Shown one piece after another: positions 1 through 64,000 of a DNA stretch of 64,000 bases. The notes under the pieces are model-generated. The model was given only the letters and a program-made list of their open reading frames with translations, was not told the origin of the DNA and did no database searches. The position numbers and the translations under genes were made by a program. The first letter of the stretch is position 1; each line of letters opens with the position of its first letter. Source of the stretch: Panaeolus papilionaceus (taxonomy: Eukaryota; Basidiomycota; Agaricomycetes; Agaricales); NCBI GenBank assembly GCA_015501605.1, contig JADNRZ010000008.1, positions 372,001 to 436,000 of the forward strand, read 5' to 3'.

Positions 1-564
1 GAAGAAACTGACAGCGTATGACATCTTCAATGCGCTTGCATTCCCCACACCGTCCAATACCCTCACTTTAATTCCACTCTGCCTGATTAAGCTTTGGAAC
101 TTTCGGAGTCCTGCCTCATTCTGTGGATCTGCCGACCCATAAATCGTTGGGGAGTAAGATCCAGAAGGTGGGCCACCTATGATACTTGCATCCACAAAGC
201 TAATAAGAGTATCGGCAAATAGTCCGGCGATGTTTTGAGTTGTGTCCACATTAACAGCGTTGCAATCTGCAAATACCAAAGGATTGGCGTTTGTCCTCCG
301 TTCAAGCTTCGACTCTACCAATAACTTGTTCGCAAATGAAACTGCATCACTAGGAGGGATGATGCTGAGGATAAGGTCGGCACTCTGGACAATCTCCGAC
401 CATGGCGAATCAATCATCCCTGCCTCTGTGGCACGTTTATGGGTTGCGTCTGAGCGGCCGTCCAAATTGGTAAGAACCCGATATCCTCCTTCAACGAGTT
501 TCTGCCCAACGCCGGCACCCATCGAACCCGCTGCGATGACTGCAATAATGGTCGGGTTGGTCAT
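1..564 (-). CDS. NAD(P)-binding dehydrogenase, 6-phosphogluconate dehydrogenase-like (partial)
   Basis: The reading frame stays open from an ATG at 564 to the window edge, about 188 codons, so the C-terminal part is missing. The N-terminus reads as a Rossmann fold with a dinucleotide-binding loop (IAAGSMGAGVG). It is followed by the serine/proline loop of beta-hydroxyacid dehydrogenases (LSIIPPSDAV) and a FVDASIIGGPP segment typical of the 6PGDH-like/DUF1932 subfamily. The last visible block (GNASALKMSYA) is the usual start of the helical C-terminal domain. An intron may begin at the GTCAGT near position 12. Family members reduce or oxidise small hydroxy acids with NAD(P); the substrate here cannot be told. 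The first glycine of the usual GxGxxG loop is alanine. Confidence 0.75.
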   Translation of the reverse strand, partial: MTNPTIIAVIAAGSMGAGVGQKLVEGGYRVLTNLDGRSDATHKRATEAGMIDSPWSEIVQSADLILSIIPPSDAVSFANKLLVESKLERRTNANPLVFADCNAVNVDTTQNIAGLFADTLISFVDASIIGGPPSGSYSPTIYGSADPQNEAGLRKFQSLIRQSGIKVRVLDGVGNASALKMSYAVSFF

Positions 565-921
565 CGTGTTGCGTACTTCTATTAGTTCGTGAGAGTCGGA
601 TGCAAGGCAGTCGATGCACCCATGTTCTTTTCCTGCGGGTCTGACATTGCATTAAAATGGAACAATTGCGTGATATGATAACCACACGAGCATGCTTCTA
701 AGTGCTATAGTACCCTTACAGTGCGTTAAAGCAATATATGCCCTACGATTGAACCCGACGTATGATACAAAGGTCATATAGTAGGTGCGTGTCAGAATAA
801 CCGCTAATTATACTTTTCCATCGCGCATAGTGAGTAGCAGGGGTTGACTCATAATCGTGAGTGTCTAGAACCGGCCACCTCTTGGAAAATGATTTGTCGT
901 CGAGATTCGACCTTGAGTTGC
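565..921. other. Intergenic region between two minus-strand genes
   Basis: This holds the upstream region of the dehydrogenase and the 3' end of the UCH37 gene. I see no further gene. Short ORFs here are overlapping shadows. Confidence 0.6.
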
Positions 922-2147
922 TTAATCTTCGTCCATGTCCTCTCCACGTGCTTTCTGCCTTTCTATTCTCTCTTTCATAGCTTTTCGTGCACTCTCCTCA
1001 GCAGGAGCCAATTTCCCGGACTTTGCGAGGGCAAGCAGCAAAGCCTGAACCAAACCGACATGGTTATGTCGACGCAAGCTATTCTCGAACTGCAAAAGCA
1101 CAACATAAGACAAATACTGCGCGATTAACGGGAGAATTTAGACTCACAGCCCAACGCTCTCTCTTGGAATTCTCATTCGCGATCTTGGATAGGATATCTC
1201 CTGCAGATGCAGAATCCCCGATACTCTGACATTGTTCTAATTGAGTCTGCAATGAGGGCAGTGGGTCGTCCCGCAGTGCAAGTAGGCTGAATTCCAACTG
1301 TGGGTGTCATTAATAAGACAACTGGTAGCGCTCAAGATTCATCAAAAAGGCTGCGCACCGATCCAACGGGGTAAGTGTTTATACGAGCTTCAATCGCTTC
1401 TCTGTGACAGAAGTCAGATAAACAATCCGACACGAGGCCTTGCGAGGCTGTACAAACCTTGCAACTTTTAACCAGCCTTCACCAGACTCCTCAAATGCTC
1501 CGTGCCGGAGGGCATGTGGCTGGAGTCCATCAAGCTCATATACAGCACCCATAATCGGGGTGTAAACCACAAAGTGATAAGCGTCCTCTGTCTTTTTAGG
1601 AAGGTCGAGTCCATCCAACGAGAAAGCACTGGGTGGTGATAACGCGTTGTGCATTTCTCGAAGCCAATCAGAACCTGTAATGACCAAGCCTCGTGTTTGG
1701 GGATCCATTCCCGTGGAGAACTGAAGTAACTCGGCCAGTTGAGAACCCGTTGGCAATGAAGGGATGTTTCCTAGTGCGTTTAGCACGGCCAGTGTTGCAC
1801 AGGCATTGTTTACAACCTGATGAGCAAAGAATCCGGCAAAGTCTGGATCACTAGTTCCAGCCTTCTGGGAGGGTTCACTGCCGGAGGTTGTGGGTATCCA
1901 TTTGAACAAAAAGATAAGTGCCCGAAGAGGTTGTAATGCAGCTAAAGAGTCCGCATCGAGCGAATATAGGTCATCTACAATCATAGGTACACCTAAAGAT
2001 TTTAGCAACTCGCTTTATGAGCGCCGAGCCAAAGTAAAATCCAATAAGAAAGTTGTTTGAAAAACGGATTCACGATAGAACCTACGTGAATACACCTGGA
2101 TCAGATTCCGTGAGTTGCCAACCACTCGTTTCGTCATCAACTGACAT
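922..2147 (-). CDS. Ubiquitin C-terminal hydrolase UCH37/UCHL5 family
   Basis: Five exons (2147-2086, 2012-1458, 1401-1359, 1297-1148, 1089-922) join into a protein of about 313 residues, the usual UCH37 size. The N-terminus (GWQLTESDPGVFTELL) matches the family start. The peptidase C12 domain carries the catalytic cysteine in NNACATLAVLNAL, the histidine in AYHFVVY and the aspartate in ELDGLQ. The C-terminal ULD-type tail contains RRHNHVGL, as in homologs that dock on the proteasome through Rpn13. By family it trims ubiquitin chains at the 19S proteasome; in animals it also binds INO80. The C-terminus is rich in K, E and R. Every splice junction restores the expected family sequence, so the model is firm. 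Confidence 0.92.
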
Positions 2148-2341
2148 TTTTCGAAGAAAAGATAAACAGCTATATAGTAGGAGGATATTAGGCGTTCAAG
2201 ATAGAAGTCGGTCCCTGTGACGCGTCCATTCAATATCTCAAGATGTTATTGTCCTGTGATTTAAGCACGAACAAACAACTGACAAGCACAACGCGCTTAA
2301 TGTGCCCATCAAAATCAACTTTGATTCTGGACCAACAAGTC

Positions 2342-2749
2342 ATGGACTCTGCGGCAAACGGTACTGGCTCACCAACCAATCTCTCAGATCCCAAGGCTGT
2401 CAATCGTGCTAAGTTTGAACTCGAACTCGAATTTGTTCAGGCTCTGGCGAACCCGTTCTATCTGCATTCTCTGGCGCAGCAAAATATTCTGGAACAGCCT
2501 GCTTTCATCAACTTCTTGCGATACCTTCTCTACTTCAAAGAAAAGGACTATGCTCGCTTCATTCAGTGAGGCATCTTCTTTTATGCACATATGGCACTGC
2601 ATTGATCTACATACTCGCCAAGCTATCCCCATGCTCTACATCACCTCGAGTTACTCCAGCATGCTCAGTTCCGGTCTATGATGAAAAAGGACGAGTTTCT
2701 CAGAGAGTACCTGCATCAAAAGCAATTTGATCACTGGCGAACTTGGTGA
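2342..2749 (+). CDS. MED31: Mediator complex subunit 31
   Basis: Two exons (2342-2565, 2623-2749) give 116 residues. The SOH1/MED31 fold is plain: FELELEFVQALANPFYL, then LLYFKEKDYARF, then a second block YPHALHHLELLQHAQFR and a C-terminal HWRTW. MED31 sits in the middle module of Mediator next to MED7 and supports RNA polymerase II transcription. An in-frame ATG also exists at 2243, but the family has a short N-terminus, so 2342 is preferred. The gene is divergent from UCH37, with about 195 bp between start codons, so the two likely share a promoter region. Confidence 0.92.
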
Positions 2750-2859
2750 ATTTTTTCATATAAATGGTTACGCAAGAAAAGTTTTACCGACATTGCCCCA
2801 AAACTATGCACTCTTTTCTCAACAGGAGGGAGCCCTCAAAGACCAATCCTGCCAACCCT

Positions 2860-3720
2860 GAAGCCATGTCAGGCAGTGATGCCGGTCCAAAGCCTACGAG
2901 CGCGTTTTCGGGATAAAAACCCCCTCTTATATCCGTGGAGTCATCGTCATCTCACTTGATCATCCAGAGGGTGGGCAACGGGTCCAACTTAGTGTTTCAC
3001 CGGGTTTCCATGGTTGACATGAGTGACGTTAGCAAGCTTGTGGAGCGTTCACAGGTGTAGATCTCTCTGATGCGGCAGGAACCTGTTCCTGGAGTCCTAC
3101 ACCTATTTTGACGGGCAGGCGGACCAAAGAGTGGGTTGAGATTCGCTCCATTATTTGAATTTCTTACCAGTATCTGTGACACTCAAATATTTATCTTGGT
3201 TGTGAGTTACAAACCACAACAATTTGTCATCAAGGCAGTTTAATCTTCGGTGTCTGGACACCGTTCGAATCGTCAAAAACCAGCCTGCGCATCAGAAGTT
3301 TTTCAAAAGCTGTTGAAATTATGTTGCGGAGTGTTTGATTTGAGAACATATTTTAAATTGTCTATGGTGCTTCTTTTCAGCCTTACTTCGCCCGCTCGCA
3401 GCTCATCACATATCCGTACAAGGTACACATCATACTGCCTCAAGACGCACCTTCAAAGAATCAAATCTGGGGCACGTCGTTTGACAGGTTGTATTCACGA
3501 GTTGGAGTGATACATATATCTGGGCTTATGTCGGCCATGAATCGATCATCGGTGCAGTGTGTTGTCCAATATGGTTTGTTACAATCAATTGCTCTCCATC
3601 CACAAGACAACATGTCGAATTGATATCAATGAAGGTTTTCTGAACCATGGGATTTATGTGCCTTGCTCTTGGATTTGTGTAGTGCGTCGTGAGGACACTG
3701 TTAAAAATGGTGGTTGGTTC
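2860..3720 (+). other. Coding-like fragments of an unrecognised or decayed gene
   Basis: Several stretches read like real protein but lie in different frames. One runs from about 2880 (AYERVFGIKTPSYIRGV, then HPEGGQRVQLSVSPG); a second resumes near 3055 after a possible 52-nt intron (VDLSDAAGTCSW, then GRRTKEWVEIRSII). A third, near 3250-3345, holds FGVWTPFESSKTS and SKAVEIMLRSV. A fourth follows a good acceptor at 3379 (QPYFARSQLITYPYK, QIWGTSFDRLYSRVGV, VVQYGLLQSIALHPQDN) and then runs into stops near 3615. I do not recognise the family. It may be a multi-exon gene I cannot fully resolve, or a degenerating copy. No complete start-to-stop model was found. Confidence 0.3.
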
Positions 3721-3991
3721 CTATCAACCCTGTGCCGCAAGGGTACAAACGAGTGATGATGATAACTCTATTATATGCAAGTACGGGAAAGGATCGTGAA
3801 GTGTAGCATTGAGTGTCTTCAATGTCAGTTATCAGGGGACGTTGTGATGACACCAGTAATGACCCCGGCTTGGCTCCAGTGCAAACAACAGCGTCCACGT
3901 CTTCATGTTAATATTATGTGACTGTAACTCAACTGTAATTATTCCCACACTGCAATACCGCACTCTCCTCCAACCTCCATCCTCATGGATC

Positions 3992-5851
3992 ATGGAACGC
4001 ACACATCATAATAATACCGCTGTCTCCGAGCAGGAGCTGACAGAACCCCTTACTCTTAATTCAAGGACATCCTATGATCAAGATATACCCTATACTTCGC
4101 TTAATGAGGGCGTCCATTTGGCGTCTGTAGCAGAAAAGAGGCACCTTTGGTGGAGGAATGCAATCATAAATACCCTATTTATTGCCTCATGGTGGGTTAA
4201 TTGCTTCTCCTTTATTGTTCAATACAAAGTTCGTTTACTTTGTTATTTCTTTATTTTTTGTGATATAGGTTCTTCTTTGCCACCATTTTGTCCGTATACA
4301 ACAAATGGATGTTTTCTGCATCACATTTCGGGTTCCCTGCGCCACTCTTCGTGACGACAATGCACATGTTTGTGCAGTTTTCTATGGCAGCTGTGTTGCG
4401 AAGACTATGGCCAAAAAAGTTCAAGTCGAAAGGAAATCCTTCCGGCAAGGATTACGCGTGTGTTGTTCTCCTATGTTAATACCGCCTGACATCTGGTCGT
4501 TGTAACCAGATTTTAACATTCATGGACAGAACTAAGGCAGTACCTACTGCCATTGCGACCGGAATGGACATTGGCTTATCCAACCTCTCGCTGAAAACAA
4601 TTACTCTATCATTCTATAGTGCGTTTTTGCTTCCAAGATTCTGCATTTCACAGATAATGACACGGCAATATCGGGAATTCAGCGATGTGCAAGTCATCAT
4701 CTCTTATTTTTGTACTGCTCTTCGCATTTCTATTCCGGCTAGAAGTATTTTCATGGCGCCTCGTGGCAGTTATATTGCTCATTTTCTCCGGTGTCGTCCT
4801 CATGGTCGCCACCGAGGCACATTTTGTGTTAGAAGGCCTTATTCTCGTGCTCAGTGCGAGTGCTCTCGGTGGTTTGCGATGGAGTTTAACACAAGTGCTA
4901 CTCAAAAATAAAAAGATGGGTATGGATAATCCGGCGTCTACAATTTTCTGGCTATCACCTTGTATGGGGTTGTCTTTGGGGGTTGTCAGCGCTATTATCG
5001 AAAATTGGGCATCGATATTTCGATCCGAATTTTTCAAAGGAGCCTCGCAAATTTTTGCGACGATATTCTACCTTACTGCTCCTGGCGTTATTGCGTTCTG
5101 CATGGTGATGAGCGAGTTTTAGTACGTTTGAACTGCTACTTTCAAAGGAAACAAGGAGACATTAACCGACACGGCTATGAATAGCATAATTCAGAGGACA
5201 GGTGTAGTGCCGATGTCGATAGCCGGGATCGCAAAAGAAGTATCGACAATCCTAATTTCGACGTGGTTTTTTGGGGACAAGCTTACTTGGGTCAATGCTC
5301 TCGGAGTCAGCATTACAATATGCGGTGAGTTGCGGAATGTATTGAAACTGAATCGGGCGGAGACTGACCGGAGGAATAGGTATTGGGCTCTTCACACACC
5401 ATAAATATCGCAAGTCGATGGAGTCGACTGTTCCCCTGGATGCTCATGGCAATCCTATTTTGGATGAGGACGAGTCACTTGGTCCATTTGGAGATAGAAC
5501 TGGCTCTATGGAAGAGGAGGAAAGGATACCACTAACTTCAGCTGCTCATAGGGAAGGCAACGTTGACGAAGTAAGTTGATATGGATTAGTTTTTTTCGGG
5601 TTTCAAGGTGTGAATAATCGGGCGGCAAGCTGACGAGTTGTTTATAGGAGAGCGGGCCGACAGATATATTGCTAAGTAAAGGGAAACAAGATCAGATGGA
5701 CCGAGTCGGTGACTGCAGAGAAGAAGCAGCAGCTTCGTTTCAAAGGACCTCCGGAGACAGCGGGCAGGCAGGGTATCACGATCTCAGTAATGGAGGGGAA
5801 ACAGCGAGTGGAACGGTCGCATCAAATGTGACGACAGGGTGGAAAGCATAA
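3992..5851 (+). CDS. Triose-phosphate/nucleotide-sugar transporter family protein (SLC35C2/YMD8-like)
   Basis: About seven exons join into a polytopic membrane protein. Exon 1 is 3992-4191; later junctions lie near 4269, 4536, 4682, 5192, 5379 and 5649. Signature blocks are SVYNKWMFSASHFGFPAPL, VPTAIATGMDIGLSNLSL, SFYTMCKSSSLIFVLLFAF and RTGVVPMSIAGIAKEV. These place it in the TPT/DUF250 part of the drug/metabolite transporter superfamily, with ten expected membrane segments. Both termini are polar: a roughly 50-residue N-tail and a long acidic, serine-rich C-tail after the last helix (EEEERIPLTS). Homologs sit in Golgi or ER membranes and exchange sugar phosphates or nucleotide sugars; the substrate is not inferable. 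Confidence 0.88.
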
Positions 5852-6778
5852 GTCGAGTAGTTTCAGGATAGAGATTTGAATTCAGTGGGATTGAGAAGTC
5901 ATATTTGGGAAGTCGAATTAGAAAGGATAAGGGAGCGCGCTCAGTTAACATCAGGTCGTGACGCGTTGACGCAGCCGAGGAGTACTTATACATCGAGGTC
6001 ACGGCGTAGAGCGAACTTGTGTCTCCATTTGTAAATGAGAGATGAATCATAAATGATGGGAATAGTTTTAAGCACATACTTAAGTAGTAACGATGCGTCA
6101 GTTTGATTTGTTTTATTTTTTATAAGAGATACTATTATATTATTTTGTATAGATTTAAAGTAAATTTAAAGGGGTGTTTGTTGAAGAAATTCGGGGCGAG
6201 CAGGCGTGGGTGCAGAGTCTATGGGTTCCGAATCGGCATAAGAAACCCGCGGTGATGTGGGAAAGCACGTGGAGCAAGTGAATGACCTGGAACGCGTCGG
6301 GCCAAGACGCGCGCCTGGAGCGACGGACTGCGGTGATGGAGGACAACTTACTTAACAACGGCGCAAAAAGGGATCCACAACTCTTAACAATTTGTCAGCT
6401 AAACAGGGTAATCAACAGGTTGACAACTGAAAAGAAAAAAAGAAAAGGGAAAAAAAAGTTTTTCTGGGGTCTTGATGGATTGATGTGTTCCGAACGCGTT
6501 GGATTGTGTTTGAATTCGTTGGGTATGATCATGTGGAAAAGTACAAAATAAGCGAAAAGTAAAATAGTGAAAAAAGTTGACGTAAATTTGAGTTCATAAA
6601 GTAATAATATATAATAAATTTTATTTGTTTTTGTGAGCATGATTGCATCTATTTAGGTGCAATTTCGATCGGATCTGTTGAATACCTCGTACTCATTATT
6701 TCGAATGTTTGTGTAAACACTTCCTTTAAAAGACGTCCTCTACCATAATCTGTCATCCCTCTCTCTCCCAATATCATC
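5852..6778. other. AT-rich intergenic region
   Basis: No gene is seen. The stretch from about 6080 to 6640 has AT-rich runs and poly-A/T tracts. It holds the 3' end of the transporter gene and the promoter of the Zn2Cys6 gene, with a pyrimidine-rich tract just before its start codon. Confidence 0.55.
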
Positions 6779-8341
6779 ATGGACGATACTTTTCAATTCA
6801 TCATAGAATCCCCTCAACACTCTACTGGTCATAAGAAACGTCCTCGTCTTGTTACTTCTTGTGATAACTGGTTAATATTTTTTCTCTGCTTTTTTAATAT
6901 TAAAATCATTTTACTCATCGCCACTAATATCTCTATAGTCGTTTGAAGAAGATAAAATGTCTTCAACCTTCACCAGAAACAAAATGCGAAGCTTGCAAGG
7001 CTGCAAAAATTCCTTGTCGTTTCAGAGATAGAGAGAGATATTTTGCCGAGAGAAGCAGAGCTATAGCAGGTCCTAACTCGAGCTCTTATGCCTCTGAACT
7101 CAGGTACGCCACGCGACAAAATATCTTTTCCCCCTTGGTCAAATTCTAACATTTCTCCGTAGGCCAGAGCCCCATGCAGCACTTGATGCCTTTTCGGTGG
7201 CGTCAGGTTCATCCAGTCCTTCACTCTCTTCTCAATCCGATCCTCGATCCAACTCTCATTCTCCCAAAGCAAGCGGTATGGTCTCCGCAGATATAGAAAA
7301 TTCAGTTCGTTATGCTCCATATCCCGACTCTCGTCAGGTAATGGGTGCGTCTCACAAGTATGTCATTTTATATACACGTATTTTCAAACTCTTTCGAATC
7401 TTATGTTGACTTAGACACTCCGCTTCTCTGTCGTCCACCAGAAGTAATGGTGTCCCATCCTATCCGTATCCTCAGTCCCCCCAAATCTTACAATATCCAA
7501 CTAATACACGCAACTCTTACCAACCCGACCAACGCGCACTCCATTTATTCGATGAGAGTCATCAACGGCCCCACCCACAATTGATGCCAACTTTTATCCA
7601 GCTATTTTTCCAGCACCACGGTTCAGAATTTGCTTTCCTAACTTATCAAGACGTTCTTGCCGACTTTTGGGAACACACTCTGTCTGCTGTTCTCGCCAAT
7701 TGTATCGCCGCCATGGCAGTAAAGTACGTTAACTCCCTCGGATTTTTTTTAAAATATTGCACCTGGTCTAACCCTAAATTGATAAGGCACTCTCATCTGC
7801 CCGAACTTACCGCTCGTGATCTCCACAATGTCGCAGAGAATTACATAGACATCGCCAAGGTCGGTTGCTTCAAGCACATCACCGCCCGTACATAACACAC
7901 GACGACTGACACTTCAACCCTTAGAATCTGTTGAGTTCCGTCGTCCACACCCCTTCTTTGGATACCCTACATTCTCTCATGCTTGTGTGCTGGTTTGAAC
8001 ACAATCATCATCGCCTTCCTGGTGCGTTTCTATTCAGACTTTGAGCTTCGAACCGAATTGACTTGAAGGCGTTGATCCAGGGTTCCGGAATTACTACGCA
8101 ATGGCGAGCAAAATGGCCGCTGACCTCGGCCTTACCGACGCCCACAGTACTGAAATGTATTCTACCAGCAGTGAATATGAGCGCAATCGTAGACGCACAA
8201 CTTGGACTGGAATGGTTCAATTACATATGACTTATAATTCTTGTGAGTGCACATACCCTTTCTCGATCGTGCCCCCTTTTTTCCTGCCATCTCTTCATTT
8301 CACTAATGACAGCTTCGGTTCTTTTTACAGTCCGCTCATAG
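6779..8341 (+). CDS. Zn2Cys6 fungal transcription factor (short form)
   Basis: At least seven exons. The binuclear zinc cluster lies at about residues 28-57: CDNCRLKKIKC, eight residues, then CEAC and a final cysteine six residues later. An intron splits the second cysteine codon (donor near 6870, acceptor near 6940). A serine-rich linker follows, then a PTFIQLFFQHHGSEFAFL block and a FRNYYAMASKMAADLGL block that match the start of the fungal-specific TF domain. After the last predicted intron (donor 8243) the frame stops at 8341 with either candidate acceptor. The regulatory domain therefore ends right after the RRRTTWTGMVQLHM segment and lacks the long C-terminal half common in this family. 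Nuclear DNA-binding role by family; targets unknown. Confidence 0.75.
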
Positions 8342-9763
8342 ACGCCTTTCTTCGCCTTATACATCATTCTAATTGTTCCCCTTCGGCATGGACACATACA
8401 CATTGGGCATCCCATATATTCTGTTTATATTTCGTCGCAGTATTCTCTAGTATAATCATTGTTAATTTCGTACTAAAGTATCGGAAAGTTTTCCTTCTTG
8501 CTTGACATTCCTATAGGAACGTTGAGATCTTTCTTTTTTATTATTATTGCCTTTGTTGTCTTAATTCCTCTGTAGCAGGTTTCTACAGACCTAACGAAGG
8601 CACTGGGATGTTGTTGTTATGGCTGCTGCAGCTGAGGAGATGGGGTTGGGTGGTGCAATGCTTACCTATCCCGGAAGCATCGGATGATGTACCTACATAG
8701 TGAGTGATATTAATAATGGCACAGCTTGCTGAAACATGGGACTTGAAGTCGGCTCAGAAGGCAACTTCTCTTTTTTTTCTTTCGTTTTGGGAACATTGGC
8801 CGCAAGCTGTTTGAGGAAGGCTCAAGCCTCCGAAACTCTATATTCTATAAATATAGACCATGCGACCCGCGCAGTACATACGCCAACGAATGATATGTTG
8901 TTCCTGGAAGAGCGTTTGACGGATGGCAGATCATGAGAATAGTGGTGATTTTGTCGTTCCTTGACGATTGTTGAGGTAGGCTAAGGTTGAGATTGGGAGG
9001 CTTGTGTCAAGGTTGAGATGACTCTTTACCTGTAATCAGTCAAGAGCGGGTTTTTTTCGGATCGGCACAGTTTACGTGAGAAGATGACAAGAGCCACCCA
9101 TCGGGCACGTGGGATTGGGTGTCACCATCAAAAATTGCCTTTTTCCTCTTCTTTTGGGTCCAATTCAATTCAACTACGACATACAGGACACGATCTGATT
9201 CCGCTACTATTTATCCTCCAAAACTGGTCATATTGAACTGGAACTGACTTGATTAGATTTACTGAGATATTTATCAACCTTTTTTCGTTTTTTTTTGTTT
9301 TTGTTTTTCTGACATGAACAGGGTTTTATAGATTGGGTCTGGTCTCTTAATCACCTGTTTAACGATGAAACACTACATAGACATCACAAGTCCCAGGCTA
9401 CCAAGGCCGCTCAATTCCCAAATTATATTGCACACTGCAAGGCGCCAGCAGTAGTCGACACTTGGCAGTTTTACAGGCTGACATCCGATCTCCACTAAAT
9501 ACACTCCTACCATGGTCCACATGCAACCGTCATAATTTCCATCAACTATTCCCCACGACCTAACATCGGAACGGCTTCGAATAGAACACGGCCACCCTGA
9601 CAAAGGATTCAATCCTTTGTTTCATGATCATGCTTGATGCTAACCCAACATTCTGCGCCGCCTTAACTTCATCATTGTAAATGTGCACTGCTCAAAGTTA
9701 TTGACGACGATTACTCTGGACCACATATACCCTTGAGCTGTTACTACTCATCTTATCCCAGTG
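8342..9763. other. Intergenic region, 1.4 kb
   Basis: I see no supportable gene. ORFs of 60-80 codons occur on both strands without family features or credible splice sites. T-rich tracts occur near 9270-9310. Confidence 0.5.
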
Positions 9764-12008
9764 ATGAGCACCCCACAAGACGCCTACACCGTCGCTGCCT
9801 ACTTGCGCATCACGTCAATTGCAGTAGCACTTTACGAGTGAGTCTTGAGCTTAAACAGCTCCCCAGATGCTGTGGAAAGAAGCTCAGAACCGCTGACTGA
9901 AGCAACATGTGCTCCCTATCGTGCATCGTCACTGTTCTTCTCGATCCACCTTCTTGGTGAAATCCTCCGGGGTTCGAACAGCTATCTGGAAACTCAACCT
10001 ACTACCTTTCGATTTTACAAAGAGCATTGGCGGCCTCGAAGAGTGACGTGAGTTCTGCCTTGATTTGACAACGACCCAGAGAGAGAGATCATGGCTAAAA
10101 TTGATAAACTCTCAGCATCTCCTTCATCTTATTTATCCTTCTTCGGTGGGTCCCGCTTCTGGCTCAATTTGACGCAGGATACGAATATCATCCACAGATT
10201 TATGAGCATCTGCACCTTGACCGTCAGCAGTGTATGTACTTCTTCTCTGCATCATTATTTGGTGCCCCCCCCTTAACCGCAAGATGTGGATAGCTGACTG
10301 CAACGGATCTTAGGTGGGTTTCTTCTACGGCGGATTTACCCAAAAAACATGTAATCAGTTCTATCTGGTGCCTCCATCCTTCAAAGGTGGGAACTGTTAC
10401 GAAAAATGGCTCCTATGACCTACATTTCAATCTTGATCTCTCTTCATAACAGTATTACAGGCCATGGTTTCACAGGCCATCCTGGGAGTGCGGTGAGTCT
10501 CTGCGTCATATTTCTTCCAAACGACATCTGTCATACCCGAATTCCATCACTAATAAGCTCGGTTTTCTCGCGCAGTGCCTTTAACCTATCGAGGAGATCA
10601 AAATATGTCGGCTGGTGCACTTTGGCCTTGTATTTCACGGCAACGATTGTAAGCGCCCTCTCGGTTCCTATACTTTGGTAAATGAAGCGTTAAGCAGTAT
10701 TCGTGAACAGCTGCAATGGGTGACCACTTTATATGGTAGAGAACGTACGTCCTCGCCATTGCTAACATTTAATATAGCCAGAATACTGAAGAGGAGGCGT
10801 TAATAGCGCAAATTGGTGATGCATTGGGCCATGTGCGTTTTAATTCTGGAGTTAAATGTTAAAGCTGACATGGTCCTTGATCACAGGACAAGTGAGCTCA
10901 ATATTTTGGAAGTCCCTATGTATGCTTATCATTACGGGAATAGTTGTCGTGCCTTTAACCCCGTCAAAGTGCTTGGTGCTTGGATCTTCTATGCCATCGC
11001 AATCATCTATGATGTCCTTACCACAGGGACGTCCGTGTGGTATCTATTGAAGTACAAGCTCAAGACTACAAGCTCCGTGTAAGGGCTTCAGCTACCCTTT
11101 TTTTCTCGCGTGTTTCTGATCTATCCCGTTAATAGAATGACCAAGCTCACGCGAATGTAGGTCGTCCCTTCCAACCATCTATGTCGAGAGGGGTTTGGTA
11201 ATGATATGTACATGACATGTAGGATGCTGTATGATGGCCTTGGATACCTCGTCGTGCTCACGGGTAAATATGAATTCATACATGTCAAAGTTCAATATAG
11301 TTGGTTACTGATGGATATTTTCCATAGCTGCGAATATTTTGAACTTGGTTCTATACCGTACAAGTGCAGAAATTCAGGTTAGTCAGTTCTACATATGCGT
11401 TTCATCGAGCCATCTATCCTGACCACCGTCACCGTGACAAAACGTGTCCTGTTTTTCTCAGACCGCGGGGTGCGTATATTGAATTATTTTCCTCGAGAGC
11501 GTGTACTGATACCCCATCTAGATCATCCCTGGCATACTGCGTCTCGTGGATAATGTCCCAACGGCTTTTGATCCATCTTTACGGTATGTTCGCCTCCCAA
11601 CCCTGTTTCTACGAAAACCGTCAATGCAGTGCAAACCTGCGCTTGGTCGCGGCTCCACGGCCACTTTATTGTTTGCACATCATATTACTTGATTGTTACT
11701 GACTACCGCACGCCGCATCAGACGCCTCTCGAGAACGGCGCGCCGAGGAAAGCTACGACGCTGCTATTACAGTTACAAAGAACGTCACTTCGGCCCGAGA
11801 TGTGAACAGAGCCTTCAGGTCGCAATTCGATCGTAAAAGCTCGACCCAGCATTACGAGCTTACGCGACCAGAAACGGATATCGATCTCGGTCGAGAATCT
11901 GTACCCGAGGATGTTAGCGTACAAGTACGAATTGAGCGGACAGTGAGACTCAATCATCATACACGTACCTTTGAACTTGAGGATTATTCCCGAAGGAGCC
12001 GTAGATGA
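9764..12008 (+). CDS. DUF6533 domain membrane protein (first copy)
   Basis: Many short exons. The start MSTPQDAYTVAAYLRITS leads into the DUF6533 domain, a basidiomycete-enriched N-terminal membrane domain. Later exons give FRFYKEHWRPRRVTISFIL, ILLRWVPLLAQFD, a FNLSRRSKYVGWCTLALYF helix and a GAWIFYAIAIIYDVLTTG helix. The last exon is a hydrophilic tail with many R, D and E residues, ending at 12008. Six or seven membrane segments are likely. Function is not established for this family. Exon borders between 10100 and 10900 are uncertain because several exons are very small. A related gene lies at 48017-49386. Confidence 0.75.
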
Positions 12009-12500
12009 CCCTACGACATGGAACTTGGTTCAGGTATGTTGACGTTCAGGATTGGGGTACTTGCTTTGCATATCTATTCTTGAAATCTGACAACCTTCCC
12101 TAGAAATATACATAATATGTACAAGTCTATATTAGATCTCGAGGATATATTCGATAGCTAAATCTTTCTGTAATTTTAATTGTATTCAGGTTCGGGTCAG
12201 AAAGTATCAACAACTGGACTTTTGGATGGATAGCTAATTCTTGCCATGACAGCGCGAAAATGTGAATATCTTTGATTAAAAATACTCAGGTTGCTGCGGA
12301 CTTCAACCAACCATGCGTTTCCGACAAAAAAACCTTGAGAATCAAGAGCAAAATGTTCGCCCGAGCACCCCAGCAAAGGCAAGGCGCTCAAGGTTGCCGA
12401 CAACCGACACGAAGCACTGACGAATTAGAAATAACATTGACACAACCGCCGGTTATCCTTCAGTCGCTGAATAAATAATGAACAGACGTTGGGAACTGGA
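12009..12500. other. Convergent intergenic region
   Basis: This is the space between the 3' ends of the plus-strand DUF6533 gene and the minus-strand DUF218 gene. No gene is seen. Confidence 0.55.
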
Positions 12501-13713
12501 TTATGAATCTCGGAGGATAATCGGACCACCCCAGGGAAGTGGGCCTTTGAAAAGCGCTGTCGCACCACCCTGTGTTTCGTCTGGACACCAGTCCATGAGA
12601 GCGGCCAGCTCCGGAGATGATGTATAATAAGGGGGGAATCTTGACCATGGATTTCGGAGGCGACGCTTGTCAGCAAGCACTGTGTGACAGCCATACATGT
12701 CGCGGCTGTATGGAATATATCCATTTTGTTGCTAGGCATAGGAAGAAAACACATTAATTGATAAGAGAGCACGTTTGCATAAATCGCCCATACCTCTCCT
12801 TGAACATGACTAGGACTTGAACCGTCCGTGGTATCTGGGTCTACACCTATGTATGCAAACTTGTCCTGAGGCCAGCGAAGTGCCTGCCTATGCAGATTCT
12901 CGAAACGTGCACGCTTAAACTCGTATCCGACGACAGTGACGCGCTCTGGGTATCGACCGGTGTATTCGTGGAAACGGGCTATTGAAAAAAGAAGGTTCTG
13001 GTATGAGTCTAGCGCAAAATTTTCGCTTGTTGCACGCTCGAAGGGCGGTGTTTGACTGAGAAGGAGATCTGCAGCATGTGCCAGGCGAAGGTACGATTCG
13101 CCTTCTGTGCCCGTCGAGGTTGATTTGGTCTGACCTCTAACAAATTAAAATGATCCTGTAAGTAAGGAAAACGTGTTGTTCAATGTGAGATAGTTCAAGC
13201 TACCCGGAGAATATGAGTAATGACTCTGGGTCATTGTTGGCCAGTTCTGTCCTATGATCAAGTAATACAGTCAATCTTTTGTTCAGGGAATGTAACAGAT
13301 CTCATTCACCCCTTTTTTATATGCTGAAAGAATGCATTCAGTCTAGATTTGTCCTTTTGCTGATAGGACTCTAATAACCAATCTACGTCTTTGTTCCACG
13401 AGTCTGACCCTTTCCAAATGGAATGGCACGGAACCATGATGAGGTGGTTGATCTTGTTTCGTGTTATAGGTCGAGGAAAGGCGAGAAGAAGTTTTGATGC
13501 ATATTGCAGACCATGATTCGGTAGATGGAGAGAAGTCCAATGAGATAGATTGAGAAAGAATGATATAGCTGCAAACGCGACAAGTAGATATAGCCCAAGG
13601 TTCGTAATTCGCGAACGCTGTCTCAAAGACTCCAAGATGTGTTTCCTTGGGGATCTAGACACAAAACTTCGAGTTTTGCGTTGGTATTTTGCGTGTACGG
13701 GTGAAGGAAGCAT
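12501..13713 (-). CDS. DUF218 (YdcF-like) domain membrane protein
   Basis: Four or so exons. The N-terminus has a basic stretch and one membrane segment (LGLYLLVAFAAISFFLNL) at about residues 38-56, so a type II topology is likely. The DUF218 core follows: NHLIMVPCHSIWKG, then LLIFSGGQTKS after an intron, then ENFALDSYQNLLFSIARF and a VTVVGYEFKRARF strand. It ends with a conserved tail (MDWCPDETQGGATALFKG). The pattern fits fungal DUF218 proteins that are anchored in an internal membrane. Bacterial relatives (SanA, YdcF) are linked to envelope functions; the fungal role is not defined. Confidence 0.82.
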
Positions 13714-14013
13714 AAGAGTATCAGTCCGCCAGCATTATTCTAGGAAGGTGACAGTGGTGAGTAGACAACCGCAAGAAAAGACGCTCATGTTTACAATGGT
13801 CTAAATTTGGTCATACACTGTTGCTTGGTGTTGTAAGGCACAAGGTCTTCCTAGATCATTTGGTCTCTGGTTGATTCGTTAAACTTTAGTTAGTCTGTAT
13901 TTTTACACTAATCTAGAAGTCGTGTAGCAAAGAAGAATTCGACAAGGAAACTCGTGTAGGGCAAATGTCTATATCTAAATTATATCGGCATGATAGCTTG
14001 GTTTATCCATACA

Positions 14014-15959
14014 TCATAAACCCGCCCGGAATTTATGATATTCTCGTCGGATCGCCCACTCCACAGCACCCTCTACGTCGTCTGCGAAATGAGTTGGTGG
14101 GTGTGTCGGGGGTCCATTTGCTGTATCGTAAACCCCGGTTTTCACAAGTACGGAGTGCCATTGTGCAGCGTTAGCACCGGCGATATCTAAGCAGATGGTC
14201 AGTTAACATGAAAGCCGGTTTGAGCATATTCGTGTAATACCCGATTCTGGATTATCTTTCGATGAAGAGTTTAGTCACAAATACTATTTTCAGAAATGTT
14301 AATGAGCATTTGCTTACCTCCGACCATGTACCTGTGATTTTAAAGCAATTAATAATACTTCTCAAACTTGTCATGGTTCTGAATTACGCACACACTCGGT
14401 GGTTGACTTTGTCCGTGGTACATGTGCTGTAACTGATCTTGAAGGATCTGTTTGGCGAAGTTATAGGTCTCGAGCGTGGGTTTACCGTATTGCACATAGG
14501 GGTACTCCTCTCCGGTCAAAGCCTGTACGAACGGAGTTATCAGGACGACGACACAGACATGAGGATGCTAGCACATCAACCAACCTTGAATACCGCTTGA
14601 AATGCGACTTTAAAAGCACCTTGCCCAATCCTGGGTCTATCAAAGTCAGACCTCCAAATTAGATCCGGGTTACAGAAAACCAGCTTGACAGGGTTGGTTT
14701 GCGACGACAATGCGATAGGGGGCCCTCCAACTATTCCACCTGACTGGATGACGTCGCAAGCAACCTGAACTACATTTCGTCGACAGTAAGCGGTAGCTAC
14801 ACATCAGGCAATGAGCCGTCAAAAAACACAGCTTACCATCCAATGCCCAATTTCGGGGGTCGTGATAAACAAAGATAGCAGATATAGGCGTTGATGAAAA
14901 GTCCACAGGCTTGAAAGCTATCGTTAGAAGGTACAAGTAGGAAATAGAACGGGTAAAACCTGTGCGACAGTCCGTTCTTGGGGAGACAGAGTATGAAGTG
15001 GCCAAACACTTTATCGCGCGCATTAGTGGCCATTCTCGAGGGATTTCGCAAATCATCTGGGCTTACGCAGGGTTCCATGCTAGAACATCCAATGTGGTGA
15101 ATGCCCTTTCATAGCCGTATCTGAAGAAACGGGTTGTGAGTCTGACGTTCTCTAAGATTGAGGCGAACCTACTGCTTTGCGACATTGCGGACAACGTCCA
15201 GCTTTCCACCGAGAACGAGAACAGGTTTGTCATGGTATTCATGGGCGTATTTCTTCAGAATCGTATGAGCCTGAAGATAATGGTCCGGGCTGATCTGACA
15301 ATGAATGGTTTGCATCAATGATTTAAAACTATGTTTCGATAACTTGCTGGCCGGCCAAGTTGTTTGCTTAATTTCTGCGCGCGTTCTGTTTCACCAATTC
15401 CCCCTCCATTTGTCAACTGCCAAAGAGTCAGAACACCCAGACAGTCTTACGTTCGCTTACAGACATACCAGAAGATAGGGTATTTTCCTTCAAGGAGTCG
15501 TCATATGTAAGCCCATGTAACATATTTCCAATTTGGTAGAATTTCAACTGAATACCTTTGGAATGGGTTGTCGCCATCCAGGATATCAAGTGCTCGTTTA
15601 GCTGCAGGAAGTACATTTGGACCACGAATCAGAACGCCATCCTAGAAGTCAAGCCAGTTGATTCTCAGAAGGTAGGTCTATTCAACGGTTTCTTTTCGAC
15701 CCACAATATCGAAGACAAAGGCCAATGGTGGGGCAGTCACGGTTGTAGCAGTATGTGAGTGAAAATGAGATCTCAACAAAGAGCAAGAAACCGTTGATTT
15801 ATGCCTAGCCCTCGATAAAAGCAGCTTTGATGTGTGTATAATTGGAGCGGCAACTGTCTGTCGCATGTCCAGTGGATGATGAAGAGCTCGAAGCACAAAA
15901 CTTGAGGTTCCAGCAAGCGCCAAGTTCATTGTTGGGGAGGCCGGGTGAGACGGGTTCAC
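14014..15959 (-). CDS. Mitochondrial HAD-superfamily hydrolase, HDHD5/CECR5 type
   Basis: About nine exons. The N-terminal 80 residues are rich in S, T, R and H and lack acidic residues at the start, fitting a mitochondrial presequence; translation may begin at 15959 or at an in-frame ATG at 15866. HAD motif I is FDI joined to DGVLIRG across an intron, with the nucleophile and general-acid aspartates present. Motif II is LLLTNGGGIGETERA. The C-terminal motif is MVGDNPASDIAGANAAQW, holding the metal-binding aspartates. Blocks such as GQGAFKVAFQAVFKALTGE and YVQYGKPTLETYNFA match class IIA members of the CECR5 group. Probably a mitochondrial phosphatase; substrate unknown. Splice joins restore family motifs throughout. 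Confidence 0.88.
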
Positions 15960-16130
15960 GGCCCGTTAAGCGAGAGTGTGTTCCCACAATTGAATCTTGA
16001 ACGACGACAACTTGAATGTTGACATTACCAGACTTACTTATGATCTAATGTACCACCATTTATTAAATATACAACAAGGTTAGTCAACAAAGTTCAATTA
16101 TTTACTAATTCTTACTTACTTTTTTATAGA

Positions 16131-16473
16131 ATGATACCCTTCAGAGTTCCAAAGTCATCACACCATGTTGCTGCTTCACCCTCGATTTCATTAGAGAAAG
16201 GCGACTACAGAATGAGAGCACCAAAGCAGCCACCCATCCCCATGTTATTACAAGCTGAATCGGAAAAGCCATCTCCTGCTAGACGCGGTCGACGGGTACA
16301 AAACTCAAATGGCAGTCTGTCACTCCTGCTTTTACTCTTGGTCATGGGTTGCTTCACTTGTTTCGGAACTGCTTACTATCTCTTTACCACCAGGTACGAC
16401 TCAATGCTTTCCTGTTTATCTTACCTTAATCTAATCTCATTTCAAAGCCAACGATTGCACGTCCATTACTGAT
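16131..16473 (+). CDS. Small single-pass membrane protein, hypothetical
   Basis: The ATG at 16131 opens about 87 codons: a polar, proline-rich N-terminus, a basic patch (RRGRRVQ) and one hydrophobic helix (SLLLLLLVMGCFTCFGTAYYL). A GTACGA donor near 16394 and an acceptor before 16449 would add a few residues and stop at 16473. Without splicing, a different stop is reached at 16472. By the positive-inside rule the N-terminus would face the cytosol. No family recognised; the coding call rests on the helix and splice sites only. Confidence 0.4.
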
Positions 16474-17384
16474 GCTTCACGTTTTCCCTGTCTTGTACTA
16501 CTATCATCAATTGACTTGAACCCTTGCAACAAGACCCAGATCCACCACACGCAAAACTAATGTTTAAAGGCTTAAAGCTTTGCACACATTTTTCAGTGTC
16601 TGTAGTTGATCATTGAACTGCATCCTGTGCAAGATGTGCCCTCATAACTTTAGCGAGGATCTTCAATCAATGCGTTTCAGATGTTGCTTCTACTCGGCCT
16701 TGCCCAAACCACCAATGGTCCATCAAGTCGCCGTATTATCTGGAGAAGTATTGTAAGGTGGTGCGGCGAACATTACCTCTGATGCCATCACAACATCCTC
16801 GGAAGCTTGGATTATTTTTATCTTGAAGCTCACTGCGCTTTTTGTTTCAGAAGATCATCAGCCTAGGGCAGAACTGCACTCGATTTGCTCAGGTCTAGTC
16901 TAATCCCTATGACAAAGGAATCTCATCTCGGGCTGAACCTGTACGAACCCACTTGATATGGTCAGGTAAAACAAGCTTTCAACACGACTCGTCCTCTGAT
17001 ACGACAGAGGTTGAATCATATGTCCATCGATTCCCCCCAATCGTCTACACCCTATTCTATTACGAATTTCTAGACTATAAGACTTTTGCACTAGTACATA
17101 ACACGCTCCTCCACATGCAGTGGAAATGAAAATCAGATAGGAAAACGAGATACTTTTGTATTTATTATGGTAAAAATGATTGATGTAAGAGGATTTGATG
17201 AACATTCAATTGCCGAGAGCGGTGAACCCGGGCCTCCCAGGACTGTACAGCGTTGCTATGGACTCGGTTCATCAACAATTCCCTGATCTGTTGCGGGCGC
17301 ATATCATAAAACTGAGGAGTTGGACAGCTGGATCCTTGTCCCTGGTACCCCATCCCATCCTCACCCACAAGAAATCTCCCAACA
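16474..17384. other. Intergenic region upstream of VTS1
   Basis: No gene is seen. ORFs on both strands between 16900 and 17400 overlap each other and the VTS1 5' region, and look like chance. Confidence 0.5.
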
Positions 17385-19046
17385 ATGTCGACCATTGAAA
17401 GTACTCCTCAGAGTTCCGGTTCTGCCATTGCAGATGTCGCGAACACTGTTGCTCCGGCTTCTGGTCAAGCAAATGGAGCGTCCACGACTCCCGCCACTCA
17501 GCCTACACTCGAAGGTTTTGACCGCTGGATCAAGGATTTCCAGAAGTATGAAGCGGTCCTCGTAAGTGTCGACATTGATTGTATCATTGTTTAAAACTTT
17601 ACTTATCCATTGACTTGTAGAGCGATATATCTAGGGCCAATTCCGATGTAAAGTTCAGAGAAGAGCTTGCCACTATCGAGAAATGTATGTATGTATCTAC
17701 ACGATTGGCGCTACTCCTGCTAACTTGTAATCTTTGCACAAAAGGGTTTGCTATCCTCACCGAATCCGAGAAAACAGCCTCAGTCTACTCGCTTGTCCAA
17801 AACTTGACCCAACAACAACTCAAATTCATCGCTGCGGTTGCCCAACAGAAGATCTCGCCTGAAGAAACCAAGGCCACAGGTACCGTGTTACCGGCCCCTG
17901 TAGCAGGTAAATTGCAATCTGCTGCGCTACATCATGAGCTAATATCAAACTGCCGATGCAGTTGCTCCAGAGACTCCACCAGTCGACAGCGCTGAGAAAT
18001 CTGGAAAGCCCAAGCTTAGCAAACTCGTCCGCCCACCCAGCTTGAACCTTCCTGATCTCGATTCTCCTGTTACTCCAACTCCCATTACCGCGAAGGAGTC
18101 CGCCATCGATGAACAGAGTCATCAAACCCTTCTCGCCCAGGCCGCGCTCAACCGCCTTAGTGGTGAAAGTGCTCCAAATGCTGCCAATCTGTCCAACTTG
18201 GTTGGCACTCCCTTGATCCCTCTTTACCAGAAGGACAAGGAAGGCACCTCTACGGGTAAAGCCGCCAGCTCAACCAACGCCCTTCCAGGCTTTGGAGGGA
18301 TCAACCCTTACACTCTCAACATGCTCGCTAACGCTGGGCTTTCTCCTGAGGCTCAGGTTCTTGCTGCTCAGCTTGTCATGAGCGGATTGGTTCAGCCCAC
18401 AGCGCTTGCACAGCCTTCCGCCAAGGGAAAGAAGGCGCCACCTACAGCCAGCTGGCGCACACCTACCAGCGCCCGCTACCCAGCAAGCGCTTTACGTAGC
18501 AGTGGCTTGCGTCCTAGCAGCGGTTTGAAGAGTGCCGGCCTCAAGAGCAGCGGACTCCAGAGCGCCACCCCTCTTAGTGCTATGGACTCGCCCAGGGAAG
18601 AGGACTTCGATCCTGAGATGCTCAACGATATCCCTGGATGGCTTCGTGGTCTCCGCCTTCACAAGTACACTCAATGCTTTGACGGCATGACTTGGCAGGA
18701 AATGGTTGTGCTTAACGATGAAGTCCTGGAGCAAAAGGGTGTTGCTGCTCTTGGCGCAAGGAGACGTTTACTGAGGACATTCGAACATGTCAGAAAGAGG
18801 ATGGGAATGGAAGAACCCGACAGCGCTACCCCAACCACTGCAGCCATCCCTCAAGCAGACCTTCCCAAAGTCTCTGATGCTGATCGTGTCCCCCACAGCG
18901 CTTTGCCTCGGTCGAAATTGTCGATCAATTCGCCGATCTTCCACCCCAGCTGGGAAGGCAATGTACCACACAGCGCATCCCCCGTCGTTACTACTTCTGA
19001 AGCAGTGGTCGACGGAACCACCACCCCCACCACTACGGCTGCTTGA
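17385..19046 (+). CDS. VTS1: SAM-domain RNA-binding protein VTS1/Smaug family
   Basis: Four exons; the last, beginning near 17961, carries most of the protein. The N-terminus has a conserved helical segment (FDRWIKDFQKYEAVL, later WFAILTESEKTASVY and LTQQQLKFIAAVAQQ) found in fungal Vts1 proteins. A long low-complexity, serine/proline-rich region follows, including a tandem LRSSGLRPSSGLKSAGLKSS tract near residues 250-275. The SAM domain is near the C-terminus: DIPGWLRGLRLHKYTQCFDG, WQEMVVLNDEVLEQKGV, GARRRLLRTFEHVRKR. This domain binds stem-loops of the Smaug recognition type and recruits the CCR4-NOT deadenylase. Cytoplasmic mRNA decay is the expected role. The gene has better codon bias than its neighbours. 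Confidence 0.92.
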
Positions 19047-20086
19047 AACCCTCGCAACTAAACAATGATCAGAACTGGCATTGTGATCTATATTTTCTCT
19101 CCCTCGAACATTTTCTCGGAGCTCCGTCGTGTCAAATAATTATCTAAATAAATAACAAGCTTGTGGTATCTCTGCTCAATGAAAACACTAAACACTGAGT
19201 TTTTTCCATTTCGCTTCGTAGTGAATTCACTCGACATTTGTGCTTGTCTATGATGCAGCCCAAGACTCCAAGCCAGCTAGTCCGTTGTAGCTTTCGAAGA
19301 TCTGAAAGGTGCACACTTTGATTGCACCCTGTATATAATAGGCGTGTCAATTGCCAACAATGCGGAACCTGTAGCTAAGCAAGTTCTTGACATTTCGCAA
19401 TATAGCTGTTGCTGAAAACATCGGCGGTGTTTCTGATAGGTGCCGTTTGGTGTTAAAGGACGGTCCGCTTGGTGGACATGATCATCGATCAATTGAGAGA
19501 AGCTGTTGAAGTTTATCCACACAGTCTGTGCACAGATACATTCCTCAACCTGATGTACTCAAGGCGCGAAACAATAATGTGCGTCGGAGAATAAAATATA
19601 CACATAGATGAGAATGGGATCCAATTGCATTCATTACATTGAATTGACCAAGGGTGCAATAACTTGAATAAGGCAATCGACCCAAAATCAAGGCACGGTG
19701 CTGAAAGGATTCAGACAAGATTCGGGCCGCTCTTTCAACATCTGTCTCCAAAGTAAATGAGGTTTTGAACTCTTCAGGCTGACAATACTTTAGGGCTCTA
19801 CATATGCAATTGAGCATGGTGTGCTTCGGTACGTCTTCACTCCCCAATTATGTTATCAATCACTGGCTTCTTCTGGTCCTGCGGTCTGATAGTATCCGAT
19901 CCCAAAAAAGCTGCTTATAAGCAATGCCGTCTTGTGCATCTCGGCCGTCTACATGATGTAAATTTGTCCAGATGTTGAAATGGTTGGGACACCCAGGGAC
20001 AAACGATACTCGAAAGGACGGCTGAAAAGGTCTGTTCCATGGGCATTCACAGTCGTCTGCACTGCCCATCTTTCCCATTTCCCGCC
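19047..20086. other. Intergenic region upstream of the first G-alpha gene
   Basis: Two minus-strand ORFs (19545-19847, 19860-20078) were examined; neither shows a family motif or a credible start and splice model. Nothing else is seen. Confidence 0.45.
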
Positions 20087-22030
20087 ATGATCTTCACCTA
20101 CGACAAAGAAACCGATCCTCTAGCTATAGTGACGGCTCCTCCTCCCAATGAAACTCCTGAAGAGCGTCAGATTCGTGAAAGAAAAGAACAAGAGGCTATT
20201 CAACGGAGCCGCAGTATCGAAGCGGAATTAAAAGCCGCTAAAATATCTATGAAGCGTTGGAAAGATGCTGTCAAAGTTCTAGTGCTAGGGCAAAGCATGA
20301 GTGGTACGCCCTCCATTATATATGTCATCTCTATGGCTTGACACCCTGACAACATGTAGGTAAATCTACCACCATAAAAAGTACGCAACTTTATTCGATA
20401 TACATACAACGCAAAGATCAATGACCTTAATAATTACATCACAGACTTCCAAATAACCTATGCGCACAAAGCATGGGCAGAGGAACGACATTCCTGGAAA
20501 GCTGTTATCCTTTTTAACTTGGTGCATACAGTAAACATTATAGTCACCGCCGTCCAAGACACCATCGACCGTTCAGGACTTGGATCGGATTCGGCTGATG
20601 CCGACATGCAGCCTACCAGAGAACACCAAAGTGTTTTACTTCGATTGGTACCCCTGCGTCGAATAGAGGATGAATTGAAATCACACCTCGGGGCTGGTAC
20701 CACCGAAGTTGACATTTCCCCCAGGAGCCCAGACTTACGAGAAAACACGAAGGACCTAGAGTTGAACAGGGCACTTGTGCAGGAATTTACTTTTAGGTCT
20801 TCTTCAGGTTGGAAGAGTATCTTGGCTCAGGTTAAAAAATCACAATCTGGAAAGGATCCTCTATTTCATCAAACCCTTTGTCAAGTCGTGGCCAGCTGTA
20901 GGCAAGATATTCAATGGTTGTGGAACGATTCTGTCACCCAATCAATCTTACAACGTCGTCATCTAAAATTAGACGACGCGCCAGGCTTGTACGTGAAGAC
21001 TGATGCTCGATAATTCCTACTGCTAACCTCAAAGCACATTGTTCACTGCAGTTTCTTGGATGACATTGATCGGGTTACGGCTGACGATTATGAACCAACA
21101 GACTCTGATATTGTCCGTGCACGGCTAAGAACAACTGGTGTCCAAGAATATCACTTCACGTTGGACAGAGGTGAGAAAGATTGTTCATCTCATTCTTCCT
21201 GTTAGCTGATCAATCGGCTCACTCCCAAGCAGCCAGCGGTATTAATTTGGACTGGATCATGTACGACGTCGCTGGTAAGGCAATGTGGATATCATGAACG
21301 AAATATATTTTTACACCGTCAAACCTGTGTTTTCCAGGTATCAGGACATCTGTGAGCGCGTCTTTCTCTCACCGCGATGGCTTCTTAACAAATCTTGCTC
21401 GTTCAGAGAGCTGCCTGGATTCCCTACTTCCGAGATATAACTGCCTTGATATTCCTGGCCCCTTTATCATCATTTGACGAGCTTTTGGCTGAAGATAATC
21501 GAGTAAATCGCCTAGAAGATACGTTCGTACTGTGGAAAACGATATGCTCGAGCGAACTGTTATCCCAAGTACAAATTGTAAGTCCCAAATAAACACCGAA
21601 CGCAAAGGTCTGCCTATTAACTACCTTTAGATTTTGTTTATGAACAAAGTCGACATTCTCAAAAGAAAGCTCGAGCAAGGGGTCCAAATAAAACGATACA
21701 TCCCAGAGTATGACAAAGGAAATGACTTCCCTACGGTGTCAACATGTAAGCGCATGCAATTACATTTCCATCGTTTAGAAGGAATAACGCTGGCCTATCT
21801 TTCTTCTAGGGTTCAGACGAGTTTTTAAACGTATCTTTATGGATCATCGCAAACCAGGAAGCACCTTCATTTCCCACTTTACTTCAGTTGTTGTGAGTCC
21901 GCTCTGAGATGGCCAGTCTGTCCAGCTGAACTGAAATTGCCTACAGGATACGCAAGCCACGGGACAGACACTTCAAGCAGTTCAAGCAACTATCCTGAGA
22001 AACGACATCGCTAATGCAGGGCTCATGTAA
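20087..22030 (+). CDS. Divergent heterotrimeric G-protein alpha subunit (paralog 1)
   Basis: About nine exons give a protein close to 480 residues, longer than the usual 350, with the extra length in the N-terminus and helical domain. G-box motifs: P-loop GQSMSGKST (canonical GAGESGKST); switch I RLRTTG with the arginine kept; switch II DVAGIRTSRAAW in place of DVGGQR; NKVD intact; the TCAT loop reads TSVVDTQAT. A 21-nt exon (20360-20380) encodes GKSTTIK. The start MIFTYDKE has no glycine-2 or nearby cysteine for lipid anchoring, and the C-terminus NAGLM lacks the cysteine at -4. The fold is clear, but fast GTP hydrolysis and membrane anchoring look lost. A sister gene lies at 32047-34526. 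Confidence 0.88.
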
Positions 22031-22413
22031 CCAGTTATTTCGACGAACTGATTAATGAGGAAACATTAAGCGCGGCATGTATCCATTTTCTCCTGATCTG
22101 CCAGGGCTGTTTTTTTATCCTAGATAATCCTGTATAACGTCTCTTTTATTGTAAACCGCCATACCCGGCTTTATTTCGACAGTCAGCATGCTTGCCGTTT
22201 GTAGTTTAGTACATAGATAAGTTGTAGATCAGACATTTTCAAACTACCCTCAGCATCTACCTGCTTAATATTACCAATGTTTACCATCTTGGGGTAGCCA
22301 ATGGCGCGAGATTCATAACAGCCAGAGAGATCAAATTTCGGGAAAGGCTACAAAAATACAAATTCAGGTTCGAAAGAACCCGAGGCTAAGCAATAGGTCC
22401 AAGAGGAAAAGTA
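22031..22413. other. Convergent intergenic region
   Basis: This lies between the 3' ends of the first G-alpha gene and the dipeptidase gene. It is AT-rich and no gene is seen. Confidence 0.55.
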
Positions 22414-24654
22414 TTACAACTCCAGTCGAGGAATATCCTTGCGCTTCTTGTAGATGTCATAAGCTGGGACTGCATGACTAGTTTGCATTTCCTTTGCAAC
22501 ACGTTCAGCTCCTTCCATAACACGGAGCAGGTTGGCCCCAGTGAGGCCTGCAAGTTCGTATCTAGTCCAGCCGCGCTTGTAAAGTTCAGCGATCTAGAGA
22601 AGGAAAGTCCCGTAAATATATGTGAAGATCGAGTGAAAACTAACAAAAAGAAAAAGGGAAAACGGCCCGGCTTATTCAAATACTACTCACCAATGCAGGG
22701 TACTTTGAAACATCTTCTAGGCCCTTAGGTACGTCGTCAATTCCATCGAAATCACTTCCTAATCCAACGCTGTATCACATTGTCAAATCCAGTGGCGTAT
22801 ATGAGCCGATAGTTTGACTCACTGCTCTTTCCCTGCAACAGTGGCAATATGCTCAACATGATCAGCGACAGCTTGGACTGTAGCAAGGCCTGGATCGGCA
22901 ACGAAGAATGGTGCAAAGTTGACCTTGAAACAAGCGGAGCAAGAATCGAGTCAGCATTGGAAGGACGCGAGGCAGCGACGACTACTTACCATCACAACAG
23001 CATCAGTTTTGTCAGGTCCAAGTCCGACGAGCTCAAGGACGTCATCTGGGACATTGCGGGGAACGTTGTGTACAGCTCGTGCAGACGAATGTGACCAGAT
23101 AACTGGAGCCCGGGAAAGCCTTAGTGCCTGCCTGGCGGTGTCGTCCGAAGTATGTGAGAGATCGACGAGAACCCCGAGACGGTTCATCTCATAGATGAGG
23201 GACCGACCCAACGGGCTGAGTCCATGGTGGCGGGGAATGATACCTGGCAGATAGCCACAGGAATCGGCGAATGCGTTGTGGCAAGTATGAGTAAGGGTAA
23301 CATAGCGCACTCCTAGTGCCTGGTATTGACGAAGGACCGCGATGGAGTTTCCAAGCTGATGACCTCTATAAACATCATTATTAGTGAAGGCTGTAGCTTA
23401 GCTTTCTTTGGCGTACCCTTCTACACCCAAGAGACTTGCGATCTTTCCTTGAACAATGGCGGCTTTAACATCTTCAGAAGTTAAAGCAAGGGTGAAGGTC
23501 TATATCACAGAGAGAGTCGACGATTTGATAGGTTAGTTAGAGCAGAATTTAATACCTCAGGATACTTCTCAATAAGAAGCTTTGATATGTCGATTTGCTC
23601 CAAAGTGTCCCTGTTGACAGGATCAAGGAGCAGGCATTCAGCTGCCCGTCACCTGAAGTGCATAATGTTGTATGTCCATACCGTACACGCCAATCAGCAC
23701 CAATGAAGTCCTTGCCTGCTAGGGCTGGGTCGGGGCATTGAACATATGTGGACCTGAACGCAGCCACCTTCGCATAAGCCAACCGTACAGATAAGATAAA
23801 GGCGGCACTAACCAGAAGAAACCTCCAACTTTGCCCTTTCGAAGGCGCGGGATGTCTACATGCCCCATAAAATCGCCCTCTAGGCCAATTGCAGATGCAT
23901 TGTTCGCATACTTCATCCTCGCAAGGATAGGCAAGTCTAATACACATCAGGTCATAATTCGACGTAACAAGAAGTGTCGCATACCTATATGTCCGTCCTG
24001 AAAAGATAAATAGTGGGTGGTTGAGCCTCGATTAAACCCTGGTTTACAAGGGGATGAAAAAGGTTGTCCACTCACAATAACAGGTGCCTTTTCGAGGATG
24101 AGGTTGGCAGCAAGGAGAGGATCCTTGGGAAGAGTGCCGATCCAAGGTCCAACATAGGGAGCCAACTTGTCCTCGAAGCCAACAAAGAGAATAAGGGCAG
24201 CTAGGAATAGGAGGGCAACTAGACCGCCTACGATCATGCGGCTCTTCGAGTTGGATTCGGCCCTTGCTTCCTGGCTCTCTGAGTCATTATGGTAGTTGCC
24301 ATTGCTCCCCCCGGCAATGAGAGGCGACGTTTCTGAAGTTCGAGCGTTAGAACTGTAGTTGTTGGTGGTCATGGGTGTAGAAGGTAGAATGCGCTGTGCT
24401 GCGGCAAGGAGGATGGATTGACCTGCAGCTTTCAATGCTTCAGATTTATTGTTGTTGCTGCTGCTGCTGGCGTGTTGCTGTGTACTGTTGCCGTTGTCCT
24501 TTGAGTGAGATGAAGGAGTGCCAATGAGTTGTTTAATTCCAGATTTCAATCGATCCCTCTTGGACGTGGAACCGTTCGCACTGTCACCGCTGCTGGAAGA
24601 ACCTGACGAAGACGAGCTCGACGAACTCCCACTTGAGCTTCGGGAGCGCACCAT
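22414..24654 (-). CDS. Membrane dipeptidase, peptidase family M19
   Basis: Multi-exon. The N-terminal 140 residues are serine/asparagine-rich low complexity, followed by one membrane helix ([21 protein letters not shown]), giving a type II protein with the enzyme outside the cytosol or in a lumen. The M19 core has the zinc ligands in order: HxD in DGHIDLP, the bridging glutamate in GVEGGHQLG, histidines in [15 protein letters not shown] and IWSHSSAR, and the terminal aspartate in [11 protein letters not shown]. By family it cleaves dipeptides, in animals also leukotriene D4 and cysteinylglycine. Bacterial-like and fungal M19 proteins usually lack the long serine tract, which may be cytosolic and disordered. 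Confidence 0.92.
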
Positions 24655-25085
24655 TATAATTAGACGACAGCCTGTGAGGATGTATAGATGATTGCATCAT
24701 CTGTGTTCCACTCGTTATAAGAGCAGCTCGTGGTGGTTCCGCCAAGAGAATGCGATTAACATGCGCCACATCATTGTTCAACAGCCGGCTTATGCGAGGT
24801 TTTCATGTCCCATAATGACAGAACATACTTACCACTTGAAATATCGAGAAAACACAGATAAAACTCATCCGTACAGAGGTAAATTTGGGGGTTCTTTGAT
24901 ATATTTGAATATTGTGTTACAGTACAGCGACCACGTTCACCCCCAACATGGAAGAAACCAGGTAATAGAATAGATAATGCAACAGAAAGCGGACGAAGAT
25001 GATGCGTTAAAACAAACAGAAAAACTATGGTGTATCAATGACGAGAACTCTACTTTTCACAACCCAAGAGGTATATTCCAGTCAT
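24655..25085. other. Intergenic region
   Basis: This lies upstream of the dipeptidase start and downstream of the fumarate reductase stop, both on the minus strand. No gene is seen. Confidence 0.55.
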
Positions 25086-27183
25086 TTAGGGCTTGACCTT
25101 GCCGATGACGGTGTCAGGAGCGTATCTGGGGATGACCTTGGGGTCGTGAAGCATGTTGAACTCCTCGGTGGCATCGCGACCAGCGTACAAAAGGATGGCC
25201 TTCTCGCCTCCGGGGTGGTCAGCGAGGAACTGTTAAGAAATGTGTCAATTATTGCAAGACGATCAAGTTAGTTAAATGGCACTTACACCAGTGACATCGA
25301 GGACCTGGCCGTCAATGACGACCCAGACATCGTCCTTCTTGTTGTGCTTGGCGACCTCAGCGAGAGTGTATTCTCCAGACGCAGCCTTAGCAGCGGGAGC
25401 GGCCGCAGCAGGGGCAGCAGCAGGTGAAGGAGCTGATGAGCCACCGAGCTGGCCAGCAAGAGCACCGAGACGACCACCAGCCTTCTGAACGGCAGCGGAA
25501 GTTGTCTGGAGGGTGTAGGCAGCAGCGGAGTCACCAGAGACACGTCCAAAGACGACACATCCGAGAAGGGAAGATCCACCAAGACGGTTTGCACCGTGGA
25601 CACCACCAGCAACCTCACCAGCAGCGAAGAGACCAGGGATGGGCTTGCCAGACTTATCGAGGACACGGGACTCGGGGTCGATCTCGAGACCACCCATCGT
25701 GTAGTGGAGGACGGGGGTCATGATGGCAACATGGAAGAAGTCGTCGAACTTCCACTCTCCTTGGAAGAACTAAGTAATAGGATTGATCAATTTATGTATT
25801 TCAGAAAATGGAGTCTTTCAAGATTTACCTTCTTGCCGAAAGGATCCTTCTGGGTGCGGACGCTGACGTTGTAATCATCGAAGGTCTTCCTGAGGACGTC
25901 AGGGGCGAGACCGAACTCCTTAGCAAGAGCCTCTCCACTGTCGAAGCGCTTCATGAGACCACGGCCGACGTAGTGCTTGCAATGCCACTCAATCTCCTTG
26001 GATGCTTGACCGTTAAGAACAAGGCGGATGGGGTACTAATGAAAGTGCGATATTGAGAAAACGAACACCTAACGCTTAACAGCAGTGATCTCACCTTCTT
26101 GTTCTCCCAAATCTTGCCAGTGACGTAGTCACGGTGCTGGAGCTCATCAACGAAACGCTTGCCAGTGTTGTCGAGGAGGAGACCGCCAACACCACGGAGG
26201 GCCTCAGCAGCCAAGAACTTGACTTTAGCGTCTGGCTCGTTGGGGTCAACCAAACCTGTGGGGTGGACCTGAACCTTCTCGAGATCGACGGCGCTGGCAC
26301 CGATGTGCATGGCGAGCTTCTGTCCATCACCAGTGCAGTGCTCTCCGTTGGTAGTGGGGAGATCCCAGTATTCGGGACGATGCTTCTTGAGGAGGGAGTC
26401 TTCAGTGAAGTCGGCAGCATAACCACCAGTGGCGAGGATGACGGAACCGTATGCGGTCTCGGTCTTGCCCTTGTATTGGTACTCAGTACCGATAACGGCG
26501 CCAGACTCGTCCTTGATGAGCTTGCTGACGCGAGCCTTCTTCAAGATCTTAACACGTTCAGGGTTGCTGACGGCAAGATCCTCAAGACGCTCCATCTGGG
26601 CGTAGGTGATAACCTGGGGAAGATTCCTAGTGAATACAACATTGGGATATAATGCGGGAAAAGAGTCCGTACCATTCCGGGGAACTGAGCATCACCACGG
26701 TGCGTACGGGGTTGGCTGTGGCCACCTAGACGGGAGACCTTGGAGAGGTCAAGACCGAACTTGTCCTGGAGCCAGTTGACAGCGTCTCCTGAACGACCGG
26801 TAAGAACCTGGATAAGATCATCACGAGCTAGGTCGCGAGCCTGGAATCATGAAGACAAAAGGTTAAACATAAATGCAAAAGGAGTAACTCATTCCGGTTA
26901 CTCACGGATTTCTTGGTGTCCTCAAAGAAGATTTGGGCGCTATCAGGAATCTTAAGGTCGCGCTGGGTGTTAGTCCCAGCACCGTTGATACCAGAGGTAG
27001 CTTTGGTAGAGTTTCCACCCATGAAACTAATATAATTATGAGAAGATGTCGAAAGATGATGTTGAGTAAAGTAATAACAAACCCCTGCTTATCGAGAAGG
27101 AGAACATTGGCACCACGCTCGAGAAGAGTGTGGGCAGCAGATAGACCGGCGAGACCGCCTCCGACGACGATGACTTGTGCCAT
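25086..27183 (-). CDS. Soluble fumarate reductase with C-terminal cytochrome b5 domain
   Basis: About five exons. Residues 1-30 form the FAD-binding fold ([19 protein letters not shown]), followed by [16 protein letters not shown] and the capping domain. Flavocytochrome c / OSM1-type signatures are present: [54 protein letters not shown] and [18 protein letters not shown]. An alanine/proline hinge then leads to a cytochrome b5 domain ([19 protein letters not shown]) with its heme histidines in HPGG and MLHD. Fumarate is reduced to succinate with electrons from reduced cofactors, helping regenerate FAD or NAD+ when oxygen is low. No mitochondrial presequence is visible. Strong codon bias suggests high expression. 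Confidence 0.93.
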
Positions 27184-27971
27184 TTTAATGTTAAGTACAG
27201 GAGTGGATGGAGGTGGATGGATGAGAGGTAGAGAGAGAGCCAGGTAGAACTGAACAGCGTCTTATATGGTTGGCTATCACGGGCTAGCCAGTCCCGAGTC
27301 TTTTCCCATGTGATTTTCAATCCTTTCTCGGCCAGTACTACCACGTCCCGGCCGACTCTTCACAGTTTTTGCTCAAAACATTTGTATTTTATTTACACCC
27401 TTTTCCAATCTATATCTCGAACAACACCGCATATCCGAAGTCTAGACGGAGGAAGAGTGGTAGTTTCCCAGTCTTTGCGGTGTTAACTCCCAACACCGAC
27501 GCCATACCACGGACCGTTTTGTTGCTCTATATGGTTTTTACTGGAAATAATCTATTGCGAAAATGCTCAAGAAATTTTGAATAAAATTTATCATTCGAGT
27601 CAATGTTAAATGTCTTCCGATTTGCATTAGAAAGACTCCGGATGTGATCTACATGTTATTCATTCCAGGACTCTGAGCGCTCTAGGTCTTGACTTGACTG
27701 AAGGATTTCCCCCGCATCCGGGGAACCAATCAGCGTTCCCCAATTGCCTTTGAGAAAACACATTTCAGCCTGGAGAATTTACTCCAGAAATGATTTCATT
27801 TGATCGGACCATGTTGGTCAAATTTCACCTGCTCCTGAATAGGAGGCGCTCGAACGGATCCCTTTGAACAATATCCGGGTAGCAAAATAAACGAACACCA
27901 GAAATAAGATTCACTTCAATAGATACAGGTCTCCTACTACTGGTATATCATGTTCATATCTCTAAATATAT
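27184..27971. other. Intergenic region upstream of the fumarate reductase gene
   Basis: This holds the fumarate reductase promoter, with pyrimidine/purine-rich tracts next to the start, and the 3' end of the kinase gene. No gene is seen. Confidence 0.5.
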
Positions 27972-29194
27972 TTATATCTTGCCGACGTAATCCTTGAGCA
28001 TACTGCAACACCGCTCAACTGCATCCGTCATCGAGATATTTAAGCTCTCTAAAAGAATCAATCCTTCGACCTTGTCTGTGGGTTCACCGTTGTGCACATC
28101 TCCATTCTCGAAGACTTCTTGGTGAGCCTCTAAATAGGCTGGGTATACAATATTCTCCCAATATTGCGGTGGGTCGCGCCATAGGGAACCCTCTGGGTCG
28201 GATTGAACTCCACGAGACCAAATCGGTTCAGTCGAACACCACGGATTCATGGATTCGCGCCAGGGAGCAAGATTGTGCAGACAATGACGGAAACAAGATG
28301 AGGCGGGCGCAAATAAGGAAGCACGGAATAGTTTCGCAAATGAGGGAGAACGGTCGTCAGTCTATGTTCAATTGACATCCCCCAAGGGGCACTCGAAGGT
28401 CGAGTAAGTGTGGACATATCATACCTGCAGTGTGATATCCATGTCGCTCGTGCCTTCTTTGTTTGAGGATGTCGTGAGGGACACGGAGCATTATGCGAAC
28501 GTCTAATTGATTGATGACTTCCTGGTGTGTTCGTGGCCATTTAGACGGGGTACGGGCAAAAAACACGGGCTTGTGCACACCTTATGCCAATATAGCAAGA
28601 ATCCATCAACTATTCCCCAGATAATCCTTTCTCCAGAAGCAGCCTTGGTTTGCTTTATTTTCTCGAATTCAGCAATCCATTTCTGGCGGACGTCTTCATC
28701 CACTCTGATTTCCTTCTGTTCGTTGAGATGATCGTGACTTCGATGATCAGGTGGAATAGCGCCAGTTCGTTTAATTTCCTTGAGAAAATTAACAAGACGA
28801 TCCCATGATATTGCGCCCGCTGGAGCATCCCAATCCTGAACCTGGTGCACAGGGTGAATGGGTACGAGTTCTTGGGGCTAGACAGATATATTGGAAAGGT
28901 TGTCTGTAGGTAAAATAGCAAGGAAGCATTGGTCGTTTACGTACAGGAGCAAAATCCTATCAAGGGCTATTAACGCCGGGTACAAGGGAGAGGCCAATGA
29001 ATCTTACATCTTGGTGGATGATAACGCTATCAGGTAGTAGACGATTGAGATGCTTAGCAAGTGTTGTTTTGCCAGAACAAGTTGCACCCCTGATAGAGTG
29101 AAGATGAGATTTGAAATTCAAGTAAAATAAGGAAATGAACAGACCCTACTCCTACCAAGATGACCTTGACGCGGTCATTACTCTCATGATGCAT
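27972..29194 (-). CDS. Nicotinamide riboside kinase, NRK1 family
   Basis: About six exons. Joining exon 1 (MHHESNDRVKVILVGVG) to exon 2 rebuilds the Walker A motif GGATCSGKTT. The substrate-proximal aspartates follow in VIIHQDDFAPP, then the family block QDWDAPAGAISWDRL and the phosphotransfer-side strand IWGIVDGFLLYW. A LID-type region QRRHERHGYHT comes next, and the C-terminal WENIVYPAYLEAHQEVF matches the human NRK1 region. It phosphorylates nicotinamide riboside to NMN in the cytosol (salvage route to NAD+). A 70-residue insert between the aspartate loop and the GIVDGF strand is predicted to be polar. The gene is divergent from the LEA-like gene, with 249 bp between starts. Confidence 0.87.
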
Positions 29195-29390
29195 GTTCGC
29201 GGTGAATTGAAGAAATAATTTGATCATCACACGAATAACTCGATCGAGATAAGATTGAACTTGACTTTTGACAGAAAGTCTCATCACATGACGTTTCAAG
29301 TGGTACTGGGAATGAGGAGACAAACGACGTCATGGAGTGAATAAGATGTACTCAATGCGTCATTCCTATCGACCTCACCCACTGAAATCA

Positions 29391-29397
29391 TATAAAT
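29391..29397 (+). promoter_or_regulatory. TATA-box candidate of the LEA-like gene
   Basis: TATAAAT lies 47 bp before the ATG at 29444, in the short space between this gene and the kinase gene. Confidence 0.45.
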
Positions 29398-29443
29398 TCA
29401 CCAATCTTGTCCTTCTCTTCCCAACACATCCATTCTTCCAACA

Positions 29444-30334
29444 ATGATTCGCCCTCAACATGTTCAATCGGTTGCTCGTGCTGCTCGGTCTGTACGTCCA
29501 ACACCAGCAATGGTATGTCTTTTCGATATCGGCATTAGGAGAATGATACTCACCTGCCCATGTTCCTTCAGAGAAAGCAAGGTTTGGCGACCCAAGTACC
29601 CCCGAGTCAAGTACCCCCACCCCAACCAACTCCTCCGAAAAGCGATAACACATTACTATACGCCGTGTTGGGTGTAGCTACCGTCGGTGCCGGGTACTAT
29701 GCTTTCTTCTCCGCTGACGAAGAAAAGCTGAGGCGCAAGGCCAAGGCAGACGAAGAGGAGTTTAAGCAGAAGGGTAGCGAGGCCATTGAAGCAGGCAAGG
29801 CTCGTGCTCAGGATGCTCTGCGTCAAGGTCAAATGAAGTACGATTCAGCCAAGGTATGTCTCGTCCGTATTTTCCAAAAGGGGTCCAAGTTAAATATCGC
29901 TACAGGACAAGTCAAAAGAGGCTATTGACACAGTCAAAGACAAAGCCGATGCTAACTTGCGTGAGGCACGAGCACAAGGTCGGAGTATCAAGGAAGACAT
30001 GGAAGACAAGTATGATGCCGCGAAAGGAGTTGCCAGGGATAGTTTGACCCGTGCCCGTGACTCCACCGAGAACTTATACCACGAAGCTCGATCTACGACG
30101 GAGAGTAAAGCAGGCTCGGTCAGAAACGCCGTCGACGAGAAGGGTGAAGAAGCCAAGAATTCATGGTTCAGCACTCTGGGATGGGGTCGCAACAAGGTCG
30201 ATGAAGGGAAAGCCAAGCTTGATGAAAATAGGGCGGATGTCGAGACCGAGGCAGATCGTCTGAAGAGAGAAGCGGCCCGGGGAGTAGCCAATGCTGCTCA
30301 AGATGTGCGGGTCCGCGCAGAGAAGCATGCTTAG
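29444..30334 (+). CDS. LEA-like, mitochondrial membrane-anchored protein
   Basis: Three exons. The N-terminus (MIRPQHVQSVARAARSVRPT) is rich in arginine and free of acidic residues, as in mitochondrial presequences. After a proline-rich linker (VPPSQVPPPQPTPPKS) comes one helix (LLYAVLGVATVGAGYYAFF). The remaining 190 residues are highly charged and alanine-rich with K/E/A/D periodicity (EEFKQKGSEAIEAGKARAQD, EDKYDAAKGVARDSL), typical of late-embryogenesis-abundant-like amphipathic helices. A probable role is in mitochondrial stress or desiccation protection, or inner-membrane scaffolding; this is inference from composition. No named orthologue recognised. Confidence 0.75.
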
Positions 30335-32046
30335 CCCTTTTCAAAGCCAGTTATCCTTCACCTTTACCGCCTAGTATCACCAATGTATCAGTATAATGCA
30401 AATCATATCTTCCTCGGACATTTAGAATCATATATAACCCTGGGTCTTCTTCAATTGGTGAACGGAGTGGCGAAGGATTAGGACTAGAAGTAACAACATA
30501 GCGTGCCAGAGTAAAACAAAAAATGTTCAAAGGAGGGTGGAGTGAGGAAATAATTCGTGCGTCCCACGAAAAAGACTGTAGAGGATGTTATTAGCGTACA
30601 CCACTGCCTTTTTGTTGTAATCTCGATGCTCGACGAAACTTGCAGGTAGGCGGAGTACAACAAGTAAAGCTCTCAAACATACACACCCTCTTCCTAGGCA
30701 TATTTTACTGAGAGCCAGTCAGGAGCATGTAGGGAACGAGTCTTTCACCCAAAGTGTGTGCCAAAATCTGCACCAAGTCAGATAAGTTTTCGCCTCGGAA
30801 ATTAGGTGTCTAAAAGCAGCAGTTGTGCGGCTGTAAGCGTTTCGTAGATATTCGCTTCCACGAGCAACAGATATGATGAACAAGACATGTGAGACGCGTC
30901 GGAAGGAAAAATGCGTATCTAGAGCTCCGTCACTCTTGACCTTTGATGAAAGAGTCATAATTGCACGCATTGCAAGATAGACATATTTTAGAAGAAAGCT
31001 TGGTTTTCTTGGGACAAGGAACTAAACAGAAGAAGGCCGTCCAAGGGCCATCCAAAGCATGGGTTTTGGCGTCTAGAATTAATAGAGCGGCGGATTGTCG
31101 CGTATATATTCCTGTCAGAGAAATAATGCGAACATGGCAGACAGGAGATGTTGCCGAGGGAGCACTGATAGACTGTAAGGATGACTGATGGTGCAAGTAC
31201 GACCCGTGCACATGTTGCAAGAAGCGAAAAATTGCACACGGCTGCTATGATGATGATTGAAAGACATTTGACGTACGTGTGTCGTGCATAGAACGAAGAA
31301 AAAAGCTACCCAAGGTTAGAGAACGAAAAGCAGAATCTAAACAATTTCATGGACGTTGCAAGGGAAGAAGACATCGGGTTGTGAGATAAAAGCCGCAAAT
31401 GCGCCTTTTCTCACGGATGTTGTCTCGAATCACAGTGTTCAACAAGCCATACTGGTCCACCTCACCTCCGCACCCAAGCTTTCATTCAAAGTCTATCAGA
31501 ATTCATAGACCCCACTCTTGGGATTAACCTGAATAAACTCGATATGAAAGTACAACTTTGACAGGCATGTTTGAATATTAATGATTTTCAGCTTTTTAGG
31601 TCGTGGAACTACCAATATACTCAGTTTTCTTGTGGATTCTCCGTCAAAAAATGTTTACAGCTGCCAATCTGTCTTATCTGGGAACTATCTTATTCATAAA
31701 GCTATGGAACCAGTCGCGTGCAATGAAAAGAAGCCGTCAGGAGGGAATGTCTCTCTGATCTGCCATTTGGTTGTCCTGATCGAACTGACTTTGGCCATCT
31801 ATACTCAGCTTGAGAATTTCTATCTTTCTGTCGTAAACCCGTGTCCATACTTGGTCCCTCGATGACATCTGGACTGATAGCTCCGCTTCCCCTTCTTAAC
31901 CTTGTTTCTCGCAAAGCCTCCGCTCTGAAATCATCCGTCATTGGCTTTAATACCTGACAGCTATTCCGTTTCTCGTTTTGCCCTCCCTCTCACCCCTCCC
32001 ACATCCTTCTGGCATAGATCACGCTCCTGCGCGTGTCTGTTCCAAT
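30335..32046. other. Intergenic region, 1.7 kb
   Basis: No supportable gene. A 36-codon minus-strand ORF at about 30701-30591 has a basic start and paired cysteines (CCTPPTCKFRR), but nothing confirms it. The last 100 bp before 32047 are pyrimidine-rich, as expected for the promoter of the second G-alpha gene. Confidence 0.45.
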
Positions 32047-34526
32047 ATGCCTGGGTTCTTTCGCCGCCGTTCTAACAATGAATTCAACGGTGATGACTCT
32101 GACCCACTCACCAATGTCATGCTTCCCTCTATTTACGAGACGCAGGAGGAGAGAGAGGCTCGTATCGCTATCCAGCTCGAGGAAAAGAAGCGGTCTGATG
32201 CTATCGATGAGGAAATCAACAGACAAAGGTTGGAAAACAAAAAGGCCCCAAGATGTGTTCGAGTCTTGCTTCTGGGTGTGTTTCTCCAACTCTACTTAAT
32301 GGTACATTTGATGACGTTTAATCTTATTGTCAAGGTCAAAGTGAATCAGGTATTTTATCCCACACGCCCCTGTTTTAATTGTCTGTGTTCACTTTGCTCA
32401 CTCAGGGAAATCCACTACACTGAAGAGTGAGTTTCGGCCATTGTGGCGACTTAACGTGACTGTGATAGAATACTGGAAACTGATAACAAATCACTGTTTC
32501 GGCTCCAATTCAACCCTTAGACTTCCAGCTAATTCACTCAGCAAAGGTATGTGATCTGTTTTGGGTCCAGATTTCGCTTCATTGAATGAATATCCCTACA
32601 ATAGGCGTTCCGGAACGAACGTGCCTCATGGCGGGCAGTTATCCAACTAAATATTGTGCGGTCAGTTCGACTTATCCTCGACACTATTACGGATGCACAT
32701 GAGCGGTCGTCGTCCCTCTATGAGGGGAGAAACGGACAATCAACAACGAATCCCTCAACTCCCAGAGTGACTCCCGAGCTTCTGAAGCTAAGAATGCGCT
32801 TGTTGCCTCTTCAGCAAGTCGAAGAAGCTCTCTTGCGCAAGATGACACCTGCAGGATCCGCCGAATTTGAAGCCACGCATCTTTCCCCAGCTACAAATTT
32901 ACCTTATCGAATACGCGGCGGAAAGTTCAAAGAGATTGCTATCAATTCAACAGCGCAATGGAAAGGGGCCTTCGGCCGGTTTCTAGCTACTGCCAGAGCC
33001 AGCATTGAGAGCGCAGCTCAAATCGACTTTGACGACGCCAACGATCCCGGTGTTATTCTTCACGCGTGCTCAGAGGATATCTTGCGCTTGTGGAAAGACC
33101 CTGTTGTGAACCAACTACTGAACATGCAACGTATTCATTTGGAATCCATGGCTGGCTTGTGAGTCGTTTTAGCCGGTTTGCTTCTTGTGATTTGCTTCGC
33201 TGAAACGAGGCGGCGCTTCCAAGCTTTCTGGATTCGATAGAACGGGTTACGGCGCTGCGTTATGTGCCAACTGATGGTAATTGTGTGTCTTTGATAGTTC
33301 GGGCATGGCTACTTACGACTTCTCTAGATGATATTCTGAGAGCTCGTTTGAAAACGTTGGGCGTTTCCGAGCATCGCTTTATGCTCAAAGCGGGTGCGTG
33401 TTTGATGGACTAGAGTGCTAAACTGTGTCCTGATGAAGAGTCAGGAAACATGGTCAGCCATGATTGGAGAATTTACGATGTTGGAGGTGCCAGGTCCTTG
33501 GTGAGGCTTGTTCGATATATTTGTCTCTAACCTTACCAACGAAACTCGTAATTCCTTTAGCGTGGTTCGTCTACCCACCTAAAACTATTACCCTCCTCCG
33601 CTTAACATATGGTTGATCTAGCTGCATGGGCACCGTATTTCGATAACATGGATGCCATCATCTTTCTAGCTCCAATATCAGGCTTCGATGAGGTGCACCG
33701 AATCTTACTCTTTCCCGATTACGAGCTAACAGTGCTGTGGAAATTTTAGGTGTTGTCAGAAGACACGAATGTGAACCGCTTGGTGAGTATTCTCTATTTC
33801 ACGGACCTGGATGAAATAAAATAAAAAGCCACATTCATTGTGCCTGTGACGGATACTGATGGGTTCGACCTCCCACAGGAAGATTCGTTTAAGCTCTGGG
33901 AAAAGATAATTTCGAATCCGTTACTGAAGGAAACACAAATTGTGCTGTTCCTGAACAAGATAGACTTGCTGAAAGGTATGTGCCATCATCAATCGTGGTA
34001 AAATTGGTCTCATACTGGGATTAGAAAAACTGCAAGCAGGGGTGCAATTTAATGAGTGGGTATTATCGTATCGCGACAAACCGAATGACTACGACTCTAT
34101 CGCACAATGTAAGTGGATCAATAAAAGCTGCCGATTCAATAGGTCCTCAATGAACATGCTGCTTAGATTTGAAGAAGAAATTTGGTGGGGCCGCCCCGTC
34201 TCCACAACATGAAAGTATTCCCACCTAACCGTCGAATAACTGCAGGTCTTTTACTCAAGCAACACACCCCTATCCCACGAGTATATTATTGTCACCTCAC
34301 ATCGATGACAGTGTGTAACCTTGACGGCTGGCTTTATATTTATACTGACTAGACATCTTTTCGGACATAGGACGCAAAGTCGACACAGCAAATCCTCGTG
34401 AATGGTACGTCATTTAAAACGTTTAGGGTGCTATTTCCATTGACCTGCTTCATATATCGATATGCGACCCATATAGTGAAGGACCTGGTCATTCGACAAA
34501 ACCTGCAATCCAGTAATTTGGTGTGA
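32047..34526 (+). CDS. Divergent heterotrimeric G-protein alpha subunit (paralog 2)
   Basis: At least twelve exons. Motifs: P-loop GQSESGKST, built from three exons including a 15-nt (32335-32349) and a 21-nt one (32406-32426); switch I RLKTLG; switch II DVGGARSLRAAW, needing a 4-nt exon (33561-33564); and an intact NKID in FLNKIDLLKEKL. The usual glutamine of DVGGQR is alanine, and the C-terminus ends SSNLV without a -4 cysteine. The N-terminus (MPGFFRRRSNN) lacks a myristoylation glycine but is basic. The helical domain is expanded with a serine/proline-rich insert. The TCAT region is poorly conserved (MTDAKSTQQ). Probably a slow or non-hydrolysing G-alpha-like switch; receptor coupling is doubtful. 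Confidence 0.87.
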
Positions 34527-35896
34527 CACGCCCTAACGGATACCACTACAATCCCTATGTGGCACTGTCTAAAGACCAGTTTCTACAGCCGACGTCAGCG
34601 TCACGTCTTTCGTTGTTACATGAACTCGAGGGTCTTTCTTGGTTGTGCCATCCACCCTAACCACTGTACCACTACCACTATCACCGTTACCACGAAACTA
34701 TTAGGTGTATGCATGCGAAGCGAAAAATCTTCGACATTCTTCATCTGGCATGTGGAGAGTAACCAGGGATACCTCTTATACCCATATCACTACTAATTTG
34801 CGTATATAACATGTACTAATGGCTAGTCCATTTAATCATTTTTCGATTCGGTTGCCGAGGGTTTGGTGTTGAAAAGGAGGCGATAGTAGAGAATGATCGA
34901 GTCTTGTGCCAGTAGGAAAGAAATTCTACGCCATCTTCCAAAGAGGCGTCTCCATTTACAATCCGGTCTCTAGTTAATTGCAGCCTAGGTATTCAGTGCG
35001 AAGGCGCTTGATTGATGAATTAGCGCTAAGAGACAGATATTCTAAGCATAATGTGCATCGCAAGAACTCACTTTATCGGGGTCATGTACGATATACTACT
35101 TGGTTACATGAGTCCAACGATCTGAATATGTAACTTTTATTATGTCGTCGTTGTGCGCACTACGGCGTTCCAGGTTGGTTTCTTTGTTGAATGTTAAGCT
35201 TACCGCGTAGGTACCCGCCTGTAGTACTATATGCCAGAGCATTTCACAGATGCCCGAACGGAATTGGGGTGCTTCTTGTTTACAGAATTTGATCTCCCGA
35301 GTCATCATTTTAAATCGCCTTCTCGTTTACCATTGACTCCAGGCTTAAGGCTACCCATATTTCGATGAGTCGCATGCTTACATCTGAATAGGCCCAGTCC
35401 ACAACTCCACAAATCGACCTATAGACGTATTTCCTTGTAAACGCGATCGATCCAAAGAATAGACCAAAGTATAGCGAGTCCATTTCCAACATGAATATAT
35501 TGAGTAGTGGTCGACAACGTGCAAAGTGTATCGAAATTCGAAGGGACAGTCTGTCATCGTGGGACAGTATTACATCATGTACAATTTCTGACCCCTGAAT
35601 GCCTGTTGACCGTAAGTCATCCGAACACGCAGACGTTGCATGTCCATCGCCTTTCACAACAAGCCGTCTGTCTGACTCTGTCAAAAACGTCACTGAGTTT
35701 CGTTACCGATCCCCACATACATAGGCTTGGGGCTTCATTTGCTGATCGTAAACAGACCGGAATTACTATTTCTGTTCAACCACGAGTGCACAACTTCCGA
35801 GTCACCACCAACCACCTGATTTCAATTCTCAACCCTTCAACGGCTTTTGATCAAACCAATTCCTTGAGTCGTATAATTTCCTGAACGTAGCGCGTC
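34527..35896. other. Intergenic region, 1.4 kb
   Basis: ORFs of 125-127 codons lie on opposite strands over 35310-35884. They overlap each other and lack motifs, so I do not call them. Nothing else is seen. Confidence 0.45.
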
Positions 35897-37136
35897 ATGG
35901 CATCAGAAGATCCCTTCGTCAATTTCTCTTGTCTCGATGAATTGATGCAAGTGATCTACCAAGGCCTTGAGAAGTTCGTTGTGATATCTTCAGTTTCCGA
36001 CAAATGGACTATTCATCTTGGCCTCAATGGTCATGCAGGCCGTTGGTGGTCGGGAAGCTGGGTGGACGAGGATATTCATAAGATACTAGTTAGTATCGAT
36101 TTTCCTTCAGTGGCAGTCATAACCATTCCGTTCTTCAACAATGACAACTTGCAAACCTTGCCTTGTTTTCGTATGACGATACACAGGGACCTAAATCATC
36201 GGACAAACTGCTAGAATCCTTTGCCGAAAAACTGGCGGAGCTGTTCATCCAGGGTGAACTCTGCGTTTCTGACTGGAGTCCCGAGAAAGGTGCGAGAATC
36301 AAGGTAATGTAGTTCCTTTACTAGCTGTCATCCCTTCTCTCCATTAACGATGATACACCCTTTGTCTGTCATGGGATTGTCCTTTGAATGCTAGCTAACA
36401 CTTGGGCCAACATCCAAGAAACCGATTCATATTGCCCTAACGGAGATGACATCCGCTGAGGCCGCCGCATATACTACGAAAATGTTCATCGAGGTAAGTA
36501 TGGAATGCATCCTTTTGTCTTGCTCAGACGAGTTGTGGGTGTGCACCGTGAAGCTTGGAGCCTCGAGGTCTGGAGCGGAAGTATGATTTGTACCTTGTTC
36601 ATTTCTTGTTCCAGATTGCTTTGCAGGCCCAGTCAAGGAAGTGCCAATTGTACCCATCAGCTGCGAGCACTGAAGCGACTCCGGTGGAGGTCGCGTATGT
36701 TCCGAGATCCAGAGCAAGTGCAGCTGGGTCTGCGACCGAAAACGGCGATGTGAAGGACAAATCAAGCGCGCACGGGCACCTGGGGGATCAGCATGTCGAT
36801 GTCAATTTATCAGGTAACGACGGTTCGCAGCCAAAATCGTCGTTGTTGGGGAGGACATCGAGTGCCGCTGATCGGAAAGCCAAGGCCGCAGCAGAAGAAA
36901 TCAAGTCTCGGAAGTCACAGGTGCAGGCTGCGAAACGGACAGCCTCACCCGTCGAGAGTAAGTATCATTTTTATTATTACCCGCTTTGAGTGAACAGTTT
37001 GTGATGAATTTATACATTGATAGAAACCGCGGGGCCGAGCCGACAACAACAGAAAGGAGCATCTTTGGCGAATCCCAATAAAAAGGCACGGAAGTATCAA
37101 GCCATTGAATTTGGAAGTGACGAAGATGACGATTGA
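35897..37136 (+). CDS. Putative PAXX, XRCC4-superfamily NHEJ factor
   Basis: Five exons (35897-36088, 36187-36303, 36395-36493, 36615-36957, 37024-37136) give 287 residues with all junctions in frame. Residues 1-145 read as an XRCC4-type head: short strands with WTIHLGLNGHAGRWW, then FAEKLAELFIQGELCVSDW, LTLGPTSKKPIHIALTEM and a helical run into FIEIALQAQSRK. This strand/helix order and spacing match human PAXX better than XLF. A disordered lysine-rich region follows. The extreme C-terminus is KKARKYQAIEFGSDEDDD: basic residues, an aromatic/hydrophobic core and an acid tail, resembling the PAXX tail that binds Ku70. The expected role is bridging Ku at DNA ends. The alternative is a Nej1/XLF-like protein. 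Confidence 0.55.
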
Positions 37137-37391
37137 AAGAGTCGATTTCAAGGCAGGGACAAGTCGATGTAATTATAAGATTCAAAATGAAAGACACGTT
37201 CAATGTTAATGATAAAATATCAGGAAAAGAATCGGAAAGGCGATAATTTGTCGGTTATAAGTAAAGTAATTTATTTACTCTGTTTGCCGGAAGATGCCGA
37301 ACATAGGTATTAATATTGACAAGGAATTTATTTATTGGTGACACGCTGACCCCGCTCAAACATTTTCTCTCCTTCCTTCTCTCTCTCACAA

Positions 37392-39136
37392 ATGCATTCA
37401 GACACCTTGTCCTCCATGCAACAACCAAAAATTATTCCACAAGATTCTAATAATATGTCTGTAGAGGCAATGTTTTCCACCATTCTTGGTGCTCTACAGA
37501 CTTCGGTCAGTCAACCCCCCTGTCCTTACTCTCTTGTTTGCCGATCCATGTCATTATAGAATAACCACATCACTGAACTCAGACGTGAATGTGCAGAACT
37601 GAAGATGGCAAATGCTTCGCTTGAACGTCAGTTCAGGGAGATTCAGGCAAGGAATTTTATTATAGCGTTCGATTTATTGCCTTGTGCTGACAGGCATGTT
37701 TCCACCCGAATAGTACAGCATGTGGAACTCAAGAAACGGAACGCCCGGTTTCATGACTCCTGCACCTCCAAGTCCCCAGCTTAGACCAAAGCTTTCGCCT
37801 TTTCTAAACCATCACATTCCGTCCATTACTACATCTGCCCCTGATGCCCCGCCATCTGCTTTCTACCACCGACCATCACCCTTGGGCGATAATGCTGTCG
37901 CCGCTTTTCCTTTCGAGAATCGCGATATTCCAGGTTTCTATGTTGTTATTCCCGCTGGAGGTGCTGGAACGCGTCTTTGGCCACTTTCTCGCGAGAACCA
38001 TCCAAAGTTCCTCCTTGACGTCACCCTCAAAGGCCGTTCTCTCATCCAGGCGACATGGGATCGTCTCCTTCCTTTGACATCCGCCGCTCGCACAACCGTT
38101 GTTGCAGGCCCCAGTCACATCAAGAGCATTAGAGACCAGCTTCCTGACTTGCTACCTACCAACCTCTTCTGTGAACCCGGACCAAAGGATTCCATGGCTG
38201 CCATCGGTCTTGCAGCAGCTATCCTTGTTCAGCGCGACCCAGAAGCTATTATCGGCTCTTTCGCTGCTGACCATATGATTTCTGGAGATGACGCTTTCCT
38301 TTCCGCAGTTGCAGAAGCTGTCCAAGTCGCTCGCAACGACTACTTGGTCACTATTGGTATCGCCCCATCCCACCCATCCACAGGATTTGGGTATATACGT
38401 CTAGGCGATAATCTTAACATGCCTCAGGCACCTAACGCCAGAATCGTGTCCAGCTTCAAAGAAAAGCCTGATGCCCAGACAGCCGCTCAGTATATCCGCA
38501 CTGGTAACTACCGCTGGAATGCTGGTATGTTTGTGACCAAGGCTAGCGTCCTGTTGGATCTCCTAAAACGATACAACCCTGACCTCGCCCATGGCCTGAC
38601 CGAGATTGCTGCTGTTTGGGATAACGAAATCGAGCGTCAGAGAGTCCTTGAAGAAGTTTGGCCCCAGCTAGAAAAAATCCCTATCGATAATGCTGTGGCT
38701 GAGCCTGCTGCTGCCGCAGGACGTGTAGCAGTTGTTCCCGCTACTTTTGGTATGTCCATGTGGATCATCTTTACGGTATTTGGACTCATGACCTTTCAGG
38801 TTGGGACGACGTTGGTGATTTCTCGTCGTTGGCGGAGCTTTTGCCCGCAGAAGCCAATCAGCCACGTGTGTTGGGAGACTCGCACCTAGGTAAGCATCTT
38901 GTTTCCAATATCTTTTCCTACATCCTAATTAATCCGCTTGTTTAGTTCTCACTGAACAAGTAGCGGGCGGCATCGTCGTTCCAGGATCCGGCAGGCTCAT
39001 CGCTTGCCTTGGTGTTGATGATCTTGTTATTGTTGACATGCCCGATACCCTCCTGGTCACCACTAGGGCCCGTTCGCAAGAGGTCAAGCGTCTCGTCAAG
39101 AAAGCCCGTGAAGGTGGTTGGAGACAACTCCTATGA
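37392..39136 (+). CDS. Mannose-1-phosphate guanylyltransferase, bacterial ManC type
   Basis: Five exons, about 510 residues. The nucleotidyltransferase signature is PAGGAGTRLWPLSREN with the downstream PKFLLD lysine, then AADHMISGDDAF, TGFGYIRLGDN, SFKEKPDAQTA, NYRWNAGMFV and, across an intron, FGWDDVGDF. These are ManC/AlgA-type hallmarks and closest in style to actinobacterial ManC. The standard fungal GDP-mannose pyrophosphorylase (PSA1/MPG1) has a different loop and a hexapeptide-repeat tail, absent here. Exons 1-2 add a coiled-coil-like segment (ITELRRECAELKMAN), and exon 3 a proline-rich linker. Intron 2 (37647-37713) is GC-AG. It makes GDP-mannose from mannose-1-phosphate and GTP. The start at 37392 is inferred; 37720 is an alternative. 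Confidence 0.85.
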
Positions 39137-39580
39137 GGACGTTACAAGAAAGGTCTTGAACTTTTTTTCTTTCATTTTTTCCCTCTTTTTTGTTTTTGGA
39201 AACGCAAGGATTTATATGGTACAATATATATATATTCGCATCTAATGGGTAGTTGAGTTGTGTATATCTATATATGTCAGCAAATACCCCTTCATAGGCA
39301 GCAAGTACCCCTTTGACTTTTCTTCATACGCGGACATTTTTATAGCTATTTGTTGGACATAATTGATTCAAAATGGAGAGGTTTCCCAAATCGGATATTA
39401 ACATGAGGCCCGCTTGGGTCTAGCGTCATTTCATCGCCATTCAGCATCTTTGATGACACCCTCAACTCTATTACGTGCTAAATTAAGCCCCTCCCGCTCT
39501 TCGTCCTTGTTTCTCACCAACGAGCTCGTACATGGATCCTTATCCATCATAGAACAAGTATTCCGAGTCTTGCTTACACT
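39137..39580. other. Intergenic region
   Basis: No gene is seen. A short imperfect repeat (GTCAGCAAATACCCC and GGCAGCAAGTACCCC) lies near 39270-39315. Confidence 0.5.
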
Positions 39581-41812
39581 ATGAGTTCACCATTTAACAC
39601 GACTGCCTCGACCTCTCATTCTGCACCGACAGAAAGAGATCCTCTCCTTCCTCCTTCCTCACTTCCTGAAGGCTATGAGAGAAATGAGAGTGACACACCA
39701 AAAGGACTTCATCGTGGACTTTCTGCTCGACAAGTTCAAATGATTGCCATTGCAGGGACTATTGGTACAGGCCTTTTTCTCGGTACAGGACGCTCTCTGG
39801 CCCAGGGTGGCCCAGCTAGCATGCTGATATGCTACACCATCGTCGGATTCATCGTCTACGTCACCCTGCTCCTTCTAGGCGAGATGGCGACACAATATCC
39901 TGTTGCTGGGTCCTTCAATGCATACACTACACGCTTTTTCTCCCCCGCATATGGGTTCGCTCTCGCATGGAATTATTGGTTTAACGATGCTGTTTCAGTT
40001 GCATCAGATCTGACGGCTGCACAGCTAGTAGTGTCGTATTGGACGACGTGGAATCCTTGGGTCGTCAGTGTTGTGTTTTGGGTTTTCTTGGTTAGCGTGA
40101 ACTCACTCCATGTGCGGGGATACGGAGAGCTCGGTGAGTTTACCTATCACCTAAAACTTCGAAGACCTCACATGAAACGTTTGTATCCCCAGAATATTGG
40201 TTGTCATCGTTGAAAATTGTGACCGTTTTGGGTTTCATTATAATTGGCATCTTTGTCAATACAGGATTCAACACTGAGCACAAATTCATTGGTTTGAGTA
40301 ACTGGAAGGTCCCTGGAGCACCTTTCGTTGGCGGCTTCGGAGGGTTTGCAAGAGTTTTTGTTACTGCAAGTTTCGCATGTGCGCGTCTGTCTGCCTTGTC
40401 AAGGAGAAAAATAATTGAAATATTGAAATAGTTGGTGGTACCGAGAGCTTGGGCATCACGGCTGGTGAGACCAAGAACCCTTCGAAAAACATGCCGCGGG
40501 TTGTCCAGTTGGTCTTCTGGAGGTACGTCTAGACTGAGAGTTTACATTCGCCACAATCGCTGATAGTGATCTCTGCTATAGAATCATGATCTTCTATATC
40601 CTTACTGTTCTGTTGATTGGACTTAACGGTACGTACGCTGGCCGGTAGTGGAGGGCAAAATCAGCCTTTGTCAATTCTCACCTGACCTTCACGATTTTGA
40701 CAGTACCATGGGACTATCCTAACTTGTCCAATAGAACAGCAGCAACATCTCCTTTTACGATTGTCTTCCAGATGGCAGGATCGAGTACGTGGTTGGCAAT
40801 CCCGGTGCTTCATCGGCTAACTCTCAGTCGCATCACATAGCTGCAGCGGCGTCTTTCATGAATACAGTGGTTCTCAGTTCAGTCTTGTCAGCAGGTAACC
40901 ATGCGCTGTTTGCTGGTACCAGAGTTCTCTACGGTTTGTTTGGAAACTTTCCAGTACCTGCAGATCTCTAACGCTCGATGTTATGCTAGGCCTCTCTGTG
41001 AGCACACCCAGACAAGCGCCAAAGATATTCTCCTGGACTACTTCCGCTGGTACACCCATTCCAGCACTACTTATGACAAGTAGCATCAGTGCGCTATGCT
41101 TTGCCAGCAGCTTCATTGGAAGCGGAGAGCTTTGGGGCTGGTTGCAAAACATTGTCGGCGTTTCCAACCAGGTTTGTACTTCCACAATGGAATTCATCCA
41201 CGTGGAAGATGTTAACTTTGTTCAAGATTGCTTGGCTTTCTATAGGTCTCTCAAGTTGGAGGTTTAGAAAGGCTTGGATTAAGCAAGGACGCTCTTTGGA
41301 TGAACTCAAATTCCGAGCTTCTTGGACTTGGCCTTGGGGCCCTCCCTTTGTTGTCAGTCTTCCTTTCCCTGTCGTGTCAATGTGGGCGAAACTAAACCAT
41401 TGCCTTTAGGTCGTTTCAGTCTCTCTCCTCATCATAAGTGGGTACGATAATTCCTCGATATCTAACACAAACTGACCATAATTTAGTCCAAGGATGGTCG
41501 TCCATTATTCCCAGATTCTCAGCATTGGATTTCGTATCTCTCTATATCGAAATCCCCATCATAATCATTATGCTCACATCCTGGCTTGTTGTTAAACAAC
41601 GCAGAACTGCGCCACTGGTCCTTCCGGAAAGTGCATCTACGGAAGTTGTTGTGTTGCGCAGGAAATACCACGACCTGGTGGATATTGACACCATCGATTT
41701 GCTGGCAGATGAGTATAACGAAGAAGAACCGCGCAATAGCGAGGAAGGGTCGAGGAAGCAAGCACCTGAAGAAAGGGGTGTTCTCCGTATATTATATGAA
41801 TGGATCGTTTAA
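39581..41812 (+). CDS. Amino acid permease, APC superfamily (YAT family)
   Basis: About nine exons. A polar N-tail (ERDPLLPPSSLPEGYERN) precedes the conserved first helix: HRGLSARQVQMIAIAGTIG, TGLFLGTGRSLAQGGPASML. Later blocks are TQYPVAGSFNAYTTRFF, AWNYWFNDAVSVASDLTAA, FGGFARVFVTASFAC joined to GGTESLGITAGETKNPSK, and FVLPQWNS-type C-terminal helices with KQGRSLDELKFRASW. Twelve membrane segments are expected. Family members import amino acids with protons at the plasma membrane; which amino acids cannot be read from sequence. The C-tail is acidic with possible ubiquitination lysines. Exon joins between 40380 and 41000 are the least certain. Confidence 0.85.
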
Positions 41813-42179
41813 GGTTCCATAACATTTCTTCTCTACGATTTTTACAACATACTACGACTCACAATCTGGACATCATCTTACTATCATCATGTTTGTACAT
41901 TTCCAATCAACATTTCTAATAACCACCACAGCATCCCTTTCAATCCTTGTGATAAATGCTGGGTAAATAGGGGCCTACCGATCTTGTGCCATTCTTGCAT
42001 TTATCCCGTAGACACTGTGTTGTGTATATAGGTCCTCCTGAATCATACATACATTTCGCCCACAAATTCTGTTACATAAAGACGCCGCATCCATTCGCCA
42101 GTCGAGTGAAGACGTAAAACTGTGCACTTTTAATTGTACTTAAAACAACGGCGACATTCTGCATATTTATGCCATTCCG
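41813..42179. other. Intergenic region
   Basis: No gene is seen. It holds the permease 3' end and the upstream region of the small membrane-protein gene. Confidence 0.5.
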
Positions 42180-42504
42180 ATGGACGCAATAGCATATTTC
42201 AAGGCTGTTAGGCAGAACATGTGGTTTGGGGATATGCCACTGCTTTTTCAGCTGTTGGAATTGGGATTGGTGTTAATGGCCTTGATTTTTCTGGGTATGT
42301 AACTTAACAATGACGGCGACTTTGAATCGCAGCCTCTCAGAATATTAACACCACCCTATTCTAGCCACCATCGTTTCTTTGCCTTTCGGGGGAGACTCGA
42401 ATGAGGAATGGCCTCGTTATTTGTCACAACATTCCGGGTCTCGTTTAAGTCCGAGTCGTCCATCCAGAGACAGATATGCTCCCCGAGGCGAACGTACAGA
42501 TTAA
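42180..42504 (+). CDS. Small single-pass membrane protein, 84 residues
   Basis: Two exons (42180-42294 and 42365-42504) with a GTATGT donor and a TTCTAG acceptor join in frame. Exon 1 gives a short polar start (MDAIAYFKAVRQNMWFGD) and a hydrophobic helix (LELGLVLMALIFLATIVSL) that crosses the junction. Exon 2 adds a charged arginine/serine/proline-rich tail (RLSPSRPSRDRYAPRGERTD). The splice makes one continuous protein from two stretches that do not share a frame, which argues for a real gene. No family recognised. A role as a small organelle-membrane subunit is possible but unproven. Confidence 0.55.
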
Positions 42505-42635
42505 GATTGATCCATGACCGCAATAGTTTAACAGCACAACGATATCTGACACTAATGAACGCTTTTCGACGCATTTAACGACTTTGACACCAGAACACAG
42601 ACAGGTACCGTACAGTGATGAAAAAGTCTCTGCCA

Positions 42636-43142
42636 CTATTCAGAACCTAAGTCATCTGTTCTATCCCTGCCTCGATGGCCCAATTTGCAGCGTTTCAGGT
42701 GGAGGTCACGGTGGTTGATGCTCACCGACCAGTCATCAAAGCGACGACGTCCCAGTTCCTCAACAAAGGTCACACTACGGTGCCTGCCCATTTGGCAAAA
42801 TATGCCAACGTTCAACACCCTCTCTCCTGCGGCTTCTGCCTCTCGCACCCGCTCCAATATGCTCCCATAAATGGTGTCGAAGCGAGATCTGACTTCGGGA
42901 TTGGAAAAGAGCCATTCCCGAAGCTGAAGGTGAACACCTGACTGGTGTGCGCGCACGCTTTTGGGTGGGTTGGGTAATGCTCGAAGGTCAAAGGTGACAT
43001 GAGGAGTTGGGACCAGTGGCCCTCGTTTATGGGAATACGAAGTCAAGTAGATGGTGCCTATGTCCTCAGCGTGTACTACGCTATGGTTGTCGTTTTTTGG
43101 AATCCCTTCGTCCGAACTTTCAGAAAAGTTATTGTCTGGCAT
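42636..43142 (-). CDS. RapZ C-terminal domain-like protein
   Basis: A single exon of 168 residues. The block VTFDLRALPNPP matches the DxRxLPNP strand of bacterial RapZ, and CQMGRHRSVTFVEELGRR corresponds to the RapZ CTGGRHRSV loop, followed by VSINHRDLHLKR for the terminal HRD motif. The N-terminal P-loop kinase half of RapZ is missing, so this is a stand-alone C-terminal domain. In bacteria this domain binds small RNAs and senses glucosamine-6-phosphate; its fungal role is unknown. The C-terminus is basic. It is head-to-head with the coiled-coil gene at 43253, with about 110 bp between starts. Confidence 0.78.
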   Translation of the reverse strand: MPDNNFSESSDEGIPKNDNHSVVHAEDIGTIYLTSYSHKRGPLVPTPHVTFDLRALPNPPKSVRAHQSGVHLQLREWLFSNPEVRSRFDTIYGSILERVREAEAAGERVLNVGIFCQMGRHRSVTFVEELGRRRFDDWSVSINHRDLHLKRCKLGHRGRDRTDDLGSE

Positions 43143-43252
43143 GGTGGAGGGAGAGGAAAACTGATTCCTCCTATTTTTATCTGCTTTATGATGTCAGGGA
43201 CATCAATTGACTGCATTTGGCCATGGCACGGTTGATGTTATTTACGGTAATC

Positions 43253-45405
43253 ATGTCTTCATCCTCTGACCGCGACCTCCCTCCGCTACCTCACTCCATT
43301 GATAATCTATCTAGATATCTTTCAACATCTTCTTTCAATTCTATAACAACCTTTGAGACCGATATCACACCCACAGATCCAAATTTACACGACCGTCGTC
43401 GATCACGGAGTTCTCGAACCAATGCAAGCAGTCTGCTGGCAGAGGAGGTTAAGCGCAGAATTGACAGCCTTACAGATAAGTTAGAATATGAATGCAAAAG
43501 AGCAGATGCAGCCGAAAGAAAGCTGGAAGATATGACGGCCCACCTGGAGGCTGTAAACAATGCCAGGCTCAAAGCCTTGCAGGACGCTGCACGGGCTAAC
43601 GAAGAACTGAAGTAGGTGTTTAGTGTTCCTCTGTGTTTCATCTTGCAGATTCGACCTGGAATTCAAGGTTATATAAAGTCCAGCTGGAGAACGCTCAATC
43701 TGAAATCTTTCGAGCTCAGGGCGTGGTACAAGCCATCGATAGTCAGCGATATACTGCTGAGAAAGAGGCCGCCAAAAACAGGTCGATGGCTCGACAGCTT
43801 CAGGAGGCACTATTGATTCACGAAGCTCGGGACCAAGCATTTAGATTAGGCCTTAAAGAGGGGCTTGAACGTGGTCAAGAGTTATCCCTGGGTGCTGCAA
43901 TGCAGGCGCAAGCTTCCTTTCAACGAGCAGAACAAGACGTGGATGAGGAGGATGAGTATTCTGATCCAGGCTTACTGTCCGATCCTCCGCAGCCTATTCC
44001 ACCCCAACCTGAGATACGGCCACACCCAACAAGGTCTTATGCTGCCAGTGAAAGATCCAGAGCACCAACGTTGCCTCGTGCCTCTCCCATCCCTGTTCCC
44101 AGCCGTGCACCCACTGAGCGCGAGCCCCCAGCTGCGCAACCCCAACCAACTGCTCCAACGATGCCTTCTGCAACCCCAAGTGTTCATCATTCTGAGCAGA
44201 TCCGTTCTATAAGCGTCAGGGCCTTCTCTCCTGCGCCTCGTTTCCCCAGTGTTATTGTTCCTCCTGACAATCTAATCCCTCAGCTGGACGCAGATAATAG
44301 GATCCGACTTCCTCCTCCCCATAACCTTCAAAATATTGCCAACACACCAGAGCGTCCGCCTTCTGCCGCGCTGTCCGATAGTGGCCAAGAACCAATATCG
44401 ATACCTAATCCTCGTTCCAGCCAGACCAGCGTCTACAGACAGCGCCGGCATTCAGGGTCGTCGTCCTCATTTTCTCAGTATGATCTCATAAACGAACCAG
44501 TTGGTCATGCACCTCGGATGAGCGTCATTCCTGAGGTCTCTAGTATTCATACCGCAAGCCCCCTTCCTCAATCTATGAAACATCAACGTTCCGTGGTGAG
44601 TATTTATACAAGAGCAGCTGTCAAACTTAGCTCATGCCGATGAAACAGAGCGAAGTCTCCCAAAGGCAGGCATCTGTCCATCAAGCTCCTTCCATGAATT
44701 TCAACCAAGATAATCGTCCACATTCTCGAGCAAGTCATGCGGGCTCATATGCAGGGTCGATACGACCACCTCTGTCCAGATATTCGCAGATCTCGGAAGA
44801 AGTCAATCCCAACATAACTGTTATACCACCCGTTCGTCATTTCACTGAGTGCATCGCAGTTTGTGAAGCAATTTATTTACACACACCCTCTGGTCTCCTT
44901 TCAGTCTCAAGCAGCAACAGCAACAACAGGTGCATCTGCATCTCTCAGGGATAATAGCTCCATCTACGGTGAATCAAGACGGGGACACAGTCCTGCGCCG
45001 TCACATGGCGTAGTCCCAATGAGTACTGTTCCCGAAAGCAGACCAGCGTCGACTTTTGGTATGCCGGGTGGTTATGCTGGAGTACCTCCAGAGAACAACC
45101 AATTCGGACCCGATTCTGGTTCTACCACCGGATTTGAAGTTCCGCCAAATCATCGACAATCTATGCATACACGGGATTATGGTGGACAAGAGCAATTCTA
45201 CGATGACGACGCTGTAGATTCCAATATTAGCGGCGATTCCTTGACAACTCCCGTGACGAAGCAGAAGAATATCGAGTCAGAGTGGGGCGGTGCTGCCAGT
45301 CATGGGTATGCGAGGTCGAGAGGTTCTGCCGCTTGGGACGACCCTATGGAGACTAGGAGTACAACGAGTAAAGTATCCAAAGGCAAATGGCGAGATCACA
45401 GCTAG
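43253..45405 (+). CDS. Coiled-coil protein with long disordered tail, hypothetical
   Basis: Four exons. After a serine-rich start, residues about 60-200 form a strong coiled coil (EEVKRRIDSLTDKLEYECKR, AAERKLEDMTAHLEAVNNAR, then VQLENAQSEIFRAQG after the first intron). A conserved stretch RLGLKEGLERGQELSLGAA follows. The rest is proline/serine/glutamine-rich and probably disordered. Introns fall near 43615, 44595 and 44830. Such architecture is common in basidiomycete cytoskeletal or trafficking proteins, but no named domain was recognised, so the function is open. Confidence 0.7.
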
Positions 45406-45542
45406 GTGTAGGTGACGTTTGGAGACCCGAGCCTTATATTTTGCGTTTCAGCTGTACAATATCCAATTAGTCTAATCTACATACAACTGTTAAAGCAATA
45501 TCAGGCAAAGAGTCGGTCTTTCAAGTCAAATGAACAGTGGTT

Positions 45543-46958
45543 TCAATAATCTTTACGACGAGAAGATTCCCTTGATCGGTCCCTCTTTCGATTAGAGTAG
45601 GACCTATCTCTGTCTCTGTCCCGCTCAGTCCCTCCTTCTCTATCTTTCCGTCTGTCTCCATCACCATCATACCTCCTATCCCTTTCCCCAGTCCGCCTTT
45701 CTGAATCGTGATATTTGCTCCTATCCCTCTCTCTATCACGGTCGCGACGACTATCATCGTCGTGTCGACGTTTTTTCTGATCGGAATCTTCATCGCGGTC
45801 CTTGCGACTTCCATAGCGGTCGGGGGAATTTCTCCTTGAACTATCGCGCCGAGGTGAACGAGAACGGTCCCGCCGGTCTCTTGACGAGCTCGTGGAAGAG
45901 GGGGTGCGCTCCTGTTTCATGATTGGAACATAGCGTTTATCAACGTATTTCTTTTTATTCTTGCTCCCATCATCCAGTACTTCTTGCTCCTTCGCACCGA
46001 TACCCAACAGGGCAGGACGAGCAGTCGGCAAGTATGGCTCCACCAGTCCCTTTCCAGGTTTTCGGGAGGCTGCGGTTCCTTCCTTCCATCCCATTCCACG
46101 AAGCAAGGCAGCTCCGAACTGAGCTACAGGGACACGAGCGTAGTCATCTAATGTAGCTTCATCAGGCAGCTCCTCTACATCTTGCTTCAGAGCATCGGTC
46201 TCGGAGATTGTAGAAGGAATGATGTCGATTACCGGTCCGTCATGTTGCATTTCTCCACCGGCCTCAGCAAGAAGCGCTTGTAGGGCACGCTGGTCTTCTG
46301 ACAACTCTTCGCTTGTTGACATTTGAATGTCGCCCTGCTCATCCCGAGTTTCGGTAACCTCTTCCATGGCCACAGTTTCTTTTCTGTGAATTTGAAGACC
46401 AGAGAGAATAGGCCCGGAGTTTATGGTGTCTTTGGTTCCCAGCCCACCGACACTACCATCTGCTCCAGTTGTAGCAGCTGCTGAGGGTGGTACGTATTGA
46501 AGAGCCTTGCGTTTGCGCGCCTGCTCCCGCCAATCCTTATTCTTTAAGGCTGGGATGACCAAAAGTTTATCAACCTTCTTTCTTTCCCCGTTCAACCTAT
46601 TATCGTCCAAAGAGGCTTCTGTGAGTTGAAACAACTGCAATCTATAGTCAGGGAGATATACACACCGCTGGACACCAAATTTGTCAAAACCAGAGACTAG
46701 TTCATCCTGTATAACGTCATCCTCATCACTCGAGTCTGGTTCGTGATAGTCGTGATATGTTTGAGAGGTTTTTGGTCGAGGAGAAGACGCTGAGCTCCGT
46801 GCCAGCGGACTACCAAGGGGAGTCGATTCATCTACAAGGTGCCGTGGAAGTGTTGGGACCTTGAAGGATGATCCAGCATCTGAATCTGGTCCTGAAGATG
46901 CTGCGCGTGATACAGGCGTAGGCCTACGCACTGTGAAGGATACTTTGGCTGGCTCCAT
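45543..46958 (-). CDS. SPP2: Pre-mRNA splicing factor SPP2/GPKOW
   Basis: A single exon of 471 residues. The central motif VPVAQFGAALLRGMGWKEG is the G-patch-like Spp2 segment that docks on the DEAH helicase Prp2, and it is followed by a GLVEPYLPTARPALLGIGA block. Upstream is a phospho-like acidic stretch (EPDSSDEDDVIQDE). The C-terminal 110 residues are a run of R/D/S repeats (RSRSPRRDSSRRNS and similar), much longer than in yeast Spp2 and like metazoan GPKOW or plant MOS2. It activates the spliceosome before the first step. An in-frame upstream ATG at 47012 exists; the MEPAKVSF start at 46958 fits family N-termini better. Confidence 0.88.
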   Translation of the reverse strand: MEPAKVSFTVRRPTPVSRAASSGPDSDAGSSFKVPTLPRHLVDESTPLGSPLARSSASSPRPKTSQTYHDYHEPDSSDEDDVIQDELVSGFDKFGVQRCVYLPDYRLQLFQLTEASLDDNRLNGERKKVDKLLVIPALKNKDWREQARKRKALQYVPPSAAATTGADGSVGGLGTKDTINSGPILSGLQIHRKETVAMEEVTETRDEQGDIQMSTSEELSEDQRALQALLAEAGGEMQHDGPVIDIIPSTISETDALKQDVEELPDEATLDDYARVPVAQFGAALLRGMGWKEGTAASRKPGKGLVEPYLPTARPALLGIGAKEQEVLDDGSKNKKKYVDKRYVPIMKQERTPSSTSSSRDRRDRSRSPRRDSSRRNSPDRYGSRKDRDEDSDQKKRRHDDDSRRDRDRERDRSKYHDSERRTGERDRRYDGDGDRRKDREGGTERDRDRDRSYSNRKRDRSRESSRRKDY

Positions 46959-48016
46959 TGCTGCAACAATGGTGGCAATGAACAACCTTTGCCAATTTAC
47001 TTTACGAGTCAATTCGAGTGTTACATATCACGTAAGCAATTGTGCCTCGCTGTCACACAGAGACGATTGCCTAGGCTTGAACTTGGACTGCTGCAATACG
47101 GCATTCGAATATTCTCAAAGGCCTTTGTTACGATTTGTGCTTTTATTTCTCTTCTTCTGAGGATCAAATAATTTGTTATGAATTCATAACTTTCAATACA
47201 GGAGGCTTCTAAGAACAGTCAGGAAGTTGAATACAGCACAGTCCAAGTGAACTATCGAAGCACTCCACGGAAAGGTTTCAAGCAGATACCATCCCTTTCT
47301 AGACAATCTAACGGCCAGTTTCTTCAAATTTAGCTGCATGACATTAGGTGCAACTGCACCAAATTTTGAGTATGGTGTGTGGCATCTTCTCATTACCACC
47401 CCAATGCAGTCGGGACTAACTGGTTTTCAGAGATCAATATACTTGGAATGTTGCGTGTCTGTCAATAGATGCATTATTTCTGGGTCGTGATTCAAATACT
47501 GAACGCGGGCAGCTCTGAACGGTGGGGCCAAGGGTCTAGCAGCTATTCAGTTCTTCCCAATGTTTTGCCGCCCCATCTGCATTGCATTCAATGTTCGACG
47601 TAAAATCCCTGGCCTCACAGGTGCCTCCCATCATATCTGCCTTTTGCCATGATAAACACAAACCGAACACTACCACATATCCTGTTCCACTTCAAGAATA
47701 TCTGGTGGTGGTTGTGAAAACGAACCCTGTTTATATCTTCATCTCGATAATCACTAGACACGTGGGCCTACCATGAGCCATTGCGCTGACGATTATAGCC
47801 TCGAATGACTGCAAACCGTCAGTGTTGTCTATTTTAGGGTGTCGTAATAACACAACGTGTGCAAGCCATGCGTGATGAAGTCGCCCAGTACTGCATTTTA
47901 GGCCCACTTATAATAGCGCACTGCACAAATTGTCTTCATCATGAACGTAGCCAGAGGCATTCTCGAGTAACGGTTTGTGCTGATTTTTTACTTATCCTCC
48001 GCAGCCCAGTGGAATC
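46959..48016. other. Intergenic region, divergent promoters
   Basis: This lies between the starts of SPP2 (minus) and the second DUF6533 gene (plus). No gene is seen. Confidence 0.5.
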
Positions 48017-49386
48017 ATGGATCCTGGCGCTGGTCTTGTCAGCGAGGATTTGTGGGCGATGTTCGTGGTTCGGTGCACATGTTGTAAGTCGTCATATAAT
48101 TAGATTTTACATGGATTAATATCGTCCATTAGGTTCTGCTTTGAGCATTCTGACTTGGGAGTGGCTCCTTTCATTGCCCTTTGAGGTTTCAACGATCTGG
48201 AAGTGAGTACAGCTGCCTCTGTCATTGATCAGCCGGATCGTTGTAATCTTTTTCTCCAGCTCGTCAAGTACTTTCGCGACCCAGATTCTATACTTCATTT
48301 CACGATACCTAGGATTGATTGCAGTGATGTGCTACCTTTTTTTCTTTTTTATTACTCCAATAGCTGATGGCAGGTACAGCGCAGACTCGGTTCTGGTTTC
48401 ACGAATACATGCAGTGACTACGATTGATCCGAAACTATGTCGGTGGTGGCTCGGATCCCGGTCCTTGACAGCGATAATTCTGCTTTTTGGTCTCGAATTT
48501 CAACTCACTATGAGGGGTGCGTGATTTCAATCGCTTGTGAGTCCAGCTCTAATATTGTTGCAGTACTAGCACTTTATGGACAATCAAAACGCATGATGTT
48601 TTTTTTGTGCGGGTTACTCGCGTCAAAAACCTTGGCAATGGTGGTGCTCGCTGTTTTGATGGTTCAAGACTACGGGTTTGGTTCAGCGTGTACTACAGAG
48701 AGGGTTCCTGTTGTTGCTATCTATATTTGGTGGGTGCTTTTTTTGTAAAAAGTATTGCAATATTTCTAATCCATAGTCTCAGTGCGCTGCAAATGATAAA
48801 TCAGGCTATGATTTGGTGGCTGACACTTCTCCGACATTGGCAGTTTGTGCGACATAGCAGGTCATCAAGCCCTCTTTTAAAATTGGTGACGAGGGATGGC
48901 TCCTGGGTCTTTCTGCTACTCACGTGTACGTTTGCCTCGTTATGAATTTTTTTACGGCATTATCCCAATATTCTTAAATTTACTTTGTAGTGATCTTTAT
49001 CGTTGCTCTGGTTGCTTCGGTAGCATTCCTCTACGGCGGACCTTTTAGCTACACTGCCAGGTACCTCCAGCTCATCTTCCCGTAAGCTTTATTCGAATCC
49101 TTCTGAGCTTAACTTCAATTTTATGACAACCCTTTCAGATCCATGGTTGCCATTCTATCCTTCTCTGTAAGCGTGCAATATTGATGTCTCCTGCGACGGA
49201 GTTTCGCTGAATGCTATCTTTCGCGCGACCCAGACATGTAGAATCATTATAAATCTGCAAAATTTGGTGCTCATAGCAAACCCTCCAAGAGACCATTACT
49301 CAGATAACGAAGTTCAGTTTACTACACTCATTTTATCCTCCCTCTTTCGCGAAGGAGTTGATTCATTCTGTTCAACACAGTTGTAG
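48017..49386 (+). CDS. DUF6533 domain membrane protein (second copy)
   Basis: About eight exons. From the ATG at 48017, exon 1 joins to SALSILTWEWLLSLPFEV, the diagnostic DUF6533 segment. The next exons carry TFATQILYFISRYLGLIAV, a helix in LTAIILLFGLEFQLTMRV, ALYGQSKRMMFFLCGLLA and AMVVLAVLMVQDYGF. The last exon gives TCRIIINLQNLV and a polar tail, stopping at 49386. Seven or so helices are likely, giving a receptor-like topology. Function unknown. The sequence differs clearly from the copy at 9764-12008, so this is family membership, not a recent local duplication. Confidence 0.75.
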
Positions 49387-49708
49387 GCCCGCGTAGCTTA
49401 ATACGGACTGTACCTTATCCTTTTTTTTCTTCTTCATCATACACATTGTATAGCATCTACATCCCTCTGTACTGTAATGTATACCCCGTTTCTCAACTTA
49501 CAAGCTTTTCCGAGCGTGAATATTAATAAGCCGCTGGTCATCTAAAGTCACACCAGTTGCTTAGTCAGCAACAGTTCTATATTCCAAGGTTAAGTCTGCA
49601 CAACACCTTGCACAACACTTCCGCAGGAATACTACTTAACTCGTCTCTCTCCTCACTTCACGAACCGGAACCGACTAGCTGAAGTCATCTCATTCATAGC
49701 ATACTCAG
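49387..49708. other. Intergenic region
   Basis: This holds the DUF6533 3' end and the ISA2 promoter, with T-rich tracts near 49420. No gene is seen. Confidence 0.5.
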
Positions 49709-50457
49709 ATGGCTGCTATAAGACACGCATTAAAGGTCCCGGCTTCGTCCCAATGCCTTCGGAGTGCTTTGATTGCAAAATCTGTCATGTCCAGGACACT
49801 TGCGCGACAAGCAAGAAATGCTATTGTTAGGCCCACAGCATCCCATTCCAGAAGGTGGCTATCGAGCTCTTCTAGCAATTATGCGGCTCTTGCATCCAAA
49901 CTGCCTACAAAGCCGACAGTTGTGCTTTCCACGCCGTCGCCCGGATATATCGAGGCGGAGGAAATTGACGTCGAGCTTATACCCACAGATCAAGTTCAAC
50001 TAGAAATTACAGATCGTGCAGCGGAAGTGAGCACAAATTTGCTTGTTGTTGACCATCTTCTAATTTATTTCTTTGCTAATTAGCAACTAATGAATATTGC
50101 AAATCGGGAACACAATCCAGACTCTGCATTGAGAGTTTCGGTAGAATCGGGAGGGTGTCATGGGTATCAATATAAGATGGAGTTAGCCAAACATCAGTCA
50201 CCAGATGATTAGTATGTCCTTAACTCTACTATTTGTGCCCTAGAGCTGACAAACTAACAAACATATGTAGCCATTTCACTCACCCTACTATCAAGCCTTC
50301 AAATATCCTCGTTGACGCGGTCTCCTTCACACTTTTGAACGGTTCTACCATCGACTTTGCAACAGAGCTCATTGGAAGCAGCTTCCAGGTCCTACATAAC
50401 CCGCAGGCAAAAGGGAGTGGTTGTGGTTGTGGTGTTAGTTGGGAACTGAAGGAATGA
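49709..50457 (+). CDS. ISA2: Mitochondrial iron-sulfur cluster assembly protein ISA2
   Basis: Three exons. The N-terminal 55 residues are rich in R, S and A with few acidic residues (SRTLARQARNAIVRPTAS, SRRWLSSSSS), a mitochondrial presequence. The A-type carrier domain follows with its three conserved cysteines: SGGCHGYQY and, near the C-terminus, GCGCGVSWE. The order, with ITDRAAEQLMNIA before the first cysteine, matches ISA2/ISCA2. With ISA1 and IBA57 it matures [4Fe-4S] proteins such as aconitase and lipoate synthase. The second intron falls in the middle of the fold, between the first cysteine and the YHFTHPTIKPSNI segment. Confidence 0.9.
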
Positions 50458-50792
50458 ACTTGACATCAAGAATTGAAAGCCCATGACGTATAGTGTTAAC
50501 CTCTGTATCGATATCACGCATCCCCGACTCACGACAACCATTATCTTATTCATTCAGGGACTATCTATATCTCAGACTGTATAATTAACGTATTCTAAAG
50601 CCAAACAGGTTGAATAAAAGACAAAGAGGACATAAAGGTCGTAAGGTCGTAAATGTTGTCGAAGACACCGATCCATCTAGAACATCCTACACAGGTGCCT
50701 TAATCGCCTTCCTAGACAATGGGTCGAATGGGGCCAGCTTCCACATCCTATGAAACTCTCAGTTTTACCATCGGTCAAGCGGAACCTATAAC
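50458..50792. other. Convergent intergenic region
   Basis: This lies between the 3' ends of ISA2 and the hemerythrin-like gene. No gene is seen. Confidence 0.55.
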
Positions 50793-51961
50793 TCACTCGG
50801 CGTGAGCATTCACAAGCTTGGGCAGTTCCTTCTGTATGGCCTCAGGATTCGCAGTGGGCCAGTGGGAAGAAGTTTTAATGTCGTGATGGGACATGCAGTA
50901 TCTGGAAGAGCGTATTCAATGCAAATGGCAAACTAACCGACACATTTGGACTTACGGTAGTACCATGTTCATGTCCACCTTCGTCACGATCCAAGCTAAG
51001 TTTTCTGCGAAAAGGGTCAAAGCAATGAACGCTCGTTTAGCTACAACACAAACCTCCAATCAACTCGAACACCTTGTCATCAGAGACACCCTTAGGAAGA
51101 GATTCGGGTTTGAATTTCGTGCTTTGCTTGTGTAAAGCCTCATTGATGTCCTTGTCCATGCCTACGAGGGCATCGATCAAGCGAGTCGACAGATAGGCCT
51201 TGAGATCCTGTGTAGATGCCAAACCAGTAAGTTATGATGTCAGTTGTTGCGCCTATGCTAAATGTTGTACCTTTTTCCACCCTTCTGCCATGCTGCGAAT
51301 AGCTTTCAAAGCCACCTGAACAGTCCCTCCACTTTTGTTTACAGAATACGGCGCCTTGGTTTCCTGAGCGAGCCGCTTCAAGAAGAATTCGTCCCCTAAT
51401 TTGTCGCGGAAAGCAGGGCGAAGTCAGTGTACGCAGGGCTGACTGGATCGTTGCTGGTCACCTTCGATGTGGTTGTCTAGTAACATGCAAACAACTCCCA
51501 CGTAATCTGCGAATTGGCGACATTCTCTGGAGCCGGGCTTCACCCTAGATGCGAGTTCATGAACGCGATTTAAACCGCGAATTAACGCGTTCTATTGGAT
51601 CAACGTCAGATGTGTGGGGTCCTGTGTTGTAAGGGCCCATTGCGCACCTTCATAAACGTGTTTTGGAACTGCAGTGCCTGGGATGCTCTGACATGTATCG
51701 TCAATACCAATGTTATATGCAGAACAAATCACCTACTTCATACTCTCGAAGCTGTTTGGGATGGTTGGTAGCAGTGAAAGTGGGAAAGGCATTATGTTGT
51801 CGGAGGAGTGCACTAGCAAAAAGTCGTCACTGTATGTGGTAGGAAGTGTTGTGGCTCAAGTTCTATTGACATGTCACCTATTATAGCTGCTCTATCCCTG
51901 ATCACGCGTTTCGTGCCACTCTTCTTAATAGCGACGGGCCAAGCTTCAAAGACCGACGCAT
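50793..51961 (-). CDS. Hemerythrin-like (HHE) domain protein, possibly mitochondrial
   Basis: About eight exons. The start at 51961 gives MRRSLKLGPSLLRRVARNAA, a basic amphipathic N-terminus that suggests mitochondrial import. A 93-nt intron (51905-51813) joins it in phase to ALLRQHNAFPTFTATNHP. The helical core has NALIRGLNRVHELASRV, a usual HHE-family first helix, then FADYVGVVCMLLDNHIEGDE, then DLKAYLSTRLIDALVGMDKD. The last exon ends in KLVNAHAE. HHE domains bind di-iron or oxygen species through histidine and glutamate ligands; here fewer histidines are visible than in classical hemerythrins, so metal binding is uncertain. Confidence 0.7.
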
Positions 51962-52168
51962 GCACAGGGCCTCTATTCCGAACGTGTGGAATCGATAGAA
52001 GTCTTTGTCTGGCTTTCAAAGGGCCTGGGCTTGACAGGTGGCCCAACAATCTGTTGTGTTGCAAACTTGCAATGTTCACAATGCTTGATTTGACATTATA
52101 GGTACAATTACGACATCAAAGGGAAAGTGTACAACAACAAAAATAGCGTTCGGTTTTTTGCCATTGTT

Positions 52169-53102
52169 TCAGTGGAAGCCTGTAAAGTCAATGTCGTGAT
52201 CCAACCGCCGTTCTAGTCCCCATTCACGTATCTTGTCCCAGTCACGGCAGGTGTGTATAACGTTCCCCATTATGCGCACTTGCTGAACGCGTTCAACCCA
52301 TTGCCACACCAATGGAGTAACGTCTGCCGAACACATGAGGGTCTGTCTGATGTTCTCGACGCAGTGACTGAGATGGACTACATGGAGATGGGGCTCATTG
52401 GTGTAGTATTCACGATAAAGAGACTTCCGAAGTAAATTCTAGTCCCTCTACGGTTAGCCCCGCTGGACATATTTAGAAACGTTTTGTGCTTACTGACCAA
52501 GCAATGAAGTTGATGGAAAACATCCAGTTGAACAACATAGTGGTCCTCGTCTCCGGGGATCCTGTAAGTCGAATTCTCGAGGCGCATTGCTTCAGCTTTG
52601 GTGAGTCTTGATGTACCAACTAGGGAGAAATTTCCCATCAGTATGGCTTGAGCATTCGAGCAGAAATTGATTACATTGATATAAGTCGTCCCAGGCTTGG
52701 TCGACCTCGACAGACGGCGCCTGCTGGTACATGGTAACATCCTTTCCAAACCCTTCATGGAACACAACTGTTTTATATTCGATGAGGTGGTCCACAGGTG
52801 CTGTTACGGGATAGTCAGTCGAACAGTAAGCCGAGGGAGGCACTGCGATACTCACAATAAAACCTCTGTGGAAAGATTGGGTTCTTTGCCCCCCGGTGTG
52901 TATACAGTGCAACTCTAGTGCCCAACAAGACAACGTTAAGGACGGCCTGGATACTGGCAATGAGCACGAGAGCTCGCCACGCTCGAGGATTGACCCGACT
53001 CTGCGGCTGGTCCAATTCTTCAGCAGAACTCGTCCCTTCGAGGAGCGATAGGTCCTCGAGTGAATCCTGGGGCATAAACGTGTATAGGGTTTCAGATTTC
53101 AT
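52169..53102 (-). CDS. UstYa-like protein (DUF3328), oxidative peptide-cyclising family
   Basis: About five exons. A polar cytosolic N-tail (MKSETLYTFMPQDSLEDLS) leads to one helix (RALVLIASIQAVLNVVLLGT), giving a type II membrane protein. The catalytic DUF3328 part has both HxxHC motifs: VFHQLHCL and, after an intron, HLSHCVENIRQ. Between them lie RLTKAEAMRLENSTYR and a GDEDHYVVQLD segment. The C-terminus has a CRDWDKIREW segment as in UstYa proteins. Family members in ascomycetes oxidise and cyclise peptide side chains in ustiloxin-type RiPP pathways. The secreted repeat peptide gene at 54095 is its closest plausible partner. An ATATATGTATAG element lies about 40 bp upstream. Confidence 0.85.
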
Positions 53103-53536
53103 GGTAGTTGCTGAACTCGAGCGGGGTCAACCGCGGACCTATACATATATTCTCCTCAACCCGCGAAGGATGCTCTGTCAGCTAAGTCGATTCTTGATTG
53201 AACACGAAAGCTAAGTGCTAACTCCTTCGATTAAGGTGCAACTCTAACCCAAAATGCACTGCACAGAAGTCGAATGCAGGAACGATTGACCGACGATGGC
53301 GATGAATCTGGCGGTGTTAGCACATAAGTAATGAAAGCATACGATGGCGATTCGAGGGACTGCGTCTAACTGACAATGAAGTGTGCGCTTGTGTCTAATC
53401 TCGTACTAAAATGGTACGTGGTGAGATACAGTCGTTCGAACTTAAACGGCGATCTGCTGCATTTACCTCTACGGGGAGAAGGCCTATCGCCGAGAGAACT
53501 AATGACAATAGACCTCCTGGTAGGATTCGAGACGTA
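53103..53536. other. Intergenic region inside the peptide locus
   Basis: This holds the UstYa-like promoter. No gene is seen. Confidence 0.5.
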
Positions 53537-53900
53537 TTAATGCCATGCAGACAGGAATCTGACTAAAGGTTGATGTACCTGAGCTTCGGCGTCGAGAGTT
53601 GGTGGGCCATCGAGCATTTTCAAGCTAACGGCGAGGCCCATCTTGTCGATTTCGATCAGTTGACTGAAAGGTAAGTGTAATTTCTTTTCCCTTTCCAACA
53701 CGAGGTGTCTTTTCTGGACCAAATCAGAAAGATAGAACGTCCTCGAGGGAAGCTGCCCTGGATCTAGACTGGGGGAAGGAGCGGGGTATGTGGCGGTTCA
53801 CTTCTTCGCCCGACAAAGTATTCGCGATGTCGCCCTACAAAGGCGCTTTAGGTACATTGATGGAGACGATGTCTCTCTCGGGCGGCTGACTCTGTTGCAT
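53537..53900 (-). CDS. Small hypothetical protein between the oxidase and precursor genes
   Basis: An ATG at 53900 opens MQQSQPPERDIVSINVPKAP. A GTAGGG donor at 53838 and a CCCCAG acceptor (exon 2 from 53768) then join it in phase to LDPGQLPSRTFYLSDLVQKR and further to QLIEIDKMGLAVSLKMLDG, ending at 53537 for about 97 residues. A further intron just after DAEAQ would instead give a stop within a few codons. No family recognised. It is charged and probably soluble. It lies between the oxidase and the repeat precursor, so it could be part of that locus, but nothing beyond position supports that. Confidence 0.4.
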
Positions 53901-54014
53901 GAAATCGAATAGGGACAAACAGCTAACAGCTAACTCATAATTTGTCTCACCTCCTGTAATCAACTTAGGTATATTTTGATTCGTTCGAATGAATAAATGA
54001 CTTTGGTGGCTATG

Positions 54015-54022
54015 TATATAAG
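54015..54022 (+). promoter_or_regulatory. TATA box of the repeat-peptide gene
   Basis: TATATAAG lies 73 bp before the precursor ATG. The leader between them is short and pyrimidine-rich, as in strongly induced fungal genes. Confidence 0.6.
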
Positions 54023-54094
54023 ACGGGAAAAACAGCCCTCAACTCACTCAGCCATTTTACAACTGCTATCCAACATTTACCAACGTTTATCAAG

Positions 54095-55222
54095 ATGAAG
54101 TATCTCACTATCTGCGTTGCTATTGCCATGTCATTCGCGAATATCGTCAAGGCTGCCCCGGCGCCTGCTGATATCAACGCCGTAAGTTATCACTTGGTTC
54201 GAACAAAACTTACTTACAGATATCTGTACATCCCACAGAGGGAGTCCACTGTGAGTGATTTCTATTTATTTTATTAATGACTCCCTTTATTGAACCAGTC
54301 GAAGGCCGATGTCCCCCCACAGGCTTGGAGTGGTTATAGAGTACGAAATACTCTTCAATGAGCCACTGTCGTTTCACTGACCCGGGCGCATAGAGAGAAT
54401 CCACTGCAGACGAAGCAGTTCCTCCTGAAGCTTGGAGTGGCTACAAAGTACGAGACGATGCTGATTGGGTTTAGCTTTCCGTATTAACGATATGTTTCAA
54501 CAGAGACAGTCCACGGTAAACGACCCACCCGAAGCCTGGAGCAACTATAAGGCAAGCAGATGTGAACGTTTTGAACATTTGTCAGAGACCAACAAACGTC
54601 GTAGAGGGAATCAACTGCAGACGAGGCTGTTCCTCCTGAGGCCTGGAGCGAATATAGGGTGAGTGCCGAAGGAATTTGAATCCATCTCCGTACTATCTGA
54701 TTTAAAATGTCGCGACGTATGTTATAGAGAGACTCGACCGCCGACAATGCTGTCGCACCTGAGGCTTGGAGTAACTACAGGGTATGCACGAGTTTCCTAG
54801 TTAATTCGAAGGTGGCCGCATAGCTGATACGCAATATGTGTCCATTAGCGGGAACTTTCCACCGCCGATAACGCAGTGACCCCACATGCTTGGAGTGGAT
54901 ACGAACAGAAGGTGGGTCCACAACTGTGGCCGAAATCCTACCAAACCGTAATTTCAGTGTCTATTAACACTGTTTTGCTCAGAGGGAATCTACCGCCGAC
55001 AATGCCGTCACCCCTCACGCTTGGAGTGGCTACGAGGAGAAGGTGCGTGACTAATTCATCAAATGAATGATTTAGCGCTCAGCGCCCATTCATCAATAAT
55101 CACAGATAGAGTCGACTGCTGATAATGCCGTTACCCCTCACGCATGGAGTGGCTACGGACAAAAGGCAAGGGTGTCTATTTTGTGCTCACATCGAACTTG
55201 GCCTCATGACCTTGAACAGTGA
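54095..55222 (+). CDS. Secreted repeat peptide precursor, putative kexin-processed RiPP
   Basis: Eleven exons, 178 residues. Exon 1 (54095-54181) encodes a signal peptide (MKYLTICVAIAMSFANIVKA) and a short APAPAD spacer. Eight units follow, ending in AWS-G/N/E-Y plus a basic residue; all introns are phase 0. Unit exons: 54239-54250 with 54299-54340, 54394-54447, 54504-54551, 54605-54658, 54728-54781, 54849-54911, 54983-55042, 55106-55165. Exon joins produce RR or KR, consistent with Kex2 cleavage; the last join is K-I and should not be cut. Introns after 54551 and 55165 start with GC, and the latter is followed directly by TGA (55220-55222). The neighbouring UstYa-like gene suggests oxidative cyclisation through the Trp or Tyr. 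Not a CaaX pheromone. Confidence 0.75.
54239..55165 (+). repeat. Eight tandem coding repeats, one exon per unit
   Basis: The unit consensus is R-E-S-T-A-D-x-A-V-x-P-x-A-W-S-x-Y-K/R, 16-21 residues long. Units 2 and 4 are nearly identical (PPEAWS). Units 6 to 8 share TPHAWSGY with two extra residues before the terminal lysine. Unit 1 is split by a 48-nt intron after its first four codons, and unit 3 is two residues shorter. Each unit with its flanking intron spans about 110 bp, so this is a tandem exon duplication. Sequence similarity falls off in the introns. Confidence 0.85.
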
Positions 55223-56269
55223 ACGACGAGAAGAGGGATCTCCTTCCAGATCCTTCCTTTTACGTGGCTAGTAAGTCCTCTTCATGATGCCCGACTGCCG
55301 GGAGAAGAAAATTCTGAACCTATGAGAAGCAGCAGGTAACGGTTAAGGCTAAAGTATGTTTGAAGTGGAGTCGAATCCCCGCCCGCAACTTTGTAAACGT
55401 AGTCTTGTTCATTGCAATCTCCCTTTTCACCCTTATCTCGAACAATTTGACTCATACGGAAACGTTTGTGAACTTTAGCTATTTGACGTGAAATCGTATA
55501 TATATAATCCGGGATGGTCTGAACAGCATAACATTCAATTTCCTGATGCTTGACAAGGTCCAGAATCCAGATATCTTTTTCCAATAATGACGTCGTCAAC
55601 AAGTCATGTATTTGTTGAAAATTGAAAAAATCAGATCAATTTCCTTTCTGGTCTAATTCGCAATGCTGACCCTGCGGTAAGCACGGAATAAGCGAGTTGG
55701 AAGCAAGGCCGAGAAAGACGACCTTATGACACATGACATCATTTTCTGGTCAACATCTTAATTGAGCTGAGGTCATTTCTGGTTATCCACATAGTAATGA
55801 GCACGCGGAACGGGAGGTAATGTCACTAACCCGAATATTCGAAGAGCGCCACAGCGAGGTAAGACGAAGAGAGAAAGATCAGTTGTGTAGTTATGAGATT
55901 GGAGAAGTGGTGAGGAGAAAGTGATAGATTCCAGAGTAACAGGATAGCAGTTATACAAGATGCAGTGGGAAGGGAGGTGTTGGTAAAATGAAGGTAGGTA
56001 AAATTCCCTCAAAAGAACAGTGTCTATGCTCCTGGAAATCATAGGGAAAAACTAGGTTATAAATCAAGATATAGGAAAACAGGTGTTAAAAGAGCGTAAA
56101 TATATGGAAGGATAAACGGCTTCCAATAATAGTCCATGGGTGAGAAGATGAAGACGAAAGATGTGCAAAAATATACCGACGAAAGTGGTTGCAAGGAGGA
56201 AAGCAGTACATGCAAGCATGACGACGACAATGGCGAGGTCTCGAGTAAGAGAAAAAAAGGGTGCAGGGC
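55223..56269. other. Convergent intergenic region, 1 kb
   Basis: This lies between the repeat-peptide gene and the Rho gene 3' end. ORFs on the minus strand (55282-55602, 55773-56042) show no motif. A tRNA-like patch near 55340-55390 was rejected. Confidence 0.5.
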
Positions 56270-57381
56270 TCAGCAAACAACACAGCAAGCCCAATTGCGT
56301 CCTTCCTCTTTTTCGGTGATGGTGGCCTTGCCGCTGCTTCTTCTTCGATGGTGCTTGCTTTCTACGGCTTCCGAGGGACTGTGGCCAGGAACGCCGTTCC
56401 GCATTAGCATGCTAGCTCGAGTGGCAGTCTCAAAGACATCGTCGACACCCTCTATTTTTAGGGCAGAGCATTCTTTATATGCCCGAGCACCGATGGCGTT
56501 AGCAACCCTTTCTCCCTTTGCACGAGTAACCCATGGGCAAGGATTATCGGGGGTGTCAGGGTGGTCTATTGATGGTCGAAGATCAGCTTTGCAGCCGACA
56601 AGAATTACTGGAATCGTGGGCCCGCAAATACTCCGGACCTCTTCGTTCCACTGGGGAGGTAGAACAGTGGTCAGTAGATTGACTAAGGATGGGGGAAGGG
56701 ATTAATAAAACCTTTGTTGTAACGTTATCTAGGGAGTCGGGCGTATCAAGAGCGAATGCAATGAGAATAACATGGGATTTTGAATAGGACATGGGTCGCA
56801 AACGCTGTCGTGAGCATGTTAGTCAACAGAGTGGGACACCGAGAAGAAACGAGACTAACCTCGTATTCCTCCTGACCACTGAAAGGATCGGGAGAAATAG
56901 TTGGGTTAAGAAAATACAGGGATGGCGCATGAAAGAGAAAGCAACATACGCCGTGTCCCACAAGGCTAATTGGACAGGTTTCTCGTCCAACCGAATTTCA
57001 GCAACATAGTTATCAAAAACGGCTAGTGTGACAGGATTGAGTGAGACTGTAGACAATATTGGTATTGATAACATGTACTTGGTTGCTGTTGCGGATTGTG
57101 AGTTTCTAAGATCACACATGGGAGATTGTTTCAAGACGTACGTAGTCTTTTGGGAACTCTCCAAGGGCGAAAGCGCACAAGAGCGAAGTCTTTCCACAAG
57201 CACCTGTATATACAATGAATGCTGAGTTGAGCAAGAGGGGAGCTTTATGATAAAACAAGGACATGCCATCGCCAACAATGACCAATTTCCTACGAATCTG
57301 TTGGCGGGCATTGCGGTGAACATGAGTGCTGCTTGGTGCTTAGAATGAAGATTAAATACTTACTGGAGTCTGAGAAGACAT
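56270..57381 (-). CDS. Rho-family small GTPase
   Basis: The start (MSSQTP) at 57381 joins after a 75-nt intron to IRRKLVIVGDG. The P-loop is completed across a GC-AG intron as GDGACGKTSLLCAFALGEF. Switch II is intact ([20 protein letters not shown]), as are VILIAFALDTPDSLDNV, the GCKAD guanine-specificity motif and the SAL motif in ECSALK. The C-terminal hypervariable part is basic (HHRRRSSGK) and ends CVVC, a CaaX box for prenylation. Switch I is problematic: after FPKDY, no tried splice gives PTVFDNY, only AVFDNY or VFDNY in frame. Rho GTPases control actin and polarity; the DTPDSL insert region suggests a Rho2/Rho3-like group. Confidence 0.8.
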
Positions 57382-57646
57382 AATAAGAATATAACAGAGA
57401 AGAATATAAAGAAAAAGTGGAGGAGGTTTGGTCCTAGAAAGACAATGAGAATGGGGGAGAGGAAGAGAGGAAGAGTCGAGGGTTGAACGGAGATTGGACT
57501 CCGGGGAGAGCTAGAGGTGAGTTGAGTGAGCTGGGTGACAATGTAAGCACGTCTTTGCCGCACCAAACCATTTGACACACAAACCTCGGCATAATCACAC
57601 AGCCACTTGTTTGGTCTTTATTACTATCTAAAGCTATTACCCTTGA

Positions 57647-58768
57647 CTATCTAACCGATTTACGCTTTAGAACATTTATCTTTTGAATAAAGTCTTTCTT
57701 TTCAAGACTTAAATGTTCAGAACTGTCCTTTTCTATTCCAAGTTCTTCTTCAAGTTCCTTAGCTTCTTGAGGAACTAATGAGTCCGTGGCAAGTTGCCAG
57801 AACCTAATTTTTTATATCAAACTCTTAGACTTTTGCTCCAAAAACAAATTTCATGAGAAAACCTACGTTATAAAAACCTTCCGCCGATGAACCCATTCAC
57901 TTCGCCATTTATTTACTTCAGCGACAAGTTTCTTCAATTCTTCCGCAGATATAGGTGGCGCTCCAGAGCGGAGAGGTTCAAGCGTAGACCTCATTCGAGA
58001 AATCTGTAAAAAGTGTTTGACAAATAAGTCATACAGTTTCCACGCAATGAGAAAATATGAGACGGCGAACAGAGGCCTCCATCTCGCTTGTTTGTTTGAC
58101 GATATCATCATTCGTAAGTGTTGTCCGAATGATGGCCAGTTCTGTTTGAATGCACAGCCAGTCAACTAGTCATGAACGGAGCGCATATATCAACAATTTT
58201 AGACCTCCTGCGAGTGCTTTGATTTTAGCTGCCAGAGTTTTGTTGCTTTCTTCCACATGGCCAAGTTCTGTCTTTAGCTCAGTTATTTTCTCGTTCGGTA
58301 GCGCTGGAAGCTTGTGTTGGTTGTAAACAAAGAATGTTGTTTTCCCTTTGCAAAAATAAATAAATAGATCCTCAGTCCAGGAGCACAAATAAATGACTAT
58401 CAGTCTTTTAGATGTCACCATAAGTTTTTTGAATTAGATCGCCCTTTTCAGCAAGAGCCACAAGTATCTTTTGAGTTGCAGCCTTTGGAACAGCGCCTTT
58501 CAGATTGGCTGCCACATCAACCGCGCCGTATGGTCGATTGCACTGAATGGAGATTCAAGTCAGATCCCAAGAACAAGTCTCAGTGTTTTCAAATGTTTTG
58601 AAGAAATCTATACTTGTTTCATATAATTCAAGATCTTGTCTTCAGCTGATAGAATATTATCAATAGGGCGCCCGGATAGATGATAGAATATCGTTGAATT
58701 AGATATGTACCATCTTGACCTTTCAATACAGGGGTCTTTTGGTCCTTTTCCTTGGCTTTTGTAGACAT
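57647..58768 (-). CDS. HOP2: Meiotic homologous-pairing protein HOP2 (PSMC3IP/TBPIP)
   Basis: About six exons. The N-terminus (MSTKAKEKDQKTPVLKGQD) joins to AEDKILNYMKQ, then CNRPYGAVDVAANLKGAVPK, a winged-helix DNA-binding domain. The next block, YGKTTFFVYNQHKLPALPNE, is the conserved TBPIP core. A long leucine-rich coiled coil follows (ITELKTELGHVEESNKTL, EMEASISRMRSTLEPLRSG), where MND1 pairs. The last exon has EAKELEEELGIEKD and ends at 57647. Hop2-Mnd1 stimulates Dmc1/Rad51 strand exchange in meiosis. All junctions restore the family sequence. Confidence 0.9.
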
Positions 58769-59024
58769 GAGTGAGTGCCTGTGAGTGCGGGGAAGGAAGA
58801 AAGATAACGCGTGCGGTGTAATTGGTTAGTGACGGCAGGAAATTGCCGAGAATGCCGGATACGGAACTTGAGCAGAACAGAATTGTCAGAGCCGTCGTTT
58901 ATTCATTTCTCATCGCCATCTGGGAGGATATCATACCGTGTAAGGCCTTCTCTTCACCACCTTCCACAACTTTTCTTCCCTAACACCACATACAGAACCT
59001 CTTTATGACCTCCCAGCTCTGCGA

Positions 59025-60237
59025 ATGAGTCCAAATGATACAGATACGAAACCAGACAAGCAGTCTTTACAGTACATCACCCGGTCTGGTCTTGCAGGTG
59101 GGATAGCGGGTTGTGTGGTAAGTGTCCTGCTTTCTGTATTTCTACTCTGTACAGCTATTGCATCAAATTTCTCATTTTGTTGTACCCAGGCAAAGACAGT
59201 TGTCGCACCCTTGGACAGGGTAAAAATCCTGTTCCAAGCTTCAAACCCAGACTTTCAAAAATATGCAGGTATATCTTATCGCACTTGCGGGTTGACTCGG
59301 AGCTGATTAGTTCATGTAAAATAGGTTCTTGGAGCGGAGCACTTCGTGCAGGTAAAGAAATTTACAGACAGAATGGTACCCGAGGCCTCTTTCAAGGGCA
59401 TTCGGCAACCCTTTTGCGTATATTTCCCTATGCCGCCATTAAATTCATGGCATACGACCAAGTTCACTACGTCAGTCCCTAGCTAATTCGGTTTAATTCA
59501 GCTTCTGACATGATCTGTAGATATTGATGCCAACTCACGAAAAGGAAACCAACTTCCGACGTTTTCTTGCAGGTGCTATCTCTGGTATGACATTCATTCT
59601 TCTGAGTTGCTCCAAGGTCTTCATAATTGAGAATACCGCAGGAACTATGTCTGTATTAGTCACCTATCCGCTAGAGTTGATCCGCGTGCGCATGGCTTTT
59701 CAAACGACAGTTGAAAACAAGGGCACGAACAACGTTTCCCGACCTTCATTCCTACGCGCAGCCAGATTCATTTACCAGGAGGGCACCGGGATGCAAGGAT
59801 CAGTTCCAAACTCTTTGAACCAATTCCCAATCTTAAAGTTCTACCGTGGGTTCAGCGTCACATTAATTGGGATGGTACCGTATGCGGGCGTCTCATTTCT
59901 CAGTTGGGGTTTCCTGCGATCCTATTTCCTGCCCCTTTCCAAGGCAGGACATCGACCTCCCACACCAATGGCAGATCTTGCTATAGGAGCTGTATCGGGT
60001 GCCATTGGTCAAACAGCCTCTTACCCATTTGAAGTGATCCGTCGTCGAATGCAGGTGGGCGGAATTACAAGGCCAGATCGCTGGCTCAATTGGGGTGAAA
60101 CGGTTACTACGATTTGGCGTACGTCAGGTTGGCGAGGGTTTTATATTGGTCTAAGTCTTGGTTATCTTAAAGTAGTTCCTATGAATGCTGTAAGTTTTAC
60201 GGTATGGCAAGGCTGTAAAAGGCTGCTTAATGTATAA
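59025..60237 (+). CDS. Mitochondrial carrier, LEU5/SLC25A42 coenzyme A transporter type
   Basis: About six exons. The three carrier signatures are present: [31 protein letters not shown] and [16 protein letters not shown], each ending one of three repeats, with [20 protein letters not shown] and [13 protein letters not shown] typical of the Leu5 group. It would carry coenzyme A or adenosine 3',5'-diphosphate across the inner mitochondrial membrane. Near 59790-59840 the frame has about 17 extra residues ([17 protein letters not shown]) before FYRGF; a 36-nt segment from GTTCC to AAAG could be a retained intron. The C-terminus KGCKRLLNV is normal. Confidence 0.85.
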
Positions 60238-60811
60238 ATAGAGTATAGATTTTTATCCAAAAACATTCAACGCATCTTTCTATCAACCATCAAGACCTGT
60301 GCGCGCACCGGTTAGACCGGAGTGGTGTTTTGGACAGAAGAGTGATGTTGACTGCCGTGCTAAAGTTGATTTTCAAGATTCTATGTATATAATTGCACCA
60401 TCTGAGCGGATCGACAGATTATAGTCGTATATATATTGCCAACAAAGGATATCTCGGTCTGCGGGGATGTTGGTGATTTCTGTCAGATGAACCTCCTAAA
60501 ATGAGTAAAAACCCGGTGTAAAGATATGATTCATAATTGAAAGACTCCATCTGGACGTGGTGGTCCAATTGATTTCGTCCATTAAGACCCCCTGTACAAG
60601 CTGTCAAAATAGTCCACAGGGCACCGGTTGAACCCAACAATGCATGAGACTTGGTTTATATATGAACCTAACTATCTACTATGCTTCCATCATCTCATTC
60701 ATTCACACAGAGCGCGCTCTACCTGCACTTCGGCTAACCCTGTCAATTGTCAGGCAGGACTTTTCTTTCCTCTGACCTTCTCATCCAACCATATACATAT
60801 CAATTCAGCTC
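60238..60811. other. Intergenic region upstream of the second Zn2Cys6 gene
   Basis: No gene is seen. A TATATATG run lies near 60656, and pyrimidine-rich sequence precedes the start codon. Confidence 0.5.
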
Positions 60812-63498
60812 ATGGAACGTTCTACCTCTGTACTATCAAATGACGAACAGCCGACTCCAACAAAAGAGAAAAAGACTCGACGACGCTTGCGTTTGAGCTG
60901 CGTCGAATGCACCAAACGGCGACAGGTCAGTTCAGATGAATATGCTTAGAGAGGCGCCACACACTGATCTATCCTGTTTATGCTGTATAAACTTTTTAGA
61001 AATGTGATAGAAATCACCCTTGTTCCCTATGCGTAACAAGAGGAGTTGCGCATCTCTGTCGATGGGAAACTGTTCCAGTTGCAAGGCCGCCTCCTGCACG
61101 GCCGCCAGTGGGCGCAACTGCTCCCCGTGACGCAAGCATATCCAGCGATTCTGAACTCGTCGCAGAACTTAGGACTAGAATCGTGGCACTTGAGCTTGAA
61201 GTCGAGGAATCGAATCGATACCGGCATTCATCCTCCACCGCTCCTTCCTTCGATTCTTCATCCACAGTATCGACTTCTCGAGCGTCATCCAAAGCCAGGG
61301 AGAATCCCTACCACATTTCTTCTCCATACATCTTTGGTCCTTTACCCCGTGTGCCCCCACACGAGCAGCTGCCAGAATACTCGTTACACCCTGACGATCC
61401 TTTAGCGAAGCAGGATGATACCGAGCCCCTCGATGACTTGAGTTACGAGGCCATGTCAACGCATGCGCATCTCGCACTCGGTCATCACGGGGAATTTATT
61501 GGTCGAGGAAGTCTGGTTTGTGCTTTACATTCGGTACGCATATCCCGTGTTATAATCTACACTGAGCACGGAAGCATGATCGATGCTGATTTCTCATGCT
61601 CGGTGCTACTCAGGTTACCTCAGGAACAGGTCCACGATTTCTCTATGCAAAATCGACTGATGCCGTGTCTGGCTTCAGAGATACGATCCAAAAGTTTTCA
61701 GACATTCCACTTGCCACCACGATAGAGCAACTGATCAGCTACCTACCTTCGATGCTGGTGGTCGAGTCTTTGACCAATGCCTTTATGACGGAATGCAACT
61801 GGCGTTACGGAATACCGGAAAGGTGGTTTCGTGGTGCTCGCGCACAGATGTGGATCAACGTCTCTCAACCGCGGTCTTCCTGTCCGGACCAGCTCAATGC
61901 TAACTGGTTGATGCTACTATTCGCGATGATGGCGTCCGCACCCCAGTCTGCTTACGACCACGTTGGACAGTACGCCCCTACGCGAATCAATGATGATTAC
62001 TTCATGTGTGCTACGATGGCACGTCGCTTCGCAGAGGACGAGTACCTGAACATGCCCAATGCATCGCTGATGGTGTCCGCCGCTGATGGAACCGTCTTAG
62101 GATGTCTTGCAAGCACCGTTCTTGCGAGCTATTTGGCCGAGCGTGGTCGAGTGAGCGAGGCTTGGAAGCTGATTGGCCATGGTATCCGCAATGCAGAGGC
62201 TGTTGGTATGCATCGCGATCCAGAATGGAAGTTGTGGCAAATGATGTCGGCCGACGAGAAGGTCTTGCGACGCAAGGCTTGGTGGGCGTTGTTCATCTTT
62301 GACAAGTAGGGCTGAGGCTTTCGTTTTTCGATAGAGAAAAGCCAACTGACGCTTGTTCCCTAAAATATAGAACCATGTCGTATGCTCTTGGTCGTCCACA
62401 GGTTATCCAGGGTGCCAATCACGACGTTGCATACCCTATACCATTGAACGAAGATGGAAGCATTGACCGATTCAGCATGGGACAATATCATCTCATTAGG
62501 CTTGCAGAAGTGATCACGGAAGCACTTGCCAAAGTGAGGCTTTTTCATTCACAGCCACGCATCGTATTCTGGTAATAATGCTCTCTCAGTGCTTCAACGT
62601 TGAATACCCGGAAAGCTACGTCTTCCTCGAAATGGATCAAAAGCTCGACCAATGGGCTGCCAAGCTCCCGGTGGAGTATCAGCTCGATTATTCACCTTCC
62701 CAGGATGTTCCATCAGTCAACAACAAGGCGCTCTATTATCAGCGGTATATCATGCACAGCTGGTATTTAATAGGGCGTCTGAAGCTACACATCGCTGCCA
62801 CTACGGCATCCTCCGAACGAACATCAGCATCTATGAAGGAAACTCTGCGTCGATGCGTGCTAATATGCATGCGCGTCGTCCGGTTCCAAGTAAAAGCCTA
62901 CAACACGTCGATGTATCGCAGCGATGGAACGATCACGGACGGCTATCCGGGAAACTGCTGGCTTTTCGAAGGATGTTTCTCGTTGTTTGAAGCTTCTGTG
63001 GCGCTGATCACTTCGGTAGCTCAGCTCTCGTGGAAGGAGAAGCTAGAAGAGGCAACGGAGTTGGTTCGTGCAGCATTAGGGGTATTTGACTGCATTCGAC
63101 AACGGGAACATGGGAAAACTGCAGACGTCGCGGTTCGAGCGATTGAGGTTATCACGATGATTAATGCTCAGTATTGCGCGGAATCTCGAAGACGAAGGGT
63201 GGATCTATCACAACAACAAAGACAAGGACAGCTTTTACAGCAGGACCATTATCAACACAATCATTCTCAATCGCTTCCCAAGATCAAAACCGAGCCGGAC
63301 ATGCTTTCGATGGGTTTGACTTCGAGAATGGGGGATATAAATATATTCTCGACCGCATTTTCTCCAGGTACTCAGTTCATGCTAAGTAGCGTGAGGGACC
63401 ACTCATTGGCCCACATGCTGCCAAGTTTCCCTTGTACAATTGACATGGACGGTGACGGGACACACGGTGACGATATTCGCATGGCAGAGTGCCAATAA
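60812..63498 (+). CDS. Zn2Cys6 fungal transcription factor (full length)
   Basis: About five exons, over 750 residues. The binuclear cluster lies at about residues 30-58: CVECTKRRQKC, DRNHPC, SLC and, eight residues on, the last cysteine. An intron falls after the RRQ. A short coiled coil (ELRTRIVALELEVEESNRY) follows, as in dimeric Gal4-type factors. The fungal-specific TF domain spans ANWLMLLFAMMASAPQSAY, LASTVLASYLAERGRVSEAW, GIRNAEAVGMHRDPEWK and RRKAWWALFIFDK with the usual intron, then TMSYALGRPQVI. The C-tail has polyglutamine-like runs and a KIKTEPD segment resembling a SUMO consensus. A xylanolytic/drug-resistance type regulator is possible; the target is unknown. Confidence 0.88.
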
Positions 63499-64000
63499 CT
63501 TGAAGAAAGATGGGTCGGATATTGAACGGTCGGTTTTAATTGCATCAAATAGGTGTATGTATTATATATGTATGAGAACAAGTTAATATTATTATGATGT
63601 ATGTACAAGAAAGAAAGAAAGGAGGAATAAATGTTTTTTATAGTCAAAAATGAGCGAAATGTACGGAGGATATGATTTGTTTCTTAATTTGGAAAGATCG
63701 CTGTAGCGACCTTCTGACCCCGAGATCCACAATTGTCCAGCGTCTCTGTCTCTTTCCCTTAGTCCACCATCATCCCCACCTTTTATTATTACTCTCCACT
63801 TCATTTCCTCATAGCTCATCGTCGTCAATGACGACCTTATCATCATTGTTTTGACCATACTTTTTACCTGAGCGCACTTTCAAATCAAATCATTGCCACT
63901 TGGGGGAGTAGGTCTGAGCCTACCCCAACAATAACCCGAGATTGCAGCGTTTCTCCTGGCGATTAGTTTTCTCTTCTATCGTGCTTTCATTCCTTCCTAC
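63499..64000. other. Terminal intergenic region
   Basis: No gene is seen up to the window edge. AT-rich sequence (about 63540-63650) follows the last stop codon. Confidence 0.5.

Follow-up and report, generated by a model that had tools for sequence, protein, structure and literature searches.

Organization of the Locus

Three genes lie side by side in the window, the whole 64-kb stretch of Panaeolus papilionaceus DNA that was analyzed (C70:372001-436000, in a genome of 50.85 Mb and 71 contigs that was used for comparison). A UstYa/DUF3328 gene and a repeat-bearing precursor gene stand head to head, and a hemerythrin-like gene adjoins the former. Positions are those of the window.

50687-51792, minus strand: hemerythrin-like gene adjoining the UstYa gene; spliced model of eight exons, 239 aa
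52169-53102, minus strand: UstYa/DUF3328 gene; spliced model 53102-52856, 52800-52675, 52619-52498, 52438-52169; 254 aa
53103-54094, no strand: intergenic region between divergent, head-to-head start codons; 992 bp
54095-55165, plus strand: precursor gene; ten exons, signal-like N-terminus, eight P-x-A-W-S-x-Y repeats
54239-54340, plus strand: repeat 1, split between exons 54239-54250 (12 nt) and 54299-54340 (42 nt); REST|SKADVPPQAWSGYR
54394-55165, plus strand: repeats 2-8, one phase-0 exon each, 48-63 nt
54394-54447, 54504-54551, 54605-54658, 54728-54781, plus strand: exons of repeats 2-5
54849-54911, 54983-55042, 55106-55165, plus strand: exons of repeats 6-8

One mark of a dikaritin locus is a DUF3328 gene close to a repeat precursor, and here 992 bp separate the two start codons. 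Judged from the gene arrangement, this interval is a possible shared promoter region.

The UstYa/DUF3328 Protein

The spliced 254-aa protein matches the Pfam UstYa family (PF11807) with an E-value of 5.1e-54 and 183.9 bits (cut-off 25) over profile positions 7-219 of 220. Its HxxHC(x)nHxxHC copper motif is complete, as HQLHC and HLSHC, which confirms the sequence-only reading of a DUF3328 protein carrying both motifs. The closest of 120 homologs, P. cyanescens CVT24_004090 (P0001), matches at 81% over the whole length and thereby supports the four-exon splicing model. Two exact HxxHC motifs are present in 45 of the 49 rows of an alignment made of the window protein and 48 homologs selected from the 120.

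One membrane helix is predicted for the window protein. The predicted structure of the homolog P0001 (pLDDT 79.3) contains a single long helix at residues 36-73, with the HxxHC motifs on helices 161-175 and 189-206; this model had no match in the PDB at E <= 0.001. Leptin chains, the sole PDB sequence matches to the UstYa protein (E 0.56-0.68), were taken as chance. The window’s own UstYa protein is absent among the 120 database homologs. Neither it (52169-53102) nor the precursor (54095-55165) surfaced in protein database searches, though the protein of the third gene is deposited; database gene models for the two may be missing or different.

The Precursor and Its Repeats

The precursor begins with a signal-like N-terminus, MKYLTICVAIAMSFANIVKAAPAPADINA, which by eye is hydrophobic and has an AxA-like site, and a typical repeat reads RESTADEAVPPEAWSGYK. 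A translated-repeat scan recovered a chain of eight on the plus strand; elsewhere in the 64 kb, chains of at least four occur only as its mirror on the opposite strand, and the longest plus-strand chain in 20 local shuffles of the window was two. The eight repeats first described thus stand, while their placement at kexin sites holds for most of them: the spliced junctions between repeats are dibasic in six of seven cases (K-R or R-R), the last, between repeats 7 and 8, is K-I, and repeat 1 is carried on two exons. The boundary preceding repeat 1 is A-R.

Codon comparison finds Pro, Ala, Trp, Ser, and Tyr identical in all eight repeats, so that the AWS-x-Y core, with Trp and Tyr three residues apart, is confirmed as originally read. 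These invariant residues are written with several codons (three each for Pro and Ala, two each for Ser and Tyr), and the variable positions hold Glu, Gln, or His before Ala and Gly, Asn, or Glu before Tyr. Over 28 repeat pairs, pN is 0 and pS is 0.82 for the five core codons, and pN/pS is 0.49 for five neighboring columns. Local alignment scores exceed the 95% level of shuffled sequences for 23 of 28 repeat (exon) pairs versus none of 21 pairs among the seven inter-repeat introns. These scores were used because gaps are cheap in a gapped identity comparison, which was uninformative and did not separate exons or introns from shuffles. The P-x-A-W-S-x-Y core is under selection by its codon pattern, and chain length, core codons, and intron divergence mark the repeats as real. 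This is how an ancient gene of tandem exons, maintained by selection on its peptide, would look.

Seven of the eight repeats occupy a single phase-0 exon per core. Each of the seven inter-repeat introns splits a processing site, with the basic residue before it and the first residue of the next repeat after it. The dibasic sites arise by splicing alone because every inter-core intron separates the two codons. Skipping of whole exons would preserve the reading frame. One precursor intron has a GC donor, at 54552. The stop codon, TGA at 55220-55222, is where the locus ended as first described, and it does not depend on the fate of the 54 nt before it. These may form a final GC-AG intron (55166-55219); as this optional intron would end immediately before the stop, two in-frame C-termini of the precursor are possible.

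The sequence-only reading had proposed a search for DUF3328 and for related repeat precursors. The former returned the PF11807 match, and for the latter none of 1509 candidates in the protein database reached E <= 10. The UstYa-precursor pair therefore lacks confirmation from a second species, a point counted against a dikaritin reading.

The Hemerythrin-like Neighbor and Surrounding Genes

The spliced protein of the third gene and Panaeolus papilionaceus BJ165DRAFT_1097620 share 100% identity. This protein has only three database members, and a UstYa gene is adjacent in all three cases; the third gene thus appears to be part of the locus, and the earlier description of a minimal, two-gene system becomes doubtful. 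Based on fold, a genome match, and comparison by eye, the protein is apparently hemerythrin-like, with a seemingly degenerate metal site from which iron ligands appear to be missing. The diiron ligands of hemerythrins sit on four helices. In comparison by eye with two PF01814-positive open frames on contig C2, the third protein lacks the histidines expected on helices A and C, and for that reason a normal diiron hemerythrin was dropped as its identity. H73, D77, E78, and H143 are retained in all three members. Pfam gave the protein no match, PF01814 included, a PF01814 search of the genome listed none on C70, and a PDB sequence search returned nothing below E 0.32. Three clustered PF01814 matches at C2:1860331-1864079 are possibly distant relatives of the third gene. 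No signal sequence is visible in the protein by eye, an argument against its acting in the lumen.

A scan of eight flanking open frames placed three in families above cut-off, namely a G-patch protein, a Ras-family GTPase, and a mitochondrial carrier; one at 61.0 kb has a Zn2Cys6 match below cut-off, and four have no family. The window had been described as lacking P450 and methyltransferase genes. For P450s this agrees with the genome search, in which none of the 112 matches listed falls in the window (92 of 311 candidates scored) and the nearest of them, at C70:365545, is ~6 kb before its left end; for methyltransferases it holds at the eight flanking frames, where none was named. Tyrosinase has no match in the window (25 genome matches; 23 of 23 candidates scored). 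Kexin-type P domains occur at two genome loci.

Other UstYa Genes and Precursors in the Genome

A PF11807 search of the genome gave 13 matches, read as 11 genes: one on C70, four on C2, three on C12, two on C50, and one on C27. The matched stretch has two exact HxxHC motifs in six of the ten genes outside the window and not in the other four. The translated-repeat scan, which covered 10-36 kb per contig around these genes, found just two precursors for the 11 genes, a scarcity that was counted against a dikaritin reading.

The second precursor runs on the plus strand from C12:363037 to at least 363846, ~6 kb from the nearest of the C12 UstYa matches (356955, 371772, and 382611). Its start is signal-like, and its repeats, for example NDDSGRVDTTFLRR, are carried on six exons of 36-51 nt, four of them exactly 42 nt. 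Its introns are of symmetric phase 1 and lie directly after the basic site. The cores are of RVDTTFL type, mostly without Tyr or Trp, and were likewise counted against a dikaritin reading. A further precursor, a relative of Coprinopsis KEP 497993 (best E 2.9e-4), lies at C7:126840-127433; its ~10 near-identical repeats share one 233-aa open frame, with a single Arg between repeats, and the PF11807 search listed none on that contig. Both precursors near UstYa genes therefore have one exon per core and the one other precursor does not, a tiny sample. A genome search for AADW-type KEPs was empty, a result that is uninformative as a negative.

Four UstYa matches are grouped within ~6.4 kb at C2:705021-711392, and a 19-kb scan there yielded no repeat precursor. 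The low-complexity repeats LVYEP and LIDQ, near these four C2 genes, were rejected as a precursor, since the sequence that holds them shows neither a signal sequence nor basic spacers. Near the UstYa genes of C12, C50, and C2 there are also recurring hydrophobic open frames, for example YYTMTICFNIVVTGLICGRL, that resemble one another by eye; Pfam assigned no family to the three on C12.

L013:7024-7401, L014:2271-2657, L015:6718-7407, L012:960-1628, L009:4048-4437: hydrophobic open frames near UstYa genes

Comparison with Known Systems

Umemura 2020 (PMC7329392) counted 7878 KEPs across fungi and found that DUF3328 genes peak beside KEP genes, with Tyr in the repeat of 65.6% of the KEPs so placed. 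DUF3328, quoted elsewhere as the class-defining enzyme of dikaritin RiPPs (PMC12048977), was among the 15 closest genes for 103 of 1680 basidiomycete KEPs (PMC7329392). The pairing in the window, first taken as one that defines ascomycete pathways, is adjacent, as described, and head to head; it also occurs in basidiomycetes, where it is already published, as counts. KEP type P-3, which occurs in Galerina, Psilocybe, Coprinellus, and two genera of ascomycetes, combines Trp with Pro and has DUF3328 in four of seven cases; the text sets it apart from Tyr-containing types (PMC7329392). The KEPs of that survey came from annotated proteins, unlike the window precursor, which was not found among database proteins. 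Because the cores lie on micro-exons and the precursor is absent from database proteins, surveys of annotated proteomes could miss such genes, and the published count of basidiomycete KEP-DUF3328 pairs could be too low.

A search of the literature, mostly of open-access texts, found no report of a P-x-A-W-S-x-Y core, of cores each on an exon of its own, or of a UstYa partner resembling hemerythrin; passages of PMC9769878, PMC7329392, and PMC6339444 yielded one remark on exons or introns, on cDNA cloning. The core, the exon layout, and the third partner gene look new.

Among the closest known systems is the asperipin-2a pathway of Aspergillus flavus (AprA/AprY), which shares a kexin-processed repeat precursor, a single UstYa homolog, and a small cluster of four genes (PMC6514808). 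AprY is essential there, so one such homolog can suffice for macrocyclization (PMC6514808). The asperipin-2a core is FYYTGY rather than P-x-A-W-S-x-Y, the host is an ascomycete, and the cluster holds a transporter and an isoflavone reductase where the window holds a hemerythrin-like protein. Ustiloxin and phomopsin precursors (UstA, PhomA) share the signal sequence, here a signal-like N-terminus, the UstYa enzyme, and a core at the repeat end before a basic site, and UstA has acidic residues before the core (ED and KR flanks) as in the window repeats. Those pathways differ in their YAIG cores, Tyr-Ile link, and use of a tyrosinase, which has no match in the window; the first description likewise called the core unlike those of ustiloxin and phomopsin. 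Known members carry a link from Tyr, or in victorin from Phe, to a second side chain (PMC9233826).

Two further systems bear on the chemistry. CctR, a DUF3328 hydroxylase of cyclochlorotine, is a homodimer associated with membranes; its HxxHC(x)nHxxHC motif holds a binuclear copper site, and the enzyme depends on O2 and electrons. The authors propose a lumenal catalytic part and postulate an accessory protein for electrons or Cu(I) (PMC12435403). The window protein is alike in its motif and predicted membrane helix, with a lumenal domain proposed, whereas the substrate of CctR is a non-ribosomal peptide (PMC12435403). A copper-dependent DUF3328 macrocyclase is the subject of a 2025 JACS paper cited in PMC12186524. 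Plant arabipeptins (ArbA2 with the BURP-domain cyclase ArbB2) share a multicore precursor, a copper enzyme, and a Pro shortly before the core, and their Tyr5-Leu2 link in FLWGY has the Trp/Tyr spacing of AWSxY (PMC12186524). They belong to another enzyme family and kingdom and use Leu where Trp is found here; no homology is claimed.

Proposed Function and Mechanism

The gene group probably makes a family of short modified peptides from one repeated precursor. On the gene content, the window more likely than not holds a dikaritin-like RiPP locus of a basidiomycete, with UstYa oxidizing the Trp/Tyr core of the adjoining precursor. This reading is supported by the head-to-head genes, the intact UstYa copper motifs, the selection on P-x-A-W-S-x-Y, the kexin-type P domains, and the C12 precursor, which likewise lies near UstYa genes; the published DUF3328-KEP adjacency, CctR, and AprY also favor it. 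We infer the action on the adjoining precursor. Presuming that the genes are expressed and spliced in vivo as modelled, the precursor would enter the secretory pathway via its signal sequence, and UstYa would be anchored by its one membrane helix with the catalytic part lumenal. As a binuclear copper oxidase, it would act on P-x-A-W-S-x-Y before or during kexin cleavage. The most plausible product would have the side chain of Tyr bonded to a residue close by in the same molecule. Trp is the first guess, as it stands at i-3 of Tyr and the Tyr5-Leu2 link made by ArbB2 has the same spacing. Cleavage by kexin behind the dibasic sites and removal of the basic ends by a carboxypeptidase would release variants of 14-19 residues, ESTADEAVPPEAWSGY among them, although repeats 7 and 8 may remain joined. 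The order of these steps, like the chemistry and any role of the hemerythrin-like partner, is proposed here.

UstYa may instead modify the core otherwise than by a Tyr-Trp ring, through hydroxylation, dehydrogenation, or a Tyr link to Ala, Ser, or Pro, which has a substantial chance somewhat short of even. Nothing specific argues against such a modification, except that Trp and Tyr are, of the invariant core residues, the two most readily oxidized. DUF3328 proteins have been implicated in halogenation, hydroxylation, macrocyclization, and isomerization (PMC12435403), a range that favors it. In an alternative that appears unlikely, the repeats would belong to a plain secreted protein whose peptides remain linear, like the -AADW ones of oyster and shiitake mushrooms, and the neighboring UstYa would serve another substrate. 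Vogt et al. report that the KEP peptides detected in agarics, the only basidiomycete ones detected in the literature consulted, are linear or minimally modified (PMC9769878), a point counted against the dikaritin reading, and 94% of basidiomycete KEPs have no DUF3328 neighbor by the count of 103 in 1680 (PMC7329392). However, the UstYa and precursor genes are immediately head to head, Trp and Tyr are conserved at a fixed spacing, and the UstYa protein is intact with all copper ligands present.

A decaying precursor pseudogene beside a live UstYa gene is very improbable. The GC donor at 54552, the K-I that replaces K-R before repeat 8, and the absence of the precursor from database proteins would fit decay, but all ten modelled exons are in frame and free of stops, the core has pN 0 at pS 0.82, and the exons are conserved while the introns diverged. 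A bolder form of the dikaritin-like reading combines three proposals: that the DUF3328 enzyme links Trp and Tyr of AWSxY, convergent with the BURP arabipeptins; that the precursor is an exon cassette, with one core per symmetric exon and processing sites completed by splicing, in which skipped exons would alter the set of peptides while the frame is kept; and that the hemerythrin-derived protein, without a full iron site, is a dedicated accessory. Taken together these are unlikely. Should the hemerythrin-like partner turn out to be required, it would become a candidate for the accessory factor that the authors of CctR postulate (PMC12435403).

Predicted Peptides

With its compact layout and selected Trp/Tyr core, this mushroom locus lends itself to direct testing through mass spectrometry and Aspergillus oryzae expression. 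The [M+H]+ values of the predicted peptides, computed from the sequence for linear and -2H forms, are as follows.

ESTSKADVPPQAWSGY: 1722.797 linear, 1720.781 -2H
ESTADEAVPPEAWSGY: 1708.734 linear, 1706.718 -2H
QSTVNDPPEAWSNY: 1607.697 linear, 1605.682 -2H; also as pyroglutamate
ESTADEAVPPEAWSEY: 1780.755 linear, 1778.739 -2H
DSTADNAVAPEAWSNY: 1710.724 linear, 1708.709 -2H
ELSTADNAVTPHAWSGYEQ: 2075.931 linear, 2073.915 -2H
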